Shown: piece after piece, positions 1 through 64,000 of the stretch | Layout of the letters: each line of letters begins with the position of its first letter | Numbering within the stretch: the first letter of the stretch is position 1 | Source: Methylobacterium sp. CB376 | GTDB lineage: Bacteria; Pseudomonadota; Alphaproteobacteria; Rhizobiales; Beijerinckiaceae | Assembly: GCF_029714205.1 (NCBI RefSeq) | Contig: NZ_CP121648.1 | Span: 4,167,001 to 4,231,000, forward strand | Direction: 5' to 3' | Length of the DNA stretch: 64,000 nucleotides | Position numbers and translations under genes: made by a program | Notes under the pieces: model-generated | What the model was told of the DNA's origin: nothing | What the model saw: the letters and a program-made list of their open reading frames with translations, nothing else | The model's database searches: none

Positions 1-307
1 GGCGGAAGAACAGCCCGCTCCAGGCGACGTGGAGGGCACCGTTCACCGCGAAGGCGACGAGGAGCCAAGTCCGCGCGGGGCCCGCCGGGGCGGCGTTCCA
101 GGCCAGGACCCCGGCCGCGGCCGCGAGGCCGATGATCACGGTCCAGATCGGCCCGAAGGCCCAGTCGGGCGGCTTCCAGGCCGGCACGCGCAGGGCCGCG
201 TACCAGGGATCGATGACCGTGAGCCACGCGCCCGCCGCGGCGAGCGCGATGCCCGCGAGGGCCGCCACGATCACCGGCGCCGCGGACCCGCCGAGCAGGC
301 CGCTCAC
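1..307 (-). CDS. tspO: TspO/MBR family tryptophan-rich sensory protein, 3' part cut by the window edge
   Basis: The visible 102 codons read as a TspO membrane protein. A first hydrophobic segment is followed by the family block WYAALRVPAWKPPDWAFGPIW (residues about 27-47), then a second and the start of a third transmembrane helix. TspO proteins bind tetrapyrroles such as protoporphyrin and, in Rhodobacter, modulate photosynthesis gene expression; that role here is inferred from the family and from its place in the photosynthesis cluster. The GTG start overlaps the TGA stop of bchP (GTGA), so it is probably the last gene of a bchG-pucC-bchP-tspO operon. The C-terminal part lies beyond base 1. 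Confidence 0.85.
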   Translation of the reverse strand, partial: MSGLLGGSAAPVIVAALAGIALAAAGAWLTVIDPWYAALRVPAWKPPDWAFGPIWTVIIGLAAAAGVLAWNAAPAGPARTWLLVAFAVNGALHVAWSGLFFR

Positions 308-1510
308 GGGGAGACCCAGCCGAACAGGTGCGCGAGGTCCTTGAAGAAGATCCGCGCGTGGGCGGCGGGCCGCGCCCGCACCAGCTCCTTGTTCATGTAG
401 GAATCCCAGGTGAGCGACTGCACGTCCGGGTCGCGGCAGATGCTGACGAAGCGCTCCCGGAGCGCGTCGTTGCGGTACCAGACAGTCTGCATCAGGCGCA
501 GGATCCAGAATACGCGGCCATGCGCCTTGAGGAAGCGGCGGCGGGCCTGGGCCAGGGCGCGGGCATCGCCGGTGGCGAGGCACTCGTGCACCGCCTCCGC
601 GGCGAGCCTGCCGCCGAGCATCGCGTAGTAGATGCCCTCGCCCGAGGCCGGCGCGACGAGGCCGGCGGCGTCGCCGGTGAGCAGCACGTCGCGCCCGTTG
701 TCGAAGCGGGGCAGGGGCTTGAGGGGCAGGGGGCGCCCTCGCGGCGCAGCGTCTCGCCCGCGTCGAGCCCGGTCGCCTCGCGCAGGCGCCCGACCGCCTG
801 GCGCAGCGAGAAGCCCTTGCGGGCGCTGCCGGTGCCGATGCTGAGCGTGTCGCCGTGCGGGAAGATCCAGGCGTAGAAGTCGGGCGAGAGGGCGCCCTGG
901 TAGTAGACGTCGCAGCGCGCCGCCTCGAAGGCGCCGGAGGCCGGCGTGCGGACGACCTCGTGATAGGCGAAGACCTGCCGCATCCTGGCGTGGCCCGGGA
1001 TCTCCTGGCGCCCGACCGCCGAGGCGGCCCCGTCCGCCCCGATCACCAGCCGGGTGCGCACCGCCTCCGCCTCGCCGTCGCGGCGACGCAGGTGCACGGT
1101 GACGAGCCCGTCCCCCTCCCGGGTGAGGCGCAGGAAGGTGCCGGTGCGGCGCTCGGCCCCGGCCAACGCCGCGCGGTTGCGCAGCCACTCGTCGAAGGGG
1201 GCGCGGTCGACCATGCCGACGAAGCCCTCGCCGACCGGCATGTCGACGGCCCGGTTGGCGGGCGAGACCATGCGGGCCGAGCGGATCCTCGCCACGAGCA
1301 GGTCGTCCGGGATGGCGAAGTCGCGGATCAGGCGCGGCGGGATCGCCCCGCCGCAGGGCTTGATGCGCCCCGCCTTGTCGAGGAGCAGGACCCGGCGGCC
1401 GAGCCGGGCGAGATCGGTCGCGGCGGTCGCCCCCGCCGGCCCGCCCCCACCACCACCGCGTCGAGGACCGCGTTGCTCACGGGGGTGCTCATCATGGCCG
1501 TGCTCGTCAT
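304..1510 (-). pseudogene. bchP: Geranylgeranyl diphosphate/bacteriochlorophyll reductase, disrupted by two frameshifts
   Basis: BchP reduces the geranylgeranyl tail of bacteriochlorophyll to phytyl in three NADPH-dependent steps. Three frames have to be joined. The first (from ATG 1510, with AGGGAGG upstream) gives the FAD-binding start DAVVVGAG. The second, from about 1438 to 730, gives LVIGADGAASAVGR and FYAWIFPHGDTLSIG. The third gives PRFDNGRDVLLTGDAAG and the C-terminus. The breaks are single missing bases near 1437-1443 (after GAG of the dinucleotide-binding loop) and in the G5 run at 729-733. Restoring one base at each yields a normal product of about 400 residues with no other defect. 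This is either a real null allele, which would leave geranylgeranylated pigment, or two sequencing errors. Confidence 0.85.
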
Positions 1511-1563
1511 GGCCGTGCCTCCCTGGTTGCCGTTCTTCGTCGACGGGCCCTCGTCACCTCCTG

Positions 1564-1581
1564 CGGGCCCGTTTGGGCCCG
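1564..1581. other. Inverted repeat between pucC and bchP
   Basis: A perfect 7-bp stem (CGGGCCC/GGGCCCG) with loop GTTT sits in the 90-bp gap between the bchP start and the pucC stop. No T tract follows on either strand, so it is not a classical terminator. It could be an mRNA processing or stability hairpin that sets bchP levels relative to pucC. The role is inferred. Confidence 0.4.
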
Positions 1582-1600
1582 GAGAGGGGAGGTCGGATTC

Positions 1601-2947
1601 TCAGCCGTGCGACGCCGCGAGGCCCGACAGGTCCGGCCGGGGCGCCTGCGCGGGTGCCCCGATCCGCCACGCGAGCCCCGCCGCGACCACGAACAGGGCC
1701 GCCTCGGCCGCGAAGACCGTCGCGTAGGCGGGCACGACCGCGCCGAGGGCGAGGCGGGCGACGTCGACGCTCGCGGCCCCGAGGAAGCCCCCGAGCCCGA
1801 ACGCCACGCCCTGCGCGGCGCCCCAGACGCCCATGCGGGTGCCGTGGCGGCTCTCGCCGCCCGCGCCCGCGAGGCCCATCATCAACCCGATCGCCGAGAC
1901 CGCGAAGACGCCGTTGAAGAAGCCGAGCAGCGCCACGCAGGTCCGCAGCAGCCCGCCCGGGCCGCCGAGAAGCGGCGCGTCGGGGCCGGCGCCGCAGGCC
2001 GCGATCGCCAGCAGCGCGGCGGCCGAGCCGAGGCAGCCGCCGGTGGTCCACAGCCGCAGCGAGGCGAGGCGCCCGCGCGCCCGCACGGTCACGAGGGCGA
2101 CCAGGACCATCCCGGCGAGCACGCCGCCGTTCTGGATCCCGGCGAGCTTGGTGGTGGCGCCGGGCGTCATCGCGAAGACGAGGCCCGCGAAGGGCTCGAG
2201 GATCAGCTCCTGGGCGGAGTAGGCGAGCATCGCCAGGAAGATGAAGATCGTGAAGCGCCGCGCCGCGGGCTCGGCCCAGACCTCGCCGAGCACCTGCCGG
2301 AAGGGCCGCCGCGCCGCCTCCCGGGCCGCCGCTCGCGGGCGCCGCGGCTCGACGCCCCAGAGTGCCGCGAGCGCCACCGCGAAGGCGATCGCCGACACGC
2401 CGCCCGAGACCGCGACGAGCCGCCCCGCGGAGAACGGGTCGAGCAGGTGCCCGGCGGTCGGGGCGGTGACGACGAAGCCGGCGATCATCATGATCCAGAC
2501 GATGGTCGCGGCGGCGCCCCGGCGGCGGGGTGCCACGCCCGTCGAGAGCAGCACCAGCAGCGAGGTCCCGGCCGCCCCGACGCCGATGCCGACGGCCAGG
2601 AAGGACAGGATCGCCAGGGCGAAGCCGGCCGCCGGCGCGGTGGCGATCAGGACGGTGCCGGCCGCGGCGCCGACCCCGCCGAGCGCCAGCAGCGCCATGC
2701 CGCCGATGATCCAGGGCGTGCGGCGCCCGCCGAGGTCGGAGCCGTAGCCCCAGCGCGGCCGCAGCACCTGCACCGCGTAGTGCAGGGCGACGAGCGCGCC
2801 CGGCACCGCGGCCGGGAGCGCCAATTCCACCACCATCACCCGGTTGAGGGTCGAGGTCATCAGCACCACGATCGCCCCGAGGGCGGTCTGGACGAGGCCG
2901 AGGCGCAGGATCGTGCCCCAGCCGAAGGGGGCGGGGGCGGCGCTCAC
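1601..2947 (-). CDS. pucC: PucC-family MFS protein (bacteriochlorophyll delivery / light-harvesting assembly)
   Basis: This is a 448-residue protein with about 12 transmembrane helices. Early motifs LNRVMVVELALPA and RPRWGYGSDLGGRRTPWI are typical of the BCD (bacteriochlorophyll delivery) family of MFS proteins, which includes PucC, LhaA and Orf428. These act in the inner membrane in assembly of light-harvesting complexes. The GTG start overlaps the bchG stop (GTGA), showing translational coupling in the order bchG-pucC-bchP that is standard in purple bacterial clusters. It is a paralogue of the gene at 15301, with which it shares the LNRVM(V/I)VELA segment. Which family member it matches functionally (PucC or Orf428) cannot be settled from sequence reading. 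Confidence 0.88.
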   Translation of the reverse strand: MSAAPAPFGWGTILRLGLVQTALGAIVVLMTSTLNRVMVVELALPAAVPGALVALHYAVQVLRPRWGYGSDLGGRRTPWIIGGMALLALGGVGAAAGTVLIATAPAAGFALAILSFLAVGIGVGAAGTSLLVLLSTGVAPRRRGAAATIVWIMMIAGFVVTAPTAGHLLDPFSAGRLVAVSGGVSAIAFAVALAALWGVEPRRPRAAAREAARRPFRQVLGEVWAEPAARRFTIFIFLAMLAYSAQELILEPFAGLVFAMTPGATTKLAGIQNGGVLAGMVLVALVTVRARGRLASLRLWTTGGCLGSAAALLAIAACGAGPDAPLLGGPGGLLRTCVALLGFFNGVFAVSAIGLMMGLAGAGGESRHGTRMGVWGAAQGVAFGLGGFLGAASVDVARLALGAVVPAYATVFAAEAALFVVAAGLAWRIGAPAQAPRPDLSGLAASHG

Positions 2948-3891
2948 GCGGCCCCCCCGGCGCGCAGGGCGAAGGCGGCGACGAGCATGCCGAGCACGGA
3001 GAGCAGCGTGCCGGTGCCGTTGTACCACGCGGCCCGGCCGCGCGGATCGGCGAGGAGGCGGGGCATCAGGGCGCCCTGGCCGGCGAGGAGCAGCGCCACG
3101 AGGCCCGCGTGGAAGGGCCGGTCCCAGGCGAGGAGCAGGGCCACCACGGCGGCCTGCGGCAGGGCCATCACCGCGCAGGCCAGCCGGGCCGCCCGGGCGG
3201 TGCCGAGCTGGACCGGCAGGGAGCGCAGGCCCGTGCGGCGGTCCCCCTCGACGGACTTGAAGTCGTTGAGGGTCATGATGCCGTGGGCGCCCAGGCTGTA
3301 GAGCAGCGCCAGCAGGATCACCCGTCCGTCGGGCAGGGACCCCGTCATCGCGGCCGCCCCCGTGAACCAGGGCAGCCCCTCGTAGCAGAGCCCGCAGGCG
3401 GCGTTGCCCCACCAGCCGTTCCGCTTCAGGCGGACGGGCGGGGCGCTGTAGAGCCACGCCAGGGCGAGCCCGAACAGGCCGGCGCCGAGGATCCAGGGCC
3501 CGAGGGCGCCCGCCACCGCCAGGGAGAGCAGCGTCCAGGCCAGGGCGACGGCGAGCCCCCAGCGGCCGGGGATGCGGCCCGAGGGGATCGGCCGCTGCGG
3601 CTCGTTGATGGCGTCCACGTGCCGGTCGAACCAGTCGTTCACCGCCTGGCTGGTCGCGCAGACCAGGGGCCCGGCGAGCAGGAGGCCGGCGACGACCACC
3701 GGCCAGCGCCCCGCCGGCGCGACGCCCGAGGACACGACCCCGCAGGCGAAGGCCCACATCGGGGCGAACCAGGTGATCGGCTTCAGCAATTCGAGCAACG
3801 CGCCCGGCGCGGGGAGCGCGCGGGCTCCGCCACCGTCGCGACGGGCGGGCCGCCACTTCGTCCAGGGATGCGCGAGGGGCTTCGTCGTCAT
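2944..3891 (-). CDS. bchG: Bacteriochlorophyll synthase (bacteriochlorophyllide geranylgeranyltransferase)
   Basis: A 315-residue UbiA-superfamily prenyltransferase that esterifies bacteriochlorophyllide a with geranylgeranyl diphosphate in the inner membrane. Both Asp-rich motifs are present: NDWFDRHVDAINEPQRPIPS (about residue 90) and NDFKSVEGDRR (about residue 215). The length is normal for BchG. It is the first gene of the bchG-pucC-bchP-tspO run and has a PpsR box 30 bp upstream of its ATG, so repression by PpsR in oxygen and light is expected. No defect is visible. Confidence 0.95.
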   Translation of the reverse strand: MTTKPLAHPWTKWRPARRDGGGARALPAPGALLELLKPITWFAPMWAFACGVVSSGVAPAGRWPVVVAGLLLAGPLVCATSQAVNDWFDRHVDAINEPQRPIPSGRIPGRWGLAVALAWTLLSLAVAGALGPWILGAGLFGLALAWLYSAPPVRLKRNGWWGNAACGLCYEGLPWFTGAAAMTGSLPDGRVILLALLYSLGAHGIMTLNDFKSVEGDRRTGLRSLPVQLGTARAARLACAVMALPQAAVVALLLAWDRPFHAGLVALLLAGQGALMPRLLADPRGRAAWYNGTGTLLSVLGMLVAAFALRAGGAA

Positions 3892-3920
3892 GCCGCGAGG
3901 GTGTGACGCGGCCGGGCAAG

Positions 3921-3938
3921 TGTCAAGTAAAGTTTACA
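3921..3938. promoter_or_regulatory. PpsR/CrtJ binding site upstream of bchG
   Basis: TGTCAAGTAAAGTTTACA matches the PpsR consensus TGT-N12-ACA exactly. It lies 30 bp upstream of the bchG ATG, in the 69-bp gap after the ppsR stop. On the minus strand its right end supplies TTGACA, a good -35 element, so repressor and RNA polymerase would compete. Confidence 0.8.
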
Positions 3939-3960
3939 CCCGCGCGGCGCGCGGCGGGGA

Positions 3961-5412
3961 TCAGCCGGGCTCCTCCTCGGTGTCCTCGCTCCCGTCGAGG
4001 TCGCCGAGGCCGTAGCGGCGCAGCTTGGCGTAGAAGCCCTGGCGGCTGAGGCCCAGCATCTCCGCCGCCGAGGCGCGGTTGTCGTTCGTGATGCGCAGGG
4101 CCGCCTCGATGCAGAGGCGCTCGATCAGGTCGGTGGTCTCCCGCACCAGGGTCTTCATCGAGACGCGGCCGACGAGGTCGGTCATCTGCTCGACCGAGCG
4201 GGGCAGTTCGCGGCCGCCCGCCGCCGGGGCGACCCGGCGGGGCAGGCTGCGCAGGGTGAAGCCCAGGCAGGGGTGCTCGCCGCCCGGCACCGAGACCGCC
4301 GCGACCTCGACCTCCTCCACGGCCCCGAACTCGCCGCGCACGACGGTGGCGAAGTGGCGGACCGAGCCGTGCTCCACGAGCGTGCTGAACAGCGCGTTGA
4401 TCTCGGTCCCCTCGCGGCCGAGCCAGCGGTCGAGGGGCTCGCCCTTGGCCTGGTGCTCGGTGGCGAGCTGCACGAGATCGAGGAAGGCGGCGTTGGCGCC
4501 GATGATGCGCCGGTCGCGGTCGGTGACGACGAAGCCCTCCGGCATCGCCTCGATCACCTCGAGGGCGCCCGAGCGCGAGGCCGCCGGCCCGGACGGCGCC
4601 GCGACCTGGGTGAGGCGCACCAGGATGTTGGTGCCGGTCTCCTGCCGGAAGAGGGCGGCGGAGACGCGGGCCTCGCCGCGGCGGTGGGCGAGCCGCGCGT
4701 GCAGGTCCTCGGCCTGGCCGGTGAGCCGCAGGCCCACCAGCAGCGACTGGACCGCGCGGGCGCTCTCGGGCTCGAACAGGTCGACCACGTCCTGGCCGAC
4801 GATGCGCTTGGCCGAGCGGCCGAGCAGGCGGGCCGCGGCCGGGTTGATCTCGGCGACGCGCCGCGTCCCCGCATCGACGATCAGCACCGATTCGCCCGCC
4901 AGCTGGAACAGCACGCGGTAGCGGGTCTCGGCCCCGCGCAGGCGGGCGTAGTCGCGCTCCAGGGCCTGCTGCGATTCGGCGAGGCGCTGCTGCAGGGCGG
5001 CGAGGGCCCGCAGGTCGCGGCCGATCGCGATGATGCGCCCGTCACCGGGGATGCGCAGGGCGGAGTAGCGGATCGGGACGTCGGCGCCGCCGCTGCGCGA
5101 CGGGTGGTTGACCTGCCGCCAGCGCGTCACCGTGCCGGGCCCGGCATCCTCCAGGAGGCTCGCGATCTTCGCGCGGCTCTCCGCCGTGACGGTGTCGATC
5201 CAGCGCCGGCCGAGCCAGCTCTCGCCCGCCTCCTCGGCAAGGCCGTCCGCGCCGAAGGTCGCGTCCCGGATCACGCCGTCCGGATCGACGATCAGCGACA
5301 CGTCCGTCGCCGCGGCGACGAGCGCACCCGTCGTCTGCGCGTCGAGGTGGGAGACGGCGTCTCGAAGCACCGCGAACGTTTCCTTCGCAGTAAGGCTCAA
5401 GGGCTTGTTCAA
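3961..5412 (-). CDS. ppsR: Transcriptional repressor PpsR/CrtJ of photosynthesis genes
   Basis: A 483-residue regulator with the PpsR layout: PAS-like regions at about 35-150, 160-280 and 285-400, with a coiled linker rich in Q/E/A before the second, and a Fis-type helix-turn-helix at the C-terminus (NRASAAEMLGLSRQGFYAKL, about 440-460). PpsR represses bch, crt and puc genes under oxygen and strong light. Two cysteines are visible, in GGEHPCLGF and in RLCIEAALR just before the HTH; the latter corresponds in position to the redox-active HTH cysteine described for CrtJ. It lies 38 bp downstream of aerR on the same strand, which suggests repressor and antirepressor are co-transcribed. In some Bradyrhizobium a second PpsR acts as activator; none is seen here. 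Confidence 0.93.
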   Translation of the reverse strand: MNKPLSLTAKETFAVLRDAVSHLDAQTTGALVAAATDVSLIVDPDGVIRDATFGADGLAEEAGESWLGRRWIDTVTAESRAKIASLLEDAGPGTVTRWRQVNHPSRSGGADVPIRYSALRIPGDGRIIAIGRDLRALAALQQRLAESQQALERDYARLRGAETRYRVLFQLAGESVLIVDAGTRRVAEINPAAARLLGRSAKRIVGQDVVDLFEPESARAVQSLLVGLRLTGQAEDLHARLAHRRGEARVSAALFRQETGTNILVRLTQVAAPSGPAASRSGALEVIEAMPEGFVVTDRDRRIIGANAAFLDLVQLATEHQAKGEPLDRWLGREGTEINALFSTLVEHGSVRHFATVVRGEFGAVEEVEVAAVSVPGGEHPCLGFTLRSLPRRVAPAAGGRELPRSVEQMTDLVGRVSMKTLVRETTDLIERLCIEAALRITNDNRASAAEMLGLSRQGFYAKLRRYGLGDLDGSEDTEEEPG

Positions 5413-5450
5413 GGGTCACCACTGGACGCCGACCGCACTGAACACACCTT

Positions 5451-6323
5451 TCAGCAGGCTCTAACCCGTAGATCAAGCAGGCTCTGCGCGATCCCGGGCG
5501 CGTTGCGGGCATCTCCCACGGCGGCGTCCGCGCCCGCGTGGCGGACCCTGTCGGGCCGATCGTGGAAGGCGGGGCCGCCGACCAGGATCGAGACGCCGCG
5601 GTTGCGCGAGCCGCGCCGGATCACCGGGATGATCTCGGTGAGCGCGTCGAGATGCACGTCGCAGGACAGGGACAGGCCGATCACGTCGAACCACTCGGCG
5701 CGCATGCGCGCCATCGGCTCCGTCAGCTGCCGGTCCACGCTCGAGGTGACGTCCCAGCCGGCCTCGCCGAAGAAGTGGGCCACCAGGGTCAGGCCGAACG
5801 TGTGCATCTCGCCCGGAGCCGGCATCAGCAGCACGCGGCGGCTCGCCGGATCGACGGGGTGCGGATCGAGAAAGAGCAATTCCAGGTCGTGGACGATGCG
5901 GCGCAGCCGCGCCATCGCGACCGTCACCTGCACGAAGTCGCACTCGTCCTCCTCCCACAGGCGGCCGATATGCCGCGCCGTGGGGGCGAGCAGCCCGAGC
6001 AGCAGGTCGTCGAGGCCGAGGCCCCCGTCGAGCAGCCCGCGGATCTCCGCCATCACGTCGGCGTCCTGCGGCGCCAGCATCAGCGCGCTGAACCGGACGA
6101 CCTCCTCGGCGATCGGCGGGCGGCCGACAGCGCGCACCCTCGGGCGCTCGGACCGGTGGGCGAGCATCAGCCGCGGGATGATCTCGGCCTCGACCACGCG
6201 CGCGAGGTCGTCCCTCCACCTGGCCCCGCGCCCGAGACCGCCGGCCTCGCCGCAGGGGCTCTCCCGTGGCGGGACAAAACTGCCCGTCAGGTCGCCCGAA
6301 TACCTCGGATCTCCCATCGGCAC
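5451..6323 (-). CDS. aerR: B12-binding photosynthesis antirepressor AerR/PpaA type
   Basis: A 290-residue protein with a helical region (about 60-160) and a C-terminal cobalamin-binding domain starting at the motif PGEMHTFG (about residue 170) and ending with a Rossmann-like strand pattern (VIGLSLSCDVHLDAL, SILVGGPAF). AerR/PpaA proteins bind cobalamin, in light-sensitive form, and antagonise PpsR/CrtJ. There is no MerR DNA-binding domain, which separates it from CarH. It is encoded just upstream of ppsR on the same strand, the usual arrangement. The start codon lies 169 bp from the PpsR box shared with bchF, so its expression may itself be PpsR-controlled. Confidence 0.85.
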   Translation of the reverse strand: MPMGDPRYSGDLTGSFVPPRESPCGEAGGLGRGARWRDDLARVVEAEIIPRLMLAHRSERPRVRAVGRPPIAEEVVRFSALMLAPQDADVMAEIRGLLDGGLGLDDLLLGLLAPTARHIGRLWEEDECDFVQVTVAMARLRRIVHDLELLFLDPHPVDPASRRVLLMPAPGEMHTFGLTLVAHFFGEAGWDVTSSVDRQLTEPMARMRAEWFDVIGLSLSCDVHLDALTEIIPVIRRGSRNRGVSILVGGPAFHDRPDRVRHAGADAAVGDARNAPGIAQSLLDLRVRAC

Positions 6324-6491
6324 CTCCCCGATGCACGTTCTGCCCGGATGTCCTTATACAGAGTCACGTTTTTTGCTTTGGGAGCCTCTCACGACAGGTC
6401 GAGAGAGCCGGGCTTTAGGGAAAATACCCGTCCTCGGCGTGGCCGCAAGTGACTTTCGCGGCCTAAGCCCTGAAATGTCACCCGGCACGAC

Positions 6492-6509
6492 TGTCAACCT
6501 GTGTTGACA
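6492..6509. promoter_or_regulatory. PpsR binding palindrome shared by aerR and bchF
   Basis: TGTCAACCTGTGTTGACA fits TGT-N12-ACA and is a near-perfect palindrome in the 274-bp divergent gap between aerR and bchF. Each half contains TTGACA, one per strand. On the plus strand TTGACA (6504-6509) is followed after 18 bp by TAGGCT (6528-6533), a weak -10, about 65 bp before the bchF ATG. One bound repressor dimer could therefore cover the -35 elements of both directions. Confidence 0.85.
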
Positions 6510-6530
6510 CTCGCGCGGCCGTGGTCCTAG

Positions 6531-8360
<1,830 letters not shown>

Positions 8361-8364
8361 GGCG

Positions 8365-9859
8365 ATGCAGCTCACGCTCTGGACCTACGAGGGGCCTCCC
8401 CATATCGGCGCGATGCGGGTCGCGGCGGCGATGAACGGCCTGCACTACGTGCTGCACGCGCCGCAGGGCGACACCTACGCCGACCTGCTCTTCACGATGA
8501 TCGAGCGGCGGGATTCCCGCCCGCCGGTGACCTACACGACCTTCCAGGCCCGCGACCTCGGCGCCGACACGGCCGAGCTGTTCAAGCGGGCCGCCGCCGA
8601 GGCCTACGCGCGCTTCCGCCCGCAGGCGATGATCGTGGGCGCCTCCTGCACGGCCGAATTGCTGCAGGACGACCCGGCCGGCCTCGCCCGGGCGCTCGGC
8701 CTGCCGATCCCGGTGATCCCGCTCGACCTCCCGGCCTACCAGCGCAAGGAGAATTGGGGGGCCTCCGAGACCTTCTACCGCCTGGTCCGGGCGCTCGCGG
8801 GGCCGCCGGCCGCGCGCCCGGCGCGCGCGGTGCGCAGCTGCAACATCCTGGGCCCGACCGCCCTCGGCTTCCGCAACCGGGACGACCTGCGCGAGGTGCG
8901 CCAGCTCCTCGACCGGCTCGGGATCCCGGTCAACGTGGTGGCGCCGCTGGGCGCCTCGCCCGCCGACCTCGCCCGCCTCGGCGAGGCCGATTTCAACGTC
9001 GTCCTCTACCCGGAGGTGGCGCGCGCCGCCGCGCAGTTCCTGGAGCGGACGCACCGCCAGCCCTTCGTCGAGATCGCGCCGATCGGGGTGCGGGCGACGC
9101 GCGCCTTCGTGGAGGCGGTGGCGGCCCGGGCCGGCGTCGATCCGGCCCCGGTCCTCGCCGACGAGGGCTCGCGCCTGCCCTGGTACGCGCGCTCGGTCGA
9201 TTCGACCTACCTGACGGGCAAGCGCGTCTTCGTGTTCGGCGACGCGACCCACGCGGTCGCCGCCGCCCGGGTCGCCACGGCGGAACTCGGCTTCGCGCTC
9301 GTCGGCCTCGGCACTTACGCGCGCGAATTCGCCCGCGAGGTCCGGGAGGAGGCCGAGGCGCACGGCCTCACCGCCCTCGTCAGCGACGATTACCTCGCCG
9401 TCGAGGAGGCGATCGCGGCGGCGCAGCCGGAACTGGTGCTCGGCACCCAGATGGAGCGCCACATCGCCAAGCGCCTCGGCATTCCCTGCGCGGTGATCTC
9501 GGCCCCGATGCATGTCCAGGACGTGCCGGCCCGCCACGCGCCCCAGATGGGATTCGAGGGCGCCAACGTCCTCTTCGACACGCTCGTGCACCCCCTGATG
9601 ATGGGGCTGGAGGAGCACCTGCTCGCCATGTTCCGGGACGACCCGGAATTCCACGACGGCGTCGCCCCCTCGCATCTCGGCGGGACGGCGCGGGACCTGC
9701 CCGCCGCCGCGCCGCAGCCCGCCGCCCTCGTCTGGGCCATCGAGGCCGAGCGCGAACTCAAGAAGGTGCCGTTCTTCGTGCGGGGCAAGGCCCGCAGCAA
9801 CACCGAGCGCTTCGCCCGCGAGCGCTCGCTCCCGCTCATCACCGTCGAGACCCTGTACG

Positions 9860-9885
<26 letters not shown>
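8365..9885 (+). CDS. bchB: Light-independent protochlorophyllide reductase subunit B
   Basis: A 506-residue partner of BchN in the NB catalytic component. The N-terminus [20 protein letters not shown] is typical. The aspartate in [10 protein letters not shown] is the unusual Asp36 ligand of the NB-cluster. The C-terminal proto-chlorophyllide reductase domain ([18 protein letters not shown]) is complete. The end overlaps the start of bchH by 26 bp in another frame, so the two are probably translationally coupled. Confidence 0.95.
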
Positions 9886-14496
<4,611 letters not shown>

Positions 14497-14539
14497 GGGG
14501 GCGGGCGATGGGCATCGCGGCATCGCAGATCCGGGGAGA

Positions 14540-14563
14540 CCGTCCCGCCCGCTTCCGGGACGG
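14540..14563. other. Hairpin between bchL and bchM
   Basis: A perfect 8-bp inverted repeat CCGTCCCG/CGGGACGG with an 8-nt loop lies in the only sizeable gap of the bchF-to-lhaA run. No T tract follows. It may mark an mRNA processing site; the role is inferred. Confidence 0.4.
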
Positions 14564-14602
14564 GCGCGGTGCGGCATCGCCAACGCGCGGAGGAACGACG
14601 CC

Positions 14603-15304
14603 GTGACCAGCCCCAGCTACGCCGCCCGCCGCTCGCAGCTCGAAACCTACTTCGACCGCACCGCGGTCGACGCCTGGGCGCGGCTCACCTCCGACGCGCC
14701 GGTGAGCCGCATCCGCGCCACCGTGCGGGCCGGCCGCGACGCCATGCGGGCCGAGCTGCTCTCCTGGCTGCCGCGGGACCTCTCCGGGTGCCGCCTGCTC
14801 GACGCCGGCTGCGGCACCGGCGCGCTCGCCGTCGAGGCGGCGCGGCGCGGCGCCGCCGTGGTCGCGGTCGACGTCTCGCCGACCCTGATCGGGCTCGCCC
14901 GCGAGCGCACCGCCGGCCTCGCCCTGCCGGGCCGCCTCGACTTCCGGGTCGGCGACATGCTGGACGACGGGCTCGGCCGCTTCGACCACGTCGTGGCGAT
15001 GGATTCGCTGATCCACTACCCGGCCGCCGACATCCTGCGCGCCCTCGCGGTGCTCGCCCGCCGCACCGAGGCCTCGCTCCTGGTCACGGTCGCGCCCCGC
15101 ACCGCGCTGCTCACGCTGATGCACGCGGCCGGGCGCCTGTTTCCCCGCGGCGACCGCGCCCCCGCGATCGTCCCGGTGAGCGAGGCGGCGCTGCGCCGCC
15201 GCATCGCCCGCGAGGCCGCCCTCGACGCCTTCGCGGTCCGCCGCTCCCGGCGGATCACCAGCGGCTTCTACCTCTCGAACGCCCTGGAGCTCGCGCGGCC
15301 ATGA
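14603..15304 (+). CDS. bchM: Magnesium protoporphyrin IX O-methyltransferase
   Basis: A 233-residue SAM-dependent methyltransferase; motif I is LLDAGCGTGALAVEAA (about residue 67) and FDHVVAMDSLIHYP follows. BchM methylates the C13 propionate of Mg-protoporphyrin IX, making the substrate of the AcsF cyclase encoded 4 kb downstream. The GTG start is preceded by GGAGGAA. The stop overlaps the lhaA ATG (ATGA). Confidence 0.94.
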   Translation: MTSPSYAARRSQLETYFDRTAVDAWARLTSDAPVSRIRATVRAGRDAMRAELLSWLPRDLSGCRLLDAGCGTGALAVEAARRGAAVVAVDVSPTLIGLARERTAGLALPGRLDFRVGDMLDDGLGRFDHVVAMDSLIHYPAADILRALAVLARRTEASLLVTVAPRTALLTLMHAAGRLFPRGDRAPAIVPVSEAALRRRIAREAALDAFAVRRSRRITSGFYLSNALELARP

Positions 15305-16731
15305 GGGCGACCGGCTCCCTCCTGCGGGTGCTGGCGAAGGCCGGGCCCCGCCTGCTCCCCTTCGCGGATGCGGCCACGGCGGAGCTGCCGCTCGGGCGGC
15401 TGCTGCGCCTGTCCCTGTTCCAGGTGACGGTCGGGATGGCCGCGGTGCTGCTCATCGGCACCCTCAACCGGGTGATGATCGTCGAACTCGCCGTGCCGGC
15501 CTGGATCGTCGCCGTGATGCTGTCCCTGCCGCTGCTGGCCGCCCCGTTCCGGGCCGTGGTCGGCTTCCGCTCGGACCGCCACCGCTCGGTGCTCGGCTGG
15601 CGGCGGGTGCCCTACCTCTGGTTCGGCACGCTGCTGCAATTCGGCGGCCTCTCGATCATGCCCTTCGCGCTCCTGATCCTGTCGGGGGACACGACGGGGC
15701 CGGTGGCGGTCGGGCAGGGCGCGGCGGCGCTCGCCTTCGTGCTCGTCGGGGCCGGGCTGCACACCACCCAGACGGTCGGCCTCGCGCTCGCCACCGACCT
15801 CGCCCCCGCCGAGGCGCGGCCGAAGGTGGTGGCGCTGCTCTGCGCCATGCTGCTCGCCGGCATGATGGCGAGCGCCGTGGTGTTCGGGATCGCCCTCGCG
15901 CATTTCTCGGCGATCCGGCTGATCCAGGTCGTGCAGGGGGCCGCCCTCGCGACCCTGATCCTCAACGGCATCGCCCTGTGGAAGCAGGAGGCGCGCGACC
16001 CCTCGCGCACGGGCGGCCCGTCCCAGGGCTTCCGTGCGGCCTGGGCGGCCTACGCGACGCAGCCGCGCGCCCGCCGCCGCCTCCTCGCCACCGGTCTCGG
16101 CACGGTCGGCTTCAGCATGCAGGACATCCTGCTCGAACCCTACGGCGGCGAGATCCTGCGCCTGCCGGTCGCCGCCACCACCGCGCTCACCGCGGTGCTG
16201 GCGGTCGGGGGCGGGGCCGGCCTCGTCACCGCGGCGCGCTGGCTCAACCGCGGCGGCGACCCGTTCCGGGTCGCGGCGGCGGGCGCCGTCGTCGGCATCG
16301 CGGCCTTCTCGGCGGTGATCTTCGCCGCCCCGCTCGGCTCGGGCGCGCTGTTCGGGCTCGGCGTGGCGCTGATCGGGGTCGGCGGCGGCCTCTTCGCCCA
16401 CGGCACCCTCACCGCCTCGATGGCGGGGGCCGCGCCCGACGAGGCCGGCCTCGCGCTCGGGGCCTGGGGCGCCGTGCAGGCGAGCGCCGCGGGCCTCGCC
16501 ATCGCGGCGAGCGGGCTCCTGCGCGACGCCGGCTCGGCGCTCGCCGTGGCCGGGCGCCTCGGCGAGGCCCTGACCGACGCCTCCACCGGCTACCTCGTCG
16601 TCTACCACGTCGAGATCGCCTTCCTGTTCGCGACGCTCGTCGCCATCGGGCCGCTCACCCGCGCGCCCGCGCGTCCGCGCGCCGGAGCGCCGCTCCCCGC
16701 GTCCCGTCCCGTCCGCCCGGCCCTGTCTTGA
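15301..16731 (+). CDS. lhaA: LhaA-type MFS protein, light-harvesting 1 assembly factor
   Basis: A 476-residue, 12-helix BCD-family transporter-like protein, paralogous to the pucC product at 1601. Motifs: LNRVMIVELAVPAWIVAVM and FRSDRHRSVLGWRRVPY. LhaA lies between bchM and puhA in purple bacteria and helps assemble LH1, possibly by delivering bacteriochlorophyll. It overlaps bchM by 4 bp and ends 11 bp before puhA. Confidence 0.9.
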   Translation: MRATGSLLRVLAKAGPRLLPFADAATAELPLGRLLRLSLFQVTVGMAAVLLIGTLNRVMIVELAVPAWIVAVMLSLPLLAAPFRAVVGFRSDRHRSVLGWRRVPYLWFGTLLQFGGLSIMPFALLILSGDTTGPVAVGQGAAALAFVLVGAGLHTTQTVGLALATDLAPAEARPKVVALLCAMLLAGMMASAVVFGIALAHFSAIRLIQVVQGAALATLILNGIALWKQEARDPSRTGGPSQGFRAAWAAYATQPRARRRLLATGLGTVGFSMQDILLEPYGGEILRLPVAATTALTAVLAVGGGAGLVTAARWLNRGGDPFRVAAAGAVVGIAAFSAVIFAAPLGSGALFGLGVALIGVGGGLFAHGTLTASMAGAAPDEAGLALGAWGAVQASAAGLAIAASGLLRDAGSALAVAGRLGEALTDASTGYLVVYHVEIAFLFATLVAIGPLTRAPARPRAGAPLPASRPVRPALS

Positions 16732-16742
16732 GGGAGGCCACG

Positions 16743-17528
16743 ATGCCCAAGGGTGCCATCACCGGTTACATCGACGTCGCGCAAGTCGTGCTCTACGCGT
16801 TCTGGCTGTTCTTCGCCGGCCTCGTCTTCTACCTGCGCCGGGAGGATCGCCGCGAGGGCTATCCCCTCGAATCCGAGACGCGGGGCGGGCTGATGGGCTG
16901 GGACTGGCTGTTCCTGCCCACCCCCAAGGCCTTCGTGCTCGCGGACGGCAAGACCATCCTGGTGCCCCGGCCGGAGGAGGGGCCGAGCGGCCCGCTCGCG
17001 GCGGTCAAGCGCGAGATCTGGCCCGGCGCGCCCCTGGAGCCGACCAACGCGACGGACGGGGTCCTCGGCGACGGCGTCGGCCCGGGCTCCTACGCGCAGC
17101 GCACCGACACGCCCGACCAGACCTGGGAGGGCCACCATCGCATCGTGCCGATGCGCGTCGCCACCGAGTTCACCGTGGCCGCGCGCGACTACGACCCCCG
17201 CGGCATGCGGGTGGTCGGGGCCGACCGGGCCGTGGCCGGCACCGTCAAGGACATCTGGGTCGACCGCGGCGAGTCGCTGCCCCGCTACTACGAGGTCGAC
17301 CTCGCGGAGGCGCCGGGGCGCTCGGTGCTGCTCCCGGTCGTCTTCGCGGACGTGCAGGGCGCCAAGGGCACCGTCGTGGTGGAGGCGCTGCTCGCCCGGC
17401 AATTCGCCGACGTGCCGCCGCGGCGCGAGGTCGACAGCGTCACCATCCGGGAGGAGGACCGCATCATGGCCTTCTACGGCGCCGGCACCCTCTACGCGAC
17501 CCTCGGACGCCAGGAGCCTCTGCTGTGA
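16743..17528 (+). CDS. puhA: Photosynthetic reaction centre H subunit
   Basis: A 261-residue H subunit: one transmembrane helix near the N-terminus (VLYAFWLFFAGLVFYLRRED), then the cytoplasmic PRC-barrel domain. Conserved signatures are YPLESETRG, GPGSYAQRTDTPDQTWEG, and IVPMRVATEF. It caps the L/M reaction centre subunits, which are not encoded in this window. An RBS GGAGG lies just upstream. Its last codons contain the start of a 15-bp tandem repeat that continues into puhB, and its TGA overlaps the puhB GTG. Confidence 0.96.
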   Translation: MPKGAITGYIDVAQVVLYAFWLFFAGLVFYLRREDRREGYPLESETRGGLMGWDWLFLPTPKAFVLADGKTILVPRPEEGPSGPLAAVKREIWPGAPLEPTNATDGVLGDGVGPGSYAQRTDTPDQTWEGHHRIVPMRVATEFTVAARDYDPRGMRVVGADRAVAGTVKDIWVDRGESLPRYYEVDLAEAPGRSVLLPVVFADVQGAKGTVVVEALLARQFADVPPRREVDSVTIREEDRIMAFYGAGTLYATLGRQEPLL

Positions 17529-17592
17529 GTGCCTCTGCTGTGAGCGCCCCTGCTGCGAGTGCCCCTGCTGCGAGCACCCCCGTTGCGAGCGC
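17514..17592 (+). repeat. 15-bp tandem repeat across the puhA/puhB junction
   Basis: About five degenerate 15-bp units of the form GAGYGCCYCTGCTGY span the puhA stop and the first 20 codons of puhB. Because the unit is a multiple of three, it encodes a flexible Ala/Ser/Val/Pro run at the PuhB N-terminus (pentapeptides such as SAPAA). Confidence 0.8.
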
Positions 17593-18211
17593 GGAGGCGA
17601 TCCCGGGCGGCCTGCCCGCGCCCCTGCCGCCCGGCGAGCGCCTGCTCTGGCAGGGCCGCCCGGCCCTCCTCGGCCTCGCCCGCCGCGCCTTCCACGCCGA
17701 CCTCGTGGCGGCCTATTTCGGGCTGCTCGCCGGCTGGCAGGCGCTGGCCTCGGGCAGCCCCGCCTCGGCCCTGCCGGTCCTCGGCGCCGGGGCGGCGGCC
17801 CTGGCGATCCTCGGCGGCCTCGCCCTCGCGGCGCGCGCCACCACGACCTACAGCCTGACCGACCGGCGCCTGATCCTGCGCATCGGCATCGCCTTGCCGA
17901 TGACCGTCAACCTGCCGCTGCGGGAGATCGAGGCGGCCGCCCTGCGCCGCTTCGCGGACGGGACCGGCGACCTGCCGCTGCGGCTGAAGGCGGGCACGCG
18001 CCTCGCCTATCTCCACCTGTGGCCGCACGTGCGGCCCTGGCGGCTCGCCGCCCCGGAGCCGATGCTGCGGGCCCTGCCCGGGGCGGACGAGGTCGCCGCG
18101 CGCCTCGGGGCGGCCCTCGCCGCCGCGCACGGGCAGGCCGCGCCGGCCTGGCAGCCGGCGCAGGCCGCCCGCACCTCGGCGCCCGGCCGCTTGGCCGCGG
18201 CGGGCCCCTGA
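17525..18211 (+). CDS. puhB: Photosynthetic complex assembly protein PuhB
   Basis: A 228-residue membrane protein. After a repeat-derived Ala/Ser-rich tail of about 25 residues comes ERLLWQGRPALLGLARRAFH, two to three transmembrane helices, and a PH-like domain (TTYSLTDRRLILRIG). PuhB dimers assist reaction centre and LH1 assembly in Rhodobacter. The start (GTG) is fixed by the GTGA overlap with puhA, although an internal start after the repeat, near the PAPLPPGERL segment, would also give a complete core domain. Confidence 0.88.
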   Translation: MSASAVSAPAASAPAASTPVASAEAIPGGLPAPLPPGERLLWQGRPALLGLARRAFHADLVAAYFGLLAGWQALASGSPASALPVLGAGAAALAILGGLALAARATTTYSLTDRRLILRIGIALPMTVNLPLREIEAAALRRFADGTGDLPLRLKAGTRLAYLHLWPHVRPWRLAAPEPMLRALPGADEVAARLGAALAAAHGQAAPAWQPAQAARTSAPGRLAAAGP

Positions 18212-18221
18212 GGAGGCGGCC

Positions 18222-18674
18222 ATGGCCCATCACACCATCCAGGTCCCGCGCATCCAGGTCCGCCGGGCGATCCTGCTCGTCGGCTTCACGATCGGCGCCG
18301 TCGCGCTCGGCCGCTTCGGCGATGTCGGCACCACCCGCATGCCGCCGGCGCGGCCCGTCCAGGTGCTCGACCTGCGGATCGAGGACCGCGCCGGCGGCGC
18401 CGTCGCCCTCGCGGATGCGCGGGACGGCCACCTCGTCGCCACGGTGCAGCCCGGCGAGGACGGGTTTCTGCGCGCGACCCTGCGGGTGATGGCCCAGGCG
18501 CGGCTGCGGGAGGGGCTCTCCCGCGACCCGCCCTTCCGGCTCACCCGCTGGGACAACGGCACGCTCTCGCTCGACGACCTCGCGTCGGGCCGGCGCATCA
18601 ACCTCGAAGCCTTCGGGGCCACCAACGCGGCCGCCTTCGCGCGGCTGCTCGAACAGGGGAGGGGCGCAACATGA
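18222..18674 (+). CDS. puhC: Photosynthetic complex assembly protein PuhC
   Basis: A 150-residue protein with one N-terminal membrane anchor ([20 protein letters not shown]) and a periplasmic domain including [19 protein letters not shown], typical of PuhC, which is needed for LH1-reaction centre organisation. An RBS (GGAGG) precedes the ATG. It ends in a 4-bp overlap with the bciE-like gene. Confidence 0.88.
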
Positions 18675-18973
18675 TCCCGTGGTTGACGACCAAGCGCCGC
18701 ATCGAGGTGCCCTGCACGGTGGAGATCGAGCAGACGCCCGAATCCCTCCACGCGCACGTCACCCTGGAGGGCGGGCTCGCCATCGAGCCCGGCGACGAGG
18801 TCACGGTGCACGACGCGCCGACCTCGGTGCCCTACGGCACCCGCCTCACCGTGCGGCGGCGGGCCACCGTGCTGCGGGCGAGCGCGCTCGAGCGCGCCTG
18901 GACCCGCCTCGCGGGCCATTTCGAACTCACGGAACTCTACGAAGTCAGCTTCACGGAAAGGACGACGCTATGA
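18671..18973 (+). CDS. bciE: BciE-like accessory subunit of the oxygen-dependent cyclase
   Basis: A 100-residue protein, [20 protein letters not shown] at the N-terminus, with no membrane segment and a beta-rich look ([20 protein letters not shown]). It sits exactly between puhC and acsF, overlapping both by 4 bp. In alphaproteobacteria this position holds a small gene whose product, BciE, is needed for AcsF activity, replacing the Ycf54 subunit of plants and cyanobacteria. I assign it by position and size; I cannot run an alignment to confirm it. Tight coupling to acsF supports a 1:1 partner. Confidence 0.7.
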
Positions 18974-20031
18974 CCGCGACGGCTCTCCCGGCCCAGAACG
19001 AGAGCACCCGCGCCGCCCAGGCGACGACGTTCCTGAGCCCGCGCTTCTACACCACCGACTTCGCGGAGCTCGACCGCACCGACGTCGAGCCGGTCCGCGC
19101 CGAGTGGGACGTGCTCATCGCCGAGATGCGCGCCGACCCGAACCGGCGCCACTTCGTGCGCAACACCGAGTTCGACCTCGACCTGTCCGGCCTCGATCCG
19201 GAGCTGCGCAAGGAATTCCTCGATTTCCTGGTCTCCTCGATCACGGCCGAGTTCTCGGGCTGCGTGCTCTACGCCGAGATGCGCAAGCGCGCCAAGAACA
19301 AGGACATCCGCGAGCTCTTCGCCTTCATGAGCCGCGACGAGGCCCGCCACGCCGGCTTCATCAACGACACGCTGAAGGATTTCGGCGTCGGGGTCGACCT
19401 CGGCTTCCTCACCCGGGCCAAGAAATACACCTATTTCCGGCCGAAATTCATCTTCTACGCGACCTACCTCTCCGAGAAGATCGGCTACGCCCGCTACATC
19501 ACGATCTTCCGGCACCTCGAGCGCCATCCCGAGAACCGCTTCCACCCGATCTTCAAGTGGTTCGAGAAGTGGTGCAACGACGAGTTCCGCCACGGAGAGG
19601 CCTTCGCGCTGCTCATGCGCGCCAACCCGAAGCTGCTCTCGGGCCTCAACGCCTACTGGATCAAGTTCTTCGTGCTCGCCGTGTTCGCCACGATGTACGT
19701 GCGCGACCATTGCCGGCCGGCCTTCCACGGGGCGCTCGGGGTCGATCCGACCGATTACGACTTCGCCGTGTTCCGGGTCACCTCCGAGATCTCGCGGCAG
19801 GTCTTCCCGCTGACCCTCGACCTCGACAACCCGGCCTTCAAGGCGGGGCTCGACCGGCTGCTCGCCTGCGCCCGCGGCATCGAGGCCGCCAAGGCGCAGG
19901 GGGGCCTCGCCGGGCGCCTGCGCCGGGCCGGTCACGCGGCCCGGGCCGCCCTCACCTTCGGACGGCTGCTGCTGCTGCCCTCCAAGCCCAACCCGATGCC
20001 CGAGCAGATCCGCCTCAGCCCCGCCTGGTAG
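18970..20031 (+). CDS. acsF: Aerobic Mg-protoporphyrin IX monomethyl ester oxidative cyclase
   Basis: A 353-residue di-iron enzyme that forms ring E of bacteriochlorophyll with O2. Ferritin-like ligand motifs are visible as two E-x2-H-type sets: [10 protein letters not shown] with [10 protein letters not shown], and [14 protein letters not shown]. Its presence shows that pigment can be made aerobically, matching an aerobic anoxygenic phototroph. The ATG overlaps the stop of the upstream bciE-like gene. puhE starts 4 bp after its stop. Confidence 0.96.
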
Positions 20032-20035
20032 ACGC

Positions 20036-20842
20036 ATGTCCGCCTACGCCTCGCCGATCCTCTTCGCCGTGCTGATGTGGTGGTTCCTCACCGGAGCGAT
20101 CCTCTGGTTGAACCACCGCCCCCGGCACACTCATGCCTGGAGTTTCGGGGCGATGAGCCTCGCGCTCCTCCTCGCCCTCTGGGGCATCGCGGCCACCGCG
20201 GGGGCCGAGAGCGAGGCCTCGGCCTACGGGGCCTTCTCTGCCGCCCTGGTGGTCTGGGGCTGGCAGGAGATGGCCTTCTACATGGGCTACGTCGCGGGGC
20301 CGCGGCGCACGCCCGGCCCGCCCTCGATCCGGGGGCTCGCCCGGTTCGGGGCCGCGGCGGCGACCAACCTCTGGCACGAGGCCGCGATCGTGGCGGGCGC
20401 CGCCGCGATCGCCTGGCTGACCGCGGGCGCGCCGAACCGGATCGCCCTCTGGACCTACCTGGTGCTCTGGGGGATGAACCTCAGCGCCCGGCTCAACCTC
20501 TTCCTCGGCGTGCGCAACCTGCACGCCGAGTTCCTGCCCGAGCACCTGCGCTACCTCGGCAGCTTCTTCCGCCGCGCGCCGATGAACGCGCTCTTCCCGG
20601 TCGCCATGCTGCTGGCGACGGGCTTCCTCCTGGTGCTGCTGCACCCCGCCGTCACCGAGAGCGCCTCGGCCTTCAAGCGCAGCGGCCACACCATGCTGGC
20701 GACCCTAATGGCCCTCGCCATCCTGGAGCACGGCTTCCTGATGCTGCCGCTGCCCTCCGCCGCCCTCTGGGCCTGGGGCCTGCCGGCCCGCCGCCCACCC
20801 GATCCCGACACCGGCCCCCGCCCGGCCGGCGACATCGCCTGA
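20036..20842 (+). CDS. puhE: PuhE, DUF3623 photosynthetic complex assembly membrane protein
   Basis: A 268-residue polytopic membrane protein (7-8 hydrophobic helices) with [19 protein letters not shown] near the N-terminus and [20 protein letters not shown] in the centre, as in PuhE. In Rhodobacter capsulatus puhE lies downstream of acsF and influences bacteriochlorophyll synthesis and complex assembly; the biochemical role is unclear. The usual neighbour hemA follows. Confidence 0.88.
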
Positions 20843-20889
20843 CCCGCGGGCCCGCGACGGCCCGCCCATCACGACAGAGGGGACGCACC

Positions 20890-22101
20890 ATGGACTACGA
20901 GTCGTTCTTCGCCGCACAGCTCCAGGGCCTTCACCGCGAGGGACGCTACCGGGTCTTCACCGATCTCGAACGGCAGGCCGGGCGCTTCCCCTACGCCACG
21001 CAGCACGGAGCCCACGGCACCCGCGAGGTCACGGTCTGGTGCTCCAACGACTACCTCGGCATGGGCCAGCACCCGGCCGTCGCGGCCGCCATGCACGAGG
21101 CGATCGACCGCTGCGGGGCCGGCGCGGGCGGCACCCGCAACATCTCGGGCACGAACCACTACCACGTGCTGCTGGAGCGCGAGCTCGCCGACCTGCACCG
21201 CAAGGAGGCGGCCCTGCTCTTCACCTCGGGCTACGTCTCGAACTGGGCCGCCCTCGGCACCCTGGCCTCGCGTCTGCCCGGCTGCGTGGTGTTCTCGGAC
21301 GAGGGCAACCACGCCTCGATGATCGAGGGGCTGCGGGCGAGCCGGGCCGAGCGCCACATCTTCCGGCACAACGACCCCGCGGATCTCGACCACAAGCTCC
21401 GGCTGGTGAACCCGGCCCTGCCCAAGCTCGTGGCCTTCGAGTCGGTCTACTCGATGGACGGCGACGTCGCCCCGATCGCGGAACTCTGCGACGTGGCCGA
21501 GGCCCACGGCGCCATGACCTACCTGGACGAGGTGCACGCGGTCGGCCTCTACGGCCCGCGCGGCGGCGGCATCGCCGAGCGCGAGGGGCTGATGGACCGC
21601 CTCACCGTGATCGAGGGCACCCTCGGCAAGGCCTTCGCGGTCAGCGGCGGCTACATCGCGGCCTCCGCGGCGCTCTGCGACTTCGTGCGCAGCTTCGCCT
21701 CGGGCTTCATCTTCACCACCTCGCTGCCGCCCGCGGTGGCGGCCGGGGCGGCGGCCAGCATCCGCCACCTCAAGGCGAGCGGGGCCGAGCGGGCGCGCCA
21801 CCAGGACCGGGTCGCGGCGGTGCGGCGGCGGCTCGGCGCCCTCGGCATCCCGGTCATGGCCAACGAGAGCCACATCGTGCCGGTGATGGTGGGCGATCCG
21901 GTGCTGTGCAAGCAGATCAGCGACACGCTCCTCGACGAGTTCGCGATCTACGTCCAGCCGATCAACTACCCGACCGTGCCGCGGGGGACGGAGCGCCTGC
22001 GCATCACGCCCTCGCCCCTGCACAGCGACGCCGACATCGAGCATCTCGCGGCGGCGCTCGGGGCGATCTGGGCGCGGATCGGGCTCGCCAGGGCGGCGTG
22101 A
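20890..22101 (+). CDS. hemA: 5-aminolevulinate synthase
   Basis: A 403-residue PLP enzyme condensing glycine and succinyl-CoA to 5-aminolevulinate (Shemin pathway). Seen are [14 protein letters not shown], the Asp-containing [15 protein letters not shown], and the PLP lysine in [14 protein letters not shown]. The start [11 protein letters not shown] follows GAGGGG with normal spacing. Its place in the photosynthesis cluster ties precursor supply to pigment demand; a second housekeeping copy may exist elsewhere. Confidence 0.95.
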
Positions 22102-22198
22102 CGGGGGCGGCTCCGCCGCGCGCGGAGCCGGCGGCTCAAATCGGACAGGACCGCCCGCCCGGATCCCGGCGGCGGTCCTCCAGGCGAGGGGAAACGTC

Positions 22199-23305
22199 GT
22201 GGCGCTCACCCAATCGGCCCTGTCCCGGCGGGCCCTGAAGCCGGGCCCCGCAGCGTCGCCGGCCCCGGCGGCCGCGGCGCCCGCGCCCCGCCCGCCCTAT
22301 CCGTTCACGGCCATCGTCGGCCAGGAGGCGATGCGGCGCGCCCTGCTGATCGGGGCCGTCGATCCCTCGGTCGGCGGCGTGCTGGTCTTCGGCGACCGCG
22401 GCACCGGCAAGTCCACCGCCGTGCGGGCGCTCGCCGCCCTGCTGCCGCCGATGCGCGCCGTCGCGGGCTGCCCCTACGCCTGCGACCCCGCCGACGAGGC
22501 CTTCCTCTGCCCCGCCTGCCGAGCCCGGGCGCCCCAGGGACTTCCGGTGCAGAGCGTGCCGGTGCCGGTGGTCGACCTGCCGCTCGGCGCCACCGAGGAC
22601 CGGGTCGTCGGCGCCCTCGACATCGGCAAGGCGCTCACGCGCGGCGAGAAGGCCTTCGAGCCGGGGCTGCTCGCCCGCGCCAATCGCGGCTTCCTGTACA
22701 TCGACGAGGTCAACCTGCTCGAGGATCACCTCGTCGACCTCCTGCTCGACGTGGCGGCCTCGGGCGTCAACACGGTCGAGCGCGAGGGCTTGAGCCTGCG
22801 CCACCCGGCGCGCTTCGTCCTCGTCGGCAGCGGCAACCCGGAGGAGGGGGAGCTGCGCCCGCAGCTCCTCGACCGGTTCGGCCTCGCCGTCGCGGTGACG
22901 ACGCCGGCCGACCTCGCCGCCCGCGTCGCCATCGTGCGCCGCCGCGACGCCTACGAGCGCGACCCGGCGGGGTTCGCGGCCGAGTGGGCCGGCGAGGAGG
23001 AGCGCCTCGCCGGCGCGATCCTCGCCGCCCGCGCCCGCCTGCCGCGCGTGGCCGTGCCCGACGAGGTGCTCGAAGCGGCCGCCCGGCTCTGCCTCGCCCT
23101 CGGGACCGACGGGTTGCGCGGCGAGCTCACGCTGATGCGCACCGCCCGCGCCCTCGCCAGCCTCGACGGCGACGAGGCGGTCGGGCTCGCCCACCTGCGC
23201 GAGGTCGCGCCCGCCGCCCTCGGGCACCGGCTGCGGCGCAACCCCCTCGACGAGGCCGGGGCGGAGGCGCGGGTCGCCCGCGCCGTCGCCGAGGTTCTCG
23301 GGTGA
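22199..23305 (+). CDS. bchI: Magnesium chelatase subunit I (AAA+ ATPase)
   Basis: A 368-residue AAA+ motor. Features: [20 protein letters not shown], Walker [15 protein letters not shown] (about 65), a cysteine-containing insert ([18 protein letters not shown]) usual in BchI, Walker [15 protein letters not shown], and sensor/arginine-finger region [19 protein letters not shown]. It forms the ATP-driven complex with BchD that powers BchH. The GTG start has GAGGGGAAA upstream. The stop overlaps bchD (GTGA). Confidence 0.95.
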
Positions 23306-25047
23306 GCGCCGCCGCCGAGACCTGGGCCCGGGCCTGCCTGGCGGCGGCCCTGTTCGCGCGCGACCCGGCCGGGCTCGGCGGCGTGCGGCTGCGCGCGCGG
23401 CCGGGACCGGTGCGGGAGGCGTGGCTCGCGCGGCTGCGCGCCCTCCTGCCCGCCGGCCGCCCGGTGACGCGGCTGCCGGCCGGCATCGCCGACGACGCCC
23501 TCCTCGGCGGCCTCGACCTCGCCGCGACCCTGCGGGCCGGGCGCCCGGTCGTCGAACCCGGCCTGCTCGCCCGCAGCCACGGCGGGGTGGTGGTCGTGCC
23601 GATGGCCGAGCGGCTCGACGCGGGGATTGCGGCCCGGCTCGCCCGGGTGCTGGAGACCGGCGCGGTCGATCTCGCGCGCGACGGGGTCGCGGCCCGGCTT
23701 CCCGCCGCCTGCGGCCTCGTCCTCCTCGACGAGGGCGACGGGGAGGACGAGGCGGTGCCCTCCGCCCTGCTGGAGCGCGCCGCCTTCCACCTCGACCTCG
23801 ACGGGCTCACCCTGCGGGACGTCTCCGAGCCCGCCCCGCCGGACAGCGCGCCCGTGTCCGGGGAGACCGCCGCGGCCCCCGTCGAGGCGCGCGCGGCCGA
23901 GCGCCTCTGCGCCCTCGCGGCGCAGCTCGGCATCGCCTCCCTGCGAGCGCCGATCCAGGCCCTGCGCGCGGCGCGCCAGAATGCCGGGCGGGAGGGGCGT
24001 TCGGCCCTGGCCGAGCCCGACCTCGCCGCCGCGGCCGCCCTCGTCCTCGCGCCGCGCGCGACGCGCTGGCCGGCCGAGGCCGAGGCCGAGCCGCCCCCGC
24101 CGGAGGCGCCGCCCGAGGAGGCCGAGGGCGCGTCGGACCCGGGCGGCGGCGAGGCGGCGGAGGATCGCCTGCTCGCCGCGGTGGCGGCCGCCCTGCCGGC
24201 GGGCCTCCTCGCCCGGCTGACCGACGCGGGCGCGCCGGGCGCGGCGCCCGGCCGGGCCGGTGGCGAGGCGCGCCAGGCCCGAAGCGGCCGGCCGGTCGGC
24301 GCCCGCCCGGGCGATCCGCGCCGCGGGCCCCTCGCCCTCTCCGAGACGCTGCGCGCCGCCGCGCCCTGGCAGCGCCTGCGGCGGGGCGCGGAGGCGGAGC
24401 GCCTGCGCCTCGCGCCGGAGGACATCCGCGTCCGGCGCTTCGTGCACCGGGCCGGGACCACCACGATCTTCGCGGTCGACGCCTCGGGCTCGGCGGCCCT
24501 GGAGCGCCTCGCCGAGGCCAAGGGCGCGGTCGAATTGCTGCTGGCCGAGTGCTACGTGCGGCGCGATCGGGTCGCCCTGGTGGCCTTCCGCGGTCGGGGG
24601 GCGGAGCTGCTCCTGCCTCCGACCCGCGCCCTGGTGCGGGCGAAGCGGGCGCTCGCCGCCCTGCCCGGGGGCGGCGGCACGCCGCTCGCGGCCGGGATCG
24701 AGGCGGCCGCGCTCCTCGCCGCTGCGGAGCGGCGGGGCGGGCGCATCCCGGTGGTGCTGCTGCTCACGGACGGCCGCGCGAATATCGGGCGCGGCGGCGC
24801 GCCGGGCCGGGCGCAGGCCGCGGCGGACGCGCTCGCTGCCGGGCGGGCCCTGGCGGCGGGCGGCACCCGCGCCCTCGTCATCGACACGGCCGCGCAGCCG
24901 CAGGACGGCGCCCGCCGCCTCGCCGAGGCCATGGCGGCGCGCTACCTGCCGATGCCGCGGGCCGATGCCGCGTTGCTGAGCGAGGCCGTGCGCCGCGAGG
25001 CGCCGCCGCGCGGGGCCGCGCCGCGCGGGACCGCGCCGCGAGGCTGA
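23302..25047 (+). CDS. bchD: Magnesium chelatase subunit D
   Basis: A 581-residue subunit with three parts: an N-terminal degenerate AAA+ domain without a usable Walker A, a Pro/Glu-rich acidic linker (about 250-290), and a C-terminal integrin-I/VWA domain with MIDAS residues in [14 protein letters not shown] and [13 protein letters not shown]. It bridges BchI and BchH. The C-terminal tail carries a short PRG repeat ([15 protein letters not shown]). Confidence 0.94.
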
Positions 25048-25052
25048 CCCGG

Positions 25053-25940
25053 ATGCCCATGACCAGCGACAGGCCGGCCTTCGCCCGCGAGGGCCGCGAC
25101 TGGCCCAACCGCGAGGCGAGCCGCTTCGTCGCCGCCGGCGGGCTGACCTGGCACGTGCAGGAGGCCGGGACGGGGCCGTGCCTGCTGCTGCTCCACGGCA
25201 CCGGGGCGGCCACCCATTCCTGGCGCGGGCTGCTGCCGCTCCTGGCGCGGCGCTTCCGCGTGGTGGCGCCGGACCTGCCGGGGCACGGCTTCAGCGATCC
25301 CCTGCCGATGCCCTCGCTGCCCCGGATGGCGCGCGCCGTGGCGGAGCTCGTCCGCGGCCTCGGGATCGCGCCGCAGGTGGCGGTGGGCCACTCGGCCGGG
25401 GCGGCCATCCTGGTGCGGCTCTGCCTCGACGGCGCGCTGGCGCCCCGCCTCCTCGTCGGGCTCAACGCCGCGCTCAAGCCCTTCCCGGGCATGGCGGGCC
25501 TCGTCTTCCCCACCATGGCCCGGATGCTGTTCCTCAACCCGGTGGTGCCGCGGGTCTTCGCGTGGTCGGCCGACCGCAAGGCCGTCGCGCGGCTGATCGA
25601 GGGCACCGGCTCGACCCTGGACCGCGAGGGGCTCGACCTCTACCGGCGCCTGTTCCAGATGCCGGGCCACGTGGCGGGCGCGCTCGGCATGATGGCCAAT
25701 TGGGACCTCGTCGGCCTCGACCGCGAATTGCCGCGCCTCGCGGTGCCGCTCCTGCTCCTCGCCGGCGCACAGGACCGCACGATCGCTCCCGACGTGTCCT
25801 TCGGGGTGGCCGAGCGCCTGGGCGGCCGGCCGCGGGTGGAGCTGCTGCGCGGCCTCGGCCACCTGATGCACGAGGAGCGGCCCGAGCTGGTGGCCGGATC
25901 GATCGAGGAGGCGGCCCGGCGCGAGGGCGTCGAGGCGTGA
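25053..25940 (+). CDS. bchO: BchO, alpha/beta hydrolase of magnesium chelatase cluster
   Basis: A 295-residue alpha/beta hydrolase: oxyanion segment LLLLHGTGAATHSW, nucleophile elbow VGHSAGAA (Ser about 110), catalytic Asp in AGAQDRTI and His in GLGHLMHEE. BchO always follows bchID in purple bacteria and its substrate is not established. Two ATGs six bases apart can serve as start. The upstream bchD stop is 5 bp away. Confidence 0.9.
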   Translation: MPMTSDRPAFAREGRDWPNREASRFVAAGGLTWHVQEAGTGPCLLLLHGTGAATHSWRGLLPLLARRFRVVAPDLPGHGFSDPLPMPSLPRMARAVAELVRGLGIAPQVAVGHSAGAAILVRLCLDGALAPRLLVGLNAALKPFPGMAGLVFPTMARMLFLNPVVPRVFAWSADRKAVARLIEGTGSTLDREGLDLYRRLFQMPGHVAGALGMMANWDLVGLDRELPRLAVPLLLLAGAQDRTIAPDVSFGVAERLGGRPRVELLRGLGHLMHEERPELVAGSIEEAARREGVEA

Positions 25941-25998
25941 CGCGGGGCGCCCTCGGCAGCGTTCCACCGGGTCCGGCGCCCGGCGCCCGATCCCGCCC

Positions 25999-26026
25999 TT
26001 GCCACCGGCCCCGACCGTGCTACTGT
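25999..26026 (+). promoter_or_regulatory. Candidate sigma-70 promoter of crtI giving a leaderless start
   Basis: TTGCCA (25999-26004), a 16-bp spacer and TACTGT (26021-26026) fit -35/-10 elements. A transcript would begin about base 33 of 26033, at or next to the crtI ATG, and no Shine-Dalgarno sequence is seen. The promoter and leaderless start are inferred. Confidence 0.45.
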
Positions 26027-26041
26027 CAACTTATGTTGACA
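26024..26041. promoter_or_regulatory. PpsR binding palindrome overlapping the crtI start codon
   Basis: TGTCAACTTATGTTGACA matches TGT-N12-ACA and is almost the same sequence as the bchF/aerR site (15 of 18 bases). The crtI ATG (26033-26035) lies inside it, so bound PpsR would cover the -10 region and the transcription start. Confidence 0.85.
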
Positions 26042-27559
26042 CTCGATGTCGCGCCGCCGCGACACACCGCGCGGCCGCGCAAGCCCCATGCAGTGGTGAT
26101 CGGCAGCGGCTTCGGCGGGCTCGCGGCGGCCGTGCGCCTCGGCGCCCGGGGCTACCGGGTCACCGTCCTGGAGCGGCTCGGCCAGCCGGGCGGGCGCGCC
26201 CGCGTGCATCGGCAGGACGGCTTCACCTTCGATGCCGGGCCGACCATCGTCACCGCGCCCTTCCTGTTCGAGGAGCTCTGGGCGCTGTGCGGCCGGCGCC
26301 TCGACGAGGACGTCACCCTGGTGCCGATGCGGCCCTTCTACCGCATCCGCTTCCACGACGGCGCCAGCGTCGACGTGAGCGGCGACGAGGCCGCGATGCG
26401 CGCGCAGGTGGCCCGCATCGCCCCCGGCGAGGTCGAGGCCTACGGGCGCTTCATGGCGGCCTCGGAGGAGATCTGCCGGGTCGGCTTCGAGCAGCTCGGC
26501 CACGTCCCCTTCGGCGAGGCCGGGACCATGCTGCGGGTCGCGCCCGACCTCCTGCGGCTCGGCGGGCACCGCAGCGTCCACGGCCTCGTCTCGCGCTACT
26601 TCCGCGACGAGCGCCTGCGCACCGTCTTCAGCTTCCACCCGCTGCTGATCGGCGGCTCCCCCTTCCGGGCGAGCGCGATCTACTGCCTGATCGCCGCCCT
26701 CGAGCGGCGCTGGGGGGTGCATTGGGCGATGGGCGGGACCGGCCGCCTCGTCGAGGGGCTGGTGCGGCTGATCGAGGGGCAGGGCGGGCGCCTGCGCTGC
26801 CACGCCGAGGTGACGCGCATCCGCGTCGAGGGCGGCGCCGCGACCGGGGTCGACCTCGCCGACGGCACCCGCCTGCCGGCCGACATCGTGGTGTCGAACG
26901 CCGATTCGGTCGTCACCGCCCTCGACCTCCTGCCCCCGGAGGCCCGCGGCTGGCGCGAGCGGCGGCTCGCCCGCGCCTCTTCCTCGATGGGCCTGTTCGT
27001 CTGGTACTTCGGCACGCGGCGCACCTATCCGGACGTGCCCCACCACACGATCCTGCTCGGGCCGCGCTACCGGGACCTCCTCGCCGACATCTTCCGCCGC
27101 AAGGTGCTGGCCGAGGATTTCAGCCTCTACCTGCACCGGCCGACCGCCACCGATCCGGGCCTGGCCCCGCCGGGCTGCGACGCCTTCTACGTGCTCAGCC
27201 CGGTGCCGAACCTCGACGGCGGCCAGGACTGGGCGGCCCTCGCCGAACCTTATCGGCAGCGCATCGCCCGCCACCTCGAAGCGACCCTGCTGCCGGGCCT
27301 GTCGGAGGCCGTGGTCACCTCCCGGGTGACCACGCCGCGGGAGTTCCGCGACGATTTCCGCGCCTATCGCGGCTCGGCCTTCGGCCTGGAGCCGATCCTC
27401 AGCCAGAGCGCCTATTTCCGGCCGCACAACCGCAGCGACCGGGTGCGCCACCTCTACCTCGTCGGCGCCGGCACCCATCCGGGGGCGGGGCTGCCGGGCG
27501 TGCTCTCCTCCTCCAGGATCCTCGACCGGGTGGTGCCGGATGCCTCTGTCTTCGCCTGA
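26033..27559 (+). CDS. crtI: Phytoene desaturase
   Basis: A 508-residue FAD-dependent CrtI that introduces double bases into phytoene to make neurosporene/lycopene for spirilloxanthin-type carotenoids. N-terminal dinucleotide fold HAVVIGSGFGGLAAAV; the C-terminal FAD motif is LYLVGAGTHPGAGLPGVLSS. The ATG chosen lies within a PpsR palindrome; the alternative in-frame GTG at 26093 would begin right at the beta strand of the FAD fold and has no RBS. The 3' end overlaps crtB by 20 bp. Confidence 0.94.
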   Translation: MLTLDVAPPRHTARPRKPHAVVIGSGFGGLAAAVRLGARGYRVTVLERLGQPGGRARVHRQDGFTFDAGPTIVTAPFLFEELWALCGRRLDEDVTLVPMRPFYRIRFHDGASVDVSGDEAAMRAQVARIAPGEVEAYGRFMAASEEICRVGFEQLGHVPFGEAGTMLRVAPDLLRLGGHRSVHGLVSRYFRDERLRTVFSFHPLLIGGSPFRASAIYCLIAALERRWGVHWAMGGTGRLVEGLVRLIEGQGGRLRCHAEVTRIRVEGGAATGVDLADGTRLPADIVVSNADSVVTALDLLPPEARGWRERRLARASSSMGLFVWYFGTRRTYPDVPHHTILLGPRYRDLLADIFRRKVLAEDFSLYLHRPTATDPGLAPPGCDAFYVLSPVPNLDGGQDWAALAEPYRQRIARHLEATLLPGLSEAVVTSRVTTPREFRDDFRAYRGSAFGLEPILSQSAYFRPHNRSDRVRHLYLVGAGTHPGAGLPGVLSSSRILDRVVPDASVFA

Positions 27560-28595
27560 CCGGCCGCGCGCCGGCCCCGCCGACCACGCCGCCTGCCGGG
27601 CCGCCATCCGCGGCGGCTCGCGCAGCTTCTACGCCGCCTCCTGGCTGCTGCCGCGGGCCGTGCGCCGGGACGCCTACGGGCTCTACGCCTTCTGCCGCCT
27701 CTCGGACGACGCCGTCGACGGGCCGCGGGCGCGGGCGGACGCGGTCGAGCGCCTGCGCCTGCGCCTCGCCGCCGCCTGCGCGGGCCGGCCCTTCGACGAT
27801 CCGGCCGACCGGGCCCTCGCCGAGGTGCTGGACCGGCACGGCATCCCGCCGGCGCTGCCGGCCGCGCTCCTCGACGGGCTCGCCTGGGACGCGGCGGGCC
27901 GGCGCTACCGGGACCTCTCCGACCTCGTCGCCTACGCGTCCCGGGTCGCGGGGGCGGTCGGCGCCATGATGACCCTGGTGATGGGCGAGCGCTCGCCCGA
28001 GGCGCTGGCGCGGGCCTGCGACCTCGGCATCGCCATGCAATTCACCAACATCGCCCGCGACGTGGGCGAGGATGCCCGCGCCGGGCGGCTCTACCTGCCG
28101 GAGGCGTGGCTGCGCGAGGCCGGCCTCGACCCGGACGCCTTCCTGGCCCGGCCGGCCCCGAGCCCGGCGCTGGCCGCGGTGCTGACCCGGCTCCTGCGCG
28201 CCGCCGACCTCCTCTACGCCCGCTCGGAGGCGGGCATCGCCCTCCTGCCCGCGCCCTGCCGCCCGGCCGTGCGGGCGGCGCGGCTGATCTACGCCGAGAT
28301 CGGCCGCGCCGTCGAACGCAACGGGCACGATTCCGTCACCAGCCGCGCCCGTGTGGCCGGCGCCCGCAAGGGGCGGCTCCTCGCCCGCGCCGCCGCGACG
28401 CCGTCGCGGCGGGCCGCCTGCGGCCCGGCCCTCCCCGAGGCGGCCTTCCTGGTCGAGGCGGTCGCGGCGCATCCCTTCGCGCCGCCGCCCCGGGACCCGG
28501 CGTGGTGGGATCTCGGCCACAAGGCGGTGCGCCTCCTCGACCTCATCGAGGTGCTGCGCGAGCGCGAGAGCCTCGGCGACGCCGCGCCGTCGTGA
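27540..28595 (+). CDS. crtB: Phytoene synthase
   Basis: A 351-residue trans-isoprenyl diphosphate synthase (head-to-head) joining two geranylgeranyl diphosphates to phytoene. Both Asp-rich regions are present: FCRLSDDAVDG (about 52) and NIARDVGEDA (about 170). RGGSRSFYAASWLLP at the N-terminus is typical. The ATG sits within the crtI 3' end, so translation is probably coupled. The TGA overlaps the GTG of a 50-residue membrane protein. Confidence 0.94.
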   Translation: MPLSSPDRPRAGPADHAACRAAIRGGSRSFYAASWLLPRAVRRDAYGLYAFCRLSDDAVDGPRARADAVERLRLRLAAACAGRPFDDPADRALAEVLDRHGIPPALPAALLDGLAWDAAGRRYRDLSDLVAYASRVAGAVGAMMTLVMGERSPEALARACDLGIAMQFTNIARDVGEDARAGRLYLPEAWLREAGLDPDAFLARPAPSPALAAVLTRLLRAADLLYARSEAGIALLPAPCRPAVRAARLIYAEIGRAVERNGHDSVTSRARVAGARKGRLLARAAATPSRRAACGPALPEAAFLVEAVAAHPFAPPPRDPAWWDLGHKAVRLLDLIEVLRERESLGDAAPS

Positions 28596-28744
28596 GCGGG
28601 ATGCTGGTCGCCCTCCTCGACATCGCGCTGCCGTTCGGGATCGTGCTCGGCCTCGGCCTGTGGCAGCTCCGGCTGCTGCGGCGGGACCGCGCCCGCGGCG
28701 AGGAGGTCGCCCGCGCCAGCCGGGAGCGCCCGCCAGAGCCCTGA
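28592..28744 (+). CDS. Small single-helix membrane protein downstream of crtB
   Basis: Fifty codons starting at GTG 28592 (overlapping the crtB stop, GTGA) or ATG 28601. One hydrophobic segment (VALLDIALPFGIVLGLGLWQL) is followed by a basic, polar tail (RLLRRDRARGEEVARASRER). I do not recognise a family. The overlap with crtB and the membrane helix suggest a real small protein co-expressed with the carotenoid genes. Its stop codon forms the first bases of a strong hairpin. Confidence 0.6.
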   Translation: MSGMLVALLDIALPFGIVLGLGLWQLRLLRRDRARGEEVARASRERPPEP

Positions 28745-28780
28745 TCCGGGATCCGCGTGATCGCAGCGGATCCCGGATCA
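28742..28780. terminator. Strong hairpin ending the crtIB transcription unit
   Basis: A perfect 15-bp inverted repeat (TGATCCGGGATCCGC and its complement) flanks a 9-nt loop GTGATCGCA. It includes the stop codon of the small protein. There is no T tract. It also forms the left end of the dispersed repeat element. Confidence 0.6.
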
Positions 28781-28787
28781 CGCGCCT

Positions 28788-28950
28788 GCGCGGCGCCTGA
28801 GCGAGGCCGACATCCGCATGGCCGAAATCGGAGATGGCGAAGCCATCAACCGGATGACGTATGACAAGCCCGCGCGGCGCCTGAGCGAAGCCGACATCCG
28901 CATGGCCGACATCGGAGATGGCGAAGCCATCAACCGGATGTCGCATGACC
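28788..28950 (+). repeat. Dispersed intergenic repeat, two tandem copies of about 84 bp
   Basis: Copy 1 begins at 28788 and copy 2 at 28872, each opening GCGCGGCGCCTGAGCGA. They differ by a few substitutions. One frame is open and would read RRLSEADIRMADIGDGEAI, but there is no RBS and no in-frame end typical of a gene. The same family occurs inverted at 62363-62513, also beside a long hairpin. The rest of the 28745-29142 gap (28951-29142) shows only the upstream region of the next gene. Confidence 0.8.
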
Positions 28951-29142
28951 CGTCGTCCTTGCCTCGGGCTGGACTTCGGGTCGCCCAGATCCTGGCGGGT
29001 CTGGTCCGGTCTCGTCGCGGTGCGGCGCCGAGATCGACGCACCGTCGATGGGATTTTGCGGGATCGAGTCCGGTCCGGGCGGCTTGCCAGCGGGCGCGAA
29101 CTCGGCCCGTATGGGCGCGACGCATCCTGCCCCGGAGAGGAC

Positions 29143-30426
29143 ATGCCGCTCGACCCCGCCCTGCGCGACCGGATCATCGCCTCGGTCGAGGCGGGTTTCC
29201 CCGACCAGATCGCCCACACCCAGGCGCTGGTGCGCTTCCCCTCGACCCGCGGCCAGGAGCAGGCGATCCAGGATTTCGTGTTCCGCGCCTTCCGGGCGCG
29301 CGGCCTCGCCATGGACCGCTTCGCCATGGACCGGGCGGCGATCGAGGACCATCCGGGCGGCTCGAAATTCGCGCCCGACCACTCGGAGGCGCCGATCGTC
29401 GTCGGCATCCACCGGCCGCGGGCGGAGACCGGGCGCTCCCTGATCCTGCAGGCCCACGTGGACGTGGTGCCGCCCGGCCCGATCGACCTGTGGACCCACC
29501 CGCCCTTCGAGCCGGTGATCGAGGGGGATTGGCTCTACGGCCGCGGCGGCGCCGACATGAAGGCGGGCCACGCCGCCAACCTGTTCGTGCTCGACGCGCT
29601 CACCCGGATCGGCCTGCAGCCCGCCGCCACCGTGACGCTGCAATCGGTCGTGGAGGAGGAATCGACCGGCAACGGGGCCCTGATGACCCACCTGCGCGGC
29701 TACCGCGCCGAGGCGGTGCTGATTCCCGAGCCCGAGGAGGAGATGCTGGTGCGCGCCAATACGGGCGTGCTCTGGTTCCAGGTCGAGGTGCGGGGCCGCC
29801 CGGTCCACGTGCGCGAGATGGGGACGGGCGCCAACGCGATCGACGCCGCCTACCGGGTGATCGGGGCGCTGCGGCGGCTGGAGGAGAGCTGGAACGCCCG
29901 CAAGGCCGGCCGCCGCCACTTCGAGGGGGAGGCGCACCCGATCAACCTCAATGTCGGCCGGATAGAGGGCGGCGACTGGGCCTCCTCGGTGCCGGCCTGG
30001 TGCCGGATCGACTGCCGCATCGCGATCTATCCGGGCGTGGGCGCCGAGGAGGCGGCCCGCGAGATCGAGGCGGCGGTGCACGCCTTCGCCCTGGCCGACC
30101 CGTTCCTGTCGAACGCGCCCCCGCGCGTGACCTTCAACGGCTTCTTCGCGGAGGGCTACGAGCTCGCCGAGGGCTCGGAGGCGGAGGCCGTGCTCGCCTG
30201 GGCCCACGAGGCGGCGACGGGGCGCGCCCTGCGCAGCTTCATGACGGCCGGCTACCTCGACACCCGCGTGCACGCCCTCTACGACCGCGTGCCGGCGCTC
30301 TGCTACGGCCCGATCAGCGAGAACATCCACGGCTTCGACGAGCGGGTGAGCCTCGCCTCGCTCAAGCGCATCACCATCGCCATGGCCCTGTTCGTGGCGG
30401 AATGGTGCGGGGTCGAGCCGGTGTGA
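29143..30426 (+). CDS. M20 family metallopeptidase/deacylase (ArgE/DapE-like)
   Basis: A 427-residue cytoplasmic amidohydrolase with di-zinc motifs LQAHVDVVPPG (His, Asp), GRGGADMKAGHAA, VVEEESTGNGAL (catalytic Glu pair) and a C-terminal metal His in GPISENIHGFDE. Members deacylate amino acids or dipeptides; the substrate is not predictable here (acetylornithine, succinyl-diaminopimelate, formyl and N-acyl amino acids are all possible). The ATG follows GGAGAGG. It stands alone and converges on the transketolase gene. Confidence 0.85.
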   Translation: MPLDPALRDRIIASVEAGFPDQIAHTQALVRFPSTRGQEQAIQDFVFRAFRARGLAMDRFAMDRAAIEDHPGGSKFAPDHSEAPIVVGIHRPRAETGRSLILQAHVDVVPPGPIDLWTHPPFEPVIEGDWLYGRGGADMKAGHAANLFVLDALTRIGLQPAATVTLQSVVEEESTGNGALMTHLRGYRAEAVLIPEPEEEMLVRANTGVLWFQVEVRGRPVHVREMGTGANAIDAAYRVIGALRRLEESWNARKAGRRHFEGEAHPINLNVGRIEGGDWASSVPAWCRIDCRIAIYPGVGAEEAAREIEAAVHAFALADPFLSNAPPRVTFNGFFAEGYELAEGSEAEAVLAWAHEAATGRALRSFMTAGYLDTRVHALYDRVPALCYGPISENIHGFDERVSLASLKRITIAMALFVAEWCGVEPV

Positions 30427-30476
30427 GTTCTGCTCGCCGGTGGATGATGGAGGAGGCGGCGTCCTGGTGCTGGAGG

Positions 30477-30496
30477 GGCCCGGCGCGAGCCGGGCC
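30477..30496. terminator. Bidirectional terminator-like hairpin
   Basis: GGCCCGGC-GCGA-GCCGGGCC is a perfect 8-bp stem with a tetraloop, in the 192-bp gap between the convergent M20 peptidase and transketolase genes. Only TT follows, so it is a weak intrinsic terminator. Confidence 0.5.
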
Positions 30497-30618
30497 TTCG
30501 AGCAGGCCAGATCCTGCGCGGTGGCGCGCGGGCGGAACACCGTGACCAGTCGCAAAGTCCTGCAACAGGTGCCGAGTCTGGGGCGTCGAGGGCGCCTGAG
30601 CCGACGCGGCGCCGGCGC

Positions 30619-32706
30619 TCACCCCTTCGCGCGCGCGAGCCCCTTCGCGCGCGCGAGCTGCGCCCGGGCCGCCTCCAGCACCTTGGCGGAGGTGAAGCCG
30701 AACTTGGTCTGCAGGTCCTTGATCGGCGCCGAGGAGCCGAAGGTGTGCATGCCGAGGATCGTGCCGGCGCTGCCCGCGTAGCGGTCCCAGCCGATCACCG
30801 AGCCCTGCTCCACCACCACGCGCGCCGTCACGGCGGGCGGCAGCACGCTCTCCCGATAGGCGGCGTCCTGCTGCTCGAACAGCTCCCAGGACGGCATCGA
30901 CACCACCCGCGCCCGCACGCCCTCGCCCCGCAGGGTCTCGTAGGCGCCCAGGCAGAGCTGCACCTCGCTGCCCGTGCCGATCAGGATCAGCTCGGGCGTG
31001 CCCTCGCCGCCGGCCAGCACGTAGGCGCCCCTGGCGAGCCCCGAGGCGGGCGCGCAGGTGGCGCGGTCGAAGGTCGGCAGCGGCTGGCGGCTCAGCGCCA
31101 GCACGGCCGGCTGGTGCCTGAGGCCCATGATCACCCGGTAGGCCTCCGCCACCTCGTTGGCGTCCGCCGGCCGCAGCGTGATCAGGCCGGGGATCGACCG
31201 CAGGGACAGGAGGTGCTCCACCGGCTGGTGGGTCGGGCCGTCCTCGCCGACGCCGATCGAATCGTGCGTGAAGACGTGGAAGACCGGCAGCTCCATCAGC
31301 GCCGCGAGGCGGATCGGCGGCCGCATGTAGTCGGAGAAGACCAGGAAGGTCGCCCCGTAGGCGCGCAGGCCCACGAGGCCGAGCCCGTTCACGATCGACC
31401 CCATGGCGTGCTCGCGCACCCCGAAATGGATGTTGCGCCCGCCGGGCGTGAACGGCCCGAGCGCCTCCTCGCCCTCGATCCTGGTCTTGTTCGAGGGGGC
31501 GAGGTCGGCCGAGCCCCCGAGCAGCCACGGCACCTTGGCGGCGATGGCGTTCAGCACCTTGCCGGAGGATTCGCGGGTGGCGAGGCCCTTGGCGTCGGCC
31601 GGGAAGTGCGGGATCGCCGCGTCCCAGCCCGCCGGCAGCTCGCCCGACAGGAAGGAGGAGACCGCGCCGGCGAGGTCCGCGTCGGAGGCGCGCACCTCCT
31701 CCATCAGCTCCTGCCACTCGGAAAAGAGCGCCGCGCCGCGGGCGCCGATCCCCTGGCGGAAATTCTCGTAGACGCCGTCCGGCACCAGGAACTCGGCATC
31801 CTCCGGCCAGCCGAGGAAGCGCTTGGCGCCCCGGATCTCCTCCACCCCGAGCGCGTCCGAATGCGCCTTGGAGGTGCCCTGCTTGGTCGGCGCGCCGTAG
31901 CCGATGACCGAGTTGACGATGATCAGGGTCGGCCGGTCCTGCGATTGCAGGAAGGTCTCGATCGCGCCGGCGAGCGCGGGCACGTCGTTCGCGTCGGCGA
32001 CGCGCAGCACCTGCCAGCCATAGGCCAGGAAGCGGGTCGCCACCTCCTCGCTGAAGGCGAGGTCGGTGTGGCCCTCGATCGTGACCGTGTTGGAATCGTA
32101 GATCCAGCACAGGTTGGCGAGGCGCAGGTGGCCGGCGATCGAGGCGGCCTCGGACGCGACGCCCTCCATCAGGTCGCCGTCGCTGCAAAGGGCGTAGACG
32201 TTGAAGTCGAACACCGCCCGCTCGCCGAACGGGAAGCGCTCGTTGAGGAAGCGGGCCCCCATCGCCATGCCGACCGAGTTCGCCACCCCCTGGCCGAGCG
32301 GCCCGGTGGTGACCTCGACGCCGGTGGTGAAGTGGTACTCCGGGTGGCCGGGCGTGCGGCTGTCGAGCTGGCGGAAGCGCTTGATGTCGTCGAGGCTCAC
32401 GGCGGGCTCGTCGGCGCCGTCCTTCTGCGCGACGCCCGCGAGGTGGAGCAGGCTGTAGAGCAGCATCGAGGCGTGGCCGACCGAGAGCACGAAGCGGTCG
32501 CGGTTCGGCCAGGTCGGGTGCGCCGGATCGTAGCGCAGGTAGCGGTTCCAGAGCGTGAAGGCGACGGGCGCGAGCGCCATCGGGGCGCCGGCATGGCCGG
32601 AATTCGCCTTCTGCACGGCATCCATCGTCAGCGTGCGGATCGTGTCGATGCTGCGCTGGTCGATCGCGCTGATACCGGCCTTCGCGGCGGTCTCGGCTGC
32701 ACTCAT
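30619..32706 (-). CDS. tkt: Transketolase
   Basis: A 695-residue thiamine-diphosphate enzyme transferring two-carbon ketol units in the pentose phosphate and Calvin cycles. Seen: RTLTMDAVQKANSGHAGAPM, the TPP motif region (ALCSDGDLMEGVASEAASIAG), THDSIGVGEDGPTHQPVEHL, and the C-terminal domain FGFTSAKVLEAARAQL. The protein ends in a duplicated hexapeptide (LARAKG twice) caused by an 18-bp tandem repeat. It is monocistronic, converging with the M20 gene and lying 17 bp after the GH15 gene on the same strand. Confidence 0.95.
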   Translation of the reverse strand: MSAAETAAKAGISAIDQRSIDTIRTLTMDAVQKANSGHAGAPMALAPVAFTLWNRYLRYDPAHPTWPNRDRFVLSVGHASMLLYSLLHLAGVAQKDGADEPAVSLDDIKRFRQLDSRTPGHPEYHFTTGVEVTTGPLGQGVANSVGMAMGARFLNERFPFGERAVFDFNVYALCSDGDLMEGVASEAASIAGHLRLANLCWIYDSNTVTIEGHTDLAFSEEVATRFLAYGWQVLRVADANDVPALAGAIETFLQSQDRPTLIIVNSVIGYGAPTKQGTSKAHSDALGVEEIRGAKRFLGWPEDAEFLVPDGVYENFRQGIGARGAALFSEWQELMEEVRASDADLAGAVSSFLSGELPAGWDAAIPHFPADAKGLATRESSGKVLNAIAAKVPWLLGGSADLAPSNKTRIEGEEALGPFTPGGRNIHFGVREHAMGSIVNGLGLVGLRAYGATFLVFSDYMRPPIRLAALMELPVFHVFTHDSIGVGEDGPTHQPVEHLLSLRSIPGLITLRPADANEVAEAYRVIMGLRHQPAVLALSRQPLPTFDRATCAPASGLARGAYVLAGGEGTPELILIGTGSEVQLCLGAYETLRGEGVRARVVSMPSWELFEQQDAAYRESVLPPAVTARVVVEQGSVIGWDRYAGSAGTILGMHTFGSSAPIKDLQTKFGFTSAKVLEAARAQLARAKGLARAKG

Positions 32707-32723
32707 CTCGGACCTCGTCGGGT

Positions 32724-34565
32724 TCAGGTGCGGGCGGTCGCGCCGGCAGCGCCGCGCCCCTCGTCGTCGCTGCGCTCCATAGCGGGTCCGACCGCGCGAC
32801 TGAAGTTCAGAAGTGTGTTGACCAGGGCGACGTGGCTGAAGGCCTGCGGGAAGTTGCCGACTTGGCGCTTGGCGACCGGGTCGTACTCCTCGGCGAGCAG
32901 CCCCACGTCGTTGCAGGCGGCGAGGAGCCGCTCGATCATCGCCCGGGCCTCCGCGCAGCGCCCGAGGCGGATCAGGTTGTCCGCGTACCAGAAGCTGCAG
33001 GGCAGGAAGGCACCCTCGCCGGCCGGGAGGCCGTCCGTGGTCTGGTTCTCGGTGTCGTAGCGCAGGATGAAGCCGTCGCGCATCAGGTCGCGGCCGATCG
33101 CCTCGACGGTGCCGACCACCCGCGGGTCGTGGTGGGGCAGGAAGCCCACATGGGCGATCAGGAGCAGGCTCGCGTCGAGGCGCTTGGAGCCGTAGGATTG
33201 CACGAAGCTGTTGAGCTCCGGGTCGAAGCCCCTCTCGCAGACCTGCGCGTGGATGCGCGCGCGCACGTCGCGCCAGCGCGCCACGGTGGCATCCCCGGCG
33301 CCGTCCCCGTTCAGCCGCTCGTAGAACCGCACTGCCCGGTCGAAGGCCACCCAGGCCATCACCTTCGAGTGCACGAAGTGGCGCCGCCCGCCCCGAACCT
33401 CCCAGATGCCCTCGTCCGGCTCGGTCCAGACCTTCTCCAGGTGGGCCAGGAGGGCGAGGCCGACCCGCACGCCGTTATCGTCCCCCTCCATGCCGCGCTC
33501 CTCGGCCTGGTAGAGCGCGTCGAAGATCTCGCCGTAGACGTCGAGCTGGAATTGCTGCGAGGCGGCGTTGCCGATGCGCACCGGCCGCGAGCCCTCGTAG
33601 CCCGGCAGCCAGTCGATCTCGATCTCGGGCAAGAGCCGCTCCCCGGCGATGCCGTAGAGGATGCGGGCCTGTTCCGGGCTGCCCGCGACCGCGCGCAGGA
33701 GCCAGTCGCGCCACGCCCGCGCCTCGTCGAGGTAGCCCGCATCCACCAGGGCGAGGAGCGTGAAGGTCGAATCCCGCAGCCAGCAGTACCGGTAATCCCA
33801 GTTGCGCACCCCGCCGAGCGCCTCCGGCAGGGAGGTGGTCGGCGCCGCCACGATCCCGCCCGTGGGCGCGTAGATCAGCGCCTTGAGAGTGAGGAGCGAG
33901 CGCAGCAGGATGTCGTCCCAGGGCGTGCCGCCCTGGCAGCGGCTCGACCAGGAGCGCCAGGCGTCGGTGGTGCGGCGCAGGACCTTGCGCGGCTCGATCG
34001 GGGCGGGGTCGTCCTCGGCGGAGGGGGCGTAGCTCAGCACGAAGGACAGGCACTCCCCCTGCGCGAGGGTGAAGTCCGAGACGGTGCTGCGCCCGACGCC
34101 CCGCAGGGGCGCCTTCGTGCGCAGCACGACCTTGTGCGGGCCGACGATCGCCCGCAGGTCGTCGTGCTCGTTGCGCGAGACCCAGGGCACCGCCGAGCCG
34201 TAATCGAAGCGCACCACGAATTCCATGCGGACCGGGACCGACCCGCTCACCCCCTCGACGAGGCGCACGAGGTGGAGCCCGTCGTCGCTCGGCATGTAGT
34301 CGGTGACGCGGATCGTGCCGGCCTCGGTCTCGTGCGTGGTCTCCAGCACCAGGGTGCCAGGCCTGTAGCAGCGGGTGACGCGGGTCGCCGGGCCGGCCGG
34401 GGCGATGCGCCAATGGCCGTGCTCGGCCGTGCCGAGGAGGGCGGCGAAGCAGGCGGGCGCGTCGAAGCGAGGCCAGCACAGCCAGTCGATGCTGCCGTCG
34501 CGGCCGATCAGGGCCGCGCTGCGCCCGTCGCCCACCAGGGCGTAATCCTCGATCCGCGATGCCAT
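32724..34565 (-). CDS. Glycoside hydrolase family 15 protein (glucoamylase/trehalase-like)
   Basis: A 613-residue protein with an N-terminal beta domain (IEDYALVGDGRSAALIGRDGSIDWLCWPRFD) and an (alpha/alpha)6 barrel. Characteristic GH15 segments are GGVRNWDYRYCWLRDSTFTL (the Asp/Arg active-site loop) and a late GEGAFLPCSFWYADNL. In bacteria such proteins are often trehalases or glucan hydrolases; substrate unknown. No signal peptide, so cytoplasmic. It may be co-transcribed with tkt (17-bp gap). Confidence 0.85.
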   Translation of the reverse strand: MASRIEDYALVGDGRSAALIGRDGSIDWLCWPRFDAPACFAALLGTAEHGHWRIAPAGPATRVTRCYRPGTLVLETTHETEAGTIRVTDYMPSDDGLHLVRLVEGVSGSVPVRMEFVVRFDYGSAVPWVSRNEHDDLRAIVGPHKVVLRTKAPLRGVGRSTVSDFTLAQGECLSFVLSYAPSAEDDPAPIEPRKVLRRTTDAWRSWSSRCQGGTPWDDILLRSLLTLKALIYAPTGGIVAAPTTSLPEALGGVRNWDYRYCWLRDSTFTLLALVDAGYLDEARAWRDWLLRAVAGSPEQARILYGIAGERLLPEIEIDWLPGYEGSRPVRIGNAASQQFQLDVYGEIFDALYQAEERGMEGDDNGVRVGLALLAHLEKVWTEPDEGIWEVRGGRRHFVHSKVMAWVAFDRAVRFYERLNGDGAGDATVARWRDVRARIHAQVCERGFDPELNSFVQSYGSKRLDASLLLIAHVGFLPHHDPRVVGTVEAIGRDLMRDGFILRYDTENQTTDGLPAGEGAFLPCSFWYADNLIRLGRCAEARAMIERLLAACNDVGLLAEEYDPVAKRQVGNFPQAFSHVALVNTLLNFSRAVGPAMERSDDEGRGAAGATART

Positions 34566-34637
34566 GCTCGACCCTGCGGCACTCTCCCGTCCCGGGAGAT
34601 AGCGGAACGGGTTCGCCGGTCCAGCCGCGGCGCCGGG

Positions 34638-35291
34638 TCAGGGATGCCGGTCGATCAGGTCCAGCATGGCGCTGCCCGCCTGCACGACGCCGGCGCCGAG
34701 GGCCGAGACGTGGCGCACCATCACGCGGCCGGTCTCGACGACGCGCGGCAGGGCGAGCCCCGCGAAGGAGGCGCGCTCGGTGGGCGGCGTCTCCTCCGGC
34801 CCGGCCTCCGCGGCCTGGAGAGCGGCCGGGCGGGACGGCCGGGCCTGCGCGGCCTGCAAAGCGTGGCGGGGGCTCGCCGGCCGCCTCGGGGCGGGGCGCG
34901 CGCTCAGCGGCAGGGGCTTCTCCGGGGCGGCCGCCGGCAGCGCCTCGCAGAGAGGGCCGGCCGCGGCCGGTTCGGCGGGCGCCCGTGCCTCGGCGGCGAG
35001 GGCGCTCGACACCGCGAGGGGGAATTGCCGCGCGAATTCGAGGGGGAGCGGGTGGCGCGTCAGCGCCTCGCCGCCCGCCTCGGCGGTGCGGAACGGGTCC
35101 GGGACGGGGCGCGGCGCCGCGGCGGCGGCCTGGCCGGCGGGCGGTCTGGGCGGCGCGTCGCGCCAGTAGAGCGACCCCGCGGCGAGGCAGGCGGCCACGC
35201 ACAGGGTCGGGAGGAGGGGGAGGTAGCCGAGCGTCCGCCCTCCGTCCACCGATCCCGGCGCAGCCTCGCGCCGGCCGTCGAACTCGCTCAT
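34638..35291 (-). CDS. Membrane-anchored hypothetical protein
   Basis: A 217-residue protein from the ATG at 35291 (MSEFDGRREAAPGSVDGG). One hydrophobic segment (YLPLLPTLCVAACLAAGSLYW, about 25-45) anchors a Pro/Ala-rich domain, followed by an amphipathic C-terminus (VMVRHVSALGAGVVQAG). I recognise no family. It points away from nasT, and an upstream in-frame ATG at 35315 would add eight residues. Composition is normal for the genome. Confidence 0.6.
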   Translation of the reverse strand: MSEFDGRREAAPGSVDGGRTLGYLPLLPTLCVAACLAAGSLYWRDAPPRPPAGQAAAAAPRPVPDPFRTAEAGGEALTRHPLPLEFARQFPLAVSSALAAEARAPAEPAAAGPLCEALPAAAPEKPLPLSARPAPRRPASPRHALQAAQARPSRPAALQAAEAGPEETPPTERASFAGLALPRVVETGRVMVRHVSALGAGVVQAGSAMLDLIDRHP

Positions 35292-35326
35292 GGGGCCGAT
35301 CCTCCGTTCGCTCACCCGCGCAGTGA

Positions 35327-35358
35327 GCCGCGGTTTTGCGGCCGAACCGCGGCCTTTT
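35327..35358 (+). other. Terminator-like hairpin in the nasT upstream region
   Basis: GCCGCGGTT/AACCGCGGC forms a 9-bp perfect stem around a 9-nt loop and is followed by CTTTTC. It lies in the 274-bp gap between the divergent membrane protein gene and nasT and is oriented toward nasT, so it may attenuate nasT expression. The role is inferred. Confidence 0.45.
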
Positions 35359-35565
35359 CATTGCGGCGAGGTTTCGCAGGGTCGCGCCGGCGAGGTCTTG
35401 CGAGCCCCGGGCCGCTCCCCCGGCCGATGCGGGGTTTCCGCCCCCGCCGCGCGGTGCGAGCGCGGCCCGCGGGGACGGGTCCGGCGCGGCCGAGCCGCCG
35501 AAGCACGATCCGACTTCCGTCCGATCCCGACCGCCCCGGCCCGACATTTGCCTCTTGCGCCCGGC

Positions 35566-36186
35566 ATGCCCGACCCTGTGACCAATGCCCCGCTGACCTC
35601 CCCCGACCAGAGCCTGACCATCGCGGTCGTCGACCCGAGCCGGGCGCGCGCGGCCGTGCTGGAGGAGGGCCTGCGCAACCTCGACGGCGCCCGCGTCGTC
35701 GTGATTCCCGACACGGTCGACCTCCTCGACAGGCTCTCGGCCCTGGCGCCCGACGTGGTCGTCATCCACCTCGAGAGCCCGAGCCGCGACCTCCTGGAGC
35801 AGCTCTTCGGCGTCTCCCGCCTGGTCGAGAAGCCGGTCGCGATGTTCGTCGACCGCAGCGACACCGCCATGATGCAGGCCGCGGTGGATGCGGGCATCTC
35901 GGCCTACATCGTGGACGGGCTCAAGGCGGACCGGATCAAGCCGATCATCGAGGTGGCGATCCTGCGCTTCAACGCCTTCGCGCGGCTCCAGCGCGAACTG
36001 GCCGAGGCCCGCAACGAACTCGCCGACCGCAAGCTCATCGACCGCGCCAAGGGCATCCTGATGAGCGCCAAGGGCCTGTCGGAGGACGAGGCCTACAAGC
36101 AGCTGCGCCGCAAGGCCATGAACGAGAAGCGCAAGATCGTGGACATCGCCCGCGCCATCGTCACCGCCGCGGACCTGCTCGGATGA
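35566..36186 (+). CDS. nasT: ANTAR-domain response regulator / antiterminator NasT
   Basis: A 206-residue regulator: receiver-like domain (about 18-130; LTIAVVDPSRARAAVLEEGL, VSRLVEKPVAMFVDRSD), a coiled linker, then an RNA-binding ANTAR domain (about 140-200; RAKGILMSAKGLSEDEAY, ALRITNDN-like helices absent, ending IARAIVTAADLLG). NasT binds paired hexaloop hairpins in nitrate-gene leaders and prevents termination; NasS sequesters it until nitrate or nitrite is bound. The stop overlaps the nasS ATG. Target hairpins are visible at 37533-37576. Confidence 0.92.
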   Translation: MPDPVTNAPLTSPDQSLTIAVVDPSRARAAVLEEGLRNLDGARVVVIPDTVDLLDRLSALAPDVVVIHLESPSRDLLEQLFGVSRLVEKPVAMFVDRSDTAMMQAAVDAGISAYIVDGLKADRIKPIIEVAILRFNAFARLQRELAEARNELADRKLIDRAKGILMSAKGLSEDEAYKQLRRKAMNEKRKIVDIARAIVTAADLLG

Positions 36187-37187
36187 GGTTCCAGCTCGGA
36201 TACGTCCCGCTCACGGACGCCGCCACCGTCATCGCGATGGCTGAAGGCGGCTTCGCCGCCCGGGAAGGCCTGCGCGTCGAGCTCGTGGCCGAGCCCTCCT
36301 GGGCGACCCTGCGCGACAAGCTCGCCCTCGGCCTCCTCGACGGCGCCCACATCCTGGCGCCCCTCGCCCTCGCGAGCCATCTCGGCCTCAGCGGCCCGCC
36401 CGCGAGCCTGATCGCCCCGGCGGCGCTCGGCCGCAACGGCAACGCCGTCACCCTGTCGCTTCCCCTCTGGGAGGCGATGCGCCCGGACGGCGAGGCCCTG
36501 CCCGAGGTGGCCCGCGCCCTCGCCGCCCTGGCCGGAGCGCGGGCCGCGGCGGGGCGGCCGCTCACCTTGGGGACCGTGCATCCCTTCTCCAGCCACACCT
36601 ACCAGCTGCGCCGGCTGCTCGCCCTCGGCGGCTGCCGCCTCGACCAGGTCCGGCTCGTCGCCGTGCCGCCGCCGCGGACCGTCGAGTCCCTGCGCCGGGG
36701 CCTGATCGACGGCTTCTGCGTCGGCGCGCCCTGGAACAGCGTCGCGGTGGAGGCCGGGGTCGGGCGCATCGCCGCCCTCGGCGTCGATCTCGCGCCGGAT
36801 TGCCCCGAGAAGGTGCTGGCGCTGCCGGCCGAGCTGGAGGAGCGGGCGCCGCCGCTGCTGCGCGCCCTGCGGGCGGCGGCGCGCTGGTGCGGGGAGCCGG
36901 GCAACCGGCCCGACCTCGCCCGCATGCTCGCGGCGCCGCGCCACCTCGGCCTCGACCCCGACCTGATCCTGCGCGGGCTCGCCGGGTCGCTGCAGCTCGC
37001 GCCCCGGGGCGCCGCCCCGCGCGCCGCGCCCGACTACCTGACCCTCGGGGAGGAGGTCCTGGCCTTCGACATGGGGGCGATCGACTGGATCCTCGCCGAG
37101 ATGGAGGCCTGCGGCCAGTTCGCCGCGCCGCCCGCCGCCCGCGCCCAGGCGGCGGCCCTGCCCAGGCCCGACCTGCTGGCCGCCTGA
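36183..37187 (+). CDS. nasS: Nitrate/nitrite sensor NasS (NrtA-like, cytoplasmic)
   Basis: A 334-residue protein homologous to the periplasmic nitrate-binding proteins NrtA but without a signal peptide (MRFQLGYVPLTDAATVIAMA). DGAHILAPLALASHLGL, SSHTYQLRRLLALGG and GFCVGAPWNSVAVE match the ligand-binding core. NasS binds NasT and releases it when nitrate or nitrite is present. The ATGA overlap with nasT fits a two-protein sensor made in equal amounts. Confidence 0.92.
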   Translation: MRFQLGYVPLTDAATVIAMAEGGFAAREGLRVELVAEPSWATLRDKLALGLLDGAHILAPLALASHLGLSGPPASLIAPAALGRNGNAVTLSLPLWEAMRPDGEALPEVARALAALAGARAAAGRPLTLGTVHPFSSHTYQLRRLLALGGCRLDQVRLVAVPPPRTVESLRRGLIDGFCVGAPWNSVAVEAGVGRIAALGVDLAPDCPEKVLALPAELEERAPPLLRALRAAARWCGEPGNRPDLARMLAAPRHLGLDPDLILRGLAGSLQLAPRGAAPRAAPDYLTLGEEVLAFDMGAIDWILAEMEACGQFAAPPAARAQAAALPRPDLLAA

Positions 37188-37255
37188 GCATCATTCGCCG
37201 AGGCGGTCGCCGGTCCGGGGGCGGTCAAGGACGCGAGAGCGAGAGGCGCGGCAGA

Positions 37256-37345
37256 CTTGCCGCACGCGGTCTTGCCGCACGCCTTCTTGCCCCACGCCTT
37301 CTCGCCCCACGCCTTCTCGCCCGACGCCATCTTGCCCGACGCCGT
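37256..37345. repeat. Six 15-bp tandem repeats between nasS and nrtA
   Basis: Six contiguous units of CTTGCCSCACGCCTT type with a few substitutions. Both strands are open through the repeat, simply because the unit is a multiple of three; no start signal or conserved product is seen. It lies about 190 bp upstream of the sigma-54 promoter. Confidence 0.8.
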
Positions 37346-37358
37346 TCTGCTCAGCGCG

Positions 37359-37384
37359 CAGGCAGGCCGGCGGCCTGCCTGTTT
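37359..37384 (+). terminator. Probable terminator of nasTS
   Basis: CAGGCAGGCC-GGC-GGCCTGCCTG is a perfect 10-bp stem followed by TTT. An additional outer 7-bp pairing (TCAGCGC at 37351 with GCGCTGA at 37395) is possible. Confidence 0.6.
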
Positions 37385-37407
37385 GGCAGACAGGGCGCTG
37401 AGGATTT

Positions 37408-37421
37408 GTGCAGCGCAGCAC
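37408..37421. promoter_or_regulatory. Candidate NtrC-type activator site
   Basis: GTGCAGCGCAGCAC has inverted half-sites GTGC and GCAC, about 85 bp upstream of the sigma-54 -24 box, where an enhancer-binding protein such as NtrC would be expected. The match to the NtrC consensus is partial. Confidence 0.35.
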
Positions 37422-37501
37422 GGGGCGGCGCCCGGTGGCCGGTCCCGTGCCGGATCGGCTGGAATCGATCCAGATCAATGACTTGGGCGGGTCGACGAGA
37501 G

Positions 37502-37519
37502 TTGGCACGGGATCTGCTT
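37502..37519 (+). promoter_or_regulatory. Sigma-54 (RpoN) promoter of the nitrate assimilation operon
   Basis: TTGGCACGGGATCTGCTT has the invariant GG (37504-37505) and GC (37516-37517) exactly 10 bp apart and the full TGGCACG block. Transcription should start near 37529, just before the first ANTAR hairpin. It implies nitrogen control through an enhancer-binding protein. Confidence 0.85.
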
Positions 37520-37532
37520 TGAAAAGATCGAG

Positions 37533-37576
37533 CCCGTCAGCGCCGACGGGATCTCACCGTCAGCAAGGCCGCTGAC
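37533..37576 (+). promoter_or_regulatory. Tandem ANTAR (NasT) RNA hairpins in the nrtA leader
   Basis: Hairpin 1 (37533-37550) is CCCGTC-AGCGCC-GACGGG and hairpin 2 (37559-37576) is GTCAGC-AAGGCC-GCTGAC. Each has a perfect 6-bp stem and a six-base loop with A at position 1 and G at position 4, the published hallmark of ANTAR targets, with an 8-nt linker. NasT binding should prevent the downstream terminator from forming. Confidence 0.88.
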
Positions 37577-37595
37577 CCGACTCTCCGCTGGAGCC

Positions 37596-37637
37596 CCGCC
37601 TGCCGGGGCCCGGACGAGCTTGGGCAGCGGTTTTTTT
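37596..37637 (+). terminator. Intrinsic terminator in the nrtA leader
   Basis: CCG(C)CTGCC pairs with GGCAGCGG just before seven T residues (37631-37637). The 3' arm CAGCGG can also pair with CCGCTG of hairpin 2 (37569-37574), so terminator and antiterminator folds compete. It ends about 50 bp before the nrtA start. Confidence 0.8.
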
Positions 37638-37687
37638 CGTTTCGGCAACGCGGGCGCCGCCCGCAAGGACGACAGGAGCGGGACACG

Positions 37688-38983
37688 GTGTCGATCGGCA
37701 GGGGTGACCACACGACGCGTCGCGGCCTTCTGAAGGGGGCGGCCGCCGCCCTCTCGCTCACCGCCGCCGCCAGGGCCGCGCTGCCGGGCGGGGCCTTCGC
37801 GCAGGGGACGGGGCCCGAGGTGAAGGGCGCCAAGCTCGGCTTCATCGCGCTGACCGACGCGGGCCCGCTCTTCGTCGCCAAGGAGAAGGGCTTCTTCGCC
37901 AAGCACGGCATGCCCGAGGTGGAGGTGCTCAAGCAGGCCTCCTGGGGCACCACCCGCGACAACCTCGTCCTCGGCTCCGAGGGCAACGGCATCGACGGCG
38001 CCCACATCCTGACGCCGATGCCCTACCTGATCAGCGCCGGCCGGGTGACCCAGAACAACGTCCCGGTGCCGATGCACATCCTCGCCCGGCTCAACCTCAA
38101 CGGGCAGTGCATCTCGGTGGCCAAGGAGTACCTCGACGCCAAGGTGGCGCTCGATTCCAAGGTCTTCCGGGTCGCGACCGACAAGAAGAAGGCCGCCGGC
38201 AAGTCCGTGAAGGCCGCCATGACCTTCCCGGGCGGCACCCACGACCTCTGGATCCGCTACTGGCTGGCGGCCGGCGGGATCGATCCGGACCGCGACATCG
38301 AGACCATCGTGGTGCCGCCGCCCCAGATGGTGGCGAACATGAAGGTCGGCACGATGGATTGCTTCTGCGTCGGCGAGCCGTGGAACGCCCAGCTCGTCCA
38401 GCAGGGGCTCGGCTACACGGCGCTCACCACCGGCGAGCTCTGGAAGGACCATCCCGAGAAGGCCTTCGCCATGCGGGCGGACTGGGTCCAGAAATACCCG
38501 AACGCCACCCGCGCCCTGCTGATGGCGGTGATCGAGGCGCAGCAATGGTGCGACCGGCCCGAGAACCGGGACGAGTTCGCCGCCATCGTGGCCAAGCGCC
38601 AGTGGATCAACATCCCGGTCGGCGACGTCGCCGGGCGCATGAAGGGCACCATCGATTACGGCGACGGCCGGGTCGTGAAGGACAGCCCCTTCGTGATGAA
38701 GTTCTTCCGCGACCACGCCTCCTATCCGTTCCAGTCCCACGACCTCTGGTTCCTCACCGAGGACATCCGCTGGGGCAAGTTCGAGCCCCAGACCGACACC
38801 AGGGCCCTGATCGCCAAGGTCAACCGCGAGGACCTGTGGCGCGAGGCGGCCAAGGCGCTCGGCGTGAGCGCGATCCCGGCCTCGACCTCGCGGGGCAGGG
38901 AGACCTTCTTCGACGGCAAGGTCTTCGATCCGGCCGATCCGGCCGCCTACCTGTCCAGCCTCAGCATCAAGAAGGTGGCGTGA
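37688..38983 (+). CDS. nrtA: Nitrate ABC transporter substrate-binding protein, Tat-exported
   Basis: A 431-residue periplasmic nitrate-binding protein. The N-terminus carries a twin-arginine signal (TTRRGLLKGAAAALSLTAAA) with cleavage likely near FAQG. The mature part has KLGFIALTDAGPLFVAKEKG, SWGTTRDNLVLGSEGNGIDGAH and GGTHDLWIRYWLAAGGIDP, matching NrtA/NasF. The GTG start has GACAGGAG upstream. It is the first gene after the NasT-controlled leader; its TGA overlaps nrtB. Confidence 0.93.
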   Translation: MSIGRGDHTTRRGLLKGAAAALSLTAAARAALPGGAFAQGTGPEVKGAKLGFIALTDAGPLFVAKEKGFFAKHGMPEVEVLKQASWGTTRDNLVLGSEGNGIDGAHILTPMPYLISAGRVTQNNVPVPMHILARLNLNGQCISVAKEYLDAKVALDSKVFRVATDKKKAAGKSVKAAMTFPGGTHDLWIRYWLAAGGIDPDRDIETIVVPPPQMVANMKVGTMDCFCVGEPWNAQLVQQGLGYTALTTGELWKDHPEKAFAMRADWVQKYPNATRALLMAVIEAQQWCDRPENRDEFAAIVAKRQWINIPVGDVAGRMKGTIDYGDGRVVKDSPFVMKFFRDHASYPFQSHDLWFLTEDIRWGKFEPQTDTRALIAKVNREDLWREAAKALGVSAIPASTSRGRETFFDGKVFDPADPAAYLSSLSIKKVA

Positions 38984-39849
38984 TGGCCCTCGGAACCTCC
39001 ATCGGCGGCCTCGCCGCCGCGCGGCGGAAGGGGGAGGCGTCGCGCGGCCCCCTCGTCACGGCGGCGGGCCTGAGGGCCCTCGCGGCCCGCATCGTGCCGC
39101 CCCTCGTGGTGCTCGGCCTGTTCCTGCTCGTCTGGCAGGTGCTCTGCGACCGGCCCGGCGCCGGCCTGCCCGCCCCGTCGCGGGTGATGAGCGAGGCCTG
39201 GCCGATCATCTCCGACCCGTTCTTCGACAATGGCGGCACCGACAAGGGGCTGTTCTGGCACATCGTGGCGAGCCTGCAGCGCGTGGCGCTCGGCTTCGCG
39301 CTCGCCTCCGTGGCGGGCGTGCTGCTCGGCACGCTGGTCGGCCAGTCCGAATGGGCCATGCGCGGCCTCGACCCGATCTTCCAGGTGCTGCGCACCATCC
39401 CGCCCCTCGCCTGGCTGCCGCTCTCGCTCGCGGCCTTCCGGGATGGCCAGCCCTCGGCCATCTTCGTGATCTTCATCACCTCGATCTGGCCGATCATCAT
39501 CAACACGGCGGTCGGAATCCGCAACATCCCGCAGGATTACCGCAACGTCGCGTCGGTGCTCCGGCTCAACGCCTTCGAGTTCTTCGGCAAGATCATGCTG
39601 CCCTCGGCGGCGCCCTACATCTTCACCGGTCTTCGCATCGGGGTCGGCCTGTCGTGGCTGGCGATCGTGGCGGCCGAGATGCTGATCGGCGGCGTCGGCA
39701 TCGGCTTCTTCATCTGGGACGCGTGGAACTCCTCGCATATCAGCGAGATCATCGTCGCCCTCGTCTATGTCGGCGTGATCGGCTTCGTCCTCGACCGCGT
39801 GGTCGCCGGGATCGGGCAACTCGTCACCCGCGGCACCGCCAGCGCCTGA
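38983..39849 (+). CDS. nrtB: Nitrate ABC transporter permease
   Basis: A 288-residue inner-membrane permease with about six helices and the ABC-permease EAA-like loop (NVASVLRLNAFEFFGKIMLPSAAP). TIPPLAWLPLSLAAFRDGQP is typical for NrtB/SsuC-type permeases. It overlaps the nrtA stop by one base (TGATG) and precedes nrtD by 13 bp. Confidence 0.92.
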   Translation: MALGTSIGGLAAARRKGEASRGPLVTAAGLRALAARIVPPLVVLGLFLLVWQVLCDRPGAGLPAPSRVMSEAWPIISDPFFDNGGTDKGLFWHIVASLQRVALGFALASVAGVLLGTLVGQSEWAMRGLDPIFQVLRTIPPLAWLPLSLAAFRDGQPSAIFVIFITSIWPIIINTAVGIRNIPQDYRNVASVLRLNAFEFFGKIMLPSAAPYIFTGLRIGVGLSWLAIVAAEMLIGGVGIGFFIWDAWNSSHISEIIVALVYVGVIGFVLDRVVAGIGQLVTRGTASA

Positions 39850-39862
39850 GGAGCCCCGCGCC

Positions 39863-40657
39863 ATGAGCCACCTCGTCCTCTCGAATGTCGGCATCAGCTT
39901 CACGCGGGCCGGGCGCACCACGGAAGTGCTGCGCGACGTCAACCTCTCGATCGCCAAGGGCGAGTTCGTCTCGCTGATCGGCCATTCGGGCTGCGGCAAG
40001 TCGACGGTGCTCAACATCGTGGCGGGCCTGCTGCGCGCCTCGACGGGCGGCGTCCTGCTCGACGACCGCGAGGTCAACAGCCCCGGTCCCGAGCGGGCCG
40101 TGGTGTTCCAGAACCACTCGCTCCTGCCCTGGCTCACCGTGCGGGAGAACGTGGCCCTCGCGGTCGACAAGGTGCTGCGCGCCAGGAAGGGCCGGGCGGA
40201 GCGGCGCGACTGGGTCGCGCACAACCTCGCCCTCGTGAACATGACGCACGCGGCCGAGAAGCGCCCGCACGAGATCTCCGGCGGCATGAAGCAGCGCGTC
40301 GGCATCGCCCGGGCGCTCGCCATGGAGCCGAAGGTGCTGCTGATGGACGAGCCCTTCGGCGCCCTCGACGCCCTGACCCGGGCCCATCTCCAGGACCAGC
40401 TCATGGAGATCCACCTGCGCCTGCGCAACACCGTCATCATGATCACCCACGACGTGGACGAGGCGGTGCTCCTCTCCGACCGCATCGTGATGATGACGAA
40501 CGGCCCCTCCGCCACGATCGGCGAGGTCCTGGCCGTGCCGCTCGCCCGGCCGCGCCGGCGCCTCGACCTCGTCGAGGACCCGACCTACACGCATGCCCGC
40601 GCGGAGGTGCTGGAATTCCTCTACGCCCGGCACGCCAAGCCGGCCCTCGCCGCCTGA
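39863..40657 (+). CDS. nrtD: Nitrate ABC transporter ATP-binding protein
   Basis: A 264-residue ATPase: Walker A GHSGCGKSTVLN, Q-loop VVFQNHSLLPWLTV, signature EISGGMKQRVGIARAL, Walker B KVLLMDEPFGALDA, and switch HDVDEAV. A single ATPase subunit without the NrtC-type fused binding domain, as in many proteobacteria. It drives nitrate/nitrite import with NrtA and NrtB. Confidence 0.92.
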   Translation: MSHLVLSNVGISFTRAGRTTEVLRDVNLSIAKGEFVSLIGHSGCGKSTVLNIVAGLLRASTGGVLLDDREVNSPGPERAVVFQNHSLLPWLTVRENVALAVDKVLRARKGRAERRDWVAHNLALVNMTHAAEKRPHEISGGMKQRVGIARALAMEPKVLLMDEPFGALDALTRAHLQDQLMEIHLRLRNTVIMITHDVDEAVLLSDRIVMMTNGPSATIGEVLAVPLARPRRRLDLVEDPTYTHARAEVLEFLYARHAKPALAA

Positions 40658-40667
40658 GGCCGGGACG

Positions 40668-41885
40668 ATGCAGGAACGCCTCGTCGTGGTCGGCAACGGC
40701 ATGGCCTCGCTCCGCTTCCTGGAGCGGCTGACCGAGCGCCAGGGCGGCCGCTACGCGGTGACGGTCGTCGGCGCCGAGCCGGTGGCGGCCTACAACCGCG
40801 TGCTGCTCTCCTCGCTGCTCGGCGGCGAGGTCGACGAGGCCGCCTGCACCTTCCGCGGCCTCGACTGGTACGCCGATCACGGCATCACCCTGGTCACCGG
40901 CGCGCCCGCCACCGCCATCGACCGGGAGTCCCGCACCGTCCGGGTCGGGGAGGGGCTCGTCCTCCCCTACGACCGGCTCGTCCTCGCGGTCGGCTCGGTG
41001 CCGATCCGCCTGCCGAGGCCCGGGATGGACCTCCCCGGCATCGTCACCTTCCGCGACCTCGCGGACGTGGCGGCGATCCGGCGCGCCGCCGCGCCCGGCG
41101 CCCGCGCGGTGGTGATCGGCGGCGGCCTGCTCGGGCTCGAAGCGGCGGTCGGCCTCGCCCGGCTCGGCGCCGAGACGACGCTCCTCCACGTGATGGACCG
41201 CCTGATGGAGCGCCAGCTCGACCACGCCGCCGCCGACCTCGTGAGACGGGCCATCGAGGCGCGCGGGGTGCGGGTGCGGCTCGGGGCCGACACCGCCGCG
41301 GTCGAGGGCGAGGGGCGCGTCGAGGCCCTGCGCCTCGCCGACGGCGCGACGATCCCGGCCGACCTCGTCGTCCTGTCGGTCGGGGTGCGGCCCTCCACGT
41401 CGCTCGCCGCCGCCTCGGGCCTCGCGGTCGGGCGCGGCATCCGGGTCGACGACCGGATGACCACCTCCGACCCGTCCGTCTTCGCCCTCGGCGAGTGCGC
41501 CGAGCACCGGGGCATGACCTACGGCCTCGTCGAGCCGGCCTACGAGCAGGCCGAGGTGCTGGCCCGCCACCTCTGCGGCGAGGCGGCCGCCTACGCGGGC
41601 ACCGCCCTCTCCACCAGCCTGAAGGTCTCCGGCCTGCCGGTCTTCTCGGCCGGGCTCGTGGACGTGCCGGAGGGCGCCGAGGCCGTGACCTGGAGCGATC
41701 CGGCGGCGGGGCTCTACCGCAAGCTCGTCATCGCCGAGAACCGCCTCCTCGGCGCGGTCTTCGTCGGCGACGTCGCCGAGCAGGGCTGGTGCAAGGCCCT
41801 GATCCGCTCGGGCGAGCGCCTCGCCCGCGCCGACCGGGACGACCTGATCTTCGGTCGCCCGGCTCCCCAACCCCTCGCAGCGTGA
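40668..41885 (+). CDS. NirB-like FAD/NAD(P)H oxidoreductase of the nitrate assimilation pathway
   Basis: A 405-residue pyridine nucleotide-disulfide-type oxidoreductase equivalent to the N-terminal FAD/NAD half of NirB. Motifs: RLVVVGNGMASLRFLERL, YNRVLLSSLLGGE, the NAD fold ARAVVIGGGLLGLEAAVGL, and VFALGECAEHRG. The siroheme half of NirB is absent; the siroheme enzyme is the separate next gene. It probably passes electrons from NAD(P)H to nitrate or nitrite reductase. Sometimes labelled nasB or nirB in related loci; I leave the symbol open. Confidence 0.8.
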   Translation: MQERLVVVGNGMASLRFLERLTERQGGRYAVTVVGAEPVAAYNRVLLSSLLGGEVDEAACTFRGLDWYADHGITLVTGAPATAIDRESRTVRVGEGLVLPYDRLVLAVGSVPIRLPRPGMDLPGIVTFRDLADVAAIRRAAAPGARAVVIGGGLLGLEAAVGLARLGAETTLLHVMDRLMERQLDHAAADLVRRAIEARGVRVRLGADTAAVEGEGRVEALRLADGATIPADLVVLSVGVRPSTSLAAASGLAVGRGIRVDDRMTTSDPSVFALGECAEHRGMTYGLVEPAYEQAEVLARHLCGEAAAYAGTALSTSLKVSGLPVFSAGLVDVPEGAEAVTWSDPAAGLYRKLVIAENRLLGAVFVGDVAEQGWCKALIRSGERLARADRDDLIFGRPAPQPLAA

Positions 41886-41896
41886 AGGAGCGCGCA

Positions 41897-43684
41897 ATGG
41901 CCGACGACTTCGACGCCGAGCAGAAGCGTTACCTCGAAGGATTCGCGAACGGGATCCAGGCCGTCCGCCTGACCGGCGGGATCGGCCTCGGCGGCGCGGC
42001 GGCCCCGCCGGCCGCCGAGCCGACCGGGCCCGACGCCATCCACATCAAGGCCCAGGACCGGGTCGTGAAGGCCGGCGGCAAGCTCGCCGACCAGGAGAAG
42101 TGGAAGCGCGCCGAGAACCCCTTCGACGGGCACAACCGCCTGATCGCCGAGGCCGAAACCGGCAAGGCGCCCAAGCCCGAGGACAATTTCCGCTGGCGCT
42201 ACCACGGCCTGTTCTGGGTCGCGCCGGCCCAGAACTCCTACATGTGCCGCCTGCGCATCCCGAACGGGATCCTGCAGCACTGGCAGTTCGCCGGCATCGC
42301 CGACCTCGCGGATGCCCATGGCGGCGGCTACGCCCACGTCACCACGCGGGCGAACCTGCAGGTGCGCGAGATCGCCCCCGAGCACGGCCAGCCCTTCCTC
42401 GACGGGCTCGTGGATCTCGGCCTGACCGCCCGGGGGGCCGGCGCCGACAACATCCGCAACGTCACCGGCTCGCCGACCGCCGGCATCGACGCCCAGGAAC
42501 TCCTCGACACCCGCCCCCTCGCCAGGTCCTGGCACAACTGGATCCTGAACGACCGCTCCCTGTACGGCCTGCCGCGCAAGTTCAACGTGGCGTTCGACGG
42601 CGGCGGCGTGCTGCCGGTGCTGGAGGAGACGAACGACATCGGCTTCCAGGCGGTCGAGGTGGCGGAGGGCGCCGCGGTCGCGCCGGGCCTCTGGATGCGC
42701 CTCGTGCTCGGCGGCATCACCGGCCACCGCGACATCGCCCGCGACACCGGCGTGGTGCTGCGCCCGAGCGCGTGCAACCGGGTCGCGGACGCGATCCTGC
42801 GCGTCTTCATCGAGAACGGCGACCGCACCAACCGCAACAAGGCCCGGCTGAAATACGTCCTCGACGCCTGGGGCTTCGACGCCTACCTCGCCGCCGTCGA
42901 GGACAAGCTCGGGCGCAGGCTCGACCGGGTCGATCCGGCCCATATCAGGCCCCGGGGCGGCTTCGACCGCTTCGCCCATGTCGGCGTGCATCCCCAGAAG
43001 CAGGCGGGCCTGAACTGGATCGGCGTCGTGCTGCCGGTCGGCAAGATGACGACCGACCAGATGCGCGCCCTCGCGCAGATCGCCCGGGAATGCGGCGACG
43101 GCCTGATCCGCCTCACCGTCTGGCAGAATTTCCTGATCTCGGGCGTGCCGGACGCCCGCGTGGCGGAGGTCGAGGCCCGGGTCGCGGCGCTCGGCCTGAC
43201 CACCAAGGCGTCGAGCATCCGGGCCGGCCTCGTCGCCTGCACGGGCAATCGCGGCTGCAAGTTCGCGGCCTCGGACACGAAGGGCCACGCCCTGATGATC
43301 GCCGACCACGTCGAGGCCCGGGTGAGGGACCTCGACGTGCCGGTGAACCTGCACCTGACCGGCTGCCACCATTCCTGCGCCCAGCACTACATCGGCGATA
43401 TCGGCCTGATCGGCGCCAAGGTGGTGGTGAGCGAGGAGGGCGACACCGTCGAGGGCTACGACATCGTGGTCGGCGGCGGCTTCGGCGAGGCGGCCAGGAT
43501 CGGGACCGAGATCTGGAAGGCGGTGCGGGCCGAGGAGTGCCCGGGCCGGGTGGAGGCGCTGCTGCGCGACTACCTCGCCCACCGCACCGGCCCGCAGGAG
43601 AGTTTCCAGGCCTTCACCGCCCGGCGCGGGCCGGAGGCCCTGAAGGGCCTCGCCGAGGCCCGGATGCTGGAGGCGGCCGAATGA
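41897..43684 (+). CDS. Siroheme nitrite/sulfite reductase (NirA/CysI-like)
   Basis: A 595-residue siroheme and [4Fe-4S] enzyme with two ferrite-like halves. The N-terminal half has RLRIPNGILQHWQ and HVTTRANLQVREI; the cluster/siroheme cysteines are in ACTGNRGCKFAASDTKGHA (C-x5-C) and LTGCHHSCAQHYIGDIG (C-x3-C). In this nitrate context it most likely reduces nitrite to ammonium, but sulfite cannot be excluded because the next gene is CysJ-like. An N-terminal Ala/Pro-rich insert (about 28-45) is unusual. An RBS AAGGAG precedes the ATG. Confidence 0.85.
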   Translation: MADDFDAEQKRYLEGFANGIQAVRLTGGIGLGGAAAPPAAEPTGPDAIHIKAQDRVVKAGGKLADQEKWKRAENPFDGHNRLIAEAETGKAPKPEDNFRWRYHGLFWVAPAQNSYMCRLRIPNGILQHWQFAGIADLADAHGGGYAHVTTRANLQVREIAPEHGQPFLDGLVDLGLTARGAGADNIRNVTGSPTAGIDAQELLDTRPLARSWHNWILNDRSLYGLPRKFNVAFDGGGVLPVLEETNDIGFQAVEVAEGAAVAPGLWMRLVLGGITGHRDIARDTGVVLRPSACNRVADAILRVFIENGDRTNRNKARLKYVLDAWGFDAYLAAVEDKLGRRLDRVDPAHIRPRGGFDRFAHVGVHPQKQAGLNWIGVVLPVGKMTTDQMRALAQIARECGDGLIRLTVWQNFLISGVPDARVAEVEARVAALGLTTKASSIRAGLVACTGNRGCKFAASDTKGHALMIADHVEARVRDLDVPVNLHLTGCHHSCAQHYIGDIGLIGAKVVVSEEGDTVEGYDIVVGGGFGEAARIGTEIWKAVRAEECPGRVEALLRDYLAHRTGPQESFQAFTARRGPEALKGLAEARMLEAAE

Positions 43685-43751
43685 GCGCCGCCCTCGGAGC
43701 CGCCGGCGCGGGGCCCGCCCGCGCGACCGCGTCCGCCCCGCATTCTCCCCG

Positions 43752-45383
43752 GTGACCGCCATGACCCAGCACGTCACGCCCCCCCTCGTCCTGATTCCCG
43801 AGAGCGCGCCCTTCACCGCCGACCAGCGGGCGTGGCTCTCCGGCTATTTCGCGGCGCTCCTCGGCCCGGCGCTGGAGGGCGCGACCGCGCTCGCGCCCGG
43901 CGAGGTCCCGGCCGCCGGCCCGGCGCTCGCCGACAACGGCGACGCGCCCTGGCACGACCCGTCGATCCCCCTCGGCGACCGCATGGCCATGGCCACGGAG
44001 CGCTCCGCGGCGCAGAAGCTGATGGCCGCCATGGCCCAGCAGGATTGCGGCCAGTGCGGCTACACCTGCGCCGACTACGCCAACGCCATCTTCCTCAGGA
44101 AGGAGGAGCGCCTGAACCTCTGCCAGCCCGGGGGCAAGGAGACCCTCCGGATGCTGAAGAAGCTGGAGGCGGAGGTTGCCGGCGCGGCCCCGGCGGCGCC
44201 CGCCGCGGCGGCAATAGCCGCAGAGGCCGCCCCGGCGGCCGGGGCGGCGACCGGCCCCTCCGGCTATTGCCGCGAGAACCCGGCCGAGGCGGTCTTCCTC
44301 TCCCGGCGCCGCCTCAACGCGCCCGGCGGCGAGAAGGAGACCTGGCACATCGAGATCGACCTCGCCGGCACCGGCATCGATTACGCGGTCGGCGATTCCC
44401 TCGGGCTGTTCCCGGCCAACGCCCCGGCCCTGGTCGACACGGTCATCGCCGAACTCGGCGCCCGGCCCGAGCGGGTCGTCGCCACCCGCTTCGGCGAGGC
44501 GACGCTGCGCGACCACCTGCTCGGCCACTACGCGCTCGGCGCGGCGCCGGACGGGCTGTTCCAGCTCCTCTCGCTCCTCACCTCGGGCCCGGCGCGCCGC
44601 AAGGCGCAGGCCCTCGCCGCCGGGGAGGATCCGGACGGCGACCTCGCCCATCTCGACGTGCTCGCGGCCCTGCACAAGTTCCCGGGCGCGCGGCCGGACG
44701 CCGAGGTCTTCCTCGAAGCCCTCGACCCGTTGCAGCCGCGCCTCTACTCGATCTCGTCGAGCCCCAAGGCCGATCCGGGCCGCGTCTCGCTCACCGTCGA
44801 CGCGGTGCGCTACAGCCACCGCTCGCGGCTGCGCCTGGGCGTCGCCTCGACCCATCTGGGCGAGCGCCTCGCCGAGGCCGCCAAGGTGAAGGTCTACCTA
44901 CAGAAGGCGCACGGGTTCGGCCTGCCGGACGATCCCGGGACGCCGATCATCATGGTCGGGCCCGGCACCGGCATCGCGCCCTTCAGGGCCTTCCTGCGCG
45001 AGCGCGCCGCCGTCAAGGCGCCGGGCCGCAACTGGCTGTTCTTCGGCCACCAGCGGCAGGCCTCGGACTTCTTCTACCGGGACGAGCTCAACGGCCTGAA
45101 GGAGGCCGGCATCCTCACGCGCCTCTCCCTCGCCTGGTCGCGCGACGGCGGCGAGAAGACCTACGTCCAGGACCGCATGCGCGAGAACGGCCGCGAGGTC
45201 TGGCGCTGGCTGGAGGAGGGCGCCCACTTCTACGTCTGCGGCGATGCCAAGCGCATGGCCAAGGACGTCGAGCGCGCGCTCATCGACATCGCCGCCAAGG
45301 AGGGCGGCCGCAGCCCCGACGACGCGGTGGCCTACCTCGCCGCCCTCAAGAAGGCCGGCCGCTACCAGGCCGACGTGTACTGA
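43752..45383 (+). CDS. CysJ-like FAD/NADPH flavoprotein with N-terminal [4Fe-4S] domain
   Basis: Up to 543 residues from GTG 43752, or 540 from ATG 43761. It lacks the flavodoxin domain of classical CysJ. Instead, residues about 95-130 carry a four-Cys Fe-S motif (DCGQCGYTCADYANAIF, then NLCQPGG), followed by an Ala-rich hinge and a ferredoxin-NADP reductase module (RLYSISSSPKADPGR, MVGPGTGIAPFRAFLRER, YVCGDAKRMAKDV). It should move electrons from NADPH to the neighbouring siroheme reductase or to NasA. Similar proteins are annotated as sulfite reductase subunit alpha. Location cytoplasmic. Confidence 0.82.
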   Translation: MTAMTQHVTPPLVLIPESAPFTADQRAWLSGYFAALLGPALEGATALAPGEVPAAGPALADNGDAPWHDPSIPLGDRMAMATERSAAQKLMAAMAQQDCGQCGYTCADYANAIFLRKEERLNLCQPGGKETLRMLKKLEAEVAGAAPAAPAAAAIAAEAAPAAGAATGPSGYCRENPAEAVFLSRRRLNAPGGEKETWHIEIDLAGTGIDYAVGDSLGLFPANAPALVDTVIAELGARPERVVATRFGEATLRDHLLGHYALGAAPDGLFQLLSLLTSGPARRKAQALAAGEDPDGDLAHLDVLAALHKFPGARPDAEVFLEALDPLQPRLYSISSSPKADPGRVSLTVDAVRYSHRSRLRLGVASTHLGERLAEAAKVKVYLQKAHGFGLPDDPGTPIIMVGPGTGIAPFRAFLRERAAVKAPGRNWLFFGHQRQASDFFYRDELNGLKEAGILTRLSLAWSRDGGEKTYVQDRMRENGREVWRWLEEGAHFYVCGDAKRMAKDVERALIDIAAKEGGRSPDDAVAYLAALKKAGRYQADVY

Positions 45384-45417
45384 GCGCAGCGCCCTCCAAT
45401 CCGCGGAAGCGTCCTTG

Positions 45418-48150
45418 ATGAACCTCCACGTCCCCGACCTCTTGCCCGACCTCTTGCCCGACCTCTTGCCCGACCTCTTGCCCGACCTCTCGCGGCTGCC
45501 GGAGCCGGTGCGCACGACCTGCCCCTATTGCGGCGTCGGCTGCGGGGTGCTCGCGCGGCCGGACGGGCAGGGGGGCGCCCGCGTCGAGGGCGATCCCGAG
45601 CACCCGGCGAATTTCGGTCGCCTCTGCTCCAAGGGCTCGGCCCTGGGGGAGACCCTCTCCCTCGACGAGCGGGTGCTCCACCCGACGGTCGCGGGCGCAC
45701 GCGTGACCTGGGACCGCGCCCTCGACGAGGTGGCGGCGCGCTTCCGGCGCGCGGCCGCCGAGCACGGCCCGGATGCGATCGCCTTCTACCTCTCCGGCCA
45801 GCTCCTGACCGAGGATTACTACGTCGCCAACAAGCTCGCGAAGGGCTTCATCGGCACCCCGCACGTCGACACCAATTCGCGGCTGTGCATGTCCTCCTCG
45901 GTGGCGGCGCACCGGCGCGCCTTCGGGTCCGACACGGTGCCGGGCTGCTACGAGGATCTCGACGAGGCCGACCTCATCGTCCTCGTCGGCTCGAACGCCG
46001 CGTGGTGCCACCCGGTCCTGTTCCGCCGCATGCTCGACGCGCGGGCGCGGCGCGGGACCAGGATCGTGGCGGTCGATCCGCGCCGCACCCAGACCGGCGA
46101 GGAGGCCGACCTCTTCCTGGGCCTGAGGCCCGGCACCGACGCGGCCCTGTTCTCCGGGCTCCTGATCCACCTCGCCGAGACCGGCGGCCTCGATTCCCGC
46201 TTCATCGCCGCGCACACGGCCGGCTTCGAGGCCGCCCTGGAGCGGGCCCGCCTCATCGCCCCCGACGCGGCCGCGACCGCCGCCGCCACGGGCCTGACCG
46301 GGGCCGAGGTCGCGACCTTCTTCGACCTGTTCCGGACCACGCCCCGCGCCGTGACGGCCTTCTCGCAGGGGGTGAACCAATCCTCCCAGGGCACCGACAA
46401 GGCCAACGCGATCATCAATTGCCACCTCGCCACCGGGCGGATCGGCCGGCCCGGCACGGGGCCGTTCTCGCTCACCGGCCAGCCCAACGCCATGGGCGGG
46501 CGGGAGGTCGGCGGGCTCGCCAACATGCTGGCGGCCCACATGCACTTCGCGCCCGAGGAGGTCGACCTGGTGCGCCGCTTCTGGGGCGCGCCGCGGATCG
46601 TCACCGGCGAGGGGCTGAAGGCCGTCTCCCTGTTCGAGGCGATCGAGCGGGGCAGGATCAAGGCCCTCTGGGTGATGGGGACGAACCCGGCCGTCTCGAT
46701 GCCGCGGGCCGACCGCGTCCGCGCCGCCCTGCGCGGCCTCGACACGCTGGTGATCGCCGAGGCCGTCGCGACCACGGACACGCTCGCGCTGCGCCGGGAC
46801 GCGATCGTGCTGCCGGCCCTCGCCTGGGGCGAGAAGGACGGCACGGTGACCAATTCCGAGCGGCGCATCTCCCGCCAGCGCCGCTTCCTGCCGGCGCCCG
46901 GCGAGGCGCGGGCCGATTGGTGGATGCTGGCGCAGGTCGGGCAGCGCCTCGGCCACCTCCAGGCCTTCGCCTGGCCGAACGTGGCGGCGGTCTTCCGCGA
47001 GCACGCCGCCCTGTCCGGCTTCGAGAATGCGGGCAGCCGCGACTTCGACCTCTCCGGCCTCGCCGAGATCCCGGACGCCGCCTACGAGGCGGCCCGGCCG
47101 GTGCAGTGGCCGCTGCCCCGCCGGGCGAAGGGCGGGCAGGCCCGGCTGTTCGGGGATGGGCGCTTCTTCACCCGCGACCGGCGCGCCCGCTTCGTCGCCG
47201 TGCAGGCGCCCGCCCTGGCCCACCCGACGAGCGAGGCCTTCCCGTTCCGGCTCAATACCGGGCGGGTGCGCGACCACTGGCACACGCTGACCCGCACGGG
47301 GAGGAGCCCGAAGCTCTCGGCCCACCGCGCCGTGCCCTTCTGCGAGATCCACCCGCGGGACGCGGCCCGGATCGGCCTCTCGGACGGGGACCTCGCCCGC
47401 GTCACCACGGCCCACGGCAGCGCGGTGCTGGAGGTGATGCTGACGCCCGGCGCGCAGGAGGGCGTGCTCTTCGCCCCGATGCACTGGAGCGCGGCGACCT
47501 CCTCGGCGGGCCGCGTCGGCGCCCTGGTGCAGGGGGCGGTCGATCCGGTCTCGGGCCAGCCGGAGCTCAAGGCCACCCCGGCCGCGATCGCGCCGGTGCC
47601 GATGCGCTCGCGCGGCTTCCTGATCACCCGGGAGCCGGTGGCGGCGCCGGAGGGCTGGTGGTGGGCGCGCGCCACCATCGAGGGCGGCGTCGGGCTGATC
47701 GTGGCGACCGAGGACGGGCCGGACGAGGCGGCCGCCCTGATGCGGCGCCTGTTCCCGGACGCGTCCTTCAGCGCCTACGCGGATCCGGGCTGCGGCGTCT
47801 ACCGGGCGGCCGCCTTCGTCGAGGGGCGCCTCGTCGGGGCGCTCGCCCTCGCGCCGGCGGCCGAGCGGCCCTCCTTCGAGGCCGCGAAGGCCTTCTTCCG
47901 CACGCAGGAACTGCTCGAACCGGCGGCGCGCCGCGCCCTGATCTCGGGACGGGCGCAGAGCGGCGGCGCCGGTCCCCTGGTCTGCGCCTGCCACAATGTC
48001 GGGCGCGACGTCATCGTCGGGGCGATCAGGGGCGGCGCCCACGCCGTCGAGGCGGTCGGCGCGGCCTGCCGGGCCGGCACCAATTGCGGCTCGTGCATCC
48101 CTGAGATCCGCAAGCTGCTGGCGGCCGAACTTGCGCCGAGCCCGGCCTGA
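45418..48150 (+). CDS. nasA: Assimilatory nitrate reductase catalytic subunit with C-terminal BFD domain
   Basis: A 910-residue cytoplasmic molybdoenzyme. The N-terminal [4Fe-4S] motif is TCPYCGVGCGVL ... GRLCSKGSAL. Mo-bis-MGD regions follow (DTNSRLCMSSSVAAHRRAFG, ALWVMGTNPAVSMPRAD, RLNTGRVRDHWHTLTRTG). The C-terminus carries a BFD-like [2Fe-2S] domain (VCACHNVGRD ... GTNCGSCIPEIRKLL), as in NasA of Klebsiella and NirB. No Tat signal. The first 25 residues include LLPD repeats from a 12-bp DNA repeat. Confidence 0.94.
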   Translation: MNLHVPDLLPDLLPDLLPDLLPDLSRLPEPVRTTCPYCGVGCGVLARPDGQGGARVEGDPEHPANFGRLCSKGSALGETLSLDERVLHPTVAGARVTWDRALDEVAARFRRAAAEHGPDAIAFYLSGQLLTEDYYVANKLAKGFIGTPHVDTNSRLCMSSSVAAHRRAFGSDTVPGCYEDLDEADLIVLVGSNAAWCHPVLFRRMLDARARRGTRIVAVDPRRTQTGEEADLFLGLRPGTDAALFSGLLIHLAETGGLDSRFIAAHTAGFEAALERARLIAPDAAATAAATGLTGAEVATFFDLFRTTPRAVTAFSQGVNQSSQGTDKANAIINCHLATGRIGRPGTGPFSLTGQPNAMGGREVGGLANMLAAHMHFAPEEVDLVRRFWGAPRIVTGEGLKAVSLFEAIERGRIKALWVMGTNPAVSMPRADRVRAALRGLDTLVIAEAVATTDTLALRRDAIVLPALAWGEKDGTVTNSERRISRQRRFLPAPGEARADWWMLAQVGQRLGHLQAFAWPNVAAVFREHAALSGFENAGSRDFDLSGLAEIPDAAYEAARPVQWPLPRRAKGGQARLFGDGRFFTRDRRARFVAVQAPALAHPTSEAFPFRLNTGRVRDHWHTLTRTGRSPKLSAHRAVPFCEIHPRDAARIGLSDGDLARVTTAHGSAVLEVMLTPGAQEGVLFAPMHWSAATSSAGRVGALVQGAVDPVSGQPELKATPAAIAPVPMRSRGFLITREPVAAPEGWWWARATIEGGVGLIVATEDGPDEAAALMRRLFPDASFSAYADPGCGVYRAAAFVEGRLVGALALAPAAERPSFEAAKAFFRTQELLEPAARRALISGRAQSGGAGPLVCACHNVGRDVIVGAIRGGAHAVEAVGAACRAGTNCGSCIPEIRKLLAAELAPSPA
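45433..45492 (+). repeat. Five 12-bp tandem repeats at the nasA 5' end
   Basis: Five units of CCCGACCTCTTG (the last CCCGACCTCTCG) encode repeated PDLL tetrapeptides just upstream of the first Fe-S cysteine motif. Four units are identical, so copy number is likely to vary between strains without changing the frame. Confidence 0.9.
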
Positions 48151-48190
48151 GCGCATCGTCCCGAGCGAGAGAGTTCCGTACTTGAGGACG

Positions 48191-49684
48191 ATGAGTTCCC
48201 CCCGAACCCCGCGCGAGACGCGCTCCCCCGGCCTCGAACCGCTCGCGGTGCTGCCGGTCTTCGTGACGCTGCAGGGCAAGCGGGCGGTCCTGGCCGGCGC
48301 CGGCGGCGGCGCCGCCTGGAAGGCGAAGCTGCTCGCCGCGGCGGGCGCCCAGGTGGACGTCTACGCCCCCGACCCGACCGAGGAGATGCGCGCCGCGCCC
48401 GCCGAGGCGGTGGCCGGCCGCATCGTGCTGCACGCCCGCGACTGGAGCCCGGCCGACCTCGCGGGGGCCGCCCTGGCGATCGCCGCCCAGGAGGACGAGG
48501 GCGCGTGCGCCTGCTTCGTCGCGGCGGCGCGGCAGGCCGGCGCGATCGTCAACGCCGTCGATCGGCCGCATCTCTGCGACGTGTCCTTCGGGGCGATCGT
48601 CAACCGCTCGCCGCTCGTGGTCGGCATCTCGACCGAGGGGGCGGCCCCGGTCTTCGGCCAGACCGTGCGGGCGCGGATCGAGGCGATGCTGCCCTCCGGC
48701 TTCAAGGCCTGGGTGGCGGCGGCGCGCGACTGGCGGGCGGCGGTGAGCGCGCGCTACCACGCCTTCGCGGAGCGGCGCGCCTTCTGGGAACGCTTCGCCG
48801 ACCGCGCCTTCGCGGAGCCCGACCGGGCGCCCACCCGGGCCGATCTCGACGAGCTGACGAGAGAGGCCGATGCGGGCCCGCGCGGCGGCGCCGTCGTGCT
48901 GGTGGGGGCGGGGCCCGGGGACGCGGAGCTCCTGACGCTCAAGGCCCTGCGGGCCCTGCGCAGCGCCGACGTGATCCTGTACGACGACCTCGTGGCGCCG
49001 GAGATCCTCGACTACGCGCGGCGGGAGGCCCGCACCATGCTGGTCGGCAAGACCGGGCACGGCCCGTCCTGCCGACAGGACGACATCAACGCCCTGATGG
49101 TGAGCCTCGCGCGCTCGGGCAAGCGGGTGGTGCGGCTGAAATCCGGCGATCCGCTCGTCTTCGGCCGGGCCGGGGAGGAGATCGACGCCTGCCGGGCGGC
49201 GGGGGTGCCGGTCTCGGTGGTGCCGGGTGTGACGGCGGCGCAGGGCGCGGCGGCCTCGCTCTGCCTCTCGCTCACGCACCGCGACGCGGCGCGGCGCCTG
49301 CAATACGTGACCGGCCACGACCGCCGCGGCGCGCTGCCGGACGACCTGAACTGGGCGGCGCTCGGCGATTCCTCGGTCACGACCGTGATCTACATGCCCA
49401 AGCGCACGCTGGGCGCGCTGCTGGCCCGGGCCATCGCTGAAGGGTTGCGCCCCGACACGCCGGCGCTGGCGGTCTTCAACGCGACGCGGCCGGACCAGGC
49501 GGTGCTGCGGGGCAGCGCGACCAGCTTGGCGGAGGCGATCGCGGCGAGCGGGATCGCGGGTCCGGCGATCGTGATGGTGGGCGACGCGGTCGGTCGGGGC
49601 GCCGAGGCCCTGATCGCGGAGGCCGTGGCCGGGTTCCCGGTGGGGCCCGACGCGGGGCGGGAACCGCGCTCGCTGTCGGGGTGA
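48191..49684 (+). CDS. cysG: Siroheme synthase (CysG), trifunctional
   Basis: A 497-residue fusion: N-terminal precorrin-2 dehydrogenase/ferrochelatase (VFVTLQGKRAVLAGAGGGAAWKA; CDVSFGAIVNRSPLVVGIST) and C-terminal uroporphyrinogen-III methyltransferase (VVLVGAGPGDAELLTLKA; VRLKSGDPLVFGRAGEE; VPGVTAAQGAAASL). It makes siroheme from uroporphyrinogen III for the nitrite/sulfite reductase encoded 6 kb upstream in the same operon. The loop normally GGG-x-V-A-x-R-K has AGGGAAWKA here. Confidence 0.93.
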   Translation: MSSPRTPRETRSPGLEPLAVLPVFVTLQGKRAVLAGAGGGAAWKAKLLAAAGAQVDVYAPDPTEEMRAAPAEAVAGRIVLHARDWSPADLAGAALAIAAQEDEGACACFVAAARQAGAIVNAVDRPHLCDVSFGAIVNRSPLVVGISTEGAAPVFGQTVRARIEAMLPSGFKAWVAAARDWRAAVSARYHAFAERRAFWERFADRAFAEPDRAPTRADLDELTREADAGPRGGAVVLVGAGPGDAELLTLKALRALRSADVILYDDLVAPEILDYARREARTMLVGKTGHGPSCRQDDINALMVSLARSGKRVVRLKSGDPLVFGRAGEEIDACRAAGVPVSVVPGVTAAQGAAASLCLSLTHRDAARRLQYVTGHDRRGALPDDLNWAALGDSSVTTVIYMPKRTLGALLARAIAEGLRPDTPALAVFNATRPDQAVLRGSATSLAEAIAASGIAGPAIVMVGDAVGRGAEALIAEAVAGFPVGPDAGREPRSLSG

Positions 49685-49734
49685 GGCGCCGGCGCGGCGC
49701 CCCTCCGAAGGCCCGCCGGCCCGGCCCGAGAGGC

Positions 49735-49890
49735 TCAGGCGGCGAGCTTGGCGGCGATCACGTCGTTCTGGTTGCTCGCGAAGAGCGGCGCCGAGGCGGG
49801 GGTCGGGGTCAGGCGGTCGGCGGCGACGCGCACCAGCGAGGCGTTCACGGCGACGGCGGCGACGAGACCGAGCAGGGCGAAGGCGATCAT
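49735..49890 (-). CDS. Small hydrophobic protein of unknown function
   Basis: Fifty-one codons; MIAFALLGLVAAVAVNASLVRV forms one hydrophobic helix or signal-like segment, followed by a polar tail ending FASNQNDVIAAKLAA. An upstream GCCACCGATG context with GGGAGTGCCACC lies near the start. I do not recognise it. Reality rests on the start, length and the clear N-terminal helix. It is followed (upstream on the minus strand) by a 121-bp lower-GC promoter region with imperfect palindromes. Confidence 0.5.
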   Translation of the reverse strand: MIAFALLGLVAAVAVNASLVRVAADRLTPTPASAPLFASNQNDVIAAKLAA

Positions 49891-50011
49891 CGGTGGCACT
49901 CCCGAGTGGCGTTGTGCGACGCACACAATATGGCACCGCACAAAAAGCGCTGGTATGCCATATGCCAGAAGGGAGCCATGCAACGGAAGCATGACGGCAG
50001 CCTTCGACGGG

Positions 50012-50374
50012 TCAGGCCCCCTCGCTGGGCCGGCCGACCGACAGCATCTTGCGGGCCCCCCAGTGCCCCAGCCCGATCGCCGCGGCGATGAACGGGGCCG
50101 CGACGATGAGGGCGCCGAGCACCTCCGACCCGGTCAGCCAGGCCAGGAGCTTCACGGCGGCCACGAGCAGCAGGAAGCTCCCGCAGCACAGGAAGATCAG
50201 CCCGCCGCCGAAGGAGGAGCCGAGCCGCATCACCGTGCGGCGGATGCCGTCGAGTTCGTGCGCCAGGAGCGCGTATTGCGCGACCGCGAGATCGCCGGCC
50301 TCCCGGACCGCGTCGAGCATCAGCCTGACGGTCGACCTCTGATCGTCCTGAGCGATCCGCCGCGTCCGCGCCAT
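50012..50374 (-). CDS. Phage-holin-superfamily-like membrane protein
   Basis: A 120-residue protein with a soluble helical N-terminus (RRIAQDDQRSTVRLMLDAVREAGDL) and two transmembrane helices (GGGLIFLCCGSFLLLVAAVKLLAW; ALIVAAPFIAAAIGLGHWG). This layout is that of the proteobacterial putative actinobacterial-holin/YqjE-like families found outside prophages. No lysis genes are nearby, so a phage role is not indicated. Function unknown. Confidence 0.55.
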   Translation of the reverse strand: MARTRRIAQDDQRSTVRLMLDAVREAGDLAVAQYALLAHELDGIRRTVMRLGSSFGGGLIFLCCGSFLLLVAAVKLLAWLTGSEVLGALIVAAPFIAAAIGLGHWGARKMLSVGRPSEGA

Positions 50375-50558
50375 CGTCCTGCCGCCTGAAGTGAGTCGGG
50401 TCCGGGCCGACAACGGCGGCGGGCCGAGCCCGTTCCGCGGCCCCGCCCGCCTCGGGCAGCGCGCTCCCGGCATCGCCCGCGCCTCCACCGGCGGTGGCCG
50501 GTTCGGTCCTTCGGGCCGTCGCCTGGCGGCAAGCCGCCGCCGCAGGAGATCACAGGCT

Positions 50559-50575
50559 TGATTTGGGTTAAATCA
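50559..50575. promoter_or_regulatory. Candidate operator of the TetR-family repressor
   Basis: TGATTTGGGTTAAATCA is a perfect 6-5-6 palindrome (TGATTT/AAATCA) ending eight bases before the tetR ATG, in AT-rich DNA. Position and symmetry fit an autoregulatory operator; binding is inferred. Confidence 0.6.
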
Positions 50576-50583
50576 TATCCTAA

Positions 50584-51216
50584 ATGAGCACCATGAGCAC
50601 CGCAAACGCGATGCCGCACGGCCTGACGCGGGCGAGGGGGCGGCCCAGGGAATTCGACATCGATGTCGCCCTTGATCGGGCTATCTCGTATTTCCGTGAG
50701 CACGGTTATAATGGCGTCTCTATTGCCGATCTTTCGGGTGCGCTGAATTTATCCGCTGGAAGCATATATAAGGCCTTCCATAGTAAGCACGAACTATTTT
50801 GCGCGGCTCTCGACAGGTATTTAAAGCTGCGTGGCACGAGGCTATCGGAAATTGCGGGTTGCTCGGAAAGTGGTCGGGACAAGCTGCGCCGCGTTTTGGA
50901 TTTCTATGCGGAATCCTCGCACACCTCGGAAGGACGTGGCGGTTGTTTGGTGATCGTCGGCACGGTCGAACTCGGCAGTACAGATCCGGTCGTGGCCGCC
51001 AAGGTGGCCGACGCTCTGAGGCGGAACGAGGAAAGGCTGACGGTGATGATACGAGCCGGCCAGAGCGATGGCTCGATCCGCAAGGACCTGGATGCGGCGA
51101 CCACGGCGAGAGCTCTGCTCGCGATGGTTCAAGGCATGCGTGTCTTGGGTAAGACCGGACGCGAGCGTGAAGCGATGATGGCCCTCGTGGGAGTAGCCAT
51201 GCGGCTGCTCGATTAG
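50584..51216 (+). CDS. TetR/AcrR family transcriptional regulator
   Basis: A 210-residue regulator with an N-terminal HTH (DVALDRAISYFREHGYNGVSIADLSGALNLSAGSIYKAFHSK, motif at about 25-65; only the ends are conserved in detail) and a ligand domain with TetR_C features (GGCLVIVGTVELGSTDP). GC content is clearly lower than flanking genes, with codons such as TTT, ATA and GAA common. It likely controls the MFS gene downstream in the same orientation. Starts at 50584 or 50593. Confidence 0.8.
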   Translation: MSTMSTANAMPHGLTRARGRPREFDIDVALDRAISYFREHGYNGVSIADLSGALNLSAGSIYKAFHSKHELFCAALDRYLKLRGTRLSEIAGCSESGRDKLRRVLDFYAESSHTSEGRGGCLVIVGTVELGSTDPVVAAKVADALRRNEERLTVMIRAGQSDGSIRKDLDAATTARALLAMVQGMRVLGKTGREREAMMALVGVAMRLLD

Positions 51217-51498
51217 AGCATGGTGCGACGAAGTCGATGCCGGCTCGTCGCGGACAAGGCGGCACAATCAATGACCGAGGGCAGCGTCCGATTGCAACCT
51301 GATCGGGCGCTGCTCTCGTGCGACGCAGCCCACATCGGTGACGAAGTTCCGGAGAGGGGCGCCAATCATCCCCCCGACAGTCTAGCGGGACTCTCTGCCT
51401 AGAACGTAAACGCAACGACACGAGGTTGCCTTTCAGCGTGTCGGGAGGCGGTGCGCTCCCCCGGCATTGCGATTTTCCGAGCGCAATTAGGGAACAAA

Positions 51499-52737
51499 AT
51501 GATCCAAAATACCGTGGGTGCAACCGCGAGGCATCCAGCATCGCTTCGCACGCAGGATCCAGGAATGTCGAAGCGGCTCATGACTCTCCTGGCCTGCGCA
51601 TGCGGCCTGATCGCCGCGAATATTTATTACGCACAGCCCCTTATTGGCCCAATCAGTTCTGAATTGAATTTGCCGAAAGAAGCTGGCGGCCTCATCGTTA
51701 CCTTGACGCAGATTGGCTATGGTGCCGGGCTGTTGCTCGTGGTGCCTCTTGGTGATCTTTTCGAGAATCGCCGGCTTGCCATTTCCATCCTGGTCATCGG
51801 CGCATTCGGGCTCCTCATCTCCGGAATCGCCAGCTCGGCCGCGCCCTTTCTCGCCGCTGCCCTGATGGTGGGTTTGGGCTCGGTCACGGTGCAGATTCTC
51901 GTCCCCTACGCCGCACATCTGTCGCCAGAGGCCACGCGTGGCCGCGTGGTCGGTAACGTGATGAGCGGTTTGATGATGGGCATCATGCTGGCTCGACCCT
52001 TGGCGAGTCTGATCACAAACTTTTCGTCCTGGAGGGTCGTCTTTTTCTTTTCGTGCGCAATCATGATTGGCCTTACGCTCATACTCCGCTCTGCGTTGCC
52101 TCTCCGGCCAGTCACGGCTAAGATGAGCTATGGCAAAATGCTCGCTTCGATGGCCCATCTCGTCCGGACGACGCCGGCGTTGCGACGGAGGGCACTCTAT
52201 CACGCCTGCATGTTCGGTGCGTTCAGTCTCTTTTGGACGATAACACCGCTTCTGTTGATGGGGCCGGCGTTTGGCTTCAGCCAACGGGGTATCGCTCTCT
52301 TCGCCTTGGCCGGCGTCGCCGGAGCCGTCGCCGCACCGATCGCCGGCCGGATCGCGGACCGTGGATGGATCAGATCTGCAACGGCTGCTGCCATGATGAT
52401 GGCGGTCGCCGTCTTCGCCATGACGCATATCGCCGTGTTGGGCTCCAACCTATCGCTCGCGCTCTTCGTGCTGGCCGGCATCATCTTGGATTTTGCAGTG
52501 TCGGCCAATCTCGTCCTCGGACAACGTGTGATTTTTGCGTTGGCGCCCGAGTTTCGTGCGCGGTTGAATGGTGTCTACATGACAACCTTCTTCTTCGGTG
52601 GCGCGTTTGGTTCCGCTCTAGGGAGCTGGGTGTTTGCCCGCTACGGGTGGAACGGAGCATCTGCTGCCGGCATCGCCTTTGGGCTGATCGCCTTGGGATA
52701 TTTCGCAACCGAGAAGGCGAGCGGATCGCGCGCGTGA
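51499..52737 (+). CDS. MFS efflux transporter
   Basis: A 412-residue, 12-helix major facilitator. Motifs: IYYAQPLIGPISSELNLP, the loop 2-3 motif VPLGDLFENRRL, and SWRVVFFFSCAIMIGL. The start chosen is ATG 51499 (RBS-like TTAGGGAA); ATG 51565 gives a more usual length (390). Like the tetR gene it has lower GC than the rest of the window, suggesting joint acquisition. Drug or metabolite efflux is probable; substrate unknown. The 282-bp gap before it shows no clear gene. Confidence 0.8.
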   Translation: MIQNTVGATARHPASLRTQDPGMSKRLMTLLACACGLIAANIYYAQPLIGPISSELNLPKEAGGLIVTLTQIGYGAGLLLVVPLGDLFENRRLAISILVIGAFGLLISGIASSAAPFLAAALMVGLGSVTVQILVPYAAHLSPEATRGRVVGNVMSGLMMGIMLARPLASLITNFSSWRVVFFFSCAIMIGLTLILRSALPLRPVTAKMSYGKMLASMAHLVRTTPALRRRALYHACMFGAFSLFWTITPLLLMGPAFGFSQRGIALFALAGVAGAVAAPIAGRIADRGWIRSATAAAMMMAVAVFAMTHIAVLGSNLSLALFVLAGIILDFAVSANLVLGQRVIFALAPEFRARLNGVYMTTFFFGGAFGSALGSWVFARYGWNGASAAGIAFGLIALGYFATEKASGSRA

Positions 52738-53012
52738 TGGCTTCCTGCTCGACGCCTCGCCGTCGACGGCCGCGGCCTCGCCGGCGACCCCGATGATAGC
52801 GGTGGCGATCCGCTTCGCCACCTCTCCGCGCATCCGAACCGGAGCGCGATCGTCTTGTCCGGATGGGCTTCGGCCGCCGCCACGGCGCTGCGAAGCCCTC
52901 TTTGGCAAAGCTCCGGCGGCGCCGGACACCCCTCTCGCGTGTTCGGCACGAGCCGATGGCCCGACGAAGATTCGAGAACGGAACCCACGGTCATGAGACG
53001 TGACCGTTGCGA
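52738..53012. other. Gap between the MFS gene and the C39 ABC exporter, with an inverted partial duplicate
   Basis: No convincing gene. Bases 52794-52834 match, on the opposite strand, bases 54150-54190 inside the ABC exporter gene at 39 of 41 positions. This looks like a scar of duplication/inversion or a transporter fragment. Short frames on both strands lack start signals and family resemblance. Confidence 0.5.
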
Positions 53013-55136
53013 TCAGGCGACCCGGGCGGAGGGGCCCTCCATCTCCACCAGCCGGCCGCCCTCGACCTTGAGCACCCGGCCGACGAAGGGCAGGAGGTGC
53101 GGGCTGTGGGTCACGAAGACCTTGGCGGCGGGCACGCGGACCAGGGCCTGGACCAGCTTCGCCTCCGAGACCGGGTCGAGATTGGCCGTGACCTCGTCGA
53201 GCAGCAGCAGGCGCGGACGGCGGCAGAGGGCGCGGGCCAGGATCAGGCGCCGCCGCTGGCCCGTCGAGAGCAGGTTGCTCTCGTCGGAGACGAAGGTGGC
53301 GTAGCCCTGCGGCAGCGCCTCGACCTCGTCGCGCAGCCCCACCACCGAGAGGGCCGCCTCCATCTGCAGCCGCGTGATGTCGGGGGAGTACATCGCGAGG
53401 TTCTCCGCCACCGTGCCGGCGAAGAGCCGGTCGTCCGCGAAGACGCAGCCGATATTCGCCCGGTACTCGTGCAGGCCGAATTGCGCCAGGGGCCGGCCAT
53501 CCACCAGCACCTGCCCCTGGGCGGGCTCCGCGAGGCTGGCGAGCACCCGCAGCAGCGAGGACTTGCCGCAGCCCGAGGGGCCGAGGATCGCGACCGACTC
53601 GGCCGCGGCGACGTCGAGGGTGAGGTCGATCCCGTCGATGAGCGGCTTCTCGCCCCGCCCGTACTGGATCCGCACGCCCTCCAGCGCCACGCCGCGCCGG
53701 ATCGCCCGGTCGATGCTGCTGCGCTCGCTCGCCTGCTCGGGCGCCTCGTACAGGATGTCGTCGAGGCGCTCGTAATGCACCCGCATCACCGAGATCTGCA
53801 GGAGGCTCATGATCAGGGTGTTCATGGTGGTGAAGAACGACGTCCTCAGCGAGAAGAACGCGTAGAGCACGCCCACCGACAGGGTGCTCTTCATGACGTC
53901 GGTGACGCCCATGTAGAGCGTCGCGACCGTGCCGAGCATGAAGACGAGGTGCAGGGCGAAATCGGCGTCGATCGCGTAGCGGCGCGAGCGGTAGCTGGCA
54001 TTGGCGAAGCGCGAGAAGCTGTCGAGCCACTTCAGCGCGAAGAACTCGGTGGTGTTGCCGGCCTTCAGGGCGGCGATCTGCTTGAGGCCGTCGAGGAGGC
54101 GCATCTGCTCCTCGGAGCGCGCCTCCAGGGTCTCGGTCGTGGTGCGGGCGATGCGCGGATAGGTGGCGAAGCGGATCGCCACCGCCATCACCAGGGTCGC
54201 CAGCGAGGCCGCGGCCATCGACGGCGAGTAATAGTACATCATGGCGATCAGCAGCACCGACATGATGCCGTCGGCCAGGGACGACACGAACCCGCTGATC
54301 AGGAAGGTCTTGATCTGGTCGATCGAGGACAGGCGGGTGATGAGGTCGCCGGGATGCCGGGCCTCGAAGAAGCCTAGCGGCAGGCGCAGGGCGTGGCCGA
54401 CGACGTTGCGGGTGAAGTGCACCTCGAACAGGGTGGCGGTGCGCAGGGTCACCACGTCGCGCAGCCAGCGCGAGGCCGCCTCGAAGCCCGAGAACAGGAT
54501 CAGCCCGACGGCGACCGCGTTCAGGAGGTCGAGGTCGAATTGCGGGATCACCGTGTCGACGGCGGCCTGCAGGAAGATGGGCGTCGCCAGGGCGAACAGC
54601 GTCGTCGCGAAGGACATCACGGCGACCATCGCGACCGTGTGCTCGACGCCCCGGCAGGAGCGGAACACCGCCCAGAAGGTCGAGGCGCGGGCCGCGCGGA
54701 TCGCCCGGAAATCGACCCGGCGGGAGAATTCGAGGGCGACGCCCGCGAAGTGGCGCTCCACGTCCTCCCGGGCGTAGATCCGCGGGCCGAAGGCCGGGTC
54801 GTGGATGTGGAACTGCCCGCGGGCGACCTTCTCCAGCACCACGAAGTGGTTGCCGTCCCAGTGGAGTATCGCCGGGCAGGCGAGCTTGCCGAGCTCGTCG
54901 ACCTGGGCGATGCCCAGGCCCTGCGCGTCGAGGCCGATCTGGCCGGCCACCTCGACGATCTCCGCGAAGCTCATGCCGCGGCGCGAGACCGGGAACAGCG
55001 AGCGCAGGTAGGGCAGGTCGATGTCGTGCCGGTGGGCATTCGCCACCATGGCGAGGCAGGCCAGCCCGCACTCCATGGTCTCGGCCTGGAGCACGGTGCG
55101 GACCCGGCGGATCCGCTCCCCGACGCGACGGCTCAT
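53013..55136 (-). CDS. Peptidase-containing ABC exporter (C39 bacteriocin-processing type)
   Basis: A 707-residue exporter. The N-terminal C39 peptidase has catalytic Cys23 in AETMECGLACLAM, oxyanion Gln17, His in WDGNHFVVLEK and Asp in HIHDPAFG, so it should be active. A six-helix membrane domain follows (about 160-430), then the ATPase: Walker A GPSGCGKSSLL, signature LLSTGQRRRLILAR (STGQ in place of SGGQ), Walker B RLLLLDEVTANLD, switch FVTHSPH. Such proteins cut double-glycine leaders and export the cores. It overlaps the HlyD gene by one base. Its expected substrates are encoded at 57457-57761 and perhaps 62810. Confidence 0.92.
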   Translation of the reverse strand: MSRRVGERIRRVRTVLQAETMECGLACLAMVANAHRHDIDLPYLRSLFPVSRRGMSFAEIVEVAGQIGLDAQGLGIAQVDELGKLACPAILHWDGNHFVVLEKVARGQFHIHDPAFGPRIYAREDVERHFAGVALEFSRRVDFRAIRAARASTFWAVFRSCRGVEHTVAMVAVMSFATTLFALATPIFLQAAVDTVIPQFDLDLLNAVAVGLILFSGFEAASRWLRDVVTLRTATLFEVHFTRNVVGHALRLPLGFFEARHPGDLITRLSSIDQIKTFLISGFVSSLADGIMSVLLIAMMYYYSPSMAAASLATLVMAVAIRFATYPRIARTTTETLEARSEEQMRLLDGLKQIAALKAGNTTEFFALKWLDSFSRFANASYRSRRYAIDADFALHLVFMLGTVATLYMGVTDVMKSTLSVGVLYAFFSLRTSFFTTMNTLIMSLLQISVMRVHYERLDDILYEAPEQASERSSIDRAIRRGVALEGVRIQYGRGEKPLIDGIDLTLDVAAAESVAILGPSGCGKSSLLRVLASLAEPAQGQVLVDGRPLAQFGLHEYRANIGCVFADDRLFAGTVAENLAMYSPDITRLQMEAALSVVGLRDEVEALPQGYATFVSDESNLLSTGQRRRLILARALCRRPRLLLLDEVTANLDPVSEAKLVQALVRVPAAKVFVTHSPHLLPFVGRVLKVEGGRLVEMEGPSARVA

Positions 55137-56443
55137 CAGCGCCCCCTCAAGGCACGGATCGGATCGGTGGCCCAGTCGATCAGGCGCCGCCGCTCGACGA
55201 CGATGTCGACCGACAGGGTCGCGCCGATCTTCAGCGGCACCTTCTCGCCGTAGGCGTCGACATCCGCCCGGTCGGGGCGGATCTCGATCCGGTAGGCGGA
55301 TTGCATCGGCACCGGCCGCGGATCGAGCCCGGCCTCGGGCGGCAGCCCCTCGGTGACCGGCGCCCGCACGGCCGCCTCCGAGATGTACGTGATGGTGCCG
55401 TGATGGATGCCGAAGGTCTTGTACGGGAAGGCGTCGTATTTCAGGATCACCCGCTGCCCGACCTTGGCGAGGCCGACCGCGCGGGAGGGCGCCTCGACCA
55501 CGATCAGGGGCGCGGCGGCCGGGTCGCCGATCGCGGCGACGAGCTGCCCGGACCTGACCGAATCGCCGACCTTCGCCCCGAGGGCGAGCACCGTCCCGGC
55601 GCTGGGAGCCTGGATCTCCAGGGCCGATTCGGTCCGCAGGGCGGCGATCCGGCTGTCGATGCTCTCGATCTGGCTGCGGGCGGCGGCCTTCTGGCTCTGC
55701 TTGGTGGCCACCAGGGTCTCGTAGGCGCGGCGGCGCTCCGTGTCCTGGCGCTGGTATTCGAGGCGCCGGAGCTCGATCTCGGCGAGCTGCCGCTCGTAAT
55801 CGTAGGTCGTCCGCTCGCGCGCCTCGAGGACGTCGCGGGTGGCGTAGCCCTCCTTCACGTAGGCGGAGACCCGGCGCACGATGGCGCGGCTCTTGTCGGC
55901 GGCGGCGGCGACCTGGCGGGACTGGGCGTCGAGGCCGGCGTAGAAGCGGGACTGATCCGATTCGATCGCCTTCTGCTGGCGCGTCGCCTGGGCGATGAAG
56001 GCCTCCGCGGCCGCCGCCTCGGCCTCCTGGGTCCGGCGCGTCTGGAGCAGGTTGCGGATCTCGGCCTCCGCCACCGATTCCCCGCCCGCGGTCGCGGCGC
56101 CGAGGCGCAGGGCGTAGACCGGGCTGCCGGCCGCGACCCGGTCGCCCTGCGTCACGGCGAGGCGGCTGACCACGCCGGCGCGCGGCGCGTCGAGGCGCAC
56201 GAAGCCGCCGGTCGCCGCGACCACGCCGCGCACGCTCTCGGTCTGGGCGAAGCGCCCGAACCAGAGGCCGCCGAGGGTGGCGCAGACCGTGGCGCCGACG
56301 AGGAGCGTGGCGAACAGCGTGGTCCGGTTCTGCCGCAGGTCGATCGTCTCGGCGAGCAGCGGCGCGGCGGGCCGCGGGGGCGGGGCGGCCTCGGCCGGCT
56401 CCTCCTCCTCCGGCGCCGCGGCGGGCAGGGGGGCGGCACTCAC
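55136..56443 (-). CDS. HlyD-family membrane fusion protein
   Basis: A 435-residue periplasmic adaptor: a Pro/Glu-rich cytoplasmic tail, one transmembrane helix (TTLFATLLVGATVCATLGGLW), a lipoyl half (VVAATGGFVRLDAPRAGVV), a long coiled coil (about 130-270, Gln/Glu/Arg/Ala rich), the second lipoyl half (IQAPSAGTVLALGAKVGDSV) and a C-terminal beta domain. It links the C39 ABC exporter to a TolC-type channel. The GTG start overlaps the stop of the acyltransferase gene (GTGA). Confidence 0.9.
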   Translation of the reverse strand: MSAAPLPAAAPEEEEPAEAAPPPRPAAPLLAETIDLRQNRTTLFATLLVGATVCATLGGLWFGRFAQTESVRGVVAATGGFVRLDAPRAGVVSRLAVTQGDRVAAGSPVYALRLGAATAGGESVAEAEIRNLLQTRRTQEAEAAAAEAFIAQATRQQKAIESDQSRFYAGLDAQSRQVAAAADKSRAIVRRVSAYVKEGYATRDVLEARERTTYDYERQLAEIELRRLEYQRQDTERRRAYETLVATKQSQKAAARSQIESIDSRIAALRTESALEIQAPSAGTVLALGAKVGDSVRSGQLVAAIGDPAAAPLIVVEAPSRAVGLAKVGQRVILKYDAFPYKTFGIHHGTITYISEAAVRAPVTEGLPPEAGLDPRPVPMQSAYRIEIRPDRADVDAYGEKVPLKIGATLSVDIVVERRRLIDWATDPIRALRGR

Positions 56444-57337
56444 GCGGCTCTCTCCTGCGCCGCCTCGGGCGCGGCCAGGAACTCGCCGAGCCGCTGCCAC
56501 ATGAACCACTGCTCGGGCGCCGCCAGCACCGATGCCTCGATGTGGCGGCGCACGAGGTCGGTGACGCGGGCCTTGGCCTCCGGCCCGGACTCGGCCACCT
56601 CGAAGGGCCGGCCCGGCGCCACCACGTCCCCGTCGAGGCGGGAGCGCACCGCCAGCGGCACCACCGTCGCCTCGGTCAGCCGGGCGAGCGCGTCGAGCCC
56701 CATGGCGAGGCGCGCCGGCCGGCCGAACAGCGTCGTGTCGACCGGGCCGCCGTAGCTCGCCGGCAGGTCCACGAAGGACACGATCACCGCCCCGGCCCGG
56801 GCGAAGCGCACGGCGTCGATGTAGTCCTGCTTGTCGCGCACGTTGAGGAAGCGCATGTCGGTGCCGATCTCCGAGATGCGGCGCATCACCCGGGTCTCGT
56901 TCTCGCGATCCTCGCGCGCGCAGGATCAGCATGCGCCGCCCCGGGAAGACGTCGTGCACGAGGCGCGCGAAGGGCAGGGCGAAGCTGCCCATGTGCAGCG
57001 GCGCCAGGATGACCGGCCGGGCGCCCGCCGCCACGCGCTCGAGCATCCCGCGCTCCAGGATGGTGACGTGGGCGGCGTCGGCCACCAGGGCCTCGCGCGA
57101 CCGTGAGAGGATTGCGAGCCATTCGAGGCTGGTCATGCGGTCGGCGAAGACCGCCTCCCGGTCGAGGCGGCGCGCCTCGCGGGCCGGAACCCGCAGGGTG
57201 CGGGCCAGCGCCTCCGCGATCCCGAGCGTCCCGGCCCGGCCCCGCAGCACGGCGAGGCGCCAGCTCGCCCGCACCGCGCGGCGCCGCGCGCGCAGCGGCA
57301 GGCGGGCCGCGAACAGCTCGGTGCGGGTGGGCGTCAT
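56440..57337 (-). pseudogene. LpxL/HtrB-like acyltransferase, frameshifted
   Basis: Two frames together give about 298 residues of a lysophospholipid/lipid A acyltransferase-like protein. The first frame runs from MTPTRTELFAARLPLRARRR to FPGRRMLILRAR, the second from EDRENETRVMRR to the stop. The break lies in a CG dinucleotide tract (56912-56921; two bases lost or one gained). The catalytic block reads ILAPLHMGSFALPF: the histidine is there, but the usual H-x4-D/E acid is absent. FVDLPASYGGPVDTTLFGRPA fits the acceptor/acyl site. It may acylate the nearby peptides or a lipid. Frame break could be real or an error. Confidence 0.75.
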
Positions 57338-57456
57338 CGCGATGGGGGCCTGTCCTGCGGTCCGTCTCGGAAGGGCGCGGACCCGCGCCGGCGGGGCCGG
57401 AGGCGGGATCTGCCGGCCGCCGCGACGGGCAGGGCCGGCCGTCGGCTGCGCTCAGA

Positions 57457-57576
57457 TCACGAGCACTTGCTGTTGCCGCAATCCTTCTTGCAGTCGTTCT
57501 TCGGCGGGGGGCACGGGGCGGGGGTGTCGCAGCCGCCGGAAATCGTCTTCAGGGCGGCGAGGTCGAGCGTCTTCAC
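57457..57576 (-). CDS. Cys-rich double-glycine peptide, copy A
   Basis: A 39-residue peptide from GTG 57576 with GGAGA seven bases upstream. The leader VKTLDLAALKTISGG has the double-glycine pattern (L-12, L-7, I-4, G-2, G-1) recognised by C39 peptidases. The 24-residue core CDTPAPCPPPKNDCKKDCGN continues SKCS and has five cysteines. It is 185 bp from its paralogue, and the last 16 residues are nearly identical. It lies upstream of the acyltransferase-HlyD-C39 ABC genes on the same strand. Too short for usual gene callers. Confidence 0.8.
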   Translation of the reverse strand: MKTLDLAALKTISGGCDTPAPCPPPKNDCKKDCGNSKCS

Positions 57577-57607
57577 GGTGATGTCTCCGGTCGGAATCGG
57601 ACGAGGT

Positions 57608-57627
57608 ACCCCGCCCTGAGGCGGGGT
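57608..57627 (-). other. Hairpin between the twin Cys-rich peptide genes
   Basis: ACCCCGCC-CTGA-GGCGGGGT is a perfect 8-bp stem with a tetraloop, lying after the copy B stop and before the copy A start. There is no T tract. It may protect or process the transcript so the first peptide is made in excess; inferred. Confidence 0.5.
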
Positions 57628-57641
57628 GGGGCGCGCTCAGA

Positions 57642-57761
57642 TCACGAGCACTTGCTGTTGCCGCAATCCTTCTTGCAGTCGTTCGCCGGCGGGGGGCACG
57701 GGGCCGGGGCGCAGGTGCCGCCGGAGATCGCCTTCAGGGCCGCGAGGTCGAGCTTCGTCAT
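57642..57761 (-). CDS. Cys-rich double-glycine peptide, copy B
   Basis: A 39-residue peptide from ATG 57761 with AGGAGAG upstream. Leader MTKLDLAALKAISGG, core TCAPAPCPPPANDCKKDCGN then SKCS; five cysteines, with the first shifted by one residue relative to copy A. About 43 bases at the 3' end are identical to copy A, so the pair arose by recent tandem duplication. It is first in the minus-strand transcription unit leading to the exporter. Odd cysteine number means one is free for lipidation, dimerisation or metal binding; that is inference. Confidence 0.82.
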   Translation of the reverse strand: MTKLDLAALKAISGGTCAPAPCPPPANDCKKDCGNSKCS

Positions 57762-58008
57762 GATGATCTCTCCTGTCAGGGGAGACGGGGCGCCGCCCCG
57801 CCGCACGGTCTCTGTCGACCGCCGCCCGTTTCCACCACGTCACCTGACAGCATTCAAGCGCGGAAAACTACCGACTCCGCTCGTCGGAGCCGTCATTTCC
57901 TGTCCGTCGTTTACCATTGGGCGCGAAACCCGTTACTTTCGCGTTAATGAACTTGCCCAAGGCGCCGCCTCATTGAGAATGCCGGTCACGACATCTGAGA
58001 GACCGGCC
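57762..58008. promoter_or_regulatory. Divergent regulatory region between peptide and acyl-carrier genes
   Basis: The 247-bp gap has lower GC than its flanks and drives both directions. An 8-bp inverted pair CTGTCAGG (57773-57780) and CCTGACAG (57843-57850) and a small hairpin CTCCG-CTCGT-CGGAG lie within it. No consensus sigma-70 promoter is clear. Confidence 0.5.
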
Positions 58009-58302
58009 ATGCAGACCATTCCTTCCGCTTCGGCATACTCCACCGGAGATATCGAGCGCATCCTGCTCGAGATCGTCCGCAAGCAGGCCCGCAACGAGGG
58101 GGCCGATTGGTCCCTGACCACCACGATGGAGGAGGCGCAGATCGATTCCTTCGATCTCGTCGAACTCGTCTTCGAGGTGGAGGACCGCTTCGGCGTCGAG
58201 GTCAGCTTCAACGCCAACGAGCGGCCGATCGGCGAGATGACCTTCGGGGACGTGATCGCGCTGATCCGCGGCGCGCTGGCCTCGAAGGAGAAGGCGGCGT
58301 GA
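58009..58302 (+). CDS. Acyl carrier protein
   Basis: A 97-residue phosphopantetheine carrier. The attachment serine is in EAQIDSFDLVELVFEVEDRF (DSF in place of DSL), about residue 45. The C-terminal NANERPIGEMTFGDVIALI resembles specialised carriers such as NodF more than housekeeping AcpP. The start ATG is the first good one after the divergent promoter. The TGA overlaps the ketosynthase GTG, so carrier and synthase are coupled. Confidence 0.85.
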   Translation: MQTIPSASAYSTGDIERILLEIVRKQARNEGADWSLTTTMEEAQIDSFDLVELVFEVEDRFGVEVSFNANERPIGEMTFGDVIALIRGALASKEKAA

Positions 58303-59491
58303 CCCGGGTCGTCGTGTCGGGGCTCGGGGTGGCCGCGCCCGGCGGCCTCGACCCCGAGAGCTTCTGGGCGAGCCTGGTCTCGCCCGGGAGCTGCTTCACG
58401 CCGGCGCGCGAATATCCCGAGGGCGACATCCCGGTCGGACAGATCGACGCCGCGATCGACTTCGCGGACCTCCCGGTCCCCAACCCGGGCGCCTGCGACC
58501 GGGCCGCCCTCCTGGCGGTGGCGGCGACCCGCTCGGCCCTCGCGGATGCCGGCCTCGGCGAGGGCGCGGTCGATCGCGGGCGGGTGGCGGTCGTCCTCGG
58601 CAACGGCGGCGGGGGCTGATGAGCCTCGACGAGCAGTACCGGCGCGTCTTCGTGGACGGCAAGCGCCCGCACCCGTTCTCGGTGGTGCGCGCCATGACGA
58701 GCTCCTCGGCGAGCTGGGTCTCCCTGGCCTTCGGCCTCAGGGGGCCGTGCTTCGTCACCGCGAGCGCCTGCGCCTCGGCCAGCCACGCCCTCGGCATGGG
58801 GCTCCTGCTGCTGCGCGCCGGCCTCGCGGACGTGGTGGTGGCGGGCGGCACCGAGGCGCCGCTCTCCTACGGCACCCTGCGGGCCTGGGAGGCGATGAAG
58901 ATCCTGAGCCGCACCGGCTGCCGCCCCTTCGCCCGCGACCGGGACGGCCTGGTCCTGGCGGAGAGCGCCGGGATCCTGGTGCTGGAGCGCGAGGCCCACG
59001 CGCGCGCGCGGGGCGCGCGGCCGCGGGCCGTCCTCGCGGGCTTCGCGGCGAATGCCGATGCGGGCGACATCGTCGCGCCGAGCGCCGCCGGCATGGCGCA
59101 GGCGATGCGGGAGGCCCTGGCGGATGCGGGGCTCGCGCCCGCGGACGTCGCCTACGTCAACGCCCACGGCACCGGCACCCGCAGCAACGACCGCACCGAG
59201 ATCGAGGCGATGCGGGCGGTGTTCGGCCGCGACCGCATCCCGCCGACCTCCTCCACGAAGGGCGCGACCGGCCACGCGCTAGGGGCGGCGGGCGCGATCG
59301 AGGCGGTGGCGACGGTGCTGGCGATGGGGCGCGGCGTGGCGCCGCCGACCAAGACCCTGACCGAGCCGGACCCGGACCTCGCCTTCGACGCGATCCCGCG
59401 CGCGGCCCGCCCGATGCCGATCCCGGCGGCGCTCTCGAACTCCTTCGCCTTCGGGGGACTCAATGCCAGCCTCGTCTTCCGCGCCGCGTGA
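58299..59491 (+). pseudogene. Beta-ketoacyl-ACP synthase (FabF/NodE-like), single frameshift
   Basis: Two frames make one complete condensing enzyme of about 398 residues. Frame 1: TRVVVSGLGVAAPGGLDPES to VVLGNGGGG; frame 2 from MSLDEQYRRVFVDGKRPHP. One G is missing in the G5 run at 58611-58615. The catalytic triad is intact: Cys in VTASACASASH, His in VNAHGTGTRSND, His in GATGHALGAAG. It should elongate acyl chains on the adjacent carrier protein. Frame 2 alone would lack the N-terminal lobe. Confidence 0.82.
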
Positions 59492-59972
59492 GCCGCCCGC
59501 CGGGCCGGGGGACGCCGCCTCGCTCGTCGACGCCCTGCGGGCGCGCATCGGCACGATCGTCGCGGTCTCCCCCTGGACCGCCATCGACCAGGGCCGCATC
59601 GACGCCTTCGCGGCGGCCACCGACGATCACCAGTTCATCCACGTCGACCCCGTCCGGGCCGCCGCGGAGGGCCCGTTCGGCGGGACGGTGGCGCACGGCT
59701 ACCTCACCCTGGCGCTCGCCGGCGCCCTCGCCGCCAAGGCCCTGCCCCCGCACCCGGCCGTGCGCGCGGTGGTCAATATGGGGGCGGATCAGGTGCGGCT
59801 CCTCGCGCCGGTCCCGGCCGGGAGCCTGCTGCGGGGCAGCTACGAACTCGCGCGGGTCGCCGCGCTGCCGGACGGCCGCGCGGCCCTGCGCCTGCGCGCC
59901 ACCCTGGAGGCGCAGGGCCGCGCGCGTCCGGTGCTCACCGCCGAGTTGTCGCTCCTGCTCGTCCTCGCCTGA
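59463..59972 (+). CDS. MaoC/NodN-like hot-dog dehydratase
   Basis: A 169-residue hot-dog protein with the hydratase motif FAAATDDHQFIHVDPVRA and GPFGGTVAHGYLTLALAG, where Asp/His are catalytic. Family members hydrate or dehydrate beta-hydroxyacyl-CoA/ACP. It overlaps the ketosynthase 3' end by 29 bp, and with carrier and ketosynthase could supply condensation and dehydration; no ketoreductase is seen, so that step must come from the housekeeping FabG. Confidence 0.85.
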   Translation: MPASSSAPREPPAGPGDAASLVDALRARIGTIVAVSPWTAIDQGRIDAFAAATDDHQFIHVDPVRAAAEGPFGGTVAHGYLTLALAGALAAKALPPHPAVRAVVNMGADQVRLLAPVPAGSLLRGSYELARVAALPDGRAALRLRATLEAQGRARPVLTAELSLLLVLA

Positions 59973-60022
59973 GCCCGCCGCGGGGCCGCGTCCTCTGCCC
60001 GGCCCGCCCCGGAATCTGGGGT

Positions 60023-60037
60023 TTAAGACGGTCTTAA
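60023..60037. promoter_or_regulatory. Palindromic candidate operator upstream of the TolC-like gene
   Basis: TTAAGACGGTCTTAA is a perfect 7-1-7 palindrome of AT-rich bases in GC-rich DNA, 90 bp upstream of the ATG. It resembles a dimeric regulator site; the regulator is unknown. Confidence 0.5.
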
Positions 60038-60127
60038 GCATGATTTGCGCAAGGTCTTGGGCGCCGACCCTCGGTCATCCCGTTCCGGGGATTGTCCGCG
60101 CGTCGGCCCTCTGCTGCGGAAGGCCGG

Positions 60128-61629
60128 ATGTCGCGACGCCCCATCCCGTTCGAGCGATGCGCCGTCCTCGCCCTCGCCGCGGCGCTCGCCGGCGGGTCGG
60201 CGGGACCGGGCGCGGCCCAGAGCCTCGACGCCGCCGGGGCAGCGGCCCTCGACCAGAGCCCGGCCCTGAAGGCGGACCGCGCGCGCCAGGAGGGGGCCGA
60301 GGCGCGCCGGCGCGGCGCCCTCGACGCCTTCATGCCGAGCATCAGCTTCTCGGCCGACAGGCCCCTCGACAGCAAGTACAGCTACTCGCCCAACGCGGCG
60401 CCGACGCAGATCGGCATCGATTCGACGCCCCGCAGCGCGCCGACGCAGCTCGGCCTCAAGCTCGACCTGCCGCTCTTCGACGGGTTCAAGCGCTGGCACA
60501 CGCTCGAATCGACGACGGGCCTGGCGGAGGCCGGGCGCTTCGTCAGCCAGGGCAAGCGCCAGCAGGTGCTGCTCGACACCGGCGTCGCCTACCTCGCGGT
60601 GCTGCGCGACGCGCGGAGCCTCGCCTACCGGGACGCGCAGGTCGCCGCCGTCGCCCGCATCCGCCAGCAGGCCGAGCGGCAGTTCGAGGTCCGCGACGCG
60701 ACCCAGACCGATGTGGCGCTCGCGCGCTCGCGCGAGGACGCGGCGCAGGCGCAGCGCGACCGGGCCCGGGCAGACCTCGCCGCCTCGCGGCTCGAATTCC
60801 GCCGCCTCACCGGCATGGAGCCCGAGCGGATGGCGCAGCCGCGCCTGCCCGCGAACCTTCCGGCGAGCGCCGACGCCTATGCGGCGCTGGTGCAGCGGGC
60901 CAATCCCAACCTCGCGGCCTCCCGCCTCGATGCCGGCGCGGCCCGCGCCCAGGCCAGGGCCGCGCGGGCCGAGCTGCTGCCCCAGGTCAACCTGCAATTC
61001 TCCCGCTCGGCAGTGCTCAACTACAGCCAGGCGCTCGACCAGATCAACGACACCACGACGCGCCTCGTCGCCAAGCTGCCGCTCTACGAGCCCGGCGCCT
61101 ATCCGCGCATCGAGGAGGCCTCGGCCCTCGCGCTGCAGCGCGCCTACGAATCCCAGGACCTTGAGCTGACGACGCTCACGGCGGCCCGCACCCTGCACGC
61201 CCGGCGCCGGGCGATCGGCGAGCAGGCCGAGCGGCTCCTGGAGCGGGTCCGGCGCCTGCGCGAGACGGTGCGGAGCTTCTCGGTCGAGCGCCGGGCGGGG
61301 TTCCGCACCGTCCTGGACGAGCTCAACCTGCGGGCGGAGCTCGCCGACGCCGAAGTCGCCGCGGCGGCGGTGGTCACGGAGCGCGACGCGCTGACGCTGC
61401 AGCTCGCCGCGGCCGCGGGGCTGCTGGGCCTGAACGGGCCGGGCCTCCGCCGCCTCGACACCCTGCCGCCGCCGCTGCCGCCCGGCCCCGTCGCCCTGCC
61501 CCCGCCCTCGCCGGGGGCGAGCCCGAGGGCCCGCCTTTCCTGCGCGGCAGCCTCGACGCGGCGGGCCTCGGGGAGGGGCCGGGGCGCGTCTCGGTCGCCG
61601 CCGCGGGGGCCGGCCCGCGCCCGTGGTGA
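60128..61629 (+). pseudogene. TolC-family outer membrane efflux protein, C-terminal frameshift
   Basis: About 500 residues: signal peptide (RCAVLALAAALAGGSAGPGAAQS), then two TolC repeats with long amphipathic helices (e.g. YLAVLRDARSLAYRDAQVAA and the later AERLLERVRRLRETVRSFSV) and RKATVLDELNLR-like FRTVLDELNLRAELADAEV. One base is missing in the G5 run 61513-61517; restoring it gives EGPPFLRGSLDAAGLGEGPG and a stop at 61629. As written, the frame runs on through the spacer into the DUF4142 gene. It probably forms the outer channel for the C39/HlyD exporter. The core barrel/helix region is intact either way. Confidence 0.78.
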
Positions 61630-61762
61630 GCGGCCGTCGCGCGCTCCGGTCGCACCCGACCTGGACGGCGACGCTGAAACCGGGGCCCCGGACGCGCGGT
61701 TGGGCCGGGCGCGAGTGCCGGTCCCGGCGCTCAGGCGCGCCCGCAACCGTTCGAGAGGCCCC

Positions 61763-62362
61763 ATGGACCGTCGTCTCGCGCTCACGACCCTCGCCACCCT
61801 CGTCGCCGTCCCGTCGCTGATCGGCACGGCCCTCGCGCAGAACGCGCCCAGTTCCGCGTCCCAGGCCACCGGGAATGCGGGCGCCCGCATCGGCGAGGCG
61901 GAGGCCAAGCACATCGCCGACACGCTCGCCGCCGGCTCCCTCGCCCTCGCGGCGAGCCGCCTCGCCCTCACCAAGGCGAAGGACGACGACGTCAAGGAAT
62001 TCGCCCGCTTCGAGGTCGCCGAGCAGGAGACGATCGCCGACGTCCTCAAGGCGATGCGCGACCAGGGCACGCCGGCGAGCGGCCAGGTGAAGGCCCCGGC
62101 GGAACCCGAGGTGACAGGCCAGATCGACGCCGGCGGCAAGGCGAAGCTGGAGAAGCTGGAACAGGCCAAGGCCGGCGAGGCCTTCGACCTCGAGTACATC
62201 CGCGGCCAGATCGAGGGCCACCAGGCCCTGCTCAGGATCCAGGAAGCCTACCTCGCCGGCGGCAAGGACCGCGAGAACCTCGCGGTGGCCAAGCTCGCCC
62301 GGACCCAGATCCGCGAGCACCTCACCCTGCTCGCCGACATCGAGAAGGATCTCAAGGACTGA
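61763..62362 (+). CDS. DUF4142 family periplasmic ferritin-like protein
   Basis: A 199-residue protein with a signal peptide (RRLALTTLATLVAVPSLIGTALAQ) and the four-helix DUF4142 domain (EAKHIADTLAAGSLALAASR; VKEFARFEVAEQETIADVLK; LRIQEAYLAGGKDRENLAVA). Family function is unknown; it is often stress- or envelope-related. ATG 61763 is preceded by CGAGAGG. Because of the upstream frameshift it lies in frame with the tolC open frame, so automatic annotation may fuse the two. Confidence 0.8.
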   Translation: MDRRLALTTLATLVAVPSLIGTALAQNAPSSASQATGNAGARIGEAEAKHIADTLAAGSLALAASRLALTKAKDDDVKEFARFEVAEQETIADVLKAMRDQGTPASGQVKAPAEPEVTGQIDAGGKAKLEKLEQAKAGEAFDLEYIRGQIEGHQALLRIQEAYLAGGKDRENLAVAKLARTQIREHLTLLADIEKDLKD

Positions 62363-62513
62363 TCCGACATCCGACGGATTGCGTCGCCGTCTCCCATTTC
62401 GGCAATGCGGATGGCGGCTTCGCTCACGCGCCGCGCGGGCTTGGCATACCCAATCCGCTCGATCCCTTCGGGATGGCGGATTGGGGCTTCGCTCAGGCGC
62501 CGCGCGGGCTTGG
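62363..62513 (-). repeat. Dispersed intergenic repeat, two copies, inverted relative to the 28.8-kb copies
   Basis: Read on the minus strand, the copies begin GCGCGGCGCGTGAGCGAAGC (about 62437) and GCGCGGCGCCTGAGCGAAGC (about 62507). The first keeps nearly the whole unit seen at 28788-28950, the second only its first part. The element abuts the DUF4142 stop codon on one side and a 12-bp-stem hairpin on the other. Confidence 0.8.
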
Positions 62514-62518
62514 CAGAC

Positions 62519-62546
62519 GCTGTCCGGACGTGATCGTCCGGACAGC
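62519..62546. other. Hairpin at the edge of the repeat element
   Basis: GCTGTCCGGACG-TGAT-CGTCCGGACAGC is a perfect 12-bp stem with a 4-nt loop. Its position relative to the repeat copies mirrors that of the hairpin at 28742-28780. Confidence 0.75.
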
Positions 62547-62599
62547 GCATGACGCGGGCCCCGGGCGGCCGCCGGGCGTGGCCGCCCGGCTCACCCGCC

Positions 62600-62655
62600 A
62601 AGCTTCGTGTCGGCCAAGCTTCGTGTCGGCCAAGCTTCGTGTCGGCCAAGCTTCG
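62600..62655. repeat. 16-bp tandem repeats upstream of the third double-glycine peptide
   Basis: Three identical units of AAGCTTCGTGTCGGCC and a partial fourth, about 155 bp upstream of the peptide start. The remainder of the 447-bp gap (62656-62809) shows no gene and should contain the peptide promoter. Confidence 0.85.
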
Positions 62656-62809
62656 GCCCGGGCCGGGACTGGTTCGCGTGCACCGGCCGAATCGGGCAAT
62701 CCGATCGCGCACTGTCGATCCCGTGCCGGACCGCACGGCGGCTCGGGCTCCGGGGCGCGATGGTCTCCCCATCGAAGCGGCGCCGCGCCGGAACGAGCGG
62801 GAGAGAAGG

Positions 62810-63049
62810 ATGAGCGTCTTCACGGCAACCCTCGCCACGGAGCTCGCGGGCGAGGCGCGGGACCGGGAACTCGGCGACGAGAGCCTGGACGAGGTCAGCG
62901 GCGGCGCCCCGTTCCCGATCCGGCCCACGGCGCCGCTGCCCCCCGTCGTGGCGACGCACGACGGCAAGGGCTGGCATTTCAGCGGCGGCCTCTCCTGGCC
63001 GAGCGCGCCCGCGCCGCAGGTCCCGGCTCGCCCCGTCCCGGGCTGGTGA
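62810..63049 (+). CDS. Double-glycine leader peptide, Pro/Trp-rich core
   Basis: A 79-residue precursor from ATG 62810 with GAGAGAAGG upstream. The leader ends ELGDESLDEVSGG and has L-12, L-7, V-4, G-2 and G-1, a textbook double-glycine site with the usual acidic stretch. The 47-residue core has no cysteine and is rich in Pro and Trp (PFPIRPTAPLPPVV, GWHFSGGLSWP, PARPVPGW). It is likely another substrate of the C39 exporter encoded 8 kb away; a separate exporter elsewhere is possible. Confidence 0.75.
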   Translation: MSVFTATLATELAGEARDRELGDESLDEVSGGAPFPIRPTAPLPPVVATHDGKGWHFSGGLSWPSAPAPQVPARPVPGW

Positions 63050-63117
63050 CGGCTGCCGGGGGCTGGCGAGACGCGATCGCCGGACCATCCCGGTCCCCCG
63101 AGAAGCCGCCCCGGGCC

Positions 63118-63354
63118 TCAGCGCGACGGCTTGGCCGACTTCTCGGGCGAGGGCTGGCTGTCCAGGCGCTCGCCGCCGACGCATTCGCGCAGGTAGGTGT
63201 CGCGCTCGCCGCCGCCGAGCTTCAGCGCGTCGGCGCGCGAGGCGCATTCCCGCTGCCACTGCTCCGGCGAGGAGGAGGTCGGGGTCGCGCCTTCCGCGGC
63301 CGCCGCGCCGGCGGCGAGGGTCAGGCTGAGGGCGAGAAGGGCGCGGATCGGCAT
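63118..63354 (-). CDS. Small secreted PsiF-like protein
   Basis: A 78-residue protein with a signal peptide (PIRALLALSLTLAAGAAAA) and a short mature part containing CASRADALKLGGGERDTYLR then ECV. The Cys-x(20-25)-Cys spacing with LKG/GGER-like turn resembles a single PsiF repeat. Function unknown. It lies 68 bp upstream of serA's stop on the same strand as serA, downstream in transcription. Confidence 0.55.
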   Translation of the reverse strand: MPIRALLALSLTLAAGAAAAEGATPTSSSPEQWQRECASRADALKLGGGERDTYLRECVGGERLDSQPSPEKSAKPSR

Positions 63355-63422
63355 GGTCGGGCCTCCGGGACGGGCGAGCGATCAAGCCGCCGCCCTCCCG
63401 CCGGTTCCGGCCGCCGCGCGCC

Positions 63423-64000
63423 TCAGCGGCGCTCGTAGAGGAGCCGCGCCCGGATCGTGCCCTCGAGCTGCCGGATCTCCTCCAGCAGCGCCTCGGCGTC
63501 GCCCTCCACCGCGTCGGTCTCGATCACCACGTACCCGACCTCGCCGTCGGTCTGGTAGAATTGCGCCGCGATGTTGATGCCCTGGCGCGCGAAGACGTCG
63601 TTCAGGCGCCGCAGCATGCCCGGGATGTTGCGCTGGACGTGGATGTAGCGCGTGCCGAGCGGCCTCGCGGCGAGCTGAACCTGCGGAAAATTCACCGCGC
63701 CGAACGTCGAGCCGATATCCGAGTAGTCGACGAGCTTGCGCGCCACCTCGGCGCCGATCCGCTCCTGCGCCTCCTCGGTCGAGCCGCCGACATGCGGCGT
63801 CAGGATCACGTTCTCAAGGCCCTGGAGCGGCGAGACGAAGCGCTCCTGGTTCGATTTCGGCTCGACCGGGAAGACGTCGACCGCCGCGCCGCGCAGGTGG
63901 CCGTCGCGCAGCGCGCCCGCGAGCGCGTCGAGGTCGACCACGGTGCCGCGGCTGTTGTTGATCAGGTAGGCGCCGGGCTTCATCGCCCGGATCTGCGCCT
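63423..64000 (-). CDS. serA: D-3-phosphoglycerate dehydrogenase, 5' part beyond the window
   Basis: The C-terminal 192 codons of SerA, which starts serine synthesis and, in methylotrophs, supports the serine cycle. Visible are the end of the NAD-binding domain (MKPGAYLINNSRGTVVD; GAAVDVFPVEPKSN), the catalytic His segment ILTPHVGGSTEEAQERIG, and a C-terminal ACT domain (RNIPGMLRRLNDVFARQGIN; EGTIRARLLYERR) as in the short E. coli-type enzyme. The frame is open to base 64000. Confidence 0.93.
   Translation of the reverse strand, partial: AQIRAMKPGAYLINNSRGTVVDLDALAGALRDGHLRGAAVDVFPVEPKSNQERFVSPLQGLENVILTPHVGGSTEEAQERIGAEVARKLVDYSDIGSTFGAVNFPQVQLAARPLGTRYIHVQRNIPGMLRRLNDVFARQGINIAAQFYQTDGEVGYVVIETDAVEGDAEALLEEIRQLEGTIRARLLYERR

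Follow-up and report, generated by a model that had tools for sequence, protein, structure and literature searches.

Background

Prior to export by the ABC-HlyD-TolC machinery, RTX toxins undergo acyl-ACP-dependent acylation of Lys residues that is catalyzed by HlyC. To our knowledge, the enzymes known to attach fatty acyl chains to peptides and proteins destined for export are either of the GNAT type or, in the case of the RTX toxins, HlyC. The GNAT-type fatty acylation of exported peptides is represented by the nostolysamides, in which, as described in PMC13060382, a cluster-encoded enzyme adds a long acyl chain to a Lys residue of a ribosomal peptide. The Cdz system of Caulobacter includes a pair of toxins with glycine zippers along with CdzI, an immunity protein, and the word "acyltransferase" does not occur in the main text of the respective report (PMC5380434). 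In rhizobia, NodF is described as serving polyunsaturated chains on Nod factors (PMC9542644).

Here we analyze a locus of Methylobacterium sp. CB376 contained in a window of 64,000 nucleotides (the whole stretch of DNA under analysis), where the combination of genes for an exporter, acyl transfer and chain building suggests secreted peptides with a fatty tail. Among the matches listed from the open-licence literature, mostly titles and the beginnings of abstracts, there was no description of this gene set.

Organization of the locus

Between positions 53013 and 59972, the genes for a C39-ABC exporter, HlyD, an acyltransferase (hereinafter Lpx) and two tandem GG-leader peptides occupy the minus strand, with divergent genes for an acyl carrier protein (ACP), a ketosynthase (KS) and a MaoC-type protein on the plus strand, followed by TolC:

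53013..55136, minus strand: C39 peptidase/ABC exporter, 707 aa (PF03412, PF00664, PF00005)
55136..56443, minus strand: HlyD periplasmic adaptor, GTG start (PF13437, PF16576)
56440..57337, minus strand: Lpx, predicted LpxL/PatA-fold acyltransferase, frameshifted (N part ~56905-57337, C part 56440-~56913)
57457..57576, minus strand: GG-leader precursor 2, GTG start (from sequence)
57642..57761, minus strand: GG-leader precursor 1, MTKLDLAALKAISGG/TCAPAPCPPPANDCKKDCGNSKCS (from sequence)
58009..58302, plus strand: acyl carrier protein, DSF phosphopantetheine site (PF00550, E 1.3e-5)
58299..59491, plus strand: NodE/FabF-like ketosynthase, frameshifted near 58616 (PF00109, PF02801)
59463..59972, plus strand: MaoC-type dehydratase (PF01575, E 7.8e-20)
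60128..61664, plus strand: TolC outer-membrane channel, end approximate, frame change near 61499 (PF02321, E 1.1e-37)
62810..63049, plus strand: third GG-leader ORF with a different type of leader (from sequence)

Thus, both gene sets reported in the first-pass annotation were borne out, the minus-strand one by domain matches and sequence, and the divergent set of ACP, KS, MaoC and TolC by domain matches. Rfam and tRNA scans of the window produced no matches, and a promoter scan of the divergent region detected no sites.

The locus combines the hallmarks of a C39 double-glycine type I exporter, namely, a C39-ABC fusion, HlyD and TolC partners, and a GG-leader substrate encoded nearby. The C39 domain is readily recognized in the Pfam search (PF03412, E 1.2e-32, 113 bits), along with ABC_membrane and ABC_tran, and the peptidase Cys, His and Asp are recognizable in the sequence. 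The HlyD protein matches TIGR01843 with 99.6 bits, under the cut-off of 208.65. HlyD is present in all 17 relatives, and TolC, within the stretch examined around each exporter, in 15. In one case (G058), the exporter stretch contains no TolC match, and TolC is encoded 1.2 kb from an ACP-KS pair elsewhere in that genome; because an opposite-strand ORF separates them, this proximity is not strong support.

In this assembly, Lpx and KS are each split over two frames, and the C-terminus of TolC also shifts frame. The corresponding locus of Methylobacterium sp. WSM2598 is 99.3% identical to the window over 9,818 alignment columns; compared to it, the frame breaks in Lpx, KS and TolC are losses of 1-2 nt, and Lpx and KS of WSM2598 are each intact in one frame. 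The C39-ABC gene is a single frame, with a 12 nt in-frame difference from WSM2598. The frame breaks may represent assembly errors or recent decay. Single-frame genes were found for Lpx in 17 of 17 relatives and for KS in four cluster relatives.

The acyltransferase and its linkage to the exporter

The Lpx proteins are homologous to PF03279: all six full-length relatives scanned score 25.2-39.1 bits (cut-off 22.3), and of the split window protein, the C part scores 27.8 bits whereas the N part has no match. WSM2598 Lpx scores just 15.3 bits against the NCBIfam LpxL/LpxP model TIGR02207 (cut-off 297.8). The nearest relatives with solved structures are the glycolipid acyltransferases PatA and LpxM. 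The acid of the HX4(D/E) motif, which is represented by Glu127 in LpxM and termed a catalytic residue in the title of the PDB entry, is present in none of the 66 Lpx homologues, so activity of Lpx is not certain. In all 66, however, His115, Asp191 and four Arg residues are invariant, Asp191 being the apparent block-3 acid that partners the catalytic His, a position assigned from alignments (with 48% probability in the Lpx-LpxXL one). In PatA, the HX4D acid is reported to be structural, with the D131A mutant retaining 37% activity, and H126A and E200A are inactive (PMC4792965). Given that PatA relies on the block-3 acid, which is retained here, the loss of HX4(D/E) does not prove that Lpx is dead, and we rejected that reading; Lpx keeps the candidate catalytic residues (His and the PatA-type block-3 acid) within the predicted fold.

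Among 149 relatives, Lpx was detected, adjoining the exporter, in all 18 genomes whose exporter belongs to this clade (identity of at least 48%) and in none of the other 131. Because 17 of these 18 genomes supplied sequences for the Lpx profile, the informative part of this comparison is the absence of Lpx elsewhere, and because the genomes are related, the Fisher p of 1e-23, computed ignoring relatedness, overstates independence. Nevertheless, the linkage between Lpx and the exporter is well supported. The first-pass annotation had tied the acyltransferase to the exporter, and it is indeed a steady partner. That annotation deduced coupling of acyl transfer and export from the 4-nt overlap between the HlyD start and the Lpx stop; the overlap is there and would be insufficient alone, but the comparative data back the coupling.

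A scan of genome contigs identified 21 loci, 20 of these in Methylobacterium or Methylorubrum and one in a "Rhizobiales bacterium". Lpx was found only in the window's own genome among 385 in a class-wide search (E 1e-30), in four of 397 genomes order-wide (E 1e-40) and in one of 15 in a family search around the genome G295; as few candidates were scored per genome after a loose first pass (five in the class- and order-wide searches, 15 in the 149 relatives), failure to detect Lpx in a genome does not demonstrate that it is missing there. The order-wide count makes the system look rare outside the genus.

The ACP-KS-MaoC module

A NodE-like KS with at least 70% identity is encoded in 8 of the 18 Lpx-positive genomes and in none of the 131 Lpx-negative ones. 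The complete ACP-KS-MaoC set lies in or beside the cluster in five Lpx-positive genomes and elsewhere in the genome in three more; two further ones contain ACP and KS without a MaoC match. No MaoC match was obtained for the locus L085. The ACP orthologues adjoin KS in L034, L035, L036 and L050. With this module linked to the cluster in just 5 of 18 genomes and unlinked in three, and with no KS of at least 59% identity in eight, it qualifies as an optional supplier and not as a core component of the system. Accordingly, the first-pass view of the acyl genes as parts of the system holds for the co-occurrence of this NodE-like module with Lpx but not for constant presence; as for peptides with C39/HlyD that lack acyl genes, which the same annotation regarded as evidence to the contrary, Lpx is always there (18/18) whereas ACP-KS-MaoC is often missing.

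Many relatives of the KS carry the source name "nodulation protein E", and the best NCBIfam match is FabF, below the cut-off. By names, the module is a NodFEN-type set, with a NodE-like KS accompanied by an ACP and a MaoC-type, NodN-like protein. A distinct set for lipid A, encoding an AcpXL-like ACP, a FabZ-like ORF (both named by eye from sequence), a KS and a canonical LpxL, is located in the same genome (G000:C1, ~5310780-5317470), 1.1 Mb from the peptide-exporter cluster. Because this separate acpXL-type set exists, we rejected the interpretation of the window cluster as a lipid A module. Thus, of the acpXL-lpxXL and NodFE logic originally proposed as the nearest precedents, the NodFE-like one fits, set apart from lipid A. 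An aryl-polyene-type cluster was also rejected given that only one KS is encoded in the cluster of the window.

Precursor peptides

Common to the precursors are a leader, M[K/T]xLDLxxLxxV[S/T/A]GG, and a Lys-rich tail, in most cases with a terminal Ser or Cys, whereas the core between the two is hypervariable. Counting by the leader pattern, with one extra L036 copy of identical core left out, yielded 47 precursors in 23 of the 24 loci scanned; in the remaining locus (L048), the peptide is interrupted by a run of N. All 39 unique cores have at least one Lys among the last six residues. These peptides had been labeled Cys-rich, but because 10 of the 39 cores contain no Cys, we abandoned this label as a signature of the system; the constant feature is the Lys-rich C-terminal tail. 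Pfam searches with the precursors gave just weak matches to ComC, Bacteriocin_IIc and RamS, below the cut-off.

A further search retrieved 38 precursor-like proteins, of which 12 have already counted cores and two could not be split by the pattern; of the other 24 cores, 23 have a Lys in the last six positions (the exception resembles a frameshifted copy), which is no independent test of the tail because the search profile itself contained it. Peptides that accompany exporters without Lpx show a weaker Lys tail, although a single Lys is often the last residue of these control peptides, too (in the 15 hand-picked peptides, Lys occupies 12 of 90 tail positions). The selection left out ORFs that resembled chance occurrences as well as GG-/GA-type ORFs of L053, which is Lys-rich, L059 and L071. 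Gly/Leu-rich peptides occur with Lpx-less exporters of Methylobacterium. In the comparison of terminal residues, the class without the module includes L080, L083 and L088, whose genomes fall outside the KS search.

The third GG peptide included in the cluster by the first-pass annotation does exist as an ORF. We rejected its membership: the leader is different (RDRELGDESLDEVSGG), there is no Lys tail, and the ORF was found in none of the 40 loci searched and, outside the window, was seen only in WSM2598. Probably, then, this ORF does not belong to the conserved system.

Proposed mechanism and alternative explanations

We propose, at about even odds (a probability of roughly 0.5), that the locus encodes type I export of ribosomal peptides with a peptide acylation step of its own, Lpx acylating the precursor tail before cleavage and export. 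Lpx, acting in the cytoplasm, would use acyl-ACP as the donor of a fatty acyl group and attach it to a Lys, Ser or Cys of the tail. In some lineages, the NodF/NodE/NodN-like ACP-KS-MaoC module would build a special, probably unsaturated chain for Lpx, and in others, Lpx would draw on housekeeping acyl-ACP. The C39 domain would then cut after GG, and ABC-HlyD-TolC would export the acylated core, which probably remains at or near the cell surface; any biological role of such a product is likewise conjectural. Several observations weigh against this scheme: the HX4(D/E) acid is lost, eight of the 18 genomes have no KS of at least 59% identity, the Lys tails might instead function in export or in binding to the membrane, and the Lpx gene of the window is itself frameshifted. 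The more specific proposition, that the NodFEN-like module supplies a dedicated unsaturated chain which the HX4(D/E)-less Lpx places on the Lys-Ser/Cys tail of a C39-exported peptide, so that these products would form a new class of ribosomal lipopeptides, is tentative and falls short of even odds.

Conceivably, although we consider this doubtful, the substrate of Lpx is not the peptide but an envelope lipid, acylated for self-protection or to yield a membrane that permits export. Such a function would be in line with the glycolipid specificity of PatA and LpxM, with the conservation of Lpx while the cores vary, as expected of a general protection factor, and with the finding that the neighborhood matches listed for 18 loci (ORFs of at least 50 aa) include no additional conserved gene, for example, one for immunity. 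However, a canonical LpxL is encoded separately in the same genome, near an AcpXL-like ACP, and an envelope-lipid substrate leaves unexplained why the Lys tail persists across unrelated cores and is weaker with Lpx-less exporters.

The loss of the HX4(D/E) acid in all 66 homologues, together with the catalytic designation of Glu127 in LpxM, might instead indicate a non-catalytic Lpx that functions as a membrane-bound chaperone or adaptor presenting the peptide to the exporter. This appears quite improbable: the His, block-3 Asp and four Arg are invariant, the equivalent acid of PatA is structural, and the co-occurring acyl-making module would be purposeless. It is unlikely, too, that ACP-KS-MaoC is near the exporter by chance, producing an unrelated lipid while Lpx acts alone with the peptide. 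The eight Lpx-positive genomes without a KS of at least 59% identity are compatible with such coincidence, and so is the NodE-like KS encoded without Lpx in the genome G122 and listed also from Bosea and Chelatococcus. But among the 149 genomes, the KS with at least 70% identity is confined to Lpx-positive ones, in three of the eight cases unlinked to the cluster; the same gene sets recur in differing orders in L085, L100, L050 and the window; and 12 of 62 Lpx clusters share their exact longest-contig size with KS clusters (from 91 Lpx clusters and the best 120 KS clusters). Acylation of the peptide tail by Lpx is our preferred interpretation.

Comparison with known systems

If this interpretation is true, it would be, as far as we know, the first use of the LpxL/PatA glycolipid acyltransferase fold on a peptide, showing how such an enzyme can be recruited to a new type of substrate. 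The Lpx route with its optional chain cassette would then widen genome mining for lipopeptides, and the conserved tail provides a testable handle and possibly a general acylation tag.

In its secretion apparatus, with GG leader, C39-ABC, HlyD and TolC, the locus resembles the class II microcins and bacteriocins, to which it adds a steady acyltransferase partner and the Lys-rich tail; unlike in those systems, no conserved immunity gene is among the matches listed for loci of this type (ORFs of at least 50 aa). Unlike the RTX toxins, the window employs short GG peptides, and neither the HlyC family and RTX repeats nor a lanthionine synthetase or the GNAT family were detected among the ten window proteins scanned. 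Cdz is also an alphaproteobacterial type I secretion system for small proteins, which, according to the report (PMC5380434), stay attached to the outer membrane; those Methylobacterium exporters that lack Lpx and come with Gly/Leu-rich peptides look nearer to Cdz than the Lpx-type cluster does. The nostolysamides, as described, are lanthipeptides modified by a GNAT enzyme with acyl-CoA on the Lys in position 1 (PMC13060382), in contrast to the LpxL/PatA-fold protein and the proposed tail site of the window. The acpXL-lpxXL cluster similarly brings together an ACP, a KS and an LpxL-family enzyme, and a separate such set is present in the same genome. With rhizobial NodF/NodE/NodN, the locus shares an ACP, a NodE-like KS and a MaoC-type dehydratase, but here the module adjoins a peptide exporter.

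Organization of the gene cluster

The window covers positions 4167001-4231000 of contig C1 of the genome (G000), which comprises 7.69 Mb in two contigs. Both the minus-strand gene set and the divergent plus-strand set that the first-pass annotation had claimed are present, and the 4 bp overlap reported between the acyltransferase gene and hlyD corresponds to 4 nt shared by the stop of the former and the start of the latter:

Minus strand: two tandem peptides with double-glycine (GG) leaders, an LpxL/PatA-fold acyltransferase (Lpx), HlyD and a C39-ABC exporter
Plus strand: an acyl carrier protein (ACP), a NodE/FabF-like ketosynthase (KS), a MaoC-type dehydratase (MaoC) and TolC
62810-63049: an ORF whose GG leader (LDEVSGG) resembles those of the peptides of Lpx-less exporters, with Pro and Trp in the core

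In the window assembly, Lpx, KS and the C-terminus of TolC change frame. Methylobacterium sp. WSM2598 is nearly identical in the cluster region (99.3% over 9,818 alignment columns); with this genome as the reference, 1 or 2 nt are missing from the window at each frame change, and the Lpx and KS of WSM2598 are each encoded in a single frame. The frame changes may represent either sequencing error or decay.

The proposal of a third GG peptide held only in part: the ORF at 62810-63049 exists, but its leader type is unlike that of the two tandem peptides, and none of the 40 loci searched contained a match to it; it was found in the window and WSM2598 only. Downstream of TolC, a DUF4142 protein (61760-62362) is conserved in WSM2598 and had no match among the same 40 loci. 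Between this gene and the ORF, 62597-62655 consists of 3.7 perfect copies of the 16-bp unit GCCAAGCTTCGTGTCG; indels of 14 and 16 nt between the window and WSM2598 are located at this repeat and about 200 nt upstream of it.

Precursor peptides

Altogether, 47 precursors were identified in 23 of the 24 scanned loci, yielding 39 unique cores of 20-43 residues. The leaders conform to the pattern M[K/T]xLDLxxLxxV[S/T/A]GG; in an alignment of 24 rows, M1, G14 and G15 are the only invariant positions. Precursor homologues, where named in the source, are 'hypothetical', 'uncharacterized' or carry a bacteriocin-leader name. The cores are very varied (Cys/Pro-rich, His/Asp/Gly-rich, Asn/Gly-rich and Gly/Leu-rich), and the original label "Cys-rich" has to be abandoned, given that 10 of the 39 are free of Cys. 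What all 39 share is Lys within the last six residues (the tail), where it occupies 90 of 234 positions versus 44 of 911 elsewhere. The terminal residue is Cys in 21 cores, Ser in 16 and Arg in 2. In a hand-chosen control set of 15 peptides of Lpx-less exporters, the leader differs, Cys and terminal Ser are absent, and the tail never contains two Lys; most of these peptides end in one Lys. Gly/Leu/Val-rich GG peptides with the common leader REL...ELDxVGGG were observed beside Lpx-less exporters of 33-38% identity (loci L051, L052, L054, L056-L058, L063, L066 and L068-L070).

Association of the acyltransferase with the exporter

In the exporter search of 149 relatives, 67 genomes had a match at E 1e-60, the window genome counted in; the best identities to the window are 72-74% (3 genomes), 56-57% (13) and 48% (1), with the rest below 39%. 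The first-pass annotation proposed to check for co-occurrence of the peptide core with the LpxL-like, ACP and KS genes. For the acyltransferase, we observed co-occurrence with the exporter: at E 1e-25, an Lpx profile made from 17 loci matches 18 of the 149 genomes, which are exactly the window genome and the 17 genomes that supplied the profile. Lpx adjoins HlyD and ABC in all 17 fetched loci, and TolC is inside the fetched stretch in 15. HlyD is present in all 14 fetched loci with exporters of 33-38% identity; there was no Lpx match in these loci, nor in the 7 fetched loci whose exporters are even less similar. The groups in the Lpx and ABC trees are largely the same; the group containing the window has good support in the ABC tree and is unresolved in the Lpx tree. 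In one genome (G060), a gene that is presumably aminotransferase-like (L050:13652-15100) lies between the precursor and Lpx.

The acyl module

Five genomes carry the ACP-KS-MaoC module within the cluster or next to it: the window genome, G048, G080, G035 and, about 5 kb away, G060. The KS search, run in the same 149 genomes as those for the exporter and Lpx, detected a KS with 70% identity or more in all five as well as in G070, G072 and G028, where ACP, KS and MaoC occur together elsewhere in the genome, apart from the exporter cluster (1.6 Mb from it on the single contig of G072). A KS of 59-64% identity is found in the Lpx-positive G046 and G058, which have an ACP-KS pair with no MaoC match, and in the Lpx-less G122. 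In G058, the exporter stretch lacks TolC, and a TolC lies 1.2 kb from the ACP-KS pair (L105:7207-11135), with one opposite-strand ORF between. The expected co-occurrence of the acyl genes with the system is accordingly partial: a KS of at least 70% identity is present in 8 of 18 Lpx-positive versus 0 of 131 Lpx-less genomes (10 of 18 versus 1 of 131 when those of 59-64% are included), but 8 Lpx-positive genomes had no KS of at least 59% identity in this search, and G122 has a KS without Lpx.

Outside the genus, Rhizobiales bacterium AFS011520 (L085) contains a co-directional ACP-KS-Lpx-HlyD-ABC array, beyond which lies a distant TolC; MaoC had no match there. A Methyloraptor-like genome (G295, locus L100) contains Lpx-HlyD-ABC-ACP-KS-MaoC in one direction. 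The KS of G295 (L100:4785-5932), like that of the window, is split over two frames, a reading that again may reflect sequencing error or decay. When 91 Lpx protein clusters were paired with the best 120 KS clusters by exactly equal longest-contig size, 12 exact matches were obtained, one Methylosinus contig among them, with 0.13 expected by jitter. Among the same best 120 KS clusters, many relatives are named 'nodulation protein E', and relatives also come from Bosea and Chelatococcus, which makes the KS family broader than the Lpx-exporter system.

The terminal core residue tracks the class of acyl module: Ser in all 10 unique cores with ACP-KS in or beside the cluster, Ser in 6 and Cys in 1 with an unlinked ACP-KS pair, Cys in all 5 with an unlinked full module, and Cys in 15 and Arg in 2 in the remaining loci, three of which are from genomes outside the KS search. 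This relationship follows lineage.

Predicted function and relation to known systems

The window genome encodes one other PF03279 protein (138 bits, C1:5316534), accompanied by an AcpXL-like ACP and a FabZ-like ORF, both named by eye, and by a KS. The window Lpx is therefore an extra member of the family, and the window ACP and KS do not belong to the lipid A set; the reading of the cluster as a lipid A module is ruled out by this separate set in the same genome. The first-pass annotation had also raised the prospect of acyl genes always tracking lipid A genes; those of the window proved distinct from them.

Acyl-ACP is the substrate of LpxL enzymes, and NodFE makes unsaturated chains. Most likely, the system functions through peptide acylation by Lpx followed by GG cleavage and export. 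Specifically, Lpx would acylate the peptide tail in the cytoplasm with acyl-ACP as the donor, C39 would cut at the GG site, and the core would be exported through ABC-HlyD-TolC; where present, the NodFEN-like cassette would be the source of a special chain. According to PMC9542644, NodF serves the polyunsaturated chains of Nod factors. The main rival explanation is that the acceptor of Lpx is an envelope lipid; that it is the peptide we infer from the constant tail combined with the steady Lpx-exporter linkage.

By eye, the Gly/Leu/Val-rich peptides of Lpx-less exporters resemble the glycine-rich Cdz-type bacteriocins. For the Lpx system, the initial statement that there is no described example agrees with the open-licence literature searched, mostly titles and abstract openings, in which no description was found that brings together an LpxL/PatA-fold enzyme, a GG-peptide exporter and a NodFEN-like cassette. 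Each of the components is already known, and there is a real chance that the system represents a new class of ribosomal lipopeptide.
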